Source: Siphonodentalium dalli
Lineage: Eukaryota > Mollusca > Scaphopoda > Gadilida > Siphonodentaliidae
Direction of reading: 5' to 3'
DNA length: 64,000 nucleotides
Assembly (NCBI GenBank): GCA_032622095.1
Contig: CP136065.1
Location: 151,967,577 to 152,031,576 of the forward strand
In this document: one piece after another, positions 1-64,000 of the stretch
How positions within the stretch are numbered: position 1 is the first letter of the stretch
Layout: each line of letters begins with the position of its first letter
Position numbers and translations under genes: made by a program
Notes under the pieces: model-generated
The model's database searches: none
Seen by the model: the letters and a program-made list of their open reading frames with translations, nothing else
Told to the model about the DNA's origin: nothing

Positions 1-222
1 ATATGCCCAAAGTGTCACAAATACATTGGTGATGAATTTCATTATTTATTGGAATGTGAGTTCTTTACGGATGTAAGAAAACGCCTTTTACAACCAAAAT
101 ATAGTAGACGAATAAATGCTACCGCGATAAATGAAATTCTCAATATGAAGAATCCCATATTACTACGCAGACTTTGTTCTTTCATTCGGATCATCACGAA
201 CGTATTATCAGATCACAATTAA
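1..222 (+). pseudogene. C-terminal end of a LINE (non-LTR retrotransposon) ORF
   Basis: Frame 1 is open from the window edge to the TAA at 220-222, giving 73 residues without an ATG. It begins with a Cys-His cluster: ICPKCHKYIGDEFHYL, then LECEFFTDVRKRL. A C-x2-C...H-x4-C knuckle followed by a basic 'DVRKRL' stretch is typical of the extreme C terminus of many non-LTR retrotransposon ORF2 proteins, downstream of the reverse transcriptase. The reverse transcriptase itself would lie left of the window, so I cannot tell whether this is a complete element or a 5'-truncated copy; truncation is usual. No poly-A tail or target-site duplication was recognised downstream. Confidence 0.7.
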
Positions 223-1663
223 TGCATCGAAATCTCTCGTCATGAATCTGTCTAATTTTGATCTGCTATGATATATGTGTATAGTCGAGCAGACGACACG
301 GATTAACATTCATTAATCTATGGTGATGGTCAGATTCGGGATTTGACAGAAAGTCTCAAACTTTCTGCTGAATTTAGCTAGCTGAGCATCCACATTGATG
401 AATGGATGTGAACCAAGAATTAAAGTAAATACCTGCCAACAAGCGCAATGAGGATTCAAGTATATTTACATTTATATCAGTTATAATTGATTATTTAAAT
501 AGTCATACGTTATGACATTGATACTTGGCTTTTATGTAGGTATATTAGTATATATGTATGGTTCCCGGAATCAATTATACGATAGTCACTAGTGAACGAT
601 ATGGCAATCATCGATGGTATAAATACTAAATTGACGACCTACATGTAGTAACCTATTATTTGTACTTAAATCTAAACACATGTGTGACTGTGAAGACATC
701 AACCTTTTATGTCAGCGTTGCGACTAAATAGTTTACTCCAACCAACAAGGTTTCACACGAGATTGCGCCGTCATTACTCTTGGCGAAAATAAGCTACAGT
801 AGCGATGTCAGAATAAAACTCGGAATATACATTCATCGAATTTCAACATACCATCGACCCGGAACCATATGTACATATCTATTGTATAATATTTCTATAT
901 ATCTATTGTTTATATAATTCTATATCTCAATATCCTTATGTTATACATGTATTAACTTGGATGAGAGAATAAAGCATTGGTTAGCATTATTTTTGGTAAT
1001 TATCAATTCTGATAACTGAAGCATGTTTTGAAGAAATGTTGTAGTTGTTGGAATCTGATGATACAGGGACCATCAAATCGGAATTGTGTACATGTACCTA
1101 TAATAACGATGTTAGTATTATTATTTATTTGTTATTTAGGCGATTGTTTATTTGAAGAACTATATTTATCCATGGATATGACATCATACATGACATACTC
1201 ATCTGCTAAAGTGTAAGAACAAACAAGTAAAATTCTGACAAAAATTTGACTCCCATCTTGAAGATGACCTGTGTGTTCTCAAAGGTGAACCAAACACAAT
1301 TGCAAATATCAGGAGACTCTTTTCAGAATAGCTCATGTTATCATTTAGACAATGAAAATATTATGATTTCTAAGTCAAGCAAAGGCACATAGGTCGGTCA
1401 TAAATCATTGGACCATGAAAAAGTTTGATCTTGACCGGTGTTTTCTGATGTGTAAACCATTTACCAGATATCAAGAAATTTTGTAAAACACTGTTCAAGT
1501 TATCATCTGGATAACCTAAGAATTAATTATTTTGAGCCGAAAAAGGGACATAACAAAATCAAACTTTCCTCAATAATGTAATGGTTATTCCTCATAACAA
1601 CTGCAGTTGACATCCGGACAAGTTTTGGATGGACACACGGAAGGATGAATGGACACGGTTGAT
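223..1663. other. AT-rich stretch, no supported gene
   Basis: This follows the LINE ORF and may include its 3' UTR. Only one short ORF starts with ATG (1028-1216, 62 codons), with no recognisable motif and no splice context. I see no strong repeat structure. Confidence 0.5.
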
Positions 1664-1671
1664 TACAATAG

Positions 1672-3013
1672 TAGTGATGGGCGGTTTTGAAATTTTGACT
1701 TGGTTACGGTTTCGGTTTGGACTAAAAGAGTTGACTCTCGGTTTTCGTTTCGGTTTTTTATAGTAGATTGCATATATGTGTTGAGAAGAGAGCTTAATGT
1801 GCCAAGATTCAGTAGGTATTAATCAAGTATGAAGACAAATGTACCGAGATAAAGGGGATCGTGCGATGTTGCAGCTAATTTGGGGCTAATTCCCAATTTC
1901 CCCACCCACGTGTGACATCGCAGCTGAATCAGTAGTTCGATGTACGATATATTAAGTTATTTAACGAAATACTACCTACAGTGTATTGTAACTGTTTATC
2001 TTTAAGTATTGTGTGCATTTTGAACTACTTAATCAGTGGGGAGCTGTGCATTTGTACAAAGAGACGCACAGTGCAGTAATTTCATAGTAAACGGGAATAA
2101 TTAATATTTCAAGGATTTGGGTCATTTTGGGAAGCATAAAACACACTGCATTATTAATATTTCAGTGTCATAATTAGGTCAGCGAGGCCCATTCGCCTTG
2201 GGTCCTCGGCTGCACCTGCCCTTGGTCTCTCCATTCAGTCCCTATCAATACTCTCTGAGTAATAACTGGTTCTGCCAATCCATATATTAAGTTAAGTGCA
2301 GAGAACCACTGCAGATGGGAATTAAGTATATAAAAACACTGAAAACACAGAGCGATTACTGTTACCAACATGACATATTTAAATTAATCCCACCATGCAC
2401 CCCCATCACCAACGCGACGTAATTTTGGTACCACGTGTTGCGTTCTAAAAACAGGTCGATTGCAGTGGATTCGTAGAGATGACGAAATATGAGTGCGACA
2501 GCGAAGATTGTTTGATCGAAAGCATTTGAATTACATCACAAGACTCGCCTTGATGCTGGCTAATATATATATGTCCCCTGAATGGAATAAAATTTAAACA
2601 TAAGTTCAAATTAAACAGTCACGCATAGATGGGTTCATGTTTGCTGGGTGTGTTAAACTGTTAATCGGGCATCGCTCGGCACGATCGAAGCGCATAATAG
2701 CACCAACAGGGCCTTTTTTTGTCAGAGTGTTCACGCGACTGTCGAAAAATAACAAAATGGTCGCTTACGATAATGATAACAACACGGTGGCCGAGTCAAA
2801 ATTGACACATTCCGAAACATTATTGAACATGGGGGCCGATAATTTGACAACAGTATCAACCAACAGTATCAACTATCAAGTCGATTCAAGTGAAAAATAA
2901 ACATACCAATAAAAACCGTAACGTCGGTTAGGGCAGAATCACATTGGTCGGTTTCGGTCGGTATTGTTTAAAACCAAAACCGAGTTGTTTTCTCGGTTAA
3001 CCGCCCATCACTA
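1672..3013. mobile_element. hAT-like DNA transposon, probably non-autonomous (1.34 kb)
   Basis: The ends are inverted: TAGTGATGGGCGGTT at 1672 and AACCGCCCATCACTA ending at 3013. Flanking 8-bp sequences are tacaatag (1664-1671) and tacaatat (3014-3021), seven of eight matching, as expected for a hAT-type target-site duplication. Next to each end are runs of 'cggttt/cggtttcgg' motifs in opposite orientation. Inside, the longest ORFs (2637-2900 plus, 2174-2371 minus) show no transposase motif, so the copy looks non-autonomous or decayed. Assignment to hAT rests on TSD length and TIR style only. Confidence 0.7.
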
Positions 3014-3021
3014 TACAATAT

Positions 3022-3776
3022 TAGTCCTTCCAACAAATTTGTGGGACAATCAGAGGCCTACAAAGCACTCCACCTAGGTGTTATTCTACTGTAAAGGGGA
3101 AGGGGCATGGACCCTGACATTGGGAAAAATTAACAAGATAGGAGCATAAATGAGATTTTTCAACTGTTTCAACAACTGCAAATATTTAAACTCTTGTCAG
3201 TAAGAAATGAAAAAAAATTGTTGAGTATTCATGTACTAAACCATCGAATAATCATTTCCAATTGACAACATTTTGAATAAATCTACGGAGCCATCATACT
3301 GAAACCACTTGCTGTGATAAATTGGGAAATTTTATATCATAAATTGGACAAATATAAATGGTCTAATTTTGGTATTTGGAAAGGGGTCTGTATTTTAACC
3401 TTAGTGTTACCAACAATATTCTCGGCACCACATACATCCTCCCTGCATACTACTTTGGAAAGTGATTAGAATAACAATTGATCTCTGAAAAATTAGTTGA
3501 AAGCGTCTTTCTGGAACATTTAATGTTTGTAGAAAGGTATTTCAGGTATTAATTGACATACATGTATTTTGATGCCAGAAAAAATTAAAAGCGATTATTA
3601 TTAGATTCTGGAGCGCAAATTGCCATGTGGCTTTAATAGAGTCTACTCATTAAAAATGTATGGCAGATATTAGATAGTAGACAGGGGTGGCCAAGCAGGG
3701 CAGCATGTATGGGTCTCAAATACCATGAAGGTTGTGCCCCAATTGTCCTTGAGTACTTCTGCCACCCTGATAATAG
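3022..3776. other. AT-rich stretch left of the last visible minus-strand exon; no exon found
   Basis: If the minus-strand gene continues, its next exon should lie to the left of 4254. I looked here for an annexin-type GLGTD loop or a splice-bounded open frame on the minus strand and found none, so this is probably intron. Confidence 0.4.
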
Positions 3777-3785
3777 ATGTAAACT

Positions 3786-4224
3786 GGAACTGCAAATAGT
3801 GTGTCTGTCATTTGCAGAATGAGGTCCCCAGAGGGTGAATTTAGTGATGCTACCCTGCATAGCGGGCTAGAATCACTAAATTCACCCTCTGGGAACCTCA
3901 TTCTGCTTAGGCCCTGAACTGCTATGGGAGACCTAGGATCAGATTGAAGTACCCCAGTTGAAGTTGGTGATGTTCACCCATTGGGCACCTCGATTATTCA
4001 TTTTATCTGCTGCAAATTAGGGGATATAGAAACTTCCCAGAAGGGAAAACTAAAAACAATGTTAATTTGATACTGTAGATACTTCCCAGAAGATGAGGCC
4101 TCAGCAGAATGAGGTCACCAGAGGGTGAATTTGGTGATGCTAGCCCACTGTGCGGGATAGCATCACTAAATTCACCCTCTGGGGACCTCATTCTGCAAAT
4201 GACAGACACGCTATTTGCAGGCTT
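3786..4224. mobile_element. MITE of the AAGCCTGCAAATAG family, 9-10-bp TSD (Mutator-like?)
   Basis: The left end has CTGCAAATAGTGTGTCTGTC and the right end its complement, finishing GGCTT at 4224. Each end is followed by its own inner inverted repeat (gaggtccccagagggtgaat... paired with ...attcaccctctggg). The 9-bp target site atgtaaact is duplicated perfectly (3777-3785 and 4225-4233). The left tip differs from other copies (GGAAC instead of CAAGC), and the right flank continues with ggaactgc, suggesting a repair or conversion event at that tip. The element ends 20 bp from the donor of the minus-strand exon at 4254. Confidence 0.75.
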
Positions 4225-4253
4225 ATGTAAACTGGAACTGCATATGACCGTAC

Positions 4254-4394
4254 CCTGTTTTTCTTCCGCACTCTTTTTTCCTTCCTCTTGATTTCTGCTA
4301 CCTCCTCATCTTCTTCTTCCTCCTCTTCTTCTTCCTCCTCTTCTTCCTCCTCCTCTTCTTCTTCTTCATCAATTTCATCATCGTCCATTCCAAT
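4254..4394 (-). CDS. Minus-gene exon: poly-Glu run followed by Lys/Arg-rich segment (47 codons)
   Basis: On the minus strand an acceptor (…ttttttattgtag, AG at 4396-4395) opens IGMDDDEIDEEEEE, followed by a Glu run with an Asp, then DEEVAEIKRKEKRVRKKNR. The donor is AGG|gtacgg (GT at 4253-4252). Length is 141 nt, phase 0 at both ends. The exon encodes a strongly acidic block followed by a basic block; the plus-strand gene has the reverse order (basic then acidic) in its exon at 36637. The GAA/GAG codon mixture, not one pure trinucleotide, argues for selected coding sequence. Alternatively this is a microsatellite that happens to be open, but both splice sites and flanking exons favour an exon. 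Confidence 0.6.
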
Positions 4395-4548
4395 CTACAA
4401 TAAAAAACAAATATAACAAGAATTATTCCAGCCCATTGGTGTGAAGCTCATGATTATCAATGGAGTCACAGTTATTGAATACATATTATAGGAAACAAGC
4501 AGAAAATACTTAGTTCTGACGTGGCCAAGAGTGATGATGTAATTATGC

Positions 4549-5060
4549 AGGGTTCGCGCTGCCACTTGCCAAATTTGCCAATGGAAAAAATAACTTACAT
4601 TTGGCAAAAAATATTTAAATTTGGCAAAAGTTTTGGCAAGTCACTTTTTAATTCCTCAATAAAGTTGAAAAATATCGGTCAATCAATACCATTCATTTTA
4701 TGAAACTATTACAATAGAATTATATTGGTGGTGTTTATATGGTTTCGGAAAAGTTAACACCTCCATTAAGAGGCAGTTAATCTGGTAACATTATTATCGA
4801 TGGGTGGAGGAATTACCTATATTTAGTGTGATGGTGGTGTTTATTGTTGTATGATAAACCACAATAGAGATGCAAGTATAATTATTAACTAACTGCTTTC
4901 CTATCGATATCAAACGTTGTTCAAACCGCGGTGGGCGAAACATAAAACTCAATCAAGGTTGCAGAAAATGATACTATCAGGGATCACATTAGCAAATTAT
5001 AATAGAATTTGGCAAAAAATATTTTCATTTGGCAAAATTAAATTTCGGTCCAGTTATCAG
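4549..5060. repeat. Dispersed repeat with many ttggcaaa motifs
   Basis: Starts near 'gggttcgcgctgccacttgc' and carries repeated atttggcaaa words in both orientations up to about 5040. A related copy begins at 38182 in the plus-strand annexin intron ('gggttcgctaccacttgcc') and runs, heavily interrupted, to about 39850. A weaker relative may start near 50417. No coding capacity is seen. Confidence 0.5.
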
Positions 5061-5272
5061 AATCAATTAATTGCCCAAAAATATTGCTAACCACTGTCAA
5101 CTATAGTATCAAATTGCCCAAAATGTGTTATTTATCAACATGTTGTTCGACGAAATTTTGCCTTATTATTAACAGAAAGCCTCTTGATTTTAGAGTTATA
5201 CATCTTCATCTGCAATTTGGTCTGAGACCGTCGGCTCGTCGACTGTTTACTGGGCCACAAATAATTGTCGAT

Positions 5273-5365
5273 GGTGAAAAATAATAGATTTCAAAAATCG
5301 ATATCTAATAACTCTGAGCTTTGATAGGTGGGTTCCTCGACTCAAATCAAATATTTTTATCGATA
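5273..5365. repeat. Fragment of the AGGTACTC (TTAA-flanked) MITE family
   Basis: About 90 bp matches the interior of the element at 32393-32903 (taatagatttcaaaaatcgatatct … ctttgataggtgggttcctcgactc). The AGGTACTCAATC terminal repeats seen in the full copies are missing, so this is a decayed fragment. Confidence 0.55.
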
Positions 5366-5419
5366 CGTCGAACTGAGTTTCAACGGTCAGTAGTAAAAGT
5401 CAATTCAAATATGAAATAA

Positions 5420-5945
5420 ACGCGTCTGCATGTCGACCAATGGGAAAGAAGAGAACAACTCACTGCGTGGAAATTGAAGACAGGCTCATCATGCAGCATG
5501 CATGTTGTGGCACATGAACGAAGAATGAATTAGACCATATGAATTATTTATTGGGATACGAAGACATATAGGCGCATGCATGTTAAACTGCCAAGATCAT
5601 AGCCTAATTACTTTATGTGTAGAACAAATTTACGCAATCAAATATTGTTGCTATTACAAGATAGTCCACGGACTATTGATCGAGCGATCCAATGAATTAG
5701 GAAAATAATTTTCTTAGAGTGAAGGCAAATATAGGCGATTTTAAAGTTACTCCGAGAAAATTAAATCTTTTAATATGTTTTACAAACAAAATAAAAGTTA
5801 CCAATTGAAAAATGGGCAGGACGGCACCCAAATTTTAAATAAAAAAGGATATCTACTTTGAAGTGGAAAAAGCGAACAACTATTTACCAATCTTTTGAAA
5901 GCGGTCGTGATGATGAACCTGCATACCAAATTTCATACAGATCTG
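5420..5945. other. Intronic AT-rich stretch, nothing recognised
   Basis: Lies within the intron between the minus-strand exons at 6656 and 4394. I see no ORF of interest and no strong inverted or tandem repeat. Confidence 0.4.
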
Positions 5946-5949
5946 TTAA

Positions 5950-6231
5950 CTCTTTCAGTGCCAAGTCCGATTTTTGTATCAACCCATATTTCCTTGATCA
6001 TTTTTCAAATTTATTGATTATAATAATGAGATACATTGATGGAAAGAGCTCCCAGAGCAGAATTATGGGTAACTTTTCAGGATTTAGTCGGAAATATGGC
6101 TTGTTGCCATTCATCGGAAAGCTCTCACTGAGCTCTTTCCATCAATGTATCACATTAATATAATCAATAAATTTGAAAAATTATCAAGGAAATATGGGTT
6201 GATACAAAAATCTGACTTGGCACTGAAAGGG
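5950..6231. mobile_element. Foldback MITE flanked by TTAA (piggyBac-like)
   Basis: TTAA at 5946-5949 and 6232-6235 flank long inverted arms of about 100 bp (CTCTTTCAGTGCCAAGTC… and …GACTTGGCACTGAAAGGG). The interior 6056-6126 (agcagaattatgggtaactt…) recurs almost identically at 43334-43404, with no arms there. Exact TTAA duplication is the hallmark of piggyBac-type insertion, so this is probably a piggyBac-mobilised MITE. It has no coding capacity. Confidence 0.7.
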
Positions 6232-6655
6232 TTAAGCCATGACTGAGATATCTGCATGCAGGTACCAAAAAAAAAAGATTCCAAAAGATAAATGAAGAAG
6301 GATAACTCTAGAAAGGAAAATGTGAACAACATCATTTGCCCATCTTTTGAAAGCAGTCATGATAGTGAAGCCCATGATCAAATATATAATTGAGGTTCGA
6401 CAACACATTGCCGACATATATGCCCGGACGATGGACAGATGGATCAAGTCAATTCAGTATTAAGTATATCCCCCACAATTTTCTTCGAAAGTAGGGGGGG
6501 GGGGGGTTTAGAGTCTGGAGATTATGTAACTTTAAGTAAAGTATATGTCAACTATGTGAAAACTTCCAGATAACATGATTCATATGTTTTGCATGATGTA
6601 TAAATTGGGCCGGTAATAAAAAAGACCGGTATATTCAGAGAATTGTATTACTTAC

Positions 6656-6751
6656 ATTAATGCATATCTGTACAGGTGCTGTGTCCATACTTGCACATTG
6701 ATTGTTCATTGCATTACACTGCATAGATGGTGGCATCTGTTGCATTGGCAT
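6656..6751 (-). CDS. Minus-gene exon: Met/Gln/Cys-rich segment (32 codons)
   Basis: The minus strand reads cttttttt-rich tract, AG at 6753-6752, then MPMQQMPPSMQCNAMNNQ…, ending …APVQICIN|gtaagt (donor 6655-6654, close to consensus). The exon is 96 nt, phase 0 at both ends. Its composition (Met, Gln, Asn, Pro, spaced Cys) resembles the plus-strand exon at 29830 (…MLPVSQQCQNYNTQML…). The strong donor and uninterrupted phase with its neighbours are the main support; the family is unknown. Confidence 0.6.
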
Positions 6752-6791
6752 CTTATAAAGAAAAAAAGTTTATTATAGTGTTTCATATAGA

Positions 6792-7190
6792 CAAGCCTGC
6801 AAATAGTGTGTCTGTCATTTGCAGAATGAAGTCCCCAGAGGGTGAATTTAGTGAAGCTATCAGGCAAATCGGGCTAGAATAACCAAATTCACCCTCCAGG
6901 AATCTCATTCTGCTTAGGCCTCAACTGCTACATGGGAGACCTAGGATCAGATCGAAGTTCCCCAGTTGAAGTTGGTGATGTTCACCCATTTGTCACCTTT
7001 ATGCATTGCATTATGCAAATTAGGGGATATAGAAACTTCCCAGAAGGGAAAAAGTATCTAAAAACAATGTTAATTTGAGAGGCCTAAGGAGAATGAGGTC
7101 CCCAGAGGGTGAATTTGGTGATGCTATCCCACACAATTCACTCTCTGGGGACCTTGTTCTGCAAATGATTGACACACTATTTGCAGGCCT
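6792..7190. mobile_element. MITE of the AAGCCTGCAAATAG family
   Basis: Full-length copy: CAAGCCTGCAAATAGTGTG at 6792 to CACTATTTGCAGGCCT ending at 7190, with the two inner hairpins of the family. The flanking 9-mers (tcataraga-type left, gcaataaga right) match only partly, so the duplication has decayed. It sits about 40 bp upstream (transcription sense) of the minus-strand exon acceptor at 6751. Confidence 0.7.
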
Positions 7191-7530
7191 GCAATAAGAA
7201 GACAGTCAATCACTATTGATCAAGACACTAACAAGAACAAGTGACCGCACAGAGAATCTCCCGCAAAGTTGGCTTTTTGCAAAGATTTATTAATATTTTG
7301 AGGTGGCTCAACCCTTTCTATACTAAATACTCATTGACGAGTAGTTCCCAAAGGAAATATTCAGATAGGTCGTTTGTTGAACTTATGATCTGAACATTTC
7401 CCACTAATGAATATGAATCCTTCTGCACTGGACCCACTGGTATTAACTTTTCATCTGCTTTTGTTATTTGAACACACCTCAGTTACTTGTATGGTATACC
7501 AAAGATCATTGATATCCGGCATCTGATTAC

Positions 7531-8981
7531 CAGGTCCAGCAATTCCGAATTATAGCTACAATAGCTATATGCAGCTATTGTAGCTACATTTGACTATCGT
7601 AAAATAATATTTTACCAACTTGCATTGCATGCAAGCATTACCACGAGCTGTTGGTTTAAACATATTTATTCGCCATATATGCATATAAATACACACAGTC
7701 GGCAACGGGATTGAAGAACAAGTGCGGGCCACTTATATGCTACTTCTCTCCCGATCACCATACACTCAAGTGAAATAAAAAAAAGAAAAAAGATACATGG
7801 CATTGAACAATTATATATGGTATTAACGATAATGGTAAATGATTGTTGCTAGTCTCTCCCAATTTCGAATTCATATAGTTCAAAGTAAATGTTGCTTTAA
7901 AGGCACGTGAGGCCTTAATTGTCGAAAATATTCATATTTGTTCCAAACACCGTAAACAGAAAAACATTAAAAGCATACAATTTCGTTTATATATATCATG
8001 ACCATCGCGTAAACAGCATGTTATCATAAAGACCTACTATATTTTACCTAAGCAAGAGCCTGACTGTGTTACAGAAGACAGAACAATGCTACTGGCTAAT
8101 CACACACAAATGGCATAAACGCTCTTTATTAGTTCCATATCAGGAATTCACCCACAAAGAACGCTCTTTATGTTTACCATCATAATATAAACAAACACCA
8201 GAAAAGTAACTTTTTATGCTTTTGTTTACATAACAATAGTCAAATATATGACAATAACATACTGTTTATGCGATATTTCTTATTTGTATACGGACAAAGT
8301 CTGTCTAATTTTGATGTTCTTTCTGTTTGTGGCGGTTTTTGACGGGTGGAAATATTTTTACAGGATACCCATCGCCAAGGCCAACCGTACCTTTAAGGTG
8401 TTCTGTGCTCATCCGTCCTTTAAAATGGTAAGGTGGCAGGACAGTAAGTATGTTCCAATAGGGGGTTTATGACTGTTGTCATATACTCAGAATTATTATT
8501 TTTGTTTGAGTTCTTTTTTTCATTTAAGTTGGAATTTGTATGTTCTCATCCTGTTGTAACTAAGGGTGAGGGGTATTATGTTGTTACAACTTATGAGACC
8601 ACTGCCGATGACATTTCGGTTGCACCAGCTTGCTTAATATCCGAGACGCATAACTAAGCACATGCATCTGTTTAGAAATTGGTTATGCTATGTGATATGG
8701 GACTCAGATCCAACCATATATGATCTTTTCTTCTTCTATTTAGGTACAGTTGTTAGGAAAAAGTAACAATGTTGGAATATTTTGTTAATTATACATGAAA
8801 ATGGCAAATATTTATTTACTAAGAGTATAATCAAATCATGTTCTTGTATATTTAAATAATTGTTTGTTGGATTGGGTTATCTCTCTTCAACCAGATCCAT
8901 CCATCACCAATAGCCATATGTAGCTACTATAGCTACATATGGCTATTGTACATGTAGCTATATTTGGGAATTGCCGGACCT
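7531..8981. mobile_element. 1.45-kb inverted-repeat element with AGGTCC ends and gctacaatagc palindromes
   Basis: Left end AGGTCCAGCAATTCC at 7532, right end GGAATTGCCGGACCT (…ggaattgccggacct, ending 8981). Both are followed inward by nested palindromes of tagctacaatagctatatg type. The sequence gattac is repeated at both flanks (7525-7530 and 8982-8987). Internal short ORFs (8248-8472 and 8469-8657) carry no motif I recognise. The part 8110-8470 is related, in reverse orientation, to 29000-29220 and 35190-35420, so that piece belongs to a dispersed family of its own. Superfamily not assigned. Confidence 0.55.
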
Positions 8982-8989
8982 GATTACTG

Positions 8990-9723
8990 AGAGCTCCAAA
9001 ATTGCTACGGAAGATGCACAAACTAGTGCAACCAATTTCTATATCCCCTGCCAAACCTTGTTTGTGGGGGATAATGAAGTGATTAAAAATTAATGACCTC
9101 AGTAAAGTCTACCACAGAATCTGATTTATCTTCTAATTTGATTTAGTTTTTTCTCCATCTCTGTCAGATGGGACAAAGCTATAAGCTTTGAATATAAAAT
9201 ATTTTCCTATACTATTTCTTAATGACTGCAAGGTTAACTTCGGTTTTTTCTATAAATATCTGGGTAACATTTTATCAATTTAGCACTAAATGTAAATTAC
9301 ATTTGATTTTGCTCATCTTGTTGGCCATTTTGGGACAGATATTAACACTAATATAATTAATTATAAAAGTCTGAATAAAATTTGGACAGATATTACATTA
9401 TATTAATTGTATAATAAACATGGCAAGCTCTATGATACAAACTTATGGACAAGATGCAAACTAATGAAACAGAGCTACTTTGATCATGTAGACAGAAGGT
9501 ACAGTTAAGATGTTGTATGGTTAAAATACTGACAGTTCTAATAGTTGTGCAAAACCTATGAACACAGTGATGTTTCGGTGACTTCAAAGTTGGAGGTGAG
9601 AATCTATTTACTCCAAAGCAGAATTTAAAGGTATTCATAAGAATATATCTTGTTAAAAGTAGGCTGTTGTTAGAGTATGTTATATTTCAGACTTCCAAGG
9701 CATAATAAAAGGCACAAACTGAC
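8990..9723. other. Intronic AT-rich stretch of the minus-strand gene
   Basis: No supported exon or repeat. The minus-strand ORF 9393-9638 has no splice context or motif. Confidence 0.4.
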
Positions 9724-9822
9724 TTGTTGATAACCGCCATATGCAGCATAAGTGCCATATCCATATCCTCCATACTGTGGCATGGGTGCTGTGAACCCAG
9801 GCACCATTGCTCCTCCATAGCC
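9724..9822 (-). CDS. Minus-gene exon: Gly/Tyr-rich low-complexity segment (33 codons)
   Basis: On the minus strand …atttctttccag (AG 9824-9823) opens GYGGAMVPGFTAPMPQ then YGGYGYGTYAAYGGYQQ, followed by donor CAA|gtcagt at 9723-9722. Length is 99 nt, phase 0 at both ends. Gly/Tyr/Pro-rich tails of this kind are known N-terminal regions of annexins A7 and A11, and the plus-strand gene starts with a similar one (MSYYGGYGGGAAYGGGYQQ). Other low-complexity RNA-binding proteins also carry such segments, so composition alone does not prove annexin identity. Confidence 0.65.
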
Positions 9823-9911
9823 CTGGAAAGAAATATGGGTGAATGTTATACAAAGTCATTGGCATGATTTACTAGGGTGCCTGAACAGTTGATTACCCTT
9901 TGAAATATTAA

Positions 9912-10185
9912 CCCTTTCATGACTAGAGCTTCCTGAAATTTTGCAAAAACCCTGTGCCAATGCATTCTCTTATATGCGAGTCTCCCTTAGGGAACCTAGC
10001 AAATATAAGAGAATGCATTGGTAATTTTTTTTACCTTGACCTTGTAAGCCAGTGCATTCTCTAATTTCTCTTATATACATATAAGCAAGGATCCCTATGG
10101 GAGACTCGCATATTTAAGAGAATGCACTGGCACAGGATCTTTAATTAATGCTGCACCAGCATTGTTCCCGTCATTCTGCCACTGA
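9912..10185. mobile_element. TTAA-flanked double-hairpin MITE (family 1), right end eroded
   Basis: TTAA at 9908-9911, then CCCTTTCATGACTAGAGCTT. Two internal hairpins are built from aatgcattctcttatatatg and complement. The right end (gctgcaccagcattgttccc) lacks the expected AAAGGGTTAA. Other copies: 27412-27611, 27942-28206, 30824-31068, 37841-38103, 45788-45917, 54338-54420. CCCTT ends inside TTAA fit a piggyBac-type MITE. Confidence 0.7.
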
Positions 10186-11033
10186 AGTTTCCAAACAACT
10201 TGAGGCATGAGTGACAAAAGTTTGTTCTCCGGCCATGACAGTTGTTTGCAAAAACAATTTTATTGTTCTAAAAATGTATAAGTACATGTATTGACAAAGA
10301 TAGATAACCCTCATTTTGATTAACTCTGTGAAATTATAACCAAATAGCTTGAAGACATATCATAGAATTTGTCTTAAATTTTTCAGTTTTAGCAGTAATA
10401 ATTGCATATATAACATTGATTGAAACACTAAATTTCCATTAAGTTTAACAAATGTTTATTGTATTTACTGATACTATTAGCTAAAAGGGGTACTTTATAT
10501 CTGGTAAGAAGAAAAGTAATGTTGAATGTAATGTTGAATGTATTATGAATATAAATAACATTTTGAGTTAAATTGTGTAGCCATGCAATCTACAAAAGTT
10601 GAGTTCAGAAATGTTGATGGATGGAAATTTATGAATGAACAACTTTAGAAGAGTACTACCGGTACATGTGTAGATACTGCAGTTGGAAGGAATACTGAAT
10701 AAAAATACTTTTTATTAATTATATTATACATTTAAGAAACTCATTTCAAGAAAAGACGGCATTACATGCATTGATTAAAACATATTTACATTCAAAACTA
10801 ATGCAATCTAAAGCCAATCTTCAATACTCAGTTTCAGGCGAGATTTTCTCTTTTGTGCTACTTAGAACTTTTCAATAAATTGTGCATGTCTGGGGCATTT
10901 GGGTTATATACTTACATAATATGCCATTCTTGAATCTTATTTGATTGTTTCTAAAAATAAAAGTATGAAAATATGTACAGGTATATATATGTATGTATGT
11001 ATGGCAACTGCAAATTTATACACAAATGAGCAC
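10186..11033. other. AT-rich stretch, no gene or repeat recognised
   Basis: Only simple AT-rich sequence is seen, including a short duplicated 'gtaatgttgaatgta' near 10516-10543. Contains a tatgtatg run at 10988-11003. Confidence 0.4.
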
Positions 11034-11060
11034 AATTCCAGATCCACCATATGCTGACAT
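11034..11060 (-). CDS. Weak candidate first coding exon of the minus-strand gene (MSAYGGSGI)
   Basis: The minus strand reads an AG-ending tract (cacttgcctag), about 25 nt of leader, then ATG at 11060 and MSAYGGSGI. This resembles the start of the plus-strand annexin (MSYYGGYGG), which also follows an acceptor by a few nucleotides. Phase 0 at ATT|gtgctc would join correctly to the GYGG exon at 9822. The donor is poor and the peptide is only nine residues, so this may be chance. Confidence 0.2.
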
Positions 11061-11224
11061 GTGTAACATGTGAAACATGGCAAAACCTAGGCAAGTGTTG
11101 GCATACTTGAGCAGAAAAACAAAGTAGAATATATAGCACTAGAAATTAGAATTTATAATCCAATCAAGGGATAATTTTATTGACAACTCACATGCCCCCC
11201 ATACCTGATCACATTCAACCCAGT

Positions 11225-11501
11225 CTGAATTTTTCTTACCTTAACATGTAGGGGCCAATTACTCTCATTTTATCATTCAATATGACTACTAGTATGTGAC
11301 TCAGAAAAACTATCATTGGCAACAATGAAGCATGTTTTAGTGGCAGTAATTAAAGTTCAGAGAATTTTCCTTGAAAATTAACTAGTTCCTATCCCACCTC
11401 CCCACCTGAATGTTTTTTACTGTAACAACCAATGGCCTAATAAGTCAAATTGAATGATAAAATGAGAGTAACTGGCCACTACATACTAAGGTTAGAAAAA
11501 T
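11225..11501. repeat. Foldback element with about 57-bp arms
   Basis: Arm 11225-11281 (ctgaatttttcttaccttaa…attcaat) is complementary to 11445-11501 (attgaatgataaaatgagag…aaaaattcag), with few mismatches. The spacer is about 160 bp. The ORF at 11450-11797 starts inside one arm and is not supported as a gene. Confidence 0.65.
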
Positions 11502-11509
11502 TCAGGTGG

Positions 11510-12760
11510 GGGGTGATGAACAGGGCAGGGGGAGATAAACTTATGTACATCATATTAACTGGACGGCCATATTTACGCCCGATGTACCCGTCCTGCTGGC
11601 AGCATGTACCCGATATCGACTCAAGTCGCTATCGGCAGTGCATTTCATTCAAATGTGTCACCATGTCGATTTCAACGAAAATCGACGAACAATGTCATCG
11701 TGTAACTTCACCCATTGACCGAGTTCGCCTGAACCTGCACGAATATATCTTCTGCTTTGTTCATAATTATGTGTTTCCTTTCGATTCCAGAAAATAGTAC
11801 ATTTACGGATTATCACATGCATGTATGTACATTCTTATGATAACAATTCATTCCTTATTAGATATATGTTATTTCGTTTCGCACAGTAATGCACCGTACC
11901 AAGTGCTGTAATTAATGTCCAGTAGAACGATAAATTCGTGATGACATTCTTATTATATTTCACATCAGGAATTTCGATCACTTTTCACTCGCCCCAATGT
12001 GTGTAGACTGATGTTACATGTACAATAGTGTCGTTCTTTATTGTGACTTATTTTCTCAATAAAAGGTAAACTAACGCTACGAATAAACTTACATTGTAAT
12101 TCAATATTCATAATTCTCATTTACAATACCAGTAATCGAAAGACACAGTAACAAGATTTTCCGATTACGACATTAATGCTTTAAGCCCACCGATCTACTG
12201 TGCAACAAAAGTGCTCGCGAAATTCAAAACAGCAGCGTCGTATTAAATAATAATTGGTGACGTCACAAAATCAGATATAGTCTATATACGACCCAAAGTG
12301 TCCGGCTTTGGTTCGTTATAAATACTGACATAATGTGCAATATAAGCATAGTTAATATTATATTATTGTATTGTTTAACTTATATCTCAGGTTGATATTT
12401 TAGATAAAACAGAGATAGCTGCTCTCATCAATTCAATCGTTCATCACATTAACCAGCAATTATACATGTATCTACTATGGTAGTTAAAATTAAGTGATTA
12501 TATCAGCCCTTCACTCGTTGTTCTGAGTATATTAAAATAAATTAAAATCTGATATAAATTTATTTATACACGTACCACGATCGCCTATCTTACTATATAA
12601 ATAAAGCCATCTGTTTAAATTTTACATTTAATCAACACCTGTTGATTAAACGTGCCTACTGTTGATTAAACTTCGCAGAGTGGATTAAACTTTCTCCATA
12701 CAATTTGAACGGAAAAGTGTTTATCCATCGCATTGTAAAGATCGTGGCATAAACAAAATA
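11510..12760. other. Intergenic stretch between the divergent genes
   Basis: A moderately GC-richer block (11,560-11,720) gives a 115-codon ORF at 11450-11797 with no recognisable domain or splice sites, so I do not call it. A perfect CRE-type palindrome TGACGTCA lies at 12258-12265. The interval lies upstream of the minus-strand exons and could hold their promoter, but no start site can be placed. Confidence 0.35.
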
Positions 12761-12764
12761 TATG

Positions 12765-12895
12765 CATAGTGTTTCTGAATAACAGATTTAATCCACTCAT
12801 GGCATGGGATTGGCGATTTACACCACTCGCTGAAGCTCGTGGTGTAATTCGCCAATCCCACTCGTGGATTAAATTTGTTATTCAGAAACACTATG
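12765..12895. repeat. Long near-perfect hairpin
   Basis: catagtgtttctgaataaca (12765-12784) pairs with tgttattcagaaacactatg (12876-12895), and the pairing continues inward through atttaatccac…gtggattaaat and ggattggcgaa-type arms to a short loop near 12830. Total span is 131 bp. It may be a small palindromic MITE. Confidence 0.75.
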
Positions 12896-13074
12896 AGTAT
12901 ATTCTATATATCATCACTATCTAGATCAATAGAGTTTCAATTTTATTAAGTACCATTTAATCTAACACTGCAGTCCCATTTCCTTCAATGAAATATATTT
13001 TCATTGGTATTTTTTACTTACTGCATATAATTATGTGAATAAATTTTTGTAACAATTGATTTAAAGTGATGTGA

Positions 13075-13400
13075 AACACTCCGACTGGGTGATCACATAG
13101 AAATGGAGAATAATCTTGCTTAAAGTAGTTATTTTTATACATATATTAACCCAAATTTACAACACACACCGTCAGTCTTAAAAATTTATTAAATGCAATT
13201 AGTATCGATGGCGAAAATAATTTGCATTAGTTTATCGCCGATTGTTGCATCCCGAATCGAGATGCAAATATTTACAATTAAGCGTAGTTCAGACGGTGTT
13301 TTCTATGGAGTTGTATGGTCGATTTCTTTGAAATTTTGGGCGATGTTAGTAGAATGCTACATTCCCCGAGTGAGCATAGCGCCTGAGTACTAATTTATCA
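13075..13400. repeat. Dispersed repeat, inverted copy at 52978-53325
   Basis: Shares with the complement of 52978-53325 blocks such as gtgatgtgaaacactccg, aaatggagaataatcttgct, gtatggtcgatttctttgaa and tagtagaatgctacattccc. Divergence is visible, so the copies are old. No coding capacity. Confidence 0.65.
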
Positions 13401-13471
13401 GTTTTACACACCAGAACAAGTCCATAATATGTCTTTAATTCATGAAATCTCTTATGACTAAGTTTACTTAA

Positions 13472-13930
13472 CCCTTTACCCAACAGAACGGCCCTGTGCC
13501 AATGCATTCTCTTATATATGCGAGTCGACCATATGTCGCCTCGCATATATAAGAGAATGCATTGGCTTAACACATATTAAAAATGATAAAATTGTCAAAG
13601 AATGTAGAAAAATATTATAAAAATTGTTAAAAAATGTAAGAACAAATTATAAAATTGTTAAAGAATGTAAGAAAAAATGGTAAAAAGTGTTAAATGTGCT
13701 TTAGTGTTTTAGGCCAATGCATTCTCTTATATATGCGAGGCGACCTATGGTCGACTCGCATATATAAGAGAATGCATTGACACAGGGCATAACTGTAACC
13801 ATCACAATGTGGTCAATGAACCGGTTCCAATGATATCCATATTTGTATGGTGTTATTGAGACAGACCGAAGATATTTTAGGCTGTTGAAGCTTTATTTGG
13901 GCGTTTTTGGCCGTTTTGTTGGGTAAAGGG
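13472..13930. mobile_element. TTAA-flanked MITE (family 2), complete copy, 459 bp
   Basis: TTAA at 13468-13471 and 13931-13934. Termini CCCTTTACCCAACAGAACGG and CCGTTTTGTTGGGTAAAGGG. Two internal hairpins of aatgcattctcttatatatg with different loops (tcgaccatatgtcg and gcgacctatggtcg) are separated by repeated 'aaaattgttaaagaatgtaag' words. It shares the hairpin module but not the ends with family 1. Other copies are 38446-39099 and 39372-39762. Confidence 0.8.
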
Positions 13931-14087
13931 TTAAATGCTCATTGGTCTAATGGAAGAAAGTTAGTGTGTTCTCATTTTGTGAGGTTAAATTCATAAACTT
14001 TTCTATCATACAATGAGACTGCATTCCATTCTATCTTAATTACATTAGATGTCCATTACGAAGTGGTTACTGCCATGTAAAGTTTTT

Positions 14088-14448
14088 AAGTGGCAGCAAC
14101 ATTTTTGTTGCTGCCACGTAAAATTGTATCCCCGACTTGAACCTGCAGGAATTAGTAAATGATGTTAAAGTTTTAGCTCCAATGTCGAATAACTGCACGG
14201 AATTCAAACGAAATTTTATAATTATGACAATGATTACACTCAAGCAAGAGTTTTGTAAAACATAGTATTGGAGAACTGGAAGAGTCGCAAGGGATAACTT
14301 TCCAGGGCAGATTCCAGACTATACTCAATTCCGACTCTAGTAGTTCACAATTACCAATTGAACGACAGCCCACTTAGTATAAGGGTGAATCTGATTGGCT
14401 GTTATGATAACGATTTTACGTGGCAGCAACACCGTGTTGCTGCCACTT
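14088..14448. mobile_element. MITE with palindromic ends (AAGTGGCAGCAACA)
   Basis: Both termini are hairpins: aagtggcagcaacatttttg with its complement at 14088, and again at 14411-14448 ending gttgctgccactt. The whole unit is an inverted repeat (…cacgtaaaattg / gattttacgtg…). Interior sequence is unremarkable. Confidence 0.7.
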
Positions 14449-15338
14449 ACTTTTTTAAATGACACTAACCGCTGCCTGTCCATTAATATTATCAATACAT
14501 AAATTTATATTTATTGACCATAAAATATCATAAATATCCAAATTGCTGTCCCTTTAATGCTCTAGACCAACTCTACAAAGAGCTCTATATACTATTAAAC
14601 TAATTTCAATTTCCAACTTCAACACTCACTATTTCATTCTCATCTATTCTCTAGACTTGTTTTGAAGTTATATTCACTCAAATTTTTTAACATTTGTTAA
14701 CTATGAGCAAAATAGTTCAATTGTCCTAATGAAGCTCAATAAATTCTATTCTATTCTAATCCTTGTCTCAATTCATTTGTTGCATATTTTCTGTTGAGTA
14801 AAAGGAGATGGTCCCATAAATGGAAAGATTCAGGGTACAGTACCCCTTTAAGTGCAAACAAGGAAATTATAAACCATTACCTAACACACCCTGTTTATAT
14901 TGGCAGAGTCTACCACAAAGTATCATGGGAATGTCAAATTCAAACATGGGGAAGCCTATTTTATTTTTGAGGGAAGATCCTGGAAGATCTATATATATAT
15001 ATATACATTGTATATATAGACTATATTGATATGGGGAATGCAATGTACATATTTGAGCTTAAGCACATATACAAGAAGAATTCGCCAAGAGGAGCAGTGG
15101 CCAACTAACTCAAGAATTCGTCAAACCTATGTGTTATTTTATATAAATATTCATATGTTGTTCATCATTTCTATCCTTGTTGTTGTCAAATACATTATCA
15201 CAACCCAACAATCCAATCTACATGTACATCCCGACAACCCTTTGGCTTAGAGAGAGAGAAATCCCTTGGAACAAGCCAGCCCAGGTCGATTGGACCGAGT
15301 GGGCCCTGGGACGAGCTGGCCCGTTTCCCAGTGAAGTA

Positions 15339-16315
15339 CCGTAAAACGGGGTGATTTCGGACACTTTTATTGGTTCTTGAATATTACAATCTCTTAAATG
15401 AATTGCGTAAATATATTACGCCGTCAACATGGATCGTGACGTGATCGCGTTTAACTCATAACCGGCCGATGTCGCATTAACTCATCACCGGCCGAGGTAT
15501 CCGCAAATGTAAAACGGGTGGAGCTATCGACTTGAAATTTGGTATGTGAATGTATCTTGCCCCGGATACGAATTTTATCGGGTCGCCGAGCCCGTGCGAC
15601 GCCAGCTTCGCGCATGCGCAGACCAGATCTCGGAAACGGGTGGAGCTATCGACTTGAAATTTGGTTTATGAAAGTGACCCGACTTCATATGCACACTGTT
15701 GATGGGGTGATTTCGGACACCACCCAAGGGGTCACAAAAACAAATATCACAACATCGATGCTATGATGGCTTTAAGAATAATATTATACTTTCTTTTGAC
15801 CTACAATTACAAGCCTGGACACATTTAATTTATAGTGAGATAGAAAATATAGGCTATATTAGTAGTCGTAGCGGAAGATGCCTACCCTTGGCTAGTGTCA
15901 AAAATCACCCCAAAGGAATTTGACGGGGCCACAAAAGGGTGTTTCCAATATGATAAAATCCAAAAGGTTGTGTTTTGGTTTTTATCTCATTTTAAGCCAC
16001 ATAATTGAACATGCATGTTTATCGGTCATGATTTGGTTTCAATATGTAATTCAATGAAATTATCAGGGCGTTTAAAGTTTTGACGTACATTAAAAAACCA
16101 AGAAAAACATTTAACTGCATTAAAGAGCATTCCTGATAATATCTTGAACGTAATCGAGCTCAAACAACATTTAAGGTCAGGGTTGATTGATAATTAAGTA
16201 AACACAAGTGAATTTATAAAAGCTAAGTGTCATAACAAAACTTTAGATGTTTGTACTCTTAGAGATGCATACTGTCCGAAGTCACCTCGCTGTCTGAAAT
16301 CACCCCATTTTACGG
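15339..16315. mobile_element. Inverted-repeat element flanked by TA (CCGTAAAACGGGGTGATTTC ends), about 977 bp
   Basis: Left end CCGTAAAACGGGGTGATTTC at 15339; right end GAAATCACCCCATTTTACGG at 16315; TA on both sides (15337-15338, 16316-16317). TA duplication fits a Tc1/mariner-like or related non-autonomous element, but no transposase is present. Its left half carries the 122-bp unit also tandemly repeated at 59211-59545, here in opposite orientation (two partial units, about 15510-15665). Confidence 0.65.
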
Positions 16316-16497
16316 TACATTATTAATCTAAGAACAAATAATAACTAAGAAATCTATTCCCTGCTTTATTTTTTGGACTTTATAAGGTTCCCTGTCGAAA
16401 CTTCAAAAAGTTCCAAGGTTTTGTACTGATGGAATATGATCTATATGGGCATTAGTTAGAGTAGATATTCATGGCATGATCTAGACTACTCTTGGGA

Positions 16498-16858
16498 TCC
16501 AAATAATAGTACAGTGCCAAATAATCATACAGGGTGGAAAATTATCCCAGTTTAAATAATCGTACAGACCCAAATAATCGTACAGGGTGGATTTTTTTCA
16601 GAGTCATTGTCAGTTGTGGCAAGTAAAAAGTAATAAATTATGAAAGGTGAACTGCATTTTCAAGTATATATTAACTTGTAATTAAATTTCACACATCACT
16701 AGTAACACAAAGATGATTTTACCATATTTTAGACCAAAAGTTTACATTTTAGATGTGGACATCAAAGCTAATGGCCAAAATTTAATAATCATACAGACCC
16801 AAATAAGGACCACACAGGGTGGATTTTTTGCAGAAAACTAATAATCGTACATGTACGA
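16498..16858. repeat. Scattered direct repeats of an AAATAATCGTACAG motif
   Basis: Variants of caaataatcgtacagggtgg occur near 16510, 16555, 16570 and 16845, alternating with 'cagaccc' and 'cagggtgga' tails. Spacing is irregular. The array ends where the 357-bp direct repeat begins (16857). Confidence 0.55.
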
Positions 16859-17485
16859 TCAGGACGCCGCGCAGCAATCTCCGGGAGTGTATATATAGGC
16901 GCTAGCTAATGAAAAATATTATTTGATTGACTTAATAACATCTAATAAATATTCATCTTATTCACAAATTAATTTAAGGAGTCCTTCTGGCATATACGAG
17001 GACATATAAATCTATATAGTAAATATTTATCGCCGTTTGATTTGCACCAAGTGAACTCGGTACATATATAATTGATAGAAAAAAACCACTATTATGATGA
17101 TCGTGTCGTTATTTGTTTAAAATATGTATCAATTGACATAAACGCACCCGTTCCCTCATTAAAATCAACATATTATGCCCATTTTAGGGGACCTCCGCGA
17201 TTCAATTTTGCGAGATCAGGACACCCGCGCAGCAATCTCCGGGAGTGTATAGATATAGGCGCTAGCTAATGAATAATATTATTTGATTGACTTAATAACA
17301 TCTAATAAATATTCATCTTATTCACAAATTAATTTAAGGAGTCCTTCTGGCATACGAGGACATATAGATCTATATAGTAAATATTTATCGCCGTTTGATT
17401 TGCACCAAGTGAACTCGGCGCATATATAATTGATAGAACAAACCACTATTATGATGATCGTGTAGTTATTTGTTTAAAATACGTA
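16857..17485. repeat. Two tandem copies of a 357-bp unit; inverted copy at 24530-24985
   Basis: Units begin gatcaggac at 16857 and 17214 and match for most of their length (cagcaatctccgggagtgta, ggcgctagctaatga, ccgtttgatttgcaccaagt). The second unit is truncated near 17485. A reverse-complement copy occupies about 24530-24985. The ORF 17072-17269 falls in this repeat and is not a gene. Confidence 0.75.
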
Positions 17486-17489
17486 TTGA

Positions 17490-18120
17490 TCACTGTAGAA
17501 ATTTAAGAAACTGAGTTCCCCATGTAATCATTTCAACCATCTCAGGAAGCTCAAATATATGTGATGTGAGTGGTGCCAATGCATCCCTGTAATAAAGCAA
17601 CCTAATTTGGGCCAAAAGTATGGTTATAAATTGGCCCCTAACTCTGTTGTGCCGTCTGAATTGGCATTTTAGGATAAGATCCACAAAAGCCCCTATTCTG
17701 CACTCCAGAATAATGAGTTAGTTTGTATTTTAATAGTAGACATTAATTTTGAAGTAGCATGATCACACATGTAAGATTATATTTGTTATAAATTTAGGTA
17801 CGAGCACCCAGCGCCACCCATCCAAAGCTGGAATGTGGGATACGATATTTCACGGCTGTGACAATGAGTTACATGTACATGTGTATGTTGTAACCAGAAC
17901 TAGCGCAGGGTATTCCGAAAAAGAAAAGGGGAAAAGAGATTGCTCTGTCCCCCCTGTAGAAGAAACTAGGATCTGGACAAAGAGGCGCGAGCCTGCGTCC
18001 AGTTACTGCATATTAAAGGTAACATAAGGTAAGGTATGGTAAAAGATCAAATGAGCACATGTTTATTATTTACAATATCAAACATGATCACCTGATGAAG
18101 TACTCATGAGAAAAATGTTG
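17490..18120. other. Unassigned stretch with short ORFs
   Basis: Contains a minus-strand 64-codon ORF (17490-17684) and a plus-strand one (17833-18027). Neither shows a known domain. The 17800-18010 part is GC-richer than its surroundings and might be a transposon fragment. Confidence 0.3.
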
Positions 18121-18132
18121 CAAAGTGTGGAT

Positions 18133-18212
18133 ACGAGATAACTCGTAGTCAGCAACCAGCCAAAATACCACGAGATGGCGTTGCTATATATGCCGACTAC
18201 GAGTTATCTCGT
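18133..18212. repeat. Inverted repeat with perfect 18-bp arms
   Basis: acgagataactcgtagtc (18133-18150) is exactly complementary to gactacgagttatctcgt (18195-18212). Loop is 44 bp. Confidence 0.75.
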
Positions 18213-18379
18213 AGTGCGTTTATGCCATGTTTTTTATGTGATCCAAGCTGATACATGCCCAGTTTTGGGGTTTGAGGGTGGTTATATGTGCTATCTACCT
18301 ATTTCATACTTAATATAAAGTTGGCACCCTGGAATGTTAGGCTACATTATAGGGTTCCGGCACTCAACATGTTAAGGGC

Positions 18380-18565
18380 AATTAATTGTACTTAAGCATA
18401 AATAGCTTATCTGTGCTGTAGTATAATTATATTATTTGCACTGAAGCACAATTATTTGTGCTTAATCACAAATAATTTAGCTTAAGTTAAGCGCAAATAA
18501 TTGTGCTTAACTTAAGCCTTAATTAAGCACAAATAATTGCTCTTAACTTAACTTAAGCGCAAATA
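18380..18565. repeat. Cluster of AATTATTTGTGCTTAA-type words in both orientations
   Basis: At least eight variants of ttaagcacaaataatt or its complement occur within 185 bp, so the region can pair with itself in many ways. It lies about 150 bp left of the foldback element at 18718. No coding meaning is seen. Confidence 0.65.
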
Positions 18566-18717
18566 ATTATTAATAGTGAATTTGGCCTCACATAAAGATC
18601 CCTTTGGATCCCTTCCCACTGAACAAAATAAAATTTATATGTCTACAGTCCAATAAATCATTTTCTAGGGTAGGTATAGGGAAACCCAGTAATCACACTC
18701 ACAGTCATTGTTTTTTT

Positions 18718-21700
18718 GGGAGTGACTAAAACACAGAATGGGACGATGGGATGGGACGGTATTGGGATGGTATTAGAAAACCCGCTGTTTATCAATAATA
18801 CAGCTTGTAGCGGCACCAAAATGGTTATATATAGTCAGTATTAACATGGCGTACAGGAAAGAACGATTTAATAGTCTCATTCGCCAACACAAAGCGCATA
18901 TTATCGGCTAAAAATAGACACATCGAAAATAGGCCATTACGGTAAAACGCAGAACAAAAATGTAAACACCAAATCACCCCATGCATTCACATTTTCCTGT
19001 CCCACGGTGATATTTTTGCACAAAATGCTAGATTATATCTTCTCGACATCAGTGTTGCATTTTATTGGCCATAATCAAGATTAAAACAACTGTTTTTGTC
19101 GATGGGACAGCAGCGGTAAAACGCAGAACAGCCATAGGAAATTGCAGAACGAAAATGTAAACAACAAAATCATTCACCGCATTCATATTTCCCCGTCCCA
19201 CAGCGATATATTTACATAAAATATTAGATTAACATCTTCTCGACATCATTGTAGCATTTTAATGACCATAATCAAGATTAAAACATTTTTTTTCGCTGAT
19301 AGGACGGAAGCAGTAAAACGCAGAACAACCATAGGAAATTGCAGAACAAAACAAAATCATTCACCGCATTCATATTTCTCCGTCCCACAGTGATATTTTT
19401 GCATAAAATGTTAGATTAACATCTTCTCAACATCATTGTAGCATTTTATTGACCATAATCAAGATCAAAACAACTTTTTTCGAAGAAGCAGTAAAACGCA
19501 GAACAACTTAGGAAATTGCAGAACGAAATGGTTGTTCTGCGTTTTACCGCGTCTGTGGGACGGGGACATAATTATGAATGTATAGAATGATTTTATTGTT
19601 CGTTCTGCAATTTCCAAAGGTTGTTCTGTTTTACCACTGCTGTCCCTTGTTGAAACAAGTTGTTTTAATCTTGATTACGGTGAATAAAATGCTAAAATGA
19701 TGTCGAGAATATATTAATCTAACATTCTGTGCAGAAATATGATCATGGGACTGCGAAATATGAATGTATTTGTTGTTTACATGTTCGCTCTGCCTTTTAC
19801 CATGGCTGTTCTGCGTTCTACCGAGTCTGTCCCATCAGCGAAACAACTTGTTTTAAATTGATTATGATCAACGATTGTGGTCAATAGAATGATACACTGA
19901 TGTCGAGAATATATTAATCGCAAATTTTGTGCAGAAATATCGGTATGGGACTGCAAAATATGAACGCACTTGTTGTTTACCTGTTCGTTCTGCCATTTAC
20001 CGTGGCCGTTCTGCTTTTTACCGCCTGTGTCCCATCGAAGTTCTTTCAAACTTGATTATGGTGAATAAAATGCTACACTGATGTCGAGAATATATCAAGA
20101 AATTTTGTCATGGGACGGCGAAATATGAATGAATTTGTTGTTATTTTGCCTTTTACCACGGCTGTTCTGCGTTTTACCATGCACTTCTTTGATTGTGGAG
20201 TGCTGTTTTTGTTCAAATAAAATATTGGCGATGTATCTTTTTATCGTCTTATATTTTATGTGACATGACATGTAATTATAATAAAAAGCGTTTCTTAATT
20301 TATATTGTATAATCCATGAGAAATGCATATATGCCCTTAACTATATGTGGTTGCTGGTTCGAACAGTGTTCAAATACATGAATACTATACACCATTCGGA
20401 GGTGTATAACACAAACAGCGAGTAATTCTCACCGATACCATATCAGCACCCGAAAGAGTCTGTGTCCTCTGCCACCAGTTATGCAAACACATTTTGTTGT
20501 TTCCAAATGTTGTTCTGCGTTAACTGATAAACAGCGGGTTTTTGTCCTGTTCCATCTTTCTGTTCTGCGTTTTCTAATAACGTCTCATCCCATCTAATAC
20601 CGTCCCATCCCATCTAACACCGTCCCATCCCGTTCTGCAATTCCAAAGGTTGGTCTGCGTTTTACCGCTGCTGTCCCATCAGCGAAAAAAGTTGTTTTAA
20701 TCTTGATTATGGTCATTAAAATGCTAAAATGATGTTGAGAAGATGTTAATTTAACATTTAATGCAAAAATATCACCGTGGGACAGGGAAATATGAATGCG
20801 GTGAATGATGTTTTTGTTAATTACCATTTCTTTCTGCAATTTCCTAAGTTGTTCTGCGTTTTACCGCTTCTGTCCCATCGACTAAAAAGGATGTTTTAAA
20901 CTTAATTATGGTCAATAAAATGGGATCCCCAATAAAATGCTACACTGATGACTATATAAAGCCATTTTGGTGCTGCTACATGCTGTATTATTGATAAACA
21001 GCGGGTTTTTGTCCCGTCCCATCTTAGCTGTTCTGCGTTTTCTAATACCGTCCCATCCCATCTAATACCATCCCATACCGTCTCATCCCATCTAACACCG
21101 TCCCATCCCGTTCTGCAATTTCCAAAGGTTGTACTAGCTGCATTTTACCGCTGCTGTCCCATCAGCGAAAAAAGTTGTTTTAATCTTGATTATGGTCATT
21201 AAAATGCTACAATGATGTCGAGAAGATGTTAATCTAACATTTTATGCAAAAATATCACCGTGGGACGGGGAAATATGAATGCGGTGAATGAAGTTTTTGT
21301 TTACCATTTCGTTCTGCAATTTCCAAAGGTTGTTCTGCGTTTTACTGCTTCTGTCCCATCGATGAAAAAAGTTGTTTTAATCTTGATTATGGTCAATAAA
21401 ATGCTACACTGATGTCGAAAAGATATTAGTCTAACATTTTATGCAACACTATCACCGTGAAACGGGGAAATATGAATGCGGTGAATGATTTTGTTGTTTA
21501 CATTTTCGTTCTGCAATTTCCAAAGGTTGTTAGAACTGCCTTTTAACGCGTCTGTCCCATCGATGTAAAAAGTTGTTTTAATCTTAATTATGGTCAATAA
21601 AATGGGATCCCAATAACTGCTACACTGATGACTATATAGAGCCATTTTGGTGCTGCTACAAGCTGTAATATTGATAAACAGCGTGTTTTTGTCCCGTCCC

Positions 21701-22620
21701 ATCTTAGGGCCGGGTCCATCTTAGCTGTTCTGTGTTTTCTAATACCGTCCCATCCCATCTAATACCACCCCATACCGTCTCATCCCGTTCTGCAATTTCC
21801 TATGGTTGTTCTGCGTTTTGCCACTGCTGTCCCATTAGCGAAAAAAGTTGTTTTAATCTTGATTATGGTCATTAAAATGCTACAATGATGTCGAGAAGAT
21901 GTTAATCTAACATTTTATGCAAAAATATCACTGTGGGACGGGGAAATATGAATGCGGTGAATGATTTTGTTTCGTTCTGCAATTTCCTATGGTTGTTCTG
22001 CGTTTTACCGCTTCCGTCCCAGCAGCGAAAAAATTTTTTTTAATCTTGATTATGGTCATTAAAATGCTACAATGATGTCGAGAAGATGTTAATTTAATCT
22101 AACATTTTATGTAAAAATATCGCTGTGGAACGGGGAAATATGAATGCGGTGAATGATTTTGTTGTTTACATTTTCGTTCTGCAATTTCCTATATGGTTGT
22201 TCTGCGTTTTAGCGCTGCTGTCCCATCGACAAAAACAGTTGTTTTAATCTTGATTATGACCAATAAAATGCAACACGTACTGATGTCGGGAAGATATTAA
22301 TCTAACATTTTGCGCAAAAATATCACCGTGGGACAGGGAAATGTAAATGCATGGAGTGATTTGGTGTGTTTACATTTTCGTTCTGCATTTTACCGTAATG
22401 GCCTATTTTCGATGTGTCTATTTTTAGCCGATAATATGCGCTTTGTGTTGGCGAATGAGACTATTATAGTATTAAATCGTTGTTCCCTGTACCGTACGCC
22501 ATGTTAATACCGACTATATATAACCATTTTGGTGCCGCTACAAGCTGTATTATTGATAAACAGCGGGTTTTCTAATACCGTCCCATCCCATTCAGGCCAT
22601 TCTGCGTTTTAGTCACTCCC
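18718..22620. mobile_element. 3.9-kb foldback-type element built from roughly 195-bp repeats
   Basis: Ends are inverted: GGGAGTGACTAAAAC at 18718 and GTTTTAGTCACTCCC ending at 22620, with 8-bp flanks gttttttt (18710-18717) and gttttttg (22621-22628). The outer 350-400 bp on each side are complementary (gccattacggtaaaac…, aagcgcatattatcggct… and complements). The interior is an array of roughly 195-bp units marked by cgttctgcaatttcc and ctgcgttttaccgctgctgt: about three face one way (to about 19515), and about a dozen the other way (19530-22400). Internal copies of the right-end segment (gataaacagcgggtttttgt, taataccgtcccatccc) recur near 20990, 21670 and 22550. ORFs on the minus strand at 19777-20049, 20095-20328, 20594-20839 and 21439-21702 follow the repeat unit and are not genes. 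Confidence 0.8.
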
Positions 22621-22639
22621 GTTTTTTGCCTAAACTTAA

Positions 22640-23414
22640 GTGTCGGCGCACACGATCCCGGTTGTCCTCGGTTTACCCCGCAGCTGGGTAAAACGGGGAC
22701 AACCGGGATCGTGTGCGCCGACGCTTTGGGCCGTTTTTTGTCGGATCCGATTTAACCGGACCGATCAAACTGAGTTTGATTTCATCCGGAAAAACCGGCT
22801 CGTGACGATGGCAACGCGCGTGTTTTGCTTGTCACATGTGACATGACCAAAACATCATTCAAATTGTCGGAATAGTTAGCAGCGACCGCTATCCGAAAAT
22901 TATGTCTAGAATTCTGATAAATCGACAAGTAACAACTGCTGGTAGACCTATGGGCAGAAAATAGGTGCCCGTATATAGTAATCGCAACAAGAGGGCGGTA
23001 GCTGTGGAAAGGTAGTTTACGCCAATTTACAGCTATTTGTATTGGCAGTATTCACAGTATTTCCCGTGACCTCAAATTCAATATATTATTATTAATATTA
23101 TATATTCATTCAGTTTATTATTAATAAATATTAGTCTTTAGAAATTAGAAATACATATTAATATAAATCACCACGACTAGCTATACTATAGGCTATAGCC
23201 TATACTAATACTAATTACTAATACTATAGTAAATGTCTAGATCGGCTGACCACACCAGTTGGCTATTTACTACAGTGACCATCTATAGGCATAGCATGCA
23301 TATGACCGGAGTGAAAATCGGACTCGTGTGCGCTGAACCCCCCCGATTTTATCGGGCCCGATTTATCCCGCAGCCGGCTGTGCCAGACACAATAGGGATC
23401 GTGTGCGCCGACAC
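22640..23414. mobile_element. 775-bp element with GTGTCGGCGCACACGATCCC ends
   Basis: Left end GTGTCGGCGCACACGATCCC at 22640, right end GGGATCGTGTGCGCCGACAC at 23414. Flanks are aaacttaa (22632-22639) and taacttaa (23415-23422), an 8-bp duplication with one mismatch. Inside, the left end is mirrored at about 22703-22722, forming a hairpin, and a degenerate copy of the end lies near 23320. The two ORFs here (22640-22846, 23233-23430) run through the terminal repeats and are not supported as genes. TSD length fits hAT-like activity; superfamily uncertain. Confidence 0.75.
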
Positions 23415-23422
23415 TAACTTAA

Positions 23423-24310
23423 CGTCTTAAGCTAAACTCAAACTGTCTAGTAATTTAGTAAAGACTAAAGTCCAGTAAAGAGGCTATCGCAGTTGGCCTG
23501 TCGTGTTTGACTCTGGTTAGTCTGAATCAGTAGGTGACAATAACGAACCACATCAACTGATTTGTTGATACTTACATTAGAAATGAGAAGAGAATAGAAT
23601 GAAGTTTTTCCAACACTGTCTTGGCGACGAATAAACAAGTGCCCGTTACAAAAATTACAACTTGGAAAAATAAAATGGATAAATTAAAAACTTTGAAAAT
23701 AAATAGTTTCAAGCAGTGACATATTAGGACTCATTATTAAACATTGAACGTTTAATGCAAAAGTAAATCAAAGTGATACACATTGTTTAACAAAATATAC
23801 TTGCTCCGAGTTTAATGTGTTGGACCGTTTCTTCCTAGTTTTGTTCCAGTTCCGATTTATTATTTTTAGACGACCCTTTAAAAACGAAAGTGAAGGTCGT
23901 CGCGAAAGAAGCCTGTTAAACGGTGTTTGTGTTCAGGTCTTTGTGCACAGGTATTATCTCCACCACTTCACATAGCATGATTATCAAGATGTGAAGTCAA
24001 GTTTTTTATTAGCCAACTAAACGACGTTAAACTCGGGTTAAAATAATTAGTATCTTTATGAAAATTATTCGTAATCGTTGCACTTGGAAGTTCAGGAATT
24101 TTTTTGGCGGTTGCTATGGACAGTATTTTGACTCAATTATTCAATATGATCATGGACCTCAAACGTAGCTGTTAGGACTTTGGCAATACTGCTTCTGTGG
24201 AATGTTAATAACTTATTATTACCACTTTAGAGGGCGTTCTCTAGTAGATTTACAATATTTTATCGGCACAATAAGAATTAAGATTCCATAATTTTGAGGC
24301 GAAGTTGACC
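23423..24310. other. Intergenic stretch, no gene recognised
   Basis: No ORF with a known domain and no strong repeat. Contains AT-rich sequence and short purine runs (gagaagagaatagaatgaag near 23587). Confidence 0.4.
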
Positions 24311-24319
24311 GGAACTGGC

Positions 24320-24380
24320 GGAAGCGGACGGCGGGCGTTAACTTAGTTTTCATTAAATTTAACGCCCGCCGTCCACTTCC
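24320..24380. repeat. GC-rich hairpin
   Basis: ggaagcggacggcgggcgtt with aa (24320-24341) pairs with 24359-24380 (ttaacgcccgccgtccactt then cc) with one mismatch; loop 17 bp. It stands out as a GC-rich stem in AT-rich DNA. Confidence 0.75.
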
Positions 24381-24529
24381 GGTTAAGGCAATAATCATGT
24401 GATCACACGAAGATGGATAGTCTGTAAACCTGACGTTTATTATCAGAGAAAGCTCTATATTCGAGAGCGTTTTGGCAACTGGGTGCGACGATTTGCAGTA
24501 GGTCCCTATTTGCGGAGGTCACTTTGCGG

Positions 24530-24985
24530 AGGTCCCCCGAATTCGCGGAGGTCCCCTAAAATGGGCGAAATATGTTGATTTTAATGAGGGAACGGGTGCG
24601 TATATGTCAATTGATACGTATTTTAAACAAATAACGACACGATCATCATAATAGTGGTTTGTTCTATCAATTATATATGCGCCGAGTTCACTTGGTGCAA
24701 ATCAAACGGCGATAAATATTCACTATATAGATCTATATGTCCTCGTATGCCAGAAGGACTCCTTAAATTTGTGAATAAGAATATGAAGAATATTTATTAG
24801 ATGTTATTTATTAAGTCAGTCAAATAATATTATTCATTAGCTAGCGCCTATATATACACACTCCGCACGCGCCGAGATTGCTGCGTGGGTGTCCTGATCG
24901 TGCAAATTAAATCGCGGAGGTCCCCTAAAATGGGCATAATATGTTGATTTTAATGAGGGAACGGGTGTGTATATGTCAATTGATC
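24530..24985. repeat. Inverted copy of the 357-bp unit at 16857-17485
   Basis: The complement matches the left units over acttggtgcaaatcaaacgg, tagctagcgcctatatatac and ggtcccctaaaatgggcg. The boundary segment (ggaggtcccctaaaatgggc) occurs twice, near 24537 and 24916, showing that this side too was once tandem. Together with the left copies it encloses about 7 kb that includes both the foldback and the 775-bp element. Confidence 0.7.
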
Positions 24986-24998
24986 AGGGCAATTCCAC

Positions 24999-26856
24999 GT
25001 GACTGACATTACATTCAAAGAACTTTTTCCAGATTCATTGTGATGAATAGAGCAACATTTATAAATATATCATGTTATTTCTATGTGTGATGTTGGCTTG
25101 TGCCAGGGATGCACCCAAAATGTGCATTATTCTGAGTTTAGTCAAGCGATGATAAAATGGCATCGTTCAATGTTAGCGTGACTGACATTACATGAAAATA
25201 TCAAGGCACAGTGCCAACTTGTTTTCAAATTAAATTTGTCTTAAATTTACAGAAACTCATATGATTTTCTTAGTTAATTTTTCGTGGTAGATATTTCAAG
25301 ATAATGTAAAAGCTAAATTTAAGCTTAGAACTAACATGAAATATTTTTTGTTGTCCAAATTATGCGTGACTGACATTACACTAATTTTGTGACTGACATT
25401 ACGCTATGAAATATATCAATTATTTTCAACAGTTTTCGATCCAAATGAGTAATTATTGCCCTACCAATCATATTTTATGGGGTTTAAATGCATTTAATAT
25501 ATTTTATTACCATATACAGCACATGAACGTGACATGGACTTGTGTATTAAGCGTGATTGACAGTACACAATTTTATCCCAGATACATGGTAACTGGATTT
25601 AACATTTAAGTTGTTTGACATTTAAATACTTTAATATGAACACCCTTTTCAATTATTTTAGTTGGTATAAAAAATTTATTATGTTACTGAATTTGTGCCT
25701 AACAAATAACATTAACCTATGAAGAAAAAAAAGAACAAAATATTAGCTCTACATTCTCAATTACCTTTTGTACAAGTTTTTCAGACAATAGCGTTTGGAG
25801 ACCGGGGAAAATGGGAGGTGGTTTGCATAGGTTGTCTTACTTTGGCAAACATTTTCAACAAATATTTCAGTTGGAAATTTTACACCAAATCAAGGTTGAA
25901 ATTTCCCTGTATAGTTTGTTTACCAGTATTTAGTGAGATATATTTATACAAGTTGAATTAATAAATAAGTGGATAAGAATCATCATTGTATGGCAGCCTC
26001 TCGAGAAAAATGAGAGTATAATACTGTGGAGTATCTTGTACATGTAGAAGTTGAACAACTCATTGGCCACAACACAAGTCTGAGCACACTGTTCATTTAT
26101 ATACCTGGGGACATGAATTTTCCGAATGTATAACGAAGCTGATAATTTTCAGCCCACTCGTAGTTAGGGCTGTAACAATGCAGAAGTTCACATTGCAATG
26201 CACATCGCAATGTTTATGCTTCGATGCGCTTTGCACCACGGTGCACAATTGCTAGTTGTCACTGTATCTATGAATTAATTCAGCCTCGTTGTAGGGATCA
26301 AGTTGCTCATTGCCCAAATGGTAACCAACCTGATTCATGCAATTAGGAAGGGTCAATTGCCTACTTTCTCTTTCTCATTGATGAAATTGATGTCACTCTT
26401 TGAAATAAATGTTGAGAAACTGAATTCTTGAGTGATGTTAGAAAGCATTTGATGAGTTTTGGACCCAAAAGTATGTTTTTCATACATTCAATGCTCACAT
26501 ACATCATGAGAACAGTATTAAAATTTACTAGTAGTAGATGCACCTATATGCAACTGCATATGATATGCAACTGCATATGTTTACAAATCCAATTACTAGT
26601 ATGTTTTCTTACAAGATTTTTATGTCATCTACCAGAATAGGAACAAATTGCAAAACGTGACTGACATTACATGCCGTGAGTGACATTACATATTTCAACT
26701 CTTGCTAGCGGTCAACTTAGACATCGAATGGTGCCTATTTTGAACACAGACATTCAGGCTCAGGTATATCTAAATGTATCTAAGATATGGTTATTATATT
26801 GTCATGCATTATAATGTTATAACAACAATGGTAGTATTTTCGTGACTGACATCACA
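24999..26856 (+). repeat. Eight dispersed same-strand copies of a 15-bp motif GTGACTGACATTACA
   Basis: Copies start at 24999, 25178, 25366, 25389 (last base G), 25553 (GTGATTGACAGTACA), 26657, 26676 (GTGAGTGACATTACA) and 26842 (GTGACTGACATCACA). All are on the plus strand. Flanking sequences do not align with each other. Four main copies are 179, 188 and 187 bp apart, and two tight pairs are 23 and 19 bp apart. The cluster ends about 250 bp before the first annexin coding exon. It could be regulatory, a decayed tandem repeat, or a trace of an unknown element. Confidence 0.6.
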
Positions 26857-27113
26857 TATAGTACATTGTATGTAGATTTCTAAAAAATAGTTTTCCCCAA
26901 ATGGACATCAGGCACAGGAATATAAACCCAAGATGTGTTATAGCGAGTATCGACCTATTTAAATACTGAAATACTACAGGCCAATCTAAAATAATTGTTA
27001 CTATTTGCTCAATTACTTACAAGCCACTTTGGGCATATATTTTAGTAGCACATCCCTAATAATTTATACTACTAGTACGTGATGCTTTCAGTTGTTGTTT
27101 ATTTTGCAGAGCT

Positions 27114-27312
27114 ATGTCCTATTATGGTGGATATGGTGGTGGTGCTGCCTATGGAGGGGGGTACCAACAAGACTACCAGTCCAACTATCCAGCATATGGC
27201 AGTGCTTACACAAACGCAAATCCATACGGGGGCTATGGTGTAGGTGAAGCTGCTCCTCCTCCAGGTATCGGATATGCTTCTGCTGGATATGGATATGGAG
27301 ATCCTTATGGAG
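27114..27312 (+). CDS. Annexin coding exon 1: Gly/Tyr-rich N-terminal tail
   Basis: An acceptor (tattttgcag, AG 27108-27109) is followed by agct and ATG at 27114. The protein begins MSYYGGYGGGAAYGGGYQQ and continues through YPAYGSAY, PYGGYGVGEAAPPPGIG and GYGYGDPYGG. The donor GGAG|gtcagt at 27313 leaves phase 1, which joins exactly to exon 2. Reading on would end at the TGA at 27336-27338. The first ATG after the acceptor is the only sensible start. Gly/Tyr/Pro-rich annexin tails are known in A7 and A11, and the A11 tail is known to phase-separate; that property is only a possibility here. Confidence 0.85.
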
Positions 27313-27411
27313 GTCAGTATGTTAATCCTGGTGAATGAACTTTGCCACCCAGTCTGATTATGATTAAGTGTTACATGTATGTCAAGAACATTGTCCTAAA
27401 CAAACTTTTAA

Positions 27412-27611
27412 CCCTTCCATAGGGAGCCTTGCATATAAGAAAATGCATTGGCCTAACACTATTTACCTTGACCTTGTAAGCCAGTGCATTATCTTATATA
27501 TGCGAGGTTCCCTTTTGGAAACTCGCATGAAACTGTCATATATACAGGCAGGAGAGTGCACCGGTACAGGATCATTAATGCCACACCAGTGCAGCTCCAG
27601 TCATTAAATGG
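27412..27611. mobile_element. TTAA-flanked double-hairpin MITE (family 1)
   Basis: TTAA at 27408-27411 and 27612-27615. Starts CCCTTCCATAGGGAGCC, so the outer arm of the first hairpin is deleted. It keeps the second hairpin and the gctgcaccag-like right end (ccacaccagtgcagctccag). Lies 100 bp downstream of exon 1. Confidence 0.7.
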
Positions 27612-27941
27612 TTAAGTTTATATCTATTTAATTGAGTTTGGTGTAGGACAATATGACTGATGTGTTTTTCTCTGACCTAAGTAGATTTAGCTATATAATG
27701 AAGGATTGTTTTGTCACAAAATAATAGGACTAAAGCTCCATTTCTATCGATAACACTATGACTGAATACATGTTCTGCTTGGTGATGTGGAGAAATAATT
27801 GCTTTGAAATTATACACTCCATTTTGTTTTGAAATTAGACAGCATAGAAAAAATGTGAACACCGAGATGGAACGTATAACTACTGAGAATGGGATGTGAC
27901 TCCAGACCACATTCAAGTAATTACAGAATGTGTCACTTTAA

Positions 27942-28206
27942 CACTTCCATGAATGGAGCTTCCTGAAATTTTGCGAAAACCCTGTACCAAATTGCCAATG
28001 CATCCTCTTCTATATGAATGCGAGTCTCCCATAGGGTACCTCGCATATATAAGAGAAAACATTGGCCTAACAATAGTTACCTAGTCCTTGCAAGCCAGTG
28101 AATTCTCTTATATATGTGAGGCTCCCTATGGGAGACTCACATATAAGAGAATACACTGGCACAGGATCTTTAATGCTGCACCAATGCAGCTCCCATAATG
28201 AAAGGG
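27942..28206. mobile_element. Double-hairpin MITE (family 1)
   Basis: TTAA at 27938-27941; right site mutated to TCAA (28207-28210). Starts CACTTCCATGAATGGAGCTT and ends cagctcccataatgaaaggg. Both internal aatgcattctctta-type hairpins are recognisable but diverged. Ends 95 bp before exon 2. Confidence 0.75.
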
Positions 28207-28301
28207 TCAAATGCGCCGGCATTCCATTATAAAAATCTTTGCCCAGACAATACCAAATATTATAGTGTGATGTACATGTTGTTGCTTCTTTTCTCCAGCA
28301 G

Positions 28302-28372
28302 GTGGATATGCATCATTCAATTGTCCAGCCGTGCAGCAGTGTTCAACCTATTACTCTGGGCAAATGCATCAA
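28302..28372 (+). CDS. Annexin coding exon 2: Gln/Cys/Tyr-rich
   Basis: Acceptor ttttctccagcag (AG 28300-28301, a CAGCAG tandem acceptor). Joined to the last base of exon 1 it reads GGYASFNCPAVQQCSTYYSG then QMHQ, and the donor is CAA|gttagt. The exon is 71 nt and supplies 24 codons with the shared one. Using the upstream AG would insert three bases (one extra Gln codon equivalent) without breaking the frame, so NAGNAG variation is possible. Confidence 0.8.
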
Positions 28373-28396
28373 GTTAGTTCTTAACTAAGTTATTGA

Positions 28397-28831
28397 CAAG
28401 CCTGCAAATAGTGTGTCTGTCATTTGTAGAATTAGATCCCCAGAGAGTGAATCTAGTGGACGCTATCCCGCATGTGGGTTAGCATTACCAAATTAACTCT
28501 CTGGGAACCTCATTCTGCTTAGGTCTCAACTGCTAAGGTCCAAGGAGACCTAGGATAAGATTGAATTTCCCCAGTTGAAGTTGGTGACGTTCACCCATTA
28601 GTCACCTCAATTATACATTTCTATCTGCAAATTAAGGGATATAGAAACTTCCCAGAAGGGAAAAAGTAACTAAAACAATGTTAATTTGAGACCCTAGATA
28701 CTTCCCAGAAGATGAGGCAGAATGACGTCCCAGAGGGTGAATTTGGTGATGCTAGCCTGCTGTGTGGGATAGCATCACTATTTCCCTCTGGGGACCTCAT
28801 TCTGCAAAAGACAGAAACTATTTGCAGGTTT
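28397..28831. mobile_element. MITE of the AAGCCTGCAAATAG family
   Basis: Begins CAAGCCTGCAAATAGTGTG 24 bp after exon 2 and ends CTATTTGCAGGTTT. Flanking 9-mers are agttattga and gttgattga (partial match). Internal layout matches the other full copies, including 'ccccagttgaagttggtga' and 'gaaacttcccagaaggg'. Confidence 0.7.
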
Positions 28832-28939
28832 GTTGATTGATCATACTCATCTTGTCTTAACTAGATTATTGAAAAAATTTAGTATCATTTGCTAATTATT
28901 AAAAGGCTAGAAGGTGTTAATTTATTCCCATTTAATTAC

Positions 28940-29580
28940 AATTTGAAGAATAATGGCCAGGTACCTTTACATTTCCTTTAGCAAGAATACCATATTTTGC
29001 CCTAATGTTACATTTGAAAACTTAAAAATATGGGCGGCCTTCGTGTGGGTATAGCTGTTAAAATAGTCACATCTGCTAAAACCGCCATAAACAGAACCAA
29101 TATTATATAATAGACAGATATTGTTCTTATACCAATCATAAATATCGCGTATATTGCATGTTATTGTCACGATTGTAAACTTTGTAATGTAAACAAACAT
29201 CAAAAACGTTACAGAAATGTTTGTTTATAGACAAACACTTGGAACTACTGGATCGTCCAATGAAAATGTTCCATTGCGCTGTAGTATTTTCTCCTAACAT
29301 ATAAATGGTAATACATACCAAATAAGGAATTTACTATGAATAGTATTGTGAGTTGTAAGTTGTAGACGCACCCAATTAGGGGTGAAATGTGCTTGAATCT
29401 AAATAATGAAATGACGCAATATCGTGACTTTGCTTATAAACAATCCACTGTGCTTTTTGCGAGAAACTGAACAACACTCGACCTGTATTTTCTCAGACAC
29501 AAAGCATGTTTTGTGAAAAATATCGCATTCATATCATCATTATGCTATACTATTAATATATTCTTGAGGAAATTATCAGA
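28940..29580. repeat. Intronic dispersed repeat related to 8110-8470 and 35190-35420
   Basis: The block 29040-29215 (aaccgccataaacagaacca, atagacagatattgttctta, catgttattgtcacg) aligns with 35255-35370 in the same orientation and with 8217-8340 in reverse. Divergence is high. The minus-strand ORFs 28967-29203 and 29136-29321 fall in it and are not genes. Confidence 0.5.
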
Positions 29581-29829
29581 ATTTGATCAATGTTATTTCT
29601 GAATTATAACCTACAACTAAGGCCGCCCGTCCCTTTAAGTCTTTGTACTGATCTTATAATATTGCAAGTAATATGGAATAGCTTCTTAAAGTCTGCAATT
29701 TTTGTCATACAAATGGAATTTTTCTGGGATTATAGTACATGTAAATGTGCATTCTCTTATACCGGTATATGCGAGGCTACCAAGTTTTCAATCAGCGCAA
29801 AATATAACAAATGGATTTTTTCTTTTCAG

Positions 29830-29928
29830 GCTCCTGCAGGATCCATGTTGCCCGTTTCACAACAATGTCAGAATTACAATACTCAAATGCTTCAACAACA
29901 GGCTGCTGCGCAGGAACAAATCAAAATT
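29830..29928 (+). CDS. Annexin coding exon 3: Gln-rich segment
   Basis: Acceptor tttttcttttcag (AG 29828-29829). The exon reads APAGSMLPVSQQCQNYNTQM then LQQQAAAQEQIKI, with donor ATT|gtaaga. It is 99 nt and phase 0 at both ends. The Gln/Ala stretch may form a short helix leading into the charged block. A longer open frame (29590-29994) runs through both splice sites but has no other support. Confidence 0.8.
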
Positions 29929-30362
29929 GTAAGATTCAATGTCATGTACATAATAGGTATTATTATGCCACAAATAGAACAAAATGCTGCTTAAAATCTG
30001 GTATATTTGCTTTGATCTTATATTATACTGATGACATTGCCACATTTTGTCCTGTAGGTATAGCATCACGCACACTGTGTAACCAGTTGAATCTCTGGGA
30101 AACTGGATTCTGTGGGCAGACAACACTGATCTTCTGACTTTTCTCACTGTCAAATTCATATAATTGGCAAACAGAAGGTCATAATTGGATGTAATGGGCC
30201 ATTATTATTTAGATGTCAACATTTCAACATCTAACCACCATAGAGTATAGCAAAACTGAGTTATAATTTCACAAAATTGGAAAGCGAAGAGATGGTGTGA
30301 CTGACAGCAAAAAAAAATTTCCTTAAATGCCTTAAATCAGTTCTTGTTGTCTTGTTTTTCAG

Positions 30363-30383
30363 CAAATCAAAGGCGGAAAAAAG
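30363..30383 (+). CDS. Annexin microexon 4 (21 nt, QIKGGKK)
   Basis: A good acceptor (tcttgtttttcag) and a good donor (AAG|gtaaga) bracket 21 nt that read QIKGGKK in phase 0, matching the phase of exons 3 and 5. It prolongs the EQIKI ending of exon 3 and leads into the Lys-rich exon 5. Because it is in frame at both ends it could be skipped without a frameshift. It is too short for ORF-based detection; the call rests on the two splice sites and the phase. Confidence 0.65.
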
Positions 30384-30549
30384 GTAAGACATTTTTATTT
30401 TGATATTCCTTAGTTGCCGATTAATTTTTTTCATGGTTTACCAAAGACTCAATTTATATAATAGAGTCAGTTGTAATGCCAACAATCTTAATTTGAGTGT
30501 TTAATAGTTTCATATTCAAAGATCATGACAAAAAACTTGTTTTATATAT

Positions 30550-30653
30550 CTACAACTCATCACCAGTTTATAGCGAAATTTACAAAACTCGTCCAGCCCT
30601 AATTTACTGGACTAATTTTGTAAATTTCGCTATAAACTGGGAATGAGTTGTAG
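30550..30653. repeat. Inverted repeat (hairpin) in intron 4
   Basis: ctacaactcatcaccagttt… (30550) pairs with …aaactgggaatgagttgtag (ending 30653), and the arms continue through tatagcgaaatttacaaaa and its complement. Loop about 25 bp. Confidence 0.75.
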
Positions 30654-30823
30654 ATTCTATTTTTACTTGATCCAAAACCTCCATAAAACATACTTAAATC
30701 AATAAATGGGACGCGAAACTAACAGCGGCTTCTGTAAGGACTGAGATGAAGTTTTACGTAACAATGCATTGTTTGTCCGCATGAAGAAATAGTAAAAAAT
30801 ATAAGACTCTTTGACGTATTTAA

Positions 30824-31068
30824 CCCTTCCATGACTGGAGCTTCCTGAACTTTTGCGAAAACACTGTGCAAATGCATTTTCTTATAAATGCGAGTATCCC
30901 ATAGACAGCCTCACATATATAAGAGAATACATTGGCCTAACAATATTTGCCTTGACCTTGTAAGCCAATGCATTCTCTTATATATATGAGGCTCCCTTGC
31001 ATATATAAGAGAATGCACTGCCACAGTATCGTTAATGCTGCACCAGCGCAGCTCACGTCATGAAAGGG
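30824..31068. mobile_element. TTAA-flanked double-hairpin MITE (family 1), full copy
   Basis: TTAA at 30820-30823 and 31069-31072. CCCTTCCATGACTGGAGCTT at the left, AGCTCACGTCATGAAAGGG at the right, two internal hairpins between. With 37841-38103 it defines the roughly 245-265-bp family size. Confidence 0.8.
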
Positions 31069-32198
31069 TTAATGCCATTAATTTTATGAAATAACTTTGC
31101 AAACTATCATTCCTCATCTGTAGCATACGAAATGTAAACAGATGACAAACCGGAAGTCAAAGGTCACATTTGTGCAACAATAAAACATTTGGGTTCACCT
31201 GGCACTATTTCCTGTTGTACAATGACCGTCTGCTCTTGACTAAGTACAGATACAAAGACAACACATTTGTAGCAGATAGCCACTGGCTTTATTGGTGACA
31301 AGGTGAAAACAGACATTCCAGCAACGGCCGTCAGAAACATTTGGAAGCAGAAAACTTTTTAATTTTCGTGCCAATAGCATGGCTAGTAACTTCATACTGT
31401 CTTATATGCTAATGCAGTATATCCATGCAGTTGGTAAATATCTTCTCAAACCAAGATTTTCAAACAACTTGATTGAACTGATAACTGTTTACAGAAGGCA
31501 TTCAGGCATTAAAACAGAGATAAAACCACTGTGTGGAGAAAACAACTCTGAAAGCTTTGAATGCTCTTGCCCGCATACATGCAGAAAATCAAACATATGC
31601 AACTGATACATTATATGCATATATAAACATGATCAATATGAATCCTACGCGATTAGTTCCAATTCGTAATAATTTGATTCCAGCAAAGCACTGAATTCCA
31701 AAATTCAGAAAAATCTACACAATATGTGAGCTCCATTTATTTGAAATATCCACATGTTCTTTTAATTTAAATTAAAATTTGATACGTGCACCTTGCGTAC
31801 CAGACCGGTTAAAGTGACCAGAACATTAGCTCACACAGTAAGCCCGACCACGGCTTACACTCATTATAGGGTCCTGCGAATTGGATATTTTGATCGAATC
31901 GAATTTCGAATCGAATTCACGAAATCGAATCGAATATAGAATCGAATATCGAATTGAATCATATATGTGTGTTGCTTCTCAATTAGGCATGTTTTGTTAA
32001 CGATTTGTGAAACGTTCTATGAACTACATGCATGAAGTTCCATCACAACTTATGTGGCGATGAACCGTCGTTTGAGATACTATTAACTTCGATTTATAAT
32101 TGTCGAGAAAAAAAAACAAATTAAAACGTCCATGCTGCCATCACAACAATTAATATATTACCACTAAACGGATTATCGGAACTAAAATCACGCAAAAT

Positions 32199-32940
32199 TT
32201 ATATAGTCTGCATGTACATTGCAATTCGGCATTCGGAAACACTCGTTGTTATAAACTTGAAGACGCAACAACAGTCGCAGGGTAGATGATTCCATAGATG
32301 GGTAATAGTCCCAGATGCTTGCGTTTTATACACCATGTTGCATTCATCACACGTGTAAGTCCCTGCACTGCCTGAAGCTTTATCATGTTTAAAGGTACTC
32401 AATCCGAACAGAGGGTCCCCATCTCAACTGATTCCAACAACAACAATCCGATCAGAGGGTCCTATATTACTATTTCTTTGGGGGTAAAAACTATTTGATT
32501 CGAGTCGAGGAACCCATCAAACAAAGCTCATAGTTATTAGATATTGATTTTTGAAATTTGTTATTTACTCGAGATGAGTACTAATAATTTTTGAAACTTG
32601 TTATTTACTCGAGATGAGTACTAATAATTGCCTTCAACTGTCGTAATCTGCTCGGGATGTGTACACCAAAATCTATTCAAACAGACAAGGATGGATAACT
32701 CTAAAATCAAGTGGTAATAATGCAATTTTGACTGAGTTCTGGGCCAGAAAGTATTCCCGATAATGAAAAATAATAGATTTCTAAAATCGATATCTGACAA
32801 ATCTGAGCTTTGATGGGTGACTTCCTCGACTCGAATCAAATATTTTTGACCCCCGAAGCCATTGAAATAGTAATTGAGAGGAGTTTTATCGGATTGAGTA
32901 CCTTTAAAATAAACATGAATGACTGTCGACATTTTGTCCA
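32199..32940 (-). pseudogene. BED zinc-finger fragment of a hAT transposase, interrupted
   Basis: Minus strand: a short start segment (MSTVIHVYF, from about 32933) is cut by the 511-bp element at 32393-32903, and the rest continues KHDKASGSAGTYTCDECNMV then YKTQASGTITHLWNHL. C-x2-C…H-x4-H with a preceding aromatic/Phe motif fits a BED zinc finger, the DNA-binding module at the N terminus of many hAT transposases. The frame continues to a stop at 32199. The remainder of a transposase is absent. Confidence 0.6.
32393..32903. mobile_element. TTAA-flanked MITE with AGGTACTCAATCCGATTA ends (511 bp)
   Basis: TTAA at 32389-32392 and 32904-32907; ends AGGTACTCAATCCGA… and …TCGGATTGAGTACCT. It sits inside the BED finger of the hAT element, so it is younger than that element. 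Near its middle a 37-bp direct duplication occurs (ttgttatttactcgagatga at about 32559 and 32598). Related copies: 45038-45297, 51332-51525, fragment 5273-5365. Confidence 0.8.
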
Positions 32941-33481
32941 GTGTAAACGAAAGCTCCGAAACTGAAAGACAACTTCAAAAGAAAACACCGCCAAAATGGT
33001 CTTTTCAACACCGGGAACACGTGTTGTTTACAGTCTCAACGATATTACATAACGCGGAATCTGAGACGGATAGACGATGGATAACGCAATCGGTTGCTCA
33101 GTCTCATAGCAACCGATAGCTACTCGCGTCGTCGGTCCATCGGCAATCTCCGAGCTTTTGCTACCATTTTAAAGCTATAATTCCCGTCGTATTTAGTCAT
33201 CCTATAGTGCCAAATGCTGGCTATAATTATATTTAATAGCATGCGAACATCCGCGATGTAGAATAAGAATTATTAGGTGTATATATACATAATTTTCTGG
33301 AATTAAATGCCACAAAAACAGCTAAGATCGACATGTGTACTTGTCCGTAAACAGCTTACGTTTCCGTCAAAGTATATTCGAAATTTCGAGTTGCCAATTT
33401 CGACTCGAATTCGAATCGAATTTGACTTTCGAATCGAATCTCGAATCGAATATCGAATATTCGCAGGAGCCTAACTCATTA

Positions 33482-34267
33482 GCACTAATCACACGCCTGT
33501 AGCATGTGATCCACAATGACAACGACTCAGTTGTACTCATATGTTACGCTTCAGACAAAAGTTTTGTACTATACTGCGAAACGTTCAAAACAAATAATTG
33601 TATATCATTATTATAGAATGAGTTTACTAGTAATGAATGGAATAAAGGGTCGGAGTGTCTTGCTGTGAGTGCTGTTTCAGCATGGTTCTTGTGGGTCGCT
33701 TCTCTTTGGATGCTTCACCTACAGATGGCCGTAGCATCTTGTAGGGACTGGTTGCTTCTGGGGCACTGCACTGCCATGGGCCATGGAGCCCTTTCAGTCA
33801 CTTGACATTGACCGAGTGGGCTCTGTGTCACATGGAGGTGCTTCTCCGGGAGCGACCAGGCTCATGCAGGGGGGGGGGGGCTGTGGTTGTTGGGGAAGGG
33901 GTATCTGGGTGCAGCATCCCATTCGGAGGGCTGAGATAGGAATGGCATTTTCATCTGATCCAGTGTGGGTGGGTAAGGATGCAGGACTGGGACAGGTGAT
34001 TGTAATATCCTGTGTCCCAATACCATATATGTTGAACTTATTATGTACATGTATGTTGAACTTAAATATGTTTTAACTATTTATCACATAATTTGCCCAT
34101 AAAAGCAGTTTCATAATTATCGGTAAGAGACACGTTTAATAACAGCGCGTGCGATGACGTCACACCATTCTTTAAATGACTTGTGATGGCTGCAGTTTAT
34201 GATTGTTGTTTTCGATGAATACTTCGCGTTTATTTGATCATGTGATAAAACGTATCTTACACTCCTC
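33482..34267. other. Intronic stretch with a GC-rich block
   Basis: 33640-34010 is markedly richer in G than its surroundings and contains a G10 run at 33870-33879. ORFs on both strands (33783-34076, 33862-34050) have no recognisable domain. Its style resembles 48420-48700, so it may be a transposon fragment. TGACGTCA palindrome at 34155-34162. Confidence 0.3.
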
Positions 34268-34379
34268 CTATTTTATACGTAATTTATCAACCTCGTCCAT
34301 TAAATTCTATTTGAGCCTCGGTAAACCTTGGCTCAAATCGAATTTAGTGAACTCGGTTGATAAATTCCGTATAAAATAG
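34268..34379. repeat. Inverted repeat (hairpin) in intron 4
   Basis: ctattttatacgtaatttat (34268) pairs with ataaattccgtataaaatag (ending 34379), and the arms continue through attctatttgagcc / ggctcaaatcgaat. Total span 112 bp. Confidence 0.75.
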
Positions 34380-36636
34380 AAACTCATGTGAGATCCTCTA
34401 TATATCAAATTTTTCATTTCTTAAAAAGCCTCCGTTGAAATAAAGACTCCTTATTCTGGGGGACATGTGGCCTAGTAGCCTTTTATAGGGCAAGATTTGA
34501 TGACGTCACACAACACGTGTTCTTAGCAGTGGTAGGCAAAACATTGACCAGTGTCTAACAGATGTTCTTTGTTTACACTGAAGTGTGGTCAAAATATGCG
34601 TGTTTAAAAAATATGTATGAACAACAAAGAAAGATAAACGGCAAAAACAAAATATGGGAATAGTTGTTATGTTAATGGGTGTTCCAATTTTTCGTGTTTA
34701 TATTTCCGTTTGATAAATATAACAACTTATATGTTCAGATTAAGGTAGATTGTTTATATCAAAGACATGTGTATATGATACGCGGAATAATTGTAATCGA
34801 CGAATTCATGAAATACTATCATCAGAATAAAACATCTATGGAGTTGAATGACTACTTCAGCTTTTGTTTATATTTTCAATTTGATCGCTAAATGGTTGTG
34901 ACAATTAAAAACTTCCCCGAGTTCGGTGCAATTCTCAACACGACTTCTATCATTTTCACTAGCGCCGATGTAAATTCTTATACATACATATATACACCTG
35001 GCTGTGTTTATTTTATTTCTCTTTCGTTTGATTGTATTTGTCTAGAAATTTATTATTTTGTACTCCCGTTTCTAAATAGCATGCATGGGGCGCAAGGATA
35101 TTCACCCGATGGTAAAGATGGGCGAGGCAGTGTTTTTTCTTGTGTATGGCACAACTCAGTTAATAGAATATTTGAAACCTTTGAAACAAGTTGTTAAAAG
35201 ATACGGGCTGCGTTGGTGGGGGTATGCTGTTGAAATATTCACCTCCGTCAAAAATCGCCATAAACAGAAAGAATAGTAAAATATAGACAGATTTTGTTCA
35301 AAAAAACAATCAGAAATATGGAATAAACAGTATGTTATTGTCAATTTCCCCCTTTGTTTTGTAAACAAAAACAAAAAACGTTACGTTTCCTGCCTTTTGT
35401 TTAGATCCGGATATGGTAAACATAAAGAGAGTTTTTCACTGTTTTCCTGATATGGAAATAATAAAGAGCGTTATTATAATTTTTTGTATGATAAACCAAT
35501 ATAATTGCGCTGTGTTATGTAAACAGAAACATAACTTCTGTAACACGAGCAGGCTCTTGTTTACGTACACCATTGTACGTCTTGACGACGATATACTATT
35601 TACGTGCTGATTAATTATGTTTGGCATATGAACAAAACTATGTATATTTTAATATTCCTTCTGTTGATGACGATTTGAACAAATGTGAATATTTCTGCAA
35701 CGTACGCCGCCCATGCCTTTACATGGTAGAAAAAGACACACTCATGTTTCAAAAAATGTTTCTTGCACACGAATCAATAAAGAGCGTTTGTCGTTACTAT
35801 GTTCAGAATTTCGTACGAACAAAGAGCGTTTATCTCAGTTATGTTTCAAAAGAAATGGACAATATGTGACTTGGTAATACGTTTTTATCGACGTCTTATC
35901 TCGCCTTTGAAATTAAATATACAGACGTCGCATGTCCAAACGGTCCTTAACTGGTGCATATACCTAGTAAATAAAGAACATTGGGTACTAATTTCCGCTC
36001 GTATGTGAGCCATGTTCCTTGATTTTATAAATTCATATATTTTGCTCGTTACAATGTCAGTCAATCAACATCTATACCTAATGGGACAACTCACGAACTG
36101 CATGATAAGCTAACAGAGAGACCAAATTACAATTGCATTCGTCGCTGCACGTGTTATTGATATAAAATGAATATGCATGGTGGACACAATTGCAACCAAA
36201 TATTTGAACTTGGTGATGCATTTTATATATCGCGCGTGTGTGTGTGTGCGCTAGTAAATGGAACACCCGGGCGAATTTACCAAATACAAAACAATAACAC
36301 CCGCATGACCACGTGTCGAAATATCCTCCAAATTGTCACAAAATCGTCAGTTATAATTATAATCCGCGCCAGTGTTCACGTACATGTATGTTATTGTGTC
36401 ACTGGAAGAACTTTACGTTAAATATTTCATGTATAAGAGGAAAGTATAGGGTGTTTTGCGAGACACCATTGTGTGTTTCTGTGTTAATCTATACACAGCT
36501 GGTCTTTGTTTTGCCTACCAGCAGCCAATACACGTGGTCGCTGTGACGTCATTGTTTGTATACAAAATTCTCCCCTATTAAAATTTCATTTATTGCCTTT
36601 CAAAAATGGGAGATCACAAGGAATTATTATTTGCAG
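34380..36636. other. Rest of intron 4: dispersed repeats, no extra exon supported
   Basis: Includes the 35190-35420 copy of the repeat at 29040-29215 and recurring 'aataaagagcgtt' words (35459, 35776, 35818). Several short plus-strand ORFs (34892-35197, 35085-35276, 35621-35869) lack domains and splice context. TGACGTCA palindromes at 34501-34508 and 36544-36551. Confidence 0.4.
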
Positions 36637-36745
36637 AAAAAGAGGAAGAACAAGAAAAAGAAGAAGAAGCGACGACAAGTTGAGGAGGATGAAGAAGAGG
36701 AAGAAGAGGAAGAGGAGGATGAGGAGGAAGAAGACGAAGGAGTGG
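36637..36745 (+). CDS. Annexin coding exon 5: Lys-rich then Glu-rich charged block
   Basis: Acceptor aattattatttgcag (AG 36635-36636). Reads KKRKNKKKKKKRRQVEEDEE, then a Glu run with Asp breaks, ending EEEEDEG(V). The Lys/Arg stretch looks like a nuclear localisation or nucleic-acid/acidic-lipid contact segment; the acidic run follows directly. Two donors are possible, GGA|gtgggt (end 36742) and TGG|gtactt (end 36745); both are phase 1 and differ by one Val codon. Mixed GAA/GAG and AAG/AAA/CGA codons suggest a selected sequence rather than a fresh microsatellite. The minus-strand exon 4254-4394 has the same two blocks in reverse order. Confidence 0.75.
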
Positions 36746-36861
36746 GTACTTCATCCTGTCAATTAACTTTATTTTTAGCTCAACTTGACTTTGTCGTTTG
36801 TGTGCATTTGTGCATCTTGTCAACAATTTCCTTTAGAACACTACAGGCCACGTACATTACT

Positions 36862-37395
36862 CATCTGATCATCACCAAACTTCATATGGATCTTTGTGGT
36901 GACCTCTAGATGGGAGTCATTGATTTTTTCCCAAAATTTGTTAAAAAACATGGCTGCCAGCAGCCATCTTGGATTTCAAATTTGAATCCATCAGCACACC
37001 CTACAGCCCGCATTTACTGGAGAATTGTTTTGAAAATTTACAGGCATGTTTAGGATCACCTCTAGATGGGAGCTATCGTTTTGTATGATTTTGTATGAAA
37101 AACATGGCCACCAGCAGCCATCTTAGATTTTACTCTTTCCCTGACTAAATCCTTTGTCACACCCTGCAAACCATATCTCTCTTCCGATCATCACCATACA
37201 TCATATGGATCTTCAGGGTGACCTCTAAATGGGAGCCAATTTTCCGAAATTTGTTAAAAAAACATGCCCATATCTTGGGTTTCAAATTTGAATCCATCAG
37301 TAGGTATGTTTAAGATCACATTTAGATGGGAGTTTTCGATTTTGATGAAAAATATGGCCAACATCAGCCATCTTGGAATTTACTCTTTGCATCAC
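36862..37395. repeat. Tandem array of roughly 120-190-bp units in intron 5
   Basis: Four diverged units, marked by 'gatcacctctagatgggagc' and 'aaacatggctgccagcagcc' variants, start near 36862, 37045, 37188 and 37305. The array nearly fills intron 5. A single related piece (aaacttcatatggctcttcc) is at 52480. Such arrays are frequent in marine invertebrate genomes. Confidence 0.7.
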
Positions 37396-37540
37396 TAACT
37401 TCAGTTGTTTCTATCTGCAGAGGAGTGATTTCCATTGAAATTAACCCTCCACATGGTCTCTCCTCCAATAATACAGCTGACAATGTTGTTATATAGCATT
37501 GCTGCCAAAAGGATGATAAATAATAAATTTCTACAGGGAG

Positions 37541-37786
37541 AAGCGATGGATGAGGAGGCGTTTAAAGAAAAATTTAAGAATGTCTTCTGCGATGAATTGA
37601 TGAGAAGACAGAGAGTTTCTGGCACATTTGAGATGACACAAGGCACCGTGAAGGGGATGGCTGTGTATCCAGAAGATGACCCAGTGGTGGAGTATATAAA
37701 GAATGAGGAGGGAACAGACTTGGCTGGAGAGGAGTGGGACAAAGAATCTGATTGCCGGTACTTGAGAGATGCAATGAAGGGTCTTG
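37541..37786 (+). CDS. Annexin coding exon 6: acidic pre-core segment and start of repeat 1
   Basis: To keep phase 1 from exon 5, the acceptor must be the second AG (ctacaggg-AG, 37539-37540). Reading: (E)AMDEEAFKEKFKNVFCDELM…, then GTVKGMAVYPEDDPVVEYIK…, EGTDLAGEEWDKES and DCRYLRDAMKGL(G). The last 12 residues are helix A and the start of the Ca2+ loop of annexin repeat 1. The preceding roughly 65 residues are not annexin core and match no domain I know. The donor CTTG|gtaagt is strong. The exon is followed 54 bp later by a family-1 MITE. Confidence 0.85.
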
Positions 37787-37840
37787 GTAAGTAACAGGGT
37801 GATGGACAAGCTGAAATTTGGGCTGTTCACAAATATTTAA

Positions 37841-38103
37841 CCCTTCCATTATTGGAGCTTCCTGAAATTTTGCGAAAACTCTGTGCAAATAATGCATTCT
37901 CTGATATACATGTATGCGAGTCTCCCATAGGGAGCCTCAGATATATAAGAGAATGCATTGACCTAACAATATTTACTTTGACCTTGAAAGCCAGTGATTC
38001 TCTTATATATGCGAGACTCCCTATGGGAGACTCGCATATATAAGAGAATGCACTTGCACAGGATCTTTAATGCTGCACCAGCACAGCTCCCATCATGAAA
38101 TAT
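37841..38103. mobile_element. TTAA-flanked double-hairpin MITE (family 1)
   Basis: TTAA at 37837-37840 and 38104-38107 inside a longer shared aatatttaa flank. Starts CCCTTCCATTATTGGAGCTT. The right end reads cagctcccatcatgaaatat, lacking the usual AAGGG. Both internal hairpins are well preserved (ctccctatgggagactcgca). Confidence 0.8.
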
Positions 38104-38445
38104 TTAAGAAATAGGAGGGTTTTCAAATAATTAAAAGAGAAATGTATCATTTCGCTGGGATATTTAAACATACATAGCCAGGGTTCGCTACCACTTGCCA
38201 AATTTGCCAAATAATTCACATTTGGCAAAAATTATTTTCCTTTGGAAAAAGATTTGACAAGAGAGTTGTCAATTCCGCAAGAAAGTTGAAACTATTTATA
38301 TTAATAAATTGGTTAATCAATGCCATCCATGTCACAAAAATACACACAGTTTAATAGATAGTAGCTGCTTATGCAGGTTTGTGAATATTATCTCCTCTAT
38401 CAAGGTGTAGTTAGTCTGATCATTATGAAGAATGGTGATGTTTAA

Positions 38446-39099
38446 CCCTTTACCCAACAAAACGCCCAGAAAAATAGCCCAAATGAAGCTGCAACAGCCT
38501 AAATTATCTTGGGTCTGTCTCAATAGAACCATACAAATATGGATATCATTGGAACCGGCTCATTGACCACATTGTGATAGTTACAGTTATGCCCTGTGCC
38601 AATGCAATTTCTTATATATCCGAGTCGACCATAGGTCGCCTCGCATATATAAGAGAATGCATTGGCCTAAAAAAAAATATTTTTTAACACTTTATCCATT
38701 TTTTTCTTACATTCTTTCACAATTTTATAATTTTTTCTTACATTTTTTAACAATTTTTATTATATTTTTCTACATTCTTTGACAATTTTATCATTTTTAA
38801 TATGTGTTAAGCCAATGCATTAAGCCAAGTGTTTGCCCATGTCTAAAGCAGAAGTATTTATTTCACAAATCCCTTAATTTAATCCCAATATCATTTGGCA
38901 AATTATAAGATAATTTGGAAAATACATTTTCATTTGGCAAATTTTTTTACAGTTGGCAACAATTTTTATAATATTTTTCTACATTCTTTGACAATTTTAT
39001 CATTTTTAATATGTGTTAAGCCAATGCATTCTCTTATAAATGCGAGGCGACCTATATAAGAGAATGCATTGGCACAGGGCCGTTTTGTTGGGTAAAGGG
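38446..39099. mobile_element. Family-2 MITE, rearranged, 654 bp
   Basis: TTAA at 38442-38445 and 39100-39103; ends CCCTTTACCCAACAAAACG and CCGTTTTGTTGGGTAAAGGG. Orientation is opposite to 39372-39762. In its middle about 140 bp of host ttggcaaa repeat is present, bounded by two copies of a roughly 72-bp MITE segment (38749-38820 and 38962-39033, both ending gtgttaagccaatgcat). Confidence 0.8.
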
Positions 39100-39371
39100 T
39101 TAAACAGCTAATTCACTTTAGAGGTGCCTTTAAATGTATGTGATTATATTGATGAGTGACTGGTTTATTGTTTTCTGATAATATTATTTAGAATTAGCTA
39201 CTGTGGGAATTATTGTTTGGTGTTAAAGATAGGACAACCTGAGAAGCATTGCATACTATTATCTCATGGTTTGATTATTTGAATAAGTCGTGTTTGCCCA
39301 TGTCTAAAGCAGAAGTATTTGAAATATGTATTGTTAATGACATATTAATTATTGTTTCACAAATCCCTTAA

Positions 39372-39762
39372 CCCTTTACCCAACAGAACGGCCCTGTGCC
39401 AATGCATTCTCTTATATATGCGAGTCGACCATAGGTCGCCTCGCATATATAAGAGAATGCATTGGCTTAACACATTAAAAATTATAAAATTGTTAAAGAA
39501 TGTAAGAAAAAATGGTAAAAAGTGTTAAAAAAAGATTTTTTTAGGCCAATGCATTCTCTTATATATGCGAGGCGACCTATGGTCGACTCGCATATATAAG
39601 AGAATGCATTGGCACAGGGCATAACTGTAACTATCACACTGTGGTCAAGGAGCCGGTTCCAATGATATCCATATTTGTATGGTTCTATTGAGACAGACCG
39701 AAGATATTTTAGGCTGTTGAAGCTTTATTTGGCCGGTTTTGGCCGGTTTGTTGGGTAAAGGG
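39372..39762. mobile_element. Family-2 MITE, intact copy, 391 bp
   Basis: TTAA at 39368-39371 and 39763-39766. Left flank cacaaatccc, right flank tttaatcccaatatcatttg. The same flanks occur joined around a single TTAA at about 38865-38895, i.e. an empty site. This shows precise insertion at TTAA with its duplication. Confidence 0.9.
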
Positions 39763-39850
39763 TTAATTTAATCCCAATATCATTTGGAAAATATATTTTC
39801 ATTTGGCAATTTTTTTTACAGTTGGCAACAATTTTGGCAAAATTAGTATA

Positions 39851-40207
39851 TTGGGCCTCGCATCCTTGAAATTAGCAAAGAAACCTGCTCAAATCCGATG
39901 TTTTCATAAATTTTGTATCAAAACTGGTAGCACACCATGTCATTCTTTTATGTAAAGTATTTTAAGAAAAGGTACATTCATTGTTGTTGATATTTGTTGA
40001 ATGTTGAATTCTTCAACCGGACATTGTGGCTTGGTAGTAGAATATAAGTTTGAGGTTGTGAAATAAGTACAGAAGTTGTCTTTAAAAAATATAGGAGTCC
40101 GCAGTTACATATAACATCCCAATCAGTTATCTATATTTCATGGTGTTTTCCAATGTGTACAGATCATTAAAATATCTTTTGCTCATGTTCCAAACAAATT
40201 AACTTTT
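39851..40207. other. Intron 6 stretch, nothing recognised
   Basis: AT-rich; no ORF or strong repeat. Confidence 0.4.
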
Positions 40208-40216
40208 TCATGAATA

Positions 40217-40677
40217 CAAGCCTGAGTTTAGTGTGACTTTTATTTGCAGAATGAGGTCCCCAGAGGGTGTATTTAGTGACGCTATCCCACATAGCGGGAT
40301 AGCATCACTAAATTCACTATCTGGGGACCTCATTCTGCATGGCCTGATCTGCTATAGGAGGCATTGACTCAGATTGAAGTTCCCAAATGGTGAATATTGT
40401 GATGTACACCCATTGGGAACCTCGATTATGCAATGTGTCATCTACCAATTTGGGGATATAGAGAAACTAAACTAAAAAAGAAACACAATCTATGTGAAGA
40501 AGTTTCTATAGAAATTTGATAATAAAAAAACTTTGCATTTATTTAGATGAGCCTAAGCAGAATGAGGTCCCTAGAGGGTGGATTTAGTGATGCTAGCCCG
40601 CTTTGTGGGATAGCGTCACTAAGTTCAACCTCTGGGGACCTCATTCTGAAAATGACAGGCACTCTAAACTCAGGCTT
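40217..40677. mobile_element. MITE of the AAGCCTGCAAATAG family, divergent subfamily
   Basis: Ends CAAGCCTGAGTTTAGTGTG and CACTCTAAACTCAGGCTT. Flanking 9-mers tcatgaata and gcatgaaca match at seven of nine positions. The inner hairpins (gaggtccccagagggtgtat…) are those of the family, but the outermost 20 bp differ from the other copies. Ends 78 bp before exon 7. Confidence 0.75.
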
Positions 40678-40755
40678 GCATGAACAACAAAAAATGATAC
40701 TGACAAAACCAATCAATTCAGAGTAAATGACTCAAACTTTTCATTGAATTTTCAG

Positions 40756-40850
40756 GAACCAATGATGATGCAATTATTCATGTAGTTGCCACCAGAAATA
40801 ATGCACAGAGGCAGGAACTCAAGAAAATGTTCAAAACAGCATATGGAAGG
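40756..40850 (+). CDS. Annexin coding exon 7: repeat 1, Ca2+ loop to helix D
   Basis: Acceptor ttgaattttcag. With the last base of exon 6 it reads GTNDDAIIHVVATRNNAQRQ then ELKKMFKTAYGR, and ends AGG|gtatgg. This is the classic annexin repeat-1 pattern (GLGT…, R-N-x-Q-R-Q-E-[LI]). The GLGTNDD loop is a type II Ca2+ site; the matching downstream acidic residue would be in exon 8. Confidence 0.95.
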
Positions 40851-40998
40851 GTATGGATTGTTATGCATTATACCCAAAAAAAACATTGGCTTATTATGTA
40901 ATGCTTGCAATAAGATGTCAGTAACAGATGGTCTGTGAAAACTTTGTCAGTTAAACATTTCATTTATAAGATTCAACGATATTGGGAAATTTGGGGAT

Positions 40999-42375
40999 TA
41001 GAGCTGAAACGGTTGACCCATTCTTCTAACCGGTTAACCATCGGGGTTAGCCGGATTTCAACCAGTTAACCGCTAATTTCTAGCCGACTTCTCTCACACT
41101 AATTATGTCGACATTATGCCATGATCCAGGGACAAACCTAGGTGAGAAATAGTAGCTGAAATAAAGACCTTATTCACGGCATTTAACGATATTCAAAAAC
41201 ACGCATTCACTGTTCTTTTGCTGGCTCTCGTGATGGGGAATGAGCAAGTGAAATTTGTGAATGGCAGGGGGGATCGCTTATTTGCCGTGATCAGCATATG
41301 TTTGGGCATTTGTAAAACGAGTAACAATAGTATGGGTATTGGTAAAACGAGTAACAAAACTATATATTAAAGATCTGTAATATATCATTATCATTGGTAT
41401 ATCCCACAATGAATTATATATAAAGACAAGAAAGTAATAACTATAGAACAAAAAGGAAGGTCAGTTAGGTCAGACTCGCAGTCCTATTCAGTATTCGAGC
41501 TATTCATCGGTATCATGATCGCGGACATTAGTGTTGGAATTTACGTTTCGGTTTCGATTTTTTTGGTAAAAAAAACCTCGGTTTCAGTTTTTGTATGCAA
41601 TCACTTAACATATAGAAATTACTGCCAAATTGAGTGTCAATTAGTCCCACAGGCACAACCAGTTACAGAGTAGCATGGAGCATCAATTTCCTTGATAAAA
41701 GGGAAGATCATTGAAGAAGTTAAAGAGGTTTTGGGTTGCTTCAACTACGATGTCTGTTTGGTCACTCAATTGAATTGATCATATTAGATCACAACAGGGA
41801 GGAAAAACGGGAAGAGTGAAGACATTGTGCAGCTGATCTCATTCATCAAACTTTGTCGACTTACTTAGTTTTTATAAACCCCACTGTAAAACAGTTTTAG
41901 TATGTCGTGGTGTGATTCCAATTTGATTCCATGTTGCTTCGTGCAGTATTAACTATTAAGCTTATTAAGTTACGAAAGCACGCATTGCCACACAACGCCA
42001 CTTTTATGTTGTCACTTCCTTGTGTGCATTCAGACTTGATACACAGTGACTGCACACATGCTTTTGTTGGAAGATCAGAGAAAACTTCAAAGGGTCGGAA
42101 TTGATTGAATGTTGCCGACACTTCCAGACAGTTCGAGAAATGCTACTAAGTATCTGATACTACCGGCTGTACCAATTAATGCTTGCATTGCACTCTAATA
42201 TCGGTGACACTGGATTTAGTATTAGTTTTTCATCATTTAACCTAATATTTTGAGGATTATTCACGTTCACATTCAACTGACAACGGGATGCGGTTACGTC
42301 CGGTTCATTTTTTTCTAACCTGTTACGTCGCTAACCGGATGCTAACCGGTTATCCATATAACCGTTTCAGCTCTA
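40999..42375. mobile_element. hAT element with perfect 8-bp TSD, 1.38 kb
   Basis: Ends TAGAGCTGAAACGGTT and AACCGTTTCAGCTCTA; TSD ttggggat at 40991-40998 and 42376-42383, exact. Sub-terminal 'ggttaacc/ccggtt' words occur in both halves. TAGAGCTG-type tips are common in hAT elements. The minus-strand ORF 41897-42121 lies inside but has no clear BED or transposase motif, so this is likely non-autonomous. It lies in intron 7. Confidence 0.9.
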
Positions 42376-42555
42376 TTGGGGATGTGTTAGGTGGTGTTTA
42401 GACAAATACGTTGTTTTTGTTACACTGTGGGTTGCTGCTTCGCATTGGAACTGAAATATAGGCTAAACCACAAAGAACTTCAGACAGCTGCAATACGTCC
42501 ATTAGGTTGGAATGTTTCTATTTTGAACTCAATGTAAGCCCCAGTGTAGACAGAT

Positions 42556-42910
42556 CAAGCCTGGAAATAGTGTGTCTGACATTTGCAGATTGAGGTCCCC
42601 AGAGGTGAATTCACCGACGCTATCCCACACGGCAGGTTGGCATCACCCCATTCAACCTCTGGGAACCTAATTCTACTTAGGCCTCAAATGCTATGGGGGA
42701 CTTACGATCAGATTTAAGTTCCCCATTTGAAGTTGGTGATGTTCTTCCATTAGTCACCTCAATTATGCATCTTATCTTCTGCAGTTAGGGGATATAGAAA
42801 TTGAACAGATGGGAATAAATAACTAAAAACAATGTTAATTTGAAACTATAGACACTTCCCAGAAGATGAGGGCATTGAGGTCTAAGCAGAATGAGGTCCC
42901 CAGAGGTAGT
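42556..42910. mobile_element. Truncated MITE of the AAGCCTGCAAATAG family
   Basis: Left end CAAGCCTGGAAATAGTGTG is present. The right part stops inside the second hairpin at about 42910 (ggtccccagagg), after which unrelated sequence begins. No right terminus, so a deletion or later insertion removed it. Confidence 0.7.
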
Positions 42911-43333
42911 GAAATTTCTGTGAACATCAGGAGGCAACGGATTTGTCTAAACACTGCTTCAGGAGTACGTAGAATGACCCTTCCTTTGATTCTGTTACTG
43001 GTGGTCCACACACTTCCCGGCAATAAATGGATGATCAATAGCAAGAAATCTTTGTTGGTTCATAATACATGTATGCCTAAAGATCAACGTAAAGCATATT
43101 GAAACAAAATATAGATATATTAGAATGGATAGAGGTGCTGGTTCAGTATGATGTGATCATTGTTCATATGAAGGTGCGTGAACATTAAGTTATCATTTCT
43201 TTCTTACCATTGGAATGGTACATTGAGATGACTCAGATCAAGCTTAAAATTCAATCTCGATTTTTGCCCATGTCAGGGTTCGAATCCAATCCAAACTTAT
43301 AGTAATGCTCTAATTAATCGACCTCTTAACCAC
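42911..43333. other. Unassigned intronic segment with open frames on both strands
   Basis: Plus frame 42866-43102 and minus frame 42835-43044 overlap. The plus frame contains SVNIRRQRICLNTASG and a hydrophobic stretch LPLILLLVVHTLPG. No splice sites at sensible positions and no known domain; could be a transposon ORF fragment. Confidence 0.3.
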
Positions 43334-43569
43334 AGCAGAATTATGGGTAACTTTTCAGGATTTAGTCGGAAATATGGCTTGTTGCCATTCATCGGAAAGC
43401 TCTCGTCAAGAGAATTACTGTACCTAGCCCAGACTGTGAAAATGTGCATTGGGGGCACATTTAGTGAGATCCGCTTCCCGGTTAACACAATGTGCCTCAA
43501 CGACCAAAGCGCCTTATCCCCCAATAACACACACACATCCACTACACTAATTTTTAACATGTTCACTGC

Positions 43570-43821
43570 CAAGCCTTCAAATAGGGTGTCTGTCATTTGC
43601 AGAATGAGGTCCCCAGAGGGTGAATTTAGTGATGCTATCCCGCATAGCGGGCTAGCATCACCAAATTAACCCTCTGGGGACCTCATTCTGCTTACACCTC
43701 AGCAGAATGAGGTTCCCAGAGGGAGAATTTGGTGATGCTAGCCCACTATGCGGGGTAGCATCATTAATTCACCCTCTGGGAACCTCATTCTGAAAATGAC
43801 AGACACACTATTTCAAGGCTT
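43570..43821. mobile_element. Short MITE of the AAGCCTGCAAATAG family (internal deletion)
   Basis: Ends CAAGCCTTCAAATAGGGTG and CACTATTTCAAGGCTT; flanks gttcactgc and gttcaccac (7 of 9). Only the two hairpin halves remain; the roughly 180-bp middle (cagttgaagttggtgatg…) is missing. The element at 50980 has the same tip type (CTTGAAATAG) and the same deletion. Confidence 0.8.
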
Positions 43822-43980
43822 GTTCACCACCGACTACGCATTATATCATGCTTTTTGCATGTAATTGAATGGGCATCGGCAGTGAACGTGCTAAATTCTT
43901 CAATCACAATTTTATCTCATAACTTTAACCTTCTGATGGACAATTATTATTTTGAATGTATGTTTAAATATCTATTTCAG

Positions 43981-44094
43981 GACCTGATTGAGGATATTGA
44001 AGGAGAGTTGAGTGGTGACTTCAAGGAAACGGTGTTGGCGTGCTTTGTGTCTCCACCTTATTATGATGCCTACTGTATGAAAGAGGCTATTTAT
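43981..44094 (+). CDS. Annexin coding exon 8: end of repeat 1, start of repeat 2
   Basis: Acceptor aatatctatttcag; reads DLIEDIEGELSGDFKETVLA then CFVSPPYYDAYCMKEAIY, donor TAT|gtaaga. It is 114 nt, phase 0 at both ends. ELSGDFKE supplies the conserved acidic residue pairing with the repeat-1 GLGT loop; DAYCMKEAI is helix A of repeat 2. The pattern is close to ordinary annexins. Confidence 0.95.
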
Positions 44095-44745
44095 GTAAGA
44101 ATATAATCAGCAATTTACAAAATTACCATGAGATATTTACATGTAACATGAGTTCACATGCATGAATACAGGAGATGTGTCCAGACAATACTATCATCGG
44201 TTCATTAATTTAATTTTGATCATAGACAAATACATAGTATTATTTTGTATAGTAATGTGCCATCCTAAATCACTTTGCATATGCGTCAGTTTTGCATATA
44301 TTAGTTAAAAGATTAGACTTGTATTAAATTCGATTTGTACACCAACCAAATACAATGCAAGACACAGCGACTCACAAGGTTACCGAACACAGCACATCAT
44401 GGTCCAAAGTTGATAATGCCATCTCTATTTTGGATATGCACGAAGAGATCATGTTCCACCACTTTGAAACCTAGAAACTATTTTAAGTTCTGAAGGGAAC
44501 TTCATTACATTGTATGATATATTTTTTAGTTATATTAAATATATGTTCCTTTATAATGCAGTTCATAGTAGGTGATGATCCCAGCTCAAGGTGACATGAT
44601 TTAGGTGACTTTTGTCAGCCAATTTCGAAAAAACATGAATTTTTTACACGCAGGAGCCAGAGCCAGAGACCTAATTCCATGATTTGCCTACCACAGTGTA
44701 GAAATGTGGCCAGTATCACACTAAGCCTCCTGTTATTTAGGCTGT
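44095..44745. other. Intron 8 stretch, nothing recognised
   Basis: AT-rich, no ORF with support; the minus-strand ORF 44615-44818 overlaps the following foldback. Confidence 0.4.
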
Positions 44746-44981
44746 AGGGGTCACTCTCACCAACATAAGTTGCAAATGTGCTGAAGGGTACACAGGGTTT
44801 GTGATCGGGCACAAACACAGTTATTTCAGCAGTTTGTTTTCAGTTAATTTCAATTTTTATTGGAACAAAAAATGTTTTTCTCTTGCTGAAATCATGGCAT
44901 ACACTAAAACTAAATGTCATTCAGAATGAGATTTCAAAACCTGTGTACCCTTCAGCACTTTTTTTGGTAAGAATGACCCCT
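44746..44981. repeat. Foldback element
   Basis: gtgctgaagggtacacagg (44778-44796) pairs with cctgtgtacccttcagcac (44940-44958), and aggggtcactctcaccaa pairs with ttggtaagaatgacccc further out. Spacer about 140 bp. Confidence 0.7.
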
Positions 44982-45037
44982 TCAACATGGCCTGTTATTT
45001 GTGAGCAATTTCTGAATCAAAAGTGTGTTAAACTTAA

Positions 45038-45297
45038 AGGTACTCAATCTGATTAAGCACCCCTAAATTGCTATATTGTTAATAATAAAACCACTTGATT
45101 TTAGAGAAATATTCATCTTACACCCGCAATTTGTCCGTAATTTGTCCGTTTGAGACGTGGAAGTGGCCCACATTTCAAAATCGATATCTGATCACTCTGA
45201 GCTTTGAAGGGTGGGTTCCTTGACTCGAATCAAATATTTTTTACCCCCAAAGCCAAAGAAATAGTAATTTAGGAGCGTTTAATTGGATTGAGAACCT
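45038..45297. mobile_element. TTAA-flanked MITE, AGGTACTC family, 260 bp
   Basis: TTAA at 45034-45037 and 45298-45301; ends AGGTACTCAATCTGATTA and …TTGGATTGAGAACCT. Interior 'ttgactcgaatcaaatattt' as in other copies. The right TTAA directly abuts an end of the AGGCCCACTTAATTTT family (from 45302), so two elements share one target site. Confidence 0.75.
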
Positions 45298-45301
45298 TTA
45301 A

Positions 45302-45420
45302 AAGGCCTACTTAATTTTCGAAACCCTAGGATCACATTATATAAAATATATGCCATATTATATACCATTTGAAAGAGGAAGCTCCAAAACATTGTATTAT
45401 CAACTTATCCAGTGTAATAA
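45302..45420. mobile_element. Left end of an AGGCCCACTTAATTTT-family element
   Basis: AAGGCCTACTTAATTTTCGA and the following 'atattataccatttgaaaga' match the start of the element at 54524-54946. The right end was not found, so this is a fragment. Confidence 0.55.
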
Positions 45421-45783
45421 ACTGTGAACATGTTGTTTTTGTTGAGGTGCCGAAGTGTTTTCTGTACTGCAAAGTCTATTATTTTCAATGGATGGGGAAT
45501 AACTCTATATCTTTGTTTGAATTTTGTTGCATTCTGGGAGTGAGACGGGGGAAATATTTCTAAGATTTCAGCACTCTGTGGGTACCTTCTGAGACACAGA
45601 TGTTCTAAATGGTGACGAATTATAGTATTTTATTCATATTTTATGTCATAGATTGTTAATAAAAACCATATATCAAGGCAATATAAAAAAAATAATCAGA
45701 TTATTTAATTATAATATTCCCACTGACTTACCGTTAACGGCACCTGGGGTGTATGTCCATATGGTAGGGTGGCAGCAAAAGAG
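45421..45783. other. Intron 8, AT-rich, nothing recognised
   Basis: The ORF 45369-45563 has no domain and begins in transposon sequence. Confidence 0.35.
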
Positions 45784-45787
45784 TTAA

Positions 45788-45917
45788 CCCTGAGGTTTAT
45801 GATGGGAATTGTGCTGGTGTAACATTAAAAATCTGAATTCTCTTATATTCCCTATGGGACACTCACATATATAAGAGAATGTATTGGCACAGGGATTTCG
45901 CAAAGTTTCAAGAAGGG
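45788..45917. mobile_element. Family-1 MITE, short reverse-oriented copy next to an exon
   Basis: TTAA at 45784-45787 and 45918-45921. Reverse orientation: right part reads ggcacagggatttcgcaaag then ttcaagaaggg. Only one hairpin remains. The right TTAA ends 19 bp before annexin exon 9, so the element lies across the usual branch-point zone. Confidence 0.7.
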
Positions 45918-45940
45918 TTAATCTCTGATGTGTTCTTCAG

Positions 45941-46031
45941 GGTTTGGGGACGGATGAGTCCTGTTTGATGGAAGTACTAATGACGAGGACAAATGGACAG
46001 ATTCAGGAAGCCAGGAAATGTTACCAGGAAA
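45941..46031 (+). CDS. Annexin coding exon 9: repeat 2, Ca2+ loop to helix D
   Basis: Acceptor gatgtgttcttcag; reads GLGTDESCLMEVLMTRTNGQ then IQEARKCYQE, donor GAAA|gtgagt, phase 1. The GLGTDE type II loop and TRTN-x-x-I are standard annexin repeat-2 features. A family-1 MITE ends 19 bp upstream. Confidence 0.95.
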
Positions 46032-47730
46032 GTGAGTGCACCTGAATTGCTATGAATGAAATGAATTATATCACAAAGTGACATAACTAAAAGATGTATT
46101 TCCGCTAAAGGAAGCCGTTCACACTGAACTATATGGATATATGTCCTGCGTTTGTAAACCATAGTAGCTGACAAGGGGTTAACTTTTTGTGGTCGCCTAC
46201 GATCCCTCACGGTCTTCAGTGGCTTGCTCGGAATCATTCACGCACGCGCAGTCCCAATATAACCGATTGAATCTCGTCAGTTTATTTTCTGCTACGAAAC
46301 CGAACGGAAGTCTAAAGGGAGTATTGTTCCGAATTTGTCGTTTAACAACTAGACAACAAATTCAATTTATCGATACAATAATTACTGGTCGCCTACGCGT
46401 TAGTTTTTAGAATTATTGTTTCGAATTCACGGACCGTTTCGCTTCAAAAACATACAATTGTCCGGGTTTTCGAACAGGCGGCGGACTTTTAATTTTTCGA
46501 ATATGAAAATCGATATTTCGCCATAATCAGCCGCCATTTCAAGGCCTTACGAGGCGCATAGATTATTGTAAGCAATTCATCTATGTAATTATTATAGAAC
46601 CTATAAGGTATGATATAATTTGTCAGATATAAAAAATGCCACGTAATTCGCTACCGGAAGTCTCCTAATTTCGTGGGAATTTATTTACGCGTGGACATTT
46701 ATTTAGCAATAATTACCATCGCTACTGACGCTATCTATCATAATGTTATGAACAACATTCTTTCTCATAATACTTTGTTGTTTTATGGTTCAATACAACT
46801 GATCCAGATGTGTTGGTCACATTTGAATTTAATGGCTGACCCATGTACACACCTAGGTGTGTGCATGTTACAGAACACTACTGGAGTCACTAGAACTCAT
46901 CAAAACAACATGCTTTCACAAAATACTTTGTGTTTTCTGTTTCAATACTGTCACACATGTCTCCTATGATTTAGATGTGTTTGTCGACGCTTGAAGTTGA
47001 CTACAGTTTATCAATATCAGAAAAATAACGACTGTCGTGGTACTAAGATTCCTTAATGTTATTAATTTCAGACAGGGATTGACATCTGACAGGAGTCAGA
47101 ATTCTGTTGAGTACATGATTCGATTCTCGTACAGTGCTTCAACTTCACTGTCAAATTTTGAACTGCTAGCATTTAATGATTGCAAACATGACACTAAAAT
47201 TAATCGTGATGACAGTTTCACTATTGTCTCAATTCCAGATTTTAGTTATTATTCTGAATTGTATCCAAAATTAACCCATCCTTTCAAAATTCAAACATAA
47301 TTGCTTTCCTTCCTGTGCAGGTTTACCGAAAAGAAGCGGTGGGGGCTGGGTTACTACGATTCTGGATATGGCTCTAATTGGGACACAAAATTACAAATCA
47401 TGGGTGCTCCAGTTTGCATTCTCTAGAGTAAGGCAAGAAGCTTATCGTCACTCTGACGGTGTTTAATCATGGTTTCACTATCTAAAAATATATTTGAAGA
47501 TACTTTGGTTTAAAAAAAACCTTTCCCCTTCTTGATTCAATTATGAGAATGATTCCAGCCTGACAGGTATTTAGAGTCGTGGTGACTTGACCCCTCCAGT
47601 TAACTGGCCCACTGTCAATAACTGGCTACCGTGGCCTGGATGACGTTCCCCAATGAATAACGATATAATAGCAGTGGTATTCCAAGACGAGGAAGGTGGG
47701 GGGAGACATTATTTATGGCAAGTAACCATA

Positions 47731-47984
47731 TCAAATGTGAGCTTGGTACAAGAACAGGCTGTACATCCAATACAGCATGCATGGTTCATAAAGGGCATGG
47801 TAGGTGTTTTGAAGGTATTCATGGACTAGCTGGAGTCTCAATGAATTTTCAAATATATACGTGTCCCGACCTTTCATACCGTTGATATGGCGAATAGACT
47901 TCACACACGAATGAAGCATATTTACATGGAAAGCATTTATATTGTCACGTGTCCCACGACCACTGCCAATAGCCTTTCCGACAA
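47731..47984 (-). other. Unassigned minus-strand open frame inside the 4-kb element
   Basis: Open on the minus strand from about 47984, upstream of its first ATG, to the stop at 47731 (about 85 codons). Includes GKAIGSGRGTRDNINAFHVN and HSCVKSIRHINGMKGRDTY. Looks more protein-like than the other ORFs here, but I do not recognise a family. Confidence 0.25.
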
Positions 47985-48673
47985 GAGTCCATCAGCATGG
48001 CTCTTCATACTTCTATTGCCAATATCAATTTGATTATCTGGCACATAGACAATAAAACAGGCAAAGGCGTTTGCGCTGTCCAGCTAAGCTTTCGAGGAAG
48101 CTCATTGACCAGCATTACCGACCTTTCCTAAGACGCAGGCAGGGGACCACCCCGTACGAGTGGATCCCATCCCCATGGCACCAGATGCCCGATCGTAAGG
48201 GCCTAAAACCATGATGCCAACTCTGCGCATTTCGGTCTATGCTGGGTTTGTCCTCTCTTCCTTAAACATGCCATAAGCAGGACCACTTAGGTGGGGGGAG
48301 TTCCTCTCTATCTTGGCTCTTCAAATTAAAATAAAACAACAATTTATAAAAGGGATGTGTATCCTTTACTAGGAGGATGATAATTTCATTCGTTTCCTTC
48401 CTAGGGGAGCCACGTTTAGAGCGGGTCTTCCCCTAGTTTGCTGCATGCTTCACACTAACCGACCTATCACACACCTATGTCGTTCTACTGCATGTTTGGG
48501 GGGGGGCAGAGGCTCAGACCTGAATATGCTCGTTGGGAAATTTCTCCAAAATTAATACTCGTACCGACACTATTGTTTGGCACCTGAGAGTAGCGGTTTG
48601 CTTTCTCATTGGATGCTTTGGTCACCTGCGGTGTTCGGCCATGCGCTCCTGATGCTCATGGCTGTTAGTCATG

Positions 48674-49090
48674 TTCTCTGAGGGGCTATATATATATCTT
48701 TAATGATACATTGGATTGTGCCAGGGATCTCTGCTCTGGCTCTGACCATTGGATTGTTGGGTGCAGCTTTAGTAGGGTCTTCTGACATGATCTCATGATG
48801 ACTTATATATCACCATGATATATCTATTATATCATTTTATATATCTATATATGCGAAAGATTTGTGTCACCGGGTTTCTGCATTGATATGTTCTCTGTGG
48901 GATTGTATATCTATATTTAGTGATACGTTGGATCATGACAGAGAGCTGTGATCTGGCTCCGACCATTAGATTGATGGGCGCAGCTTTGAAAGGGCCTTCT
49001 GACATGGTCTCATGAGGAAAACTTAATATATATATCCCCTGGATATATATATTATATCATTTTATATATATATATATACGCAATGTGTAT
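48674..49090. repeat. Direct duplication, period about 217 bp
   Basis: Two copies start gttctctgaggggctata (48673) and gttctctgtgggattgta (48890). They share gatctggctccgaccattag-like, ggcgcagctttg-like and tctgacatggtctcatga-like segments, followed by AT-rich tatatat tracts. Confidence 0.7.
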
Positions 49091-49655
49091 ATTGTGATAC
49101 ATAGGTACCTCAGAGACATGTGAACGTGTGATAACTGTTCTAAGGGCAGGACCAGTTCACGCTCCCCTGATTACGCATCCGCGGTCAATCAGTCTGTGGG
49201 GAAACGTCTGGTGGAGTAGCCGGGGTACTTGGGACCTCCAGGACATTTGTCTCCCACCAAACGCCAGCGGTTCTGGGCGCTAAAGCTGCCAAATCGCGTG
49301 CGCACGTATCGACACCGGCTGGATGGCCTTCGGCAGCTTAAGCGTAGGGCAGGGGCCGTACCCATGAGGTAAAGCGCCGCGTCCCCCTGGTCACGCTCGT
49401 CTTAACGACACGGCCTTGCCTGCCACTCCTCCGTGAAGGGATCGGAGAGAAATTACCTCTCCCCACCCTCCAGCTTGGCCAGGATATTAGCTTGGGCATG
49501 ACCACCTGCAGCATGCGATGGTGGGGGCTCCCTCTGATCCGATTGCTTTACTCGCTTATTTGGGCTAATGGGCTCTCCATTTGATCCCTGTGCCACAGAT
49601 TGGGCATCAGGTTATCTGCCATTTGCATTGGTGAACAGCAGTTAGTTAACTCTTA

Positions 49656-49877
49656 ATGTTGGTTGTCTTGCCATCTTTGGAGTGGGCCTCCTCCAGTGCA
49701 GGTCGTTATGTCACTAAGGCGGAGAGGGAGTTAGTCTCCTCGCATCTAAAATCGGCTGGATTCTTAGAACTGACGGATGAAGAACAGAGAATTACTCGGT
49801 TCGCTCGCAATTCTGAATTGAATGGCACCACCTGGGATGTTGCTTCAAAAAACAAGGGGGGGGGGGTACATGTTTGA
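49656..49877 (+). other. Unassigned 73-codon open frame in the 4-kb element
   Basis: Reads …AGRYVTKAERELVSSHLKSA then GFLELTDEEQRITRFARNSE…, a composition that looks coding, ending in a G-run (ggggggggg) that may mark a frameshift or assembly error. No family recognised. Confidence 0.25.
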
Positions 49878-50108
49878 GCAATATAGCACTCTAATTATAT
49901 GAGTTATTTCACGTAACTAATCATAACAGATTCATTAAAGAGTTCATATTTAGGTACAATCTGTTTTAGAAGAGTGCATTCCCTCCAAAATTTGGCTATT
50001 AACTTTATTGCTCGTGCCTCCTCCTGGGCTTGCATTCTAATCCATATAGTTCAGTGTGAACGGCTTCCTTTAGTGGAATAATGATATTTTTAAAAATATA
50101 ATATATAT

Positions 50109-50389
50109 TTCCTTAAAGAAAGCCTGAACACTGAACTATCATAGGGCCCTCCCATGGCGGTGCCATTCCCAACCCCGCAACTCGCCAATCTCCTGATTGA
50201 GTTGAAAATAAACTGACGAGATTCAATCGGTTATATTGGGACTGCGCATGCGTGACTGATTCCGAGCAAGCCACTGAAGACCGTGAGGGATCGTAGGCGA
50301 CCACAAAAAGTTAACCCCTTTTCTACTATGGTTTACAAACGCAGGACATCGATCCATATAGTTCAGTGTGAACGGCTTTCTCTAAGGAA
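50109..50389. mobile_element. 281-bp MITE derived from the 4-kb element
   Basis: TTCCTTAAAGAAAGCCTGAA at the left and GTGAACGGCTTTCTCTAAGG-AA at the right. Inner sequence (complement of 46190-46300: agtcccaatataaccgattg, cctacgatccctcacggtct) matches the left part of the 4-kb element. Flanks are mirror-like AT sequence (aaatataatatata / tatatattatattt). Confidence 0.75.
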
Positions 50390-50399
50390 ATATATATTA

Positions 50400-50975
50400 T
50401 ATTTTTTTAAATATCATATTCAGGGCAGTGTTCACGCTGGGGCAAAAAATCATTTTGCCAATTTTTTCGGCCAATTCTGATTTTTTTTGGCCGGATTAAA
50501 TCCTCATTTTCTGGTCTCACAATTAATGAATATTTTTGTTTTATTTAACATCTAACATTCTATATAATTATGTCCATACCTTCAAATACCGTGTCTAGAC
50601 TTCCTTAATCCCACCTTTGTTACTTGACAATATACCACTACACACCATCTACCATTCAGCCTTATGACAGACAAAGAATTCATTAGTGTTAATCCTCATT
50701 ACTGTTTTATTACATTGTTTGCTAGTGCACTGCCATGACTGCCTTTAATTACCCATTAAGCTGTATTACCTGATCAATTTGGCCCAATTTTTATGAATCT
50801 TATTTTACTTCTTAATAAGATTCTAGTGTATAATATTTCGCCTCACCCAGAAATGACGCTTTATGACTATTTATCACAATACTCTACCAAACTCGCAAGC
50901 AAAAAGCAATATGAACAGACCCCTCCCCAATTTGAGAAAATATATGCGGAAATGTATCCACCAATTTACTACCGG
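50400..50975. other. Intron 9 stretch with weak ttggcc/ttggca repeat
   Basis: 50417-50510 contains aaaaaatcattttgccaatt and ttttttttggcc, possibly a diverged relative of the repeat at 4549 and 38182. The ORF 50793-50978 has no known motif. Confidence 0.35.
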
Positions 50976-50979
50976 TAAG

Positions 50980-51204
50980 CAAGCCTTGAAATAGTGTGCC
51001 TGTCATTTGCAGAATGAGGTCCCCAGAAGCGGGCTAGCATCACCAAATTTACCCTCTGGGGACCTCATTCTGCTTACACCTCAGCAGAATGAGGTTCCCA
51101 GAGGGTGAATTTGGTGATGCTAGCCCACTATGCGGGATAGCATCACTAAATTCACCCTCTGTGAACCTCATTCTGCAAATGACAGACACACTATTTCAAG
51201 GCTT
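50980..51204. mobile_element. Short MITE of the AAGCCTGCAAATAG family with perfect 9-bp TSD
   Basis: CAAGCCTTGAAATAGTGTG to CACTATTTCAAGGCTT; TSD accggtaag at 50971-50979 and 51205-51213, exact. Interior deleted as in 43570-43821, and the first hairpin is also partly lost. This copy gives the clearest TSD of the family. Confidence 0.85.
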
Positions 51205-51331
51205 ACCGGTAAGGCGTGTCCAAGTGAAATCAAATCGTTTTTTTACCGGAAGAACATCAACTTGGGAAGCCATAATATTTGTTTTAGTTCACTTTTCTTT
51301 CGCGTTTTTGTGCATTAAAAAAAAAACTTAA

Positions 51332-51525
51332 AGGTACTCAATCTGATTAGGCGCTCCTAAATTACTATTTCTTTGGCTTTGGGGATAACAAATATTTGAT
51401 TCGAGTCCAGGAACCCACTCTTCAAAGCTCAGAGTGATCAGATATCGATTTTTGAAATGTGTTAATTTTGGGAGATGTGGGCCACTTCCACGTCTCAAAG
51501 GGGTGCTTAATCGGATTGAGTACCT
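51332..51525. mobile_element. TTAA-flanked MITE, AGGTACTC family, 194 bp
   Basis: TTAA at 51328-51331 and 51526-51529; ends AGGTACTCAATCTGATTA and TAATCGGATTGAGTACCT. Shortest of the three complete copies. Confidence 0.8.
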
Positions 51526-51529
51526 TTAA

Positions 51530-52009
51530 ATACCACACGATTCAGTTTGTTGAACTAGAATTCAAAACATTTTTGCAACAATTATAATTCTCATCAACTG
51601 TTTATCGGCAAGGGAATAATCATATTTGATCTCAGTAAAACGATTTGTACTTGATTTCTATTAACTTCTTCTGAAGGCAGTTTGCACAGTCCAGCAGTTT
51701 GTTTTGGTGGGATACAATTTATGTAGTTGGCCCCATGCACATGCTACAGGTTCAAGTGAAATTTGATAGTGCATGTCTTGCCTTTGACTACGCTGGTATA
51801 GTATGGTACATGTACATTGTCGCTGTGTAATCAACTCCAAGCCGTGCTATATTTATTAAATATAATACATTTTGAATGATAAGTACCACCTGAATTTTCT
51901 ATCCACTTATTTAATACATAAAGAAATAATTAATTTGCTAATTATGTTATTGATCTGTCCATCCTTCCATCCATCCGTTAGCTTTTGGTTTCCAGATGAT
52001 GACTTTAGT
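51530..52009. other. Intron 9 stretch, nothing recognised
   Basis: AT-rich, no ORF or repeat of note; 'ccatccttccatccatcc' at 51960. Confidence 0.4.
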
Positions 52010-52310
52010 AAGTCCAAACTGAATGAAATGAAATTTGGTATGTGAGTTTACTAACACAAAATAAGGGTCAACTTCAAATATGGGTTCCGCCCACCAATTT
52101 TAACCAGAGTTATGGCCCTTTTTTTTGGAATTTACACTCAATTGTTTTTTCCAGATGATAACTTTAGTATTAAAGTCTGAACTAAATGGAATGAATTTGG
52201 TCTGTGAGTTTACTAGCCGAAAATACAGGTCAAGTTCGAATTTGGGTTTCGCCTACCAATTTTCTGCCATATTTTGCCATGCCCTAGCGATGCTCTTGTC
52301 AATGATAAAT
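52010..52310. repeat. Two tandem copies of a roughly 150-bp marine-type repeat
   Basis: Units start near ccagatgatgactttagtaa (51995) and ccagatgataactttagtat (52153) and carry tttggtatgtgagtttacta and tatggcccttttttttgg. Further units lie at 54405-54523 and 54951-55110, split by the element at 54524. They end with catgccctagcgatgctctt, as do the other copies. Confidence 0.65.
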
Positions 52311-52970
52311 TGATTTTCTTATGTATAGGTCTAGTTTTGTATGTCACCTTTGATTTTCAACATATGTTCGATGGAACAAATCAAACAAAATTGTTAAATA
52401 AGATTGTGCATGTTTTTAGAGTTCTTGAACCCTGAATACTGCCTGACTGCCAACATTTTTCATCCAATTAATCCCAAACTTCATATGGCTCTTCCGGTTG
52501 ACCTCTGATATTACTTAAAATTTTTAACTTTCCGCATTCTTTATCGCTCAATTGACTGTAATGTATGACATTATCCCCTCTCCAAGTTGAGCTACAGTGT
52601 CCTTGACACTTTCATTCTTAACAGCATCGATTTGCCCTACCAGAATCATAGCTAAATCAGCATGACTCACCAACATAATAATAGCAAATTAGCAGGACCA
52701 CTTAATCAATCAATTTATTCGGGAACGAGTCATATCGACTCTTGGTTCCCGTTTACAATAATAATAATATTTTTTTACATTTAGTCACAATAGATTTAAT
52801 ATTTGGGTAGTTTGTTCTCCTTTCCTTTAACTCACACCTGAGTTTGTATTGATCAGTTATTTTTTTCATTGAATACTCTAAATTGAAATATATTTTCGAG
52901 CTGCCTATTAATTTCTTGTTGTCCTCTGTTGTACATGATGGCCTTTTTAAAGACATATTCTGGACTTGTT
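52311..52970. other. Intron 9 stretch
   Basis: Contains a short piece related to the intron-5 tandem array (about 52475-52510). The minus ORF 52753-52956 has no motif. Confidence 0.35.
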
Positions 52971-52977
52971 CGGGTGC

Positions 52978-53325
52978 GTGAAACTGATAAGTTAGTACTC
53001 ATGCGCTGTGCCAACTATGGGAATGTAGCATTCTACTAACATCGCCGTAAATCTCAAAGAAATTGACCATACCATAGATATTACCGTCTGAACTATGCTT
53101 AATTGTAAATATTTACATCTTGATTTGGGATGCAACAAACGTCGGTAAACTAACGCAAATGATTTCGCCGTCGAGATTCATTACATTGAATTAATATATA
53201 AGAATGACAGTGTGTGTGCTGTAAATTTGGATTAATATTCGTAAAAATAACTACTTTGAGCAAGATTATTCTCCATTTCTATTTGATCACCCAACCGGAG
53301 TGTTTCACATCACTTTAACGATTTT
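52978..53325. repeat. Inverted copy of the dispersed repeat at 13075-13400
   Basis: Complementary blocks include gggaatgtagcattctacta, caaagaaattgaccatacca, gattattctccatttctatt and cggagtgtttcacatcactt. Neither copy has a recognised terminus. Confidence 0.65.
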
Positions 53326-54216
53326 GTCTCTAATTTGTTTTGATTTCACAATTACTTTTTTGGGACGATTTCTTTCCTAAAGTGTGGAACTCGATAAATT
53401 CCGAAATAAAAAAAAGTTAATTTATTTACACATTCAAAAAGTTATTGTCTCTGGAACTAATAGGTAAATATTCTCAAAAGGTTATCTGTGAAAACAAATT
53501 ATGCTTCATTTGCAGTCGGCAAAAATCCACATGACTCAACAATCTGCCAAGGTTAACTTTTAACTCATATTATTATGCACGCCAGTTATCACCCTGAACA
53601 TCCTAGATAGCCCTGTGTCACATGCACGGTGCTGTACTCCACGAATGTGATGCAGTACTGTCGCAACAACCTCACTAGTTTTGTTTTAATATCTTAAACT
53701 TGTCCAAAATCTCTATTACGGTACAGAATTGTTCAAAACTCAACACAGTCTTGATTAAAAGTTTTGATTAAAATGAATACATAAAATATTAAAGTTGGCA
53801 CCAACCGGCCATCCAAATACCAAATAGTCTGTGTCAAATTGTAAATACTCCATTACATTTATCATTCAGGGGCAGCAGTAAGACGGCCAGCTAGGTCATG
53901 CTGCTCCTGTGCAATAATATACTTTTGTTTACTATTTTGTTAATGTATTGTATTTTAATATTATTGTGCAAATAAAGATCTATCTATCTATCTATCAGTT
54001 TGATATCCAAGCCTCTCAAATGAAATAATAGTGTTTGTATCACATTTTGTCGTCCTCATAATTGTTTTCGTAAGTCTGCTTCGTCTGATTTAATGTCATC
54101 TTTTAATATGTTTTTGGGAATGTTAACCAGGGGTTATACTGAGTCTCAACCCATTTTAATATTAACTTTCTTACTTCAACACTCGGCACTGTTAACTGAA
54201 TGGTTTCTATCTTCAG
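53326..54216. other. Intron 9, end part
   Basis: A short (ctat)n tract at 53983-53998; otherwise AT-rich. The ORF 54093-54515 is open across exon 10 but is not itself a gene. Confidence 0.4.
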
Positions 54217-54317
54217 TTACCACCAAGAATGTAAACAGAACAAACACAGAGATAGAAAATGATATTGATGGTGACTGCTCTGGTGACTTCAAAAGATTAC
54301 TCATATCAGCTGCACAG
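54217..54317 (+). CDS. Annexin coding exon 10: end of repeat 2 with enlarged loop
   Basis: Acceptor tggtttctatcttcag; joined to exon 9's last base it reads ITTKNVNRTNTEIENDIDGD then CSGDFKRLLISAAQ, donor CAG|gtaaca. GDCSGDFKRLL is the standard annexin helix D-E junction. The stretch between CYQE and GDCSGDF is about seven residues longer than in annexin A5 (TTKNVNRTN), an insertion in the loop after helix C/D. A fragment of a family-1 MITE begins 20 bp after the donor. Confidence 0.9.
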
Positions 54318-54337
54318 GTAACACCATCTTATCTTAA

Positions 54338-54420
54338 ACCCTTCCATGACTGGAGCTTCTTAAAATATTGCGAAAACCCTGTTCAAATGCATTCTCTTAT
54401 ACTGGTATATGCAAGTTTAC
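54338..54420. mobile_element. Fragment of a family-1 MITE
   Basis: TTAA at 54334-54337, then ACCCTTCCATGACTGGAGCTT-like start and aaatgcattctcttatact; stops in mid-hairpin where the tandem repeat begins. Confidence 0.65.
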
Positions 54421-54523
54421 TAGCACAAAATTTGGGTTCCGCCTGCCAATTTTCACAAGAGTTATGGCCTTTTTTTTTGGAATTTGCACTCAAAACAAAT
54501 TTTGTTTCTGAATGATAACTTAG

Positions 54524-54946
54524 ACGCCCACTTAATTTTCGAATGCCCAGATAACATTATTCCATATTATATACCATTTGGAAGAGGAACTAACAAAATA
54601 TATATTCCACCAGAATACGAAGCAGCTGTGGCCTAGGACTGTCCACCAAGTGATAGAGATTCATTCCAAGACTTCCCCCTTGTCAACCCAGAATGCATCA
54701 GAATTCAAACTAAGAGATAGAGTTATTCCCCTTCCATTGAGTATAATAATAGACTTTATAATACAGTCCGGTTCAAAATTAAATACAGGACACACCTTGG
54801 TACCTCGACAAAAACAACATGTTCCCAGTTTATTCGACTGGATCAGTTAATAATACAATGTTTTGGAGCTTCGTCTTTCAAATGGTATATAACATGGAAT
54901 ATGTTGTATATAATGTGATCTGGTGATTCTAAAATTAAGTGGGCCT
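54524..54946. mobile_element. TTAA-type element with AGGCCCACTTAATTTT ends, 423 bp
   Basis: Left ACGCCCACTTAATTTTCG after TTAG (54520-54523); right AAAATTAAGTGGGCCT before TTAA (54947-54950). Inner arms (atattataccatttggaaga and tttcaaatggtatataacat) are also inverted. It interrupts a tandem-repeat unit that continues at 54951 (gtaagtctgaactgaatgg). The ORF 54578-54850 lies inside and has no motif. Confidence 0.7.
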
Positions 54947-54950
54947 TTAA

Positions 54951-56345
54951 GTAAGTCTGAACTGAATGGAATGAAATTTGGAATGTGAGTTTACTAGCCC
55001 AAAATACAGGTCATGATCGAATTTGAGTCTGGCCCATCATTTTTCACCAGAGTTATGGCCCATTTTTGGAATTACCACTGACATATTTTGCCATGCACTA
55101 GCTATGCTCTTGTTGTATGATGTAGTCTAGCTCTTGCACATCATTTATAATTTCCTGTAGACATTGAACTTGAAGTAGACATTTTGTTTACCATGAATGG
55201 CCTTACCAATGTTGGTGGATTCCACATCCAGTGACTTCATTTATCTCCGCTGTTGAAAAGCTGGAAAACATCTGTGTAAACTCTCCAAATGCGACTCACA
55301 ATTAGAGCAAATCATATTCTTGTGATAAAAGGTTTGGTCACGCTGCTCGTGACCCTATGATATTATGTTTGAGTGAGCATTGTATGCAGCAGTCACCGAG
55401 GTTGTGATGCTCACATCACTGTCTGCATGGGCCTTAAGGCTTTTTGTTGAACTTATTATTTGAACATCCCTTCAAATGAAGTAATGTGAATCAACTAGCT
55501 ACTGCTCAACAAGTCTCCAGTTATCAGTGAGTTAGATATTAACCCTTTGAACGTAATTGCATAATACCTGTCTGGCCATTTTTTTCTGGACATGACGTAA
55601 TGTTGTTTTTTAATTGTTGTGGCAATGCTGCACTGAGTGCTCTAACTCTATACTACTTTCCTCTGCTTTAATGTGTTGTCTGCCAAATTAATTATACAAA
55701 AGACAGTGTTTTAGATTATGTTATTGTCAACATGAATTTCGGGAATGTACATGATGAGCCAAAACAAACTGTCCATTGATCAGGCATTGTAATTAATATT
55801 GGACGATGACGAGAATCGCAATGGGGATGAATATGCTGAATTAAGGGTAACTTTGAAACGTAAAGTGAATCCGAAGATGATGAACAAAATATACTGGTTA
55901 ATAAGCCTAGCATGGGGGCGCTACTGGTGATGGTCTTGTACGGGTGGCAGTTGGGTCGTGGCTTCACCTGTGATGTCACAATCAAACTGCCATTCCTCTG
56001 TGATGTCCGAATTACAGGATAATTGAACACAAAATGTTGCAAATTTCTGAGATTTTTCCTTTCAATTCTAGGTAGTTGATTAGCAAGTTAGCAACTATTA
56101 CTGAGGAGTAGCCGGGTGGCAAAGTATCCTGAATTTATAATGCTCAGTGGTCCATGTAGAACATTCCTGTATAGTTTCAAACCTGTCTCATACTTTTTAA
56201 CATAACCAACACTTAGATCATGTCATGAATCTCTACTCTGGATAACACCCGTAGAGAGTTTTGACAGGGAACCTTATAAAGTCGGGGAAAAAACCACAGG
56301 GAATATATTTCTTAGTTATTATCTGTTCCTTAATAATGTACTTCA
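54951..56345. other. Intron 10 stretch, mostly unassigned
   Basis: First 160 bp finish the interrupted marine-type repeat. The minus-strand 108-codon ORF 55716-56042 shows no domain. Nothing else recognised. Confidence 0.35.
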
Positions 56346-56349
56346 CTGT

Positions 56350-56521
56350 AGGTGAATGTCCTAACTCAAAATTTCACGATTTAAGTGAATTTGTGAGCAA
56401 TTTTGCTTTATGTCGCTTAAAATTATGGAATTTCTCCTGGGTAATTAATTTTATGTGTATTGCGATATCGGCTCACAAAAGTCAGAGAAAAGTATGCAAT
56501 TTTGAATTAGGACATTCACCT
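56350..56521. repeat. Inverted repeat with about 20-bp arms
   Basis: aggtgaatgtcctaactcaa (56350) pairs with ttgaattaggacattcacct (ending 56521). The surroundings share 'cttcaaaaagttccaaggtt' with 16,400 and 'aggttccctgtcg'-type sequence with 16,385 (reverse), so a dispersed element is likely. The ORF 56261-56584 runs through the arms and is not a gene. Confidence 0.6.
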
Positions 56522-56584
56522 GAGAAATATATTCCCCACATTATTTTTTCAACTTCAAAAAGTTCCAAGGTTTTTTACTGGTGA

Positions 56585-57440
56585 AATAGGATCTCAATGG
56601 GCATTAGCATGATCTAAACCAGCACTATGTGACTAAACACTGTCTATCGTAGAGCAGAATAGCACTGAATGCTAAGGAAAATGATGTTATTCGATCATTG
56701 GAGGCAAACTGCTCTTAAATAAAATTAAGGTCCACGCTTCTTGCCTGATATATCAAAATTTTTAGTCAATAAGGTAATGATCGCATCGAAAAAGCCATTC
56801 CCTAGCTCAAAATTACTACTATATAGGTTATAATTGCATTTTATTTTCAATTCCGTATAGTTGCCTTGTAACTGTTACCAATGATAGACCACATGTCAAA
56901 GTCTCCCAATCTTTTAATACTCAGTCTATGAGGACCATACCAGTGAAGTGTCAGACATGTGGCACACATGTGGCACAATTTGAACATAAACCACACCATG
57001 AGCATCTATATTATAGACACTGTCTAAAACTAGGCAAAAGACCGCTGGGAGCCCAGGGATTCAAAGGGTTAATACTACATCAAACTATAAATGAGTTTAT
57101 CATAACCTGGGCCAATCTGAAATAGTATAAAAAATGCCCTAATCTAGTCCCTTGGGAAAAACTTGTATGTAAGTTATAAATGCATGCTGATATGTAGAGA
57201 GCACAAGATAGAGCGAAATGAGTGTCTACCAGGGGTATGTCCAATTGATCTTCTTTATTTTCTATATATTTGTATCTATCGTTCTTCATTGTTATTTTAA
57301 TAGAAATATATATTTTTTAAGTATAAAAGGCCAGGATTTGGAATTACAAATTTTGGGTTAACAAGGCAAAAAAATAAATTCTTCATTCATATGTGAAGGT
57401 TTGTTGGTCTAGAAAATGTATACTGAAAACACCCACCATC
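56585..57440. other. Intron 10 stretch, nothing recognised
   Basis: AT-rich. The ORF 56928-57125 contains MRTIPVKCQTCGTHVAQFEH, but a single Cys pair without splice sites is not enough to call a gene. Confidence 0.35.
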
Positions 57441-57446
57441 ACCCAT

Positions 57447-57910
57447 CAGTAAGCCCGGGGCCTGTGAAATATTTGACACACAAACTTGGGACTGGGCTTA
57501 CCTTCAAGGACCCCCCACATGCAAAACCTCAATTTACATTCATAGCGCTATCTACTAGTAATGTTTTCTGTGTATCATGATGTATATTATTTTATTTTAT
57601 GAAAATAACTTGATTTGTGTTTTTTTATGTTAGATGATTATTTAAAATAAGACACAAAGATCATATTGTAATACAGCATTTTGTGAAACACAATCGGGTA
57701 GGTAGTATTAATGAGTTTACAACAGCAATTAGCTGGAGTAATGCTATATTTTTGTCATCTTCATTCAGAGTTAACCTAACATCAATGTATACTTGCCCAC
57801 TATGTCACTATGTTCTAAAATTGGGGGTGAGCTTATCTTCGAGGACCACCCCATGATTTTTTTGGGAGGAAAAACATAGACTGGGCTTATCCTCAGGTAT
57901 GGGCTTACTG
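57447..57910. mobile_element. Candidate MITE with CAGTAAGCCC ends
   Basis: CAGTAAGCCC at 57447 and GGGCTTACTG ending at 57910. Inner segments are also inverted (ggactgggcttaccttcaag near 57490; gactgggcttatcctcag near 57876). Direct flanking duplication is unclear. Confidence 0.5.
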
Positions 57911-58445
57911 ACAGTTGTATACAGCACTTGTAAAGTGGATTTAAATATCAAAGAGTTTTAGCTTTGGAACCAATCGCCATCCCTGCAGATTCCAAGGATA
58001 CTGTATGAATGAGACAGCACAAATACATCAATAAGAACACAGGATATGAACCATCATATGATAAATTCACAAAAGAATTTTGATAAAATATTGAGATGAT
58101 ACGTTGAAAATCATCACTGTGGGTATGTTTTCAATAATGATTTATTATTATCCACCCCTTAACTAACACTATTTCTGATTGGGCAAAAGCCACCATGTGA
58201 TAATCTGGGGAAAAGTCATATTGGACTCCCGAATGTCATATTGGACTCCCAAGTGTGCAATATGACTTTTTTATCGGGACTCTGTTACGTCACGAATTAA
58301 CTCTATTGCGAAATGAATCGGCGACATTGTGATGCGTGCGCAAAACTGGTGGATTTAGCAGATGTTTCACTTTTGCATTGAGTTTTTTTTCACTTCCGTG
58401 TTTACTTTTCCAAATCATGCTTTCTGATGATCAAAATACAGGCTT
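57911..58445. other. Intron 10 stretch, nothing recognised
   Basis: A short direct repeat gtcatattggactccc occurs twice (58217, 58235). No ORF of interest. Confidence 0.4.
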
Positions 58446-58451
58446 TTATAG

Positions 58452-60325
58452 AGAACTAGCAGATTAGCCCGCCACTGGCGGGATTGGTCCCATGGCTTTG
58501 GTTGATCCATTAATTTTTGTTTTTCAAGGTAACCCCGTACAGGCATGCTATCATATAACCCGACAAAAATATTCCCCGTACCGAGTTGACCATACATAAC
58601 AAATTTCATGTCGATGTCACCGCTGACGACCGAGATATCGCCCAAGGTCATTTGTGGGTACCCGTTTCAAGGTCAAGGTCACCTCAGGTGGACAAACTGA
58701 CCCGATGAAAATCTCCCCCGTCCCTTGGAAGCCCTAAGTAGGAAATTTCGTCTCGATATCCCCAGTTTCCGAGATGGTCTATTGAGCCGTATTTATACTC
58801 GTGTATATAAACGCACTTTAACAACGAAACCGCAGATACGAACACTCTTTAATCATAACCTCATTAACCCATCAATTCCAACGACGATGGCAGGGTGAAG
58901 GGTGAAGGAGTGCTCGGACGTTCTCAGAAGCAGTGCGATGGCACTTCTGGTGGCTTTTTACCCTTAAGACATCAATCCCCATTGCGGTGGCAGTTGAAGG
59001 GTGAACGAGTGGTCGCAACGGCTCGCGAATGGTCCGATGACACTTCTCGTGGCTTTTTACCCTTACACAGCAAGTTTGGGCTCAATCGGTCGAGCCGTTT
59101 TCAAAACTATAAAGGATATACACACACATATATATACATATATACGGACGTCTTAAAATATATAGTAGACTAGCCAATGAGCCCGACGTTGTCCGGGCTA
59201 TTCAAAAACCAAATTTCAAGTCGATAGCTCCACCCGTTTCCGAGATATGGTCTGCGCATGCGCGAAGCTGGCGTCGCACGGGCTCGGCGACCTGATAAAA
59301 TTCGTATCTGGGGCAAGATACATTCACATAGCAAATTTCAAGTCGATAGCTCCACCCGTTTCCGAGATCTGGTCTGCGCATGCGCGAAGCTGGCTTCGCA
59401 CGGGCTCGGCGACCCGATAAAATTCGTATCCGGGGCAAGATACATTCACATAGCAAATTTCAAGTCGATAGCTCCACCCGTTTCCGAGATCTCGTCTGCG
59501 CATGCGCGAAGCGGGCGCCGCACGGGCTCGCCAATACGATAACGTCCACCGCCTGGTCAAACTACACACACGTACCAAGTTTCGTCCCGATCGGTCGAGA
59601 ATCGTAGATTTGTATAAATGACAGACAAACATACAGACAGACAAACAGAGGTCTTCAAAATATATATGAGACTAGCAGATTAGCCCGCCACTGGCGGGAT
59701 TGGTCCCATGGCTTTGGTCGATCCATTAATTTTTGTTTTTCAAGGTAACCCTGTACGTAGCTGCCACCGCTGAAGCCCGAAATATCGTCCAAGGTCATTT
59801 GCGAGTACCCGTGTCAAGGTCATGTTGGGTGGACAAAATAACCTGACAAAAATATTTCCTGTCCCGAGTTGACCATACATAACAAATTTCACATCGATGT
59901 CACCGCTGACTACCGAGATATCACCAAGGTCATTTGTGGGTACCCGTTTCAAGGTCAAGGCCACCTCGGGCAGACAAACTGACCTGACGAAAATCTCCCC
60001 TGTCCCTTGGAACCCCTAAGTACGAAATTTCGTCTCGATATCCCAAGTTTCCGAGCGAGACGGTCAAATGCCGTATTTTCACTAAAGTAGATAAACGCTC
60101 TTTTAATAGCGACGCCTCATATACAAACGCTCATTAATTATCACGCGATTAACCCATCAATCCCCATTACGGTGGCAGTTGAAGGGTGAAGGAGTGCTCG
60201 GACATTCTCAGAAGCGGTGCGATGACACTTCCCTTGGCTTGTTACCCTTAGATAGGAAGTTTGGGCTCAATCGGTTGAGCCGTTTCTAGTCTATAAAGGA
60301 TATATATACACACACATATATATAT
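58452..60325. repeat. Chain of three composite repeats (A-B-A')
   Basis: A (58452-59160) and A' (59666-60320) begin actagcagattagcccgcc and share ggtcatttgtgggtacccgt, cctgtcccttggaacccc-like and gaagggtgaaggagtgctcg segments. They end with ctcaatcggtcgagccgttt, a tatata/caca tract and 'gtcttaaaatatata'. B (59161-59665) begins actagccaatgagcccgacg and holds three tandem 122-bp units. Each begins with a small hairpin (cccgccactggcggg; gcccgacgttgtccgggc). ORFs on both strands (58895-59644, minus 59740-59964) follow repeat units. End structure suggests non-LTR or SINE-like 3' tails, but this is not certain. Confidence 0.65.
59211..59545. repeat. Three tandem 122-bp units (within B)
   Basis: aaatttcaagtcgatagctc starts at 59211, 59333 and 59455. 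Each unit includes tctgcgcatgcgcgaagc and the GC-rich cgcacgggctcggcgac. A reverse-oriented, two-unit copy is at about 15510-15665 inside another element. Confidence 0.85.
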
Positions 60326-61510
60326 TAGGCCCCTGCGAATCGGATTTTTTTTCGACCGAATACCGAATTGAATCAGGTAAATGTTATTCGATTTCGAATC
60401 GAATTCGAATCGAATCAGACATCGTGTTGAAATGTGAGGAGTTCATAAACAAACGTAAATACTTATGAGAGAATTCATCGTACACCTCGGCAGTAATCCC
60501 GTGTGGAGTTGTCAACTGGAAGCCATTCATTTTATCCACAGAAACAGCCGAATATGGACGATGTAAAACAGAAATAAGTTGGGATTACTCAAAATCGGGA
60601 ATGATACATCGGAACGAGTCATTTGCACTGCTGCTGGTGGTTGTATTTTGTATCTATAAATCTATTATACCACAACTTGTGTACCCGACTAAAACATTCA
60701 AGGAACAGGGAGCATAAGATTCTACTGGAGCCTGGCGATATCAATTCAAATCTCGAAAGTTGGACTCTTGGAAGCATATTTAATACAAATTAATAGCTCA
60801 GAGACTAGTATGCTGACGACTACAGTATGGCCTCTTAGTAATCAGTAATGCTGAAGGGTCAAGTTCCAACTTCAACCGCCTATAAGCATTAGGGTACCCG
60901 AGTTAGGCACGTGGGAACTAGTTCAACTAGAGTCTAGGCCTACCCGAACTAAATGCGAGAGGACGAATGAAAGATCGTACTTGGCGATAAAACGTAACTT
61001 CAAACAGGCAACGTCAACTCAGAAATCTGGTGCTATGTTTGTTGCAAATTGGTTTCTTTTAATACCATAATTTACATTTAAGTACACACTATTAATTAGA
61101 AACTATACTGAATATGTCGACCTCTCACATGATCATTGACTTTTGCGACAATCGGTCAATTTGGTCAAACCACCGGAAGTCGGGTATATACTAGTCTCTT
61201 TGGGCATAGGTCGCGAAAAATAAATTGATTCAACAATACTCATCGTTATTTAGGAGCTCGGAGAAGTGGGTCATCACCTTGTTTCTAGAATTATAGAATA
61301 TAGACCCCTTGTGCTGGCACAAAAGTGTTATACCGCCAACGGGCAAGCCACGGAATCGTGTGCGACATTAAACTGGAGAAACGCCGACCGTATACACAAA
61401 ATGATTTTGCCCAACCCAACCGTCGGCGAGATATTCGATCTAGGTATTCGATAACGTCAACGAGATATTCAAAATCGAATCGAATCGAATCGCATGAACG
61501 ATTCGAAATT
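60326..61510. mobile_element. hAT-related end and degraded interior
   Basis: TAGGCCCCTGCGAATCGGAT at 60326 matches the tip of the hAT element at 31867, followed by the same aatcgaattcgaatcg words. At 61460-61505 another block of 'aatcgaatcgaatcg' occurs, but the expected ATTCGCAGG… right tip was not found, so the right border is uncertain. Short ORFs at 61266-61558 carry no motif. Confidence 0.5.
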
Positions 61511-61654
61511 AACCCTCTGTGCATTCTTTCCTCCACTCAAAAAATGACAATGTGGTGATATGGCCTAACAACTGAAACGATGATAAACCACAGAAAACAA
61601 AACCATTGAAAAAATTATTCTTTTTTTTTTCTTCAGCATGGAACAATACATAGA

Positions 61655-61782
61655 GAATACCTACAGATTTTGTTTGACTACCGAAATATATCTCATAAGT
61701 GTCTGGAAAGAAATATAAAATTTTCACAAAAATTCTTTCCAGACACGAATGAGAGGTATTCAAACAAAAACTGTAGGTATTC
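61655..61782. repeat. Nested hairpin in intron 10
   Basis: gaatacctacagattttgtt (61655) pairs with caaaaactgtaggtattc (ending 61782). Inside, gtgtctggaaagaa (about 61699) pairs with ttctttccagacac (about 61746). Confidence 0.75.
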
Positions 61783-62400
61783 TTATTATTATATGCACCT
61801 TATGAAAGCTCAAAGTTGCTAACTTATGCAACATTTTTACTTTTAATAGTAACAAGCAACAAGACTCATGCAAAGAAATGAAACACAGAATTGAAACTAA
61901 CAAGTCTCCATGTCAACACAGTCGAAATATATAAATCCCATGTGCATGGGTGATAGGTCACAGCTGCATTGTGTGTGATAAGTTGCGGCTAGCCAATCAA
62001 AAAGAGATAACTCTTGTTTCAAATCAGGTTATGGGTTATAACCAATAAGTTTGCAGACAATTTACTATAACGCGCGGTTATATAATTCGTCTAATTGTTT
62101 CGCTCGCTCGCTTAAACCACCGGGAGGCTTCAGTGAAATATAACAGAACCTACAGTGAAATAACAAAATTATATTTCACTGTGGCTTCTAAGAGATAAAT
62201 ACGAAGATCTATGTTTTGATAATTTCCCGCTATTTTATAGGCAAGTATATAATAAAGAACGTTCCTTGAAAATCGCTGGAAAAACGTTATGACCTTGGAC
62301 AGATTTTTCAGGGATATTAAGTCTGTACATCAGTATTTCCTGCATTTATCGAACTCTCTTATCCTTCCAAATTATCTGTGACCACGTTTTATTTAAACAG
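61783..62400. other. End of intron 10, nothing recognised
   Basis: AT-rich with a small inverted pair (cagtgaaatataac near 62133; atatttcactgtgg near 62167). No gene. Confidence 0.4.
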
Positions 62401-62652
62401 GGTAACAGAAATGAACCATCGCGGAACAAGGTGTTTGATGCTGTTGAGGAGTTAATGAATGAAGGCAACCCTACAGGTTTATACCAGATCAACTATGAGA
62501 AATTGTGCAAGAAGGAACAGTGTAAACGAGATGCTAAACTTCTGTTTGAGGCTGGTGAAGACAAGTGGGGTACTGACGAAGAAACCTTCAACAGGATATT
62601 TTCAACACGTGACTACTACAGTCTGCGTCAGATTTATGATGAGTATGTTAAG
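62401..62652 (+). CDS. Annexin coding exon 11: extended repeat 2-3 linker and first half of repeat 3
   Basis: Acceptor gttttatttaaacag; reads GNRNEPSRNKVFDAVEELMN, a linker with KLCKKEQCKRDAKLLFEAG, then EDKWGTDEETFNRIFSTRDY and YSLRQIYDEYVK, donor AAG|gtatgt. It is 252 nt, phase 0. KWGTDEE and STRxxxxLRQIxDEY are standard annexin repeat-3 signatures. The linker between the end of repeat 2 and DAKLLF is about 43 residues, against about 16 in annexin A5. The next exon (second half of repeat 3, repeat 4) should follow beyond the window. Confidence 0.95.
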
Positions 62653-64000
62653 GTATGTGTTAGCTGTTGTTAAATAGTCAACTCAATGCGTTACCTTCTC
62701 TATAGAGTTTAATCGGGCCATGTAATAATCGTTTATAATTACCATTTTTTATTACACTCCTATTCGCGATTTCCATTGAAAATGGTAATGTCACTAGTGA
62801 ATTATGTCTTTTCTCGTGACGTCATTGATGTTACGTCGCTTACTAAATTTTCGGGAATTTTTCTCCTCATCAAGACTTTAATGCATTAATTCTGGGTGAT
62901 TTAATCATATCTAGCAAACCAAATTGATGCAGAAGTGTAATAAATAGAGTAATCAATTAGTGCGCACTCGTTTCTTACCGACGTCTCTCGTCACTCGTGA
63001 ATTATTTAACGTAATTCTCTAAACCAATTGATTACTCTCTATATAAAAAAAATTCTTACTTGCTTCTCACATGGCTTAAATATAATCAATTGAACTATAG
63101 TCCAGAGTCCACAAATAAGTAAGAGAAACAGGATCTGTATTTGATTGACTCCAGCAGTAACTAAATTGTGCTAATCAGTGAAGGTCAAGTATTAAGCTGG
63201 GGATTCCCAGATTTTTCAGAATTAATTCGAGGGATCCCCTAATTTTTGTAAACATGTGCAAATAGATGTGGTAAGTTATAAATGCAATTTACCGTAATAA
63301 CTGACTGTTTTCATGGACCATTAGGGAATATTATTATGTATAGTGTGTCTCTATTGTACATAGCATTTTGCCACGCATATAGTCCCTAGCAGAGCTGTTA
63401 AGTTTCATGGATTGTCCATGAGATTCCCGGATAGCCACGGCAATTCCGCAAATACGGATAACCCCCAATTTCTCCCAGCATTCAAAATAAAAAAAAAACA
63501 TGTTGTTTTATTTTTCAAATATTCCTGCTTTTGCGGGGAGTGATTCCTTATTTCCGTTACCGTAAATACCCACACATTAACATCACAGAATGTACCGTTG
63601 GTAGCTTTTGATATTCCCTCTGATTGAAGACTAATCAGTGGTGAACTGTGACTGATATTAATTTATTTTCACACTCTGGTGAAGCCACACATATAAAGGA
63701 TGTTGTTATAGTATACAATACGTATAATCGCAAGTGTGCATCTGTATTGTAAGGCATCTGTATTTCTAAGTAACGGATTAGTGGTATGCATTGTGAATGA
63801 AATGTGTCTATTTCGTTGCAGGTAAAACTGTAAGACGGGTCAATTTGTAATTTCGGTTTCACGCATACATGTCCGGTTGTAACCTGTGTATCTCTGGTTC
63901 GTTTTTTCTTATTTTAAAATTTGTTAATAACTGGTGGAATGTGTCCATTTCTTTAAACCGTAAGACGAGTCCATTTTGTAGTTTGTTCAGATTTTGTACT
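62653..64000. other. Intron 11 start, no further exon in window
   Basis: I searched for the expected repeat-3 continuation (SG-x-D/E-I… helix and SGD) in plus frames and did not find it. A TGACGTCA palindrome is at 62817-62824. The minus ORF 63635-63862 is not supported. Confidence 0.4.

Follow-up and report, generated by a model that had tools for sequence, protein, structure and literature searches.

A predicted charge-block exon inside an (AGA)n microsatellite of an A7/A11-like annexin gene

The annexin gene and its exons

The plus strand of the window (the whole stretch of DNA analysed, 64 kb in length) carries an annexin gene that opens with an ATG at 27114 and whose last exon within the window lies at 62401-62652. 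A single open frame runs through ten exons bordered by AG/GT and translates to 459 residues, and both the start at 27114 and the exon end at 37786, which the first-pass annotation had given, hold in this model. An AG acceptor immediately 5' of 27110 implies a further, non-coding exon upstream. The exons are as follows, with splice scores for the first five:

27110..27312, + strand: start of the coding sequence (ATG at 27114) and Gly/Tyr-rich part of the tail; acceptor 10.89, donor 7.62
28302..28372, + strand: tail exon GYASFNCPAVQQCSTYYSGQMHQ; acceptor 11.58, donor 5.32
29830..29928, + strand: Gln/Ala-rich tail exon, phase 0-0; acceptor 13.64, donor 5.32
36637..36741, + strand: exon 5, the charge-block exon (predicted, unproven), 35 codons, phase 0-0; acceptor 7.18, donor 3.30
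37537..37786, + strand: exon 6, beginning of annexin repeat I (as far as MKGLG), preceded by about 58 residues that are not annexin; acceptor 7.10, donor 9.07
40756..40850, + strand: second exon of annexin repeat I, from the GLGT calcium loop onward
43981..44094, + strand: end of annexin repeat I and start of repeat II
45941..46031, + strand: annexin repeat II, GLGTDE loop
54217..54317, + strand: end of annexin repeat II, with a 7-residue insertion relative to the aligned solved annexins
62401..62652, + strand: long II-III linker and start of annexin repeat III (KWGTDE)

The 459-residue protein matches the Pfam family Annexin (PF00191) in three stretches (2.1e-51, 172.3 bits against a cut-off of 25); five other families (E from 0.00083, DUF4471, to 0.092) fell below their cut-offs and are taken as low-complexity matches. 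Repeats I and II and the start of repeat III can be read, and the window ends (at 64000) before the remainder of the core: neither repeat IV nor the missing part of repeat III turned up between 62652 and the window end. The type II calcium loop of annexins pairs GxGT with a downstream acidic residue at a distance of about 38 positions. Repeat I has GLGT together with IEDIEGELSG at the expected spacing, repeat II has GLGT in a register shifted by the 7-residue insertion, and in repeat III a KWGT loop begins whose continuation lies outside the window. Most of what appears to be an A7/A11-type annexin gene lies in the window, unbroken as far as it is readable; the annexin matches and the long introns suggest an animal source.

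Two length differences in the core were observed in passing. The insertion in repeat II maps to 54217-54240 in the printed PDB alignments, and the II-III linker (62401-62520) contains 31-33 unmatched residues, compared to 4-6 in annexin VI lobe 1, A7, A11 and chick A5; searched alone, this linker matched no annexin linker.

The tail encoded by exons 2-4 (27110-29928) comprises 123 residues (19% G, 15% Y, 13% A, 13% Q and 7% P). Exon 5 encodes 14 residues, 12 of them K/R (charge +12), followed by 21 residues with 19 D/E (-19), so that counting recovers all four compositions that had been described for the N terminus: Gly/Tyr-rich, Gln-rich, Lys/Arg-rich and a Glu/Asp run. The suggested pair of adjoining basic and acidic blocks, in frame and placed between tail and core, likewise stands, with the use of the exon itself being predicted.

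The segment before the core had been called an acidic, non-annexin stretch of about 65 residues. Its non-annexin nature agrees with the search of exon 6 alone against Pfam, which returned no family up to E = 10, but the segment counts about 58 residues and is only mildly acidic (-6, from 8 K/R and 14 D/E). It is slightly shorter than had been claimed because the annexin alignments begin 0-15 residues before DCRYLRD: in the five printed alignments the best PDB stretches start at exon-6 residue 57, 59, 64, 64 or 72. DCRYLRD opens with the D at residue 72, and four of the five alignments also take in the 8-15 residues directly ahead of this motif. Exon 6 alone gave a single PDB match (E = 1), which is taken as chance, and an amphipathic helix in exon 6 (best moment only 0.30) was not used.

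Several searches covered other material. A search for homologues of exon 6 in a viral contig collection gave no pattern match, and a search with the 301-residue core in prokaryotic genome contigs gave 32 pattern matches, none of which was confirmed; with their viral and prokaryotic scope, both say little. Rfam returned 0 matches at gathering scores on the 64-kb window, and Pfam, applied to 10 hand-picked pieces out of 2433 stop-to-stop stretches, returned one annexin exon, one sub-threshold match and nothing for the other eight. Repeats occur in several parts of the window: tandem arrays are located at 18949-19528 (187-base unit), 21109-21604 (197), 21786-22391 (187) and 59210-59530 (122), and ATATATAAGAGAATGCA or its complement is present in 13 exact copies, e.g. 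around 37840-38100. ATATATAAGAGAATGCA forms part of an interspersed element with palindromic sequence, which may represent a small family of transposons.

Microsatellite, splice signals and codon pattern of exon 5

Exon 5 consists of KKRKNKKKKKKRRQ followed by VEEDEEEEEEEEEDEEEEDEG and coincides with an (AGA)n microsatellite array at 36635-36739; the microsatellite nature of the charged block is added here to the first-pass annotation. Its donor (3.30) is the lowest of the ten exons and its acceptor (7.18) the second lowest. Exon 5 stands in phase 0 with both neighbouring exons and can therefore be skipped in frame; transcripts that lack it would be fully compatible with the sequence, given the weak donor and the frame that survives skipping. 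Frames 1 (mostly basic) and 2 (three stops) were rejected, since frame 0 fits both splice phases, as was an alternative donor at 36746 (score 1.33, wrong phase). Exon 5 alone hit five Pfam families, all under their cut-offs (E 1.8-9.9). In the intron that follows, between exons 5 and 6, the stretch 36860-37398 consists of partly repeated elements (e.g. 36860-36994 against 37179-37300, 79% identity).

How often such an exon arises by chance was approached with a splice scan for open phase 0-0 candidates of 60-300 bases, with thresholds of 7.0 and 3.2, just under the scores of exon 5. The scan found one candidate between 29950 and 37500, five on the plus strand of the window and eight on the minus strand. 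Within the 7.55 kb of intron that was scanned, exon 5 is thus the sole phase 0-0 candidate to score this high. Going by the printed scores, three of the five plus-strand candidates must be exons 4, 5 and 8, and the remaining ten on both strands correspond, by arithmetic, to about 0.6 chance candidates in 7.55 kb. As that many are expected in the intron by chance, the splice evidence taken alone is weak for exon 5. An open frame is also what a purine-rich tract tends to have in any case.

The codons provide a different kind of evidence. All 19 acidic codons of exon 5 are GAN and differ from one another solely in the third base (8 G, 8 A, 2 T, 1 C), while the basic half uses AAR, AGG, AAC, CGA and CAA, with two CGA codons retaining Arg. 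A Fisher test of position 3 versus position 2 gives p = 0.00013; it ignores slippage, and we therefore rely on neutral simulations of a drifting and slipping microsatellite, run in 12 settings with a slippage rate of our own choosing and compared over those tracts in which 8 or more of the 19 codons were variable in some phase. Variation restricted to position 3 arose in 0-13% of these comparable neutral runs (from 0/3600 to 122/917 across the 12 settings), and in 129/7393 in an earlier simulation run. The value of 122/917 belongs to the highest slippage rate simulated, at which the pattern is not rare. The codon pattern favours a coding status of exon 5, with a strength that depends on the slippage rate.

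Elsewhere in the window, the minus strand at 4237-4410 contains a likely coding stretch in which a long D/E run precedes a K/R-rich part (MDDDEIDEEE...EDEEVAEIKRKEKRVRKKN). All 23 codons of its D/E run are GAN and change solely in the third base, as in exon 5, a parallel that speaks for the coding reading of exon 5.

Competing explanations and a possible charge switch

The combination of a short charged block, a simple repeat and modest splice signals can have several explanations. We consider it about an even chance that the gene encodes an A7/A11-type annexin in which the (AGA)n microsatellite became an optional cassette exon, adding a basic block with its own acidic mask. On the other hand, exon 5 might be no exon at all: an intronic purine-rich microsatellite open by chance, with the Gln-rich exon joining exon 6 directly. 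The protein would then be A7/A11-like, with a longer segment ahead of the core. This reading has an appreciable probability, short of even. The microsatellite spans the whole of exon 5, its donor is the weakest of ten, the number of chance candidates expected in the intron is not negligible (the 0.6 derived above), and the frame is kept when exon 5 is skipped; against it speak the 19/19 acidic codons that vary at position 3 only, matched in the minority of comparable neutral runs given above, and the CGA CGA pair, which preserves the basic charge.

Alternatively, exon 5 may be real and nevertheless a low-complexity spacer without specific function, derived from a repeat, fast-changing and tolerated in a disordered tail. 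Such a spacer would agree with the microsatellite origin, and the D/E run of the likely coding stretch at 4237-4410 indicates that runs of this kind may be common in the genome. The clean division into one basic and one acidic block with unmixed charges, as well as the position-3 variation of the acidic codons, point the other way, and we regard the spacer as improbable. It is far less probable still that the gene has alternative N termini, with a first exon at exon 6 or slightly upstream of it giving a short-tailed annexin and the tail exons belonging to another isoform. Translation could then start at an in-frame ATG at 37546, 9 bases into exon 6, or at one farther upstream, where the frame is open from 37429, but the three tail exons hold the top acceptor scores of the ten and continue in frame into exon 6.

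Returning to the optional cassette exon, the reading that we favour runs as follows. A disordered Gly/Tyr/Gln-rich tail, of a kind that joins condensates in ANXA11, would sit on a Ca2+-dependent lipid-binding core, and the intron that parts tail from core would have supplied the (AGA)n microsatellite from which a small symmetric cassette exon arose. Inclusion of exon 5 would set a basic block of 12 charges ahead of an acidic block of 19. The basic block would probably serve as a nuclear-import, RNA-binding or anionic-lipid-binding element; its KKRK fits the pattern K-K/R-X-K/R. The acidic block would fold back electrostatically and mask it, until Ca2+, a binding partner or nucleic acid competes and releases the mask, and optional splicing would pick which molecules carry the charge switch. 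A bolder and rather unlikely proposal is that exon 5 acts as a self-masked polybasic switch by which splicing controls nuclear entry, or an RNA or lipid contact, of a calcium-dependent membrane tether. The DNA itself shows the sequence, the reading frame, the splice signals, the annexin core, the composition of the tail and the codon pattern; the use of exon 5, its behaviour as a cassette and every function named here are what we infer from it.

The favoured reading has precedents. PMC1087847 describes an alternatively spliced cassette exon in ANXA7 that yields tissue-specific isoforms with differing N-terminal domains, and attributes nuclear localization of A11 to its N-terminal region. The tail of ANXA11 drives phase separation, and its core binds lysosomal lipids with Ca2+ (PMC6890474); in HEXIM1, an acidic region keeps a basic region autoinhibited (PMC12901311). 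How annexins enter the nucleus was a stated question in 2005, when no annexin was known to hold a typical nuclear signal (PMC1087847). If the favoured reading is true, an annexin with an optional, self-neutralising charged exon would show cleanly whether a charge block is enough by itself to redirect such a protein, and would be an example of a microsatellite turned regulatory exon.

Relation to known annexins and to HEXIM1

A PDB search with the whole protein matched 77 distinct sequences, 60 of them listed, and annexin VI ranks first. Among the five printed alignments, the best single stretch over repeats I-II belongs to annexin A7 (PDB 8w5s; ANXA7) with 147.4 bits, followed by 6tu2 with 139.0 and the second lobe of annexin VI with 137.3; for the stretch that runs from late repeat II into repeat III, annexins VI and V outscore A7 and A11. 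The long Gly/Tyr(/Pro)-rich tail that marks the A7/A11 class is present, with its 123 residues. Tail and repeats I-II taken together, the protein is probably A7/A11-like by alignment score and composition, and the earlier recognition of an annexin with an A7/A11-style Gly/Tyr-rich tail agrees with the core matches and the tail composition. To our knowledge, an extra charged block between tail and core is absent from the A7/A11 class, and we know of no K/R-D/E block in annexin A7; the predicted exon 5, if used, would break this pattern. A literature search, with subscription papers mostly outside its scope, returned neither an annexin with a polybasic/acidic N terminus nor an invertebrate annexin tail among the matches listed.

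A different annexin, PDB 4mdu/4mdv, which we take to be from Schistosoma, resembles the present protein in that its best stretch crosses the II-III linker (query 70-295 to chain 39-252), although its overall score is lower (134.3 bits). Annexin A7 shares a long Gly/Tyr/Pro-rich N terminus (PMC7226064), and the ANXA7 cassette exon falls in the N-terminal domain (PMC1087847); in contrast to A7, the present protein has a longer II-III linker and an extra 58 or so residues ahead of repeat I. The structure 6tu2 is annexin A11, with a long Gly/Tyr/Pro-rich N terminus as well (PMC7226064), and its tail condenses while the core binds lipids (PMC6890474). The present tail differs from that of A11 in that Q and A outweigh P (7% P) and in ending in a predicted charge block.

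The comparison with HEXIM1 concerns how the parts would work and claims no homology: a linker separates the two blocks of HEXIM1 and masking takes place between monomers, whereas the likeness lies in a disordered basic region that is masked by a disordered acidic region (PMC12901311).
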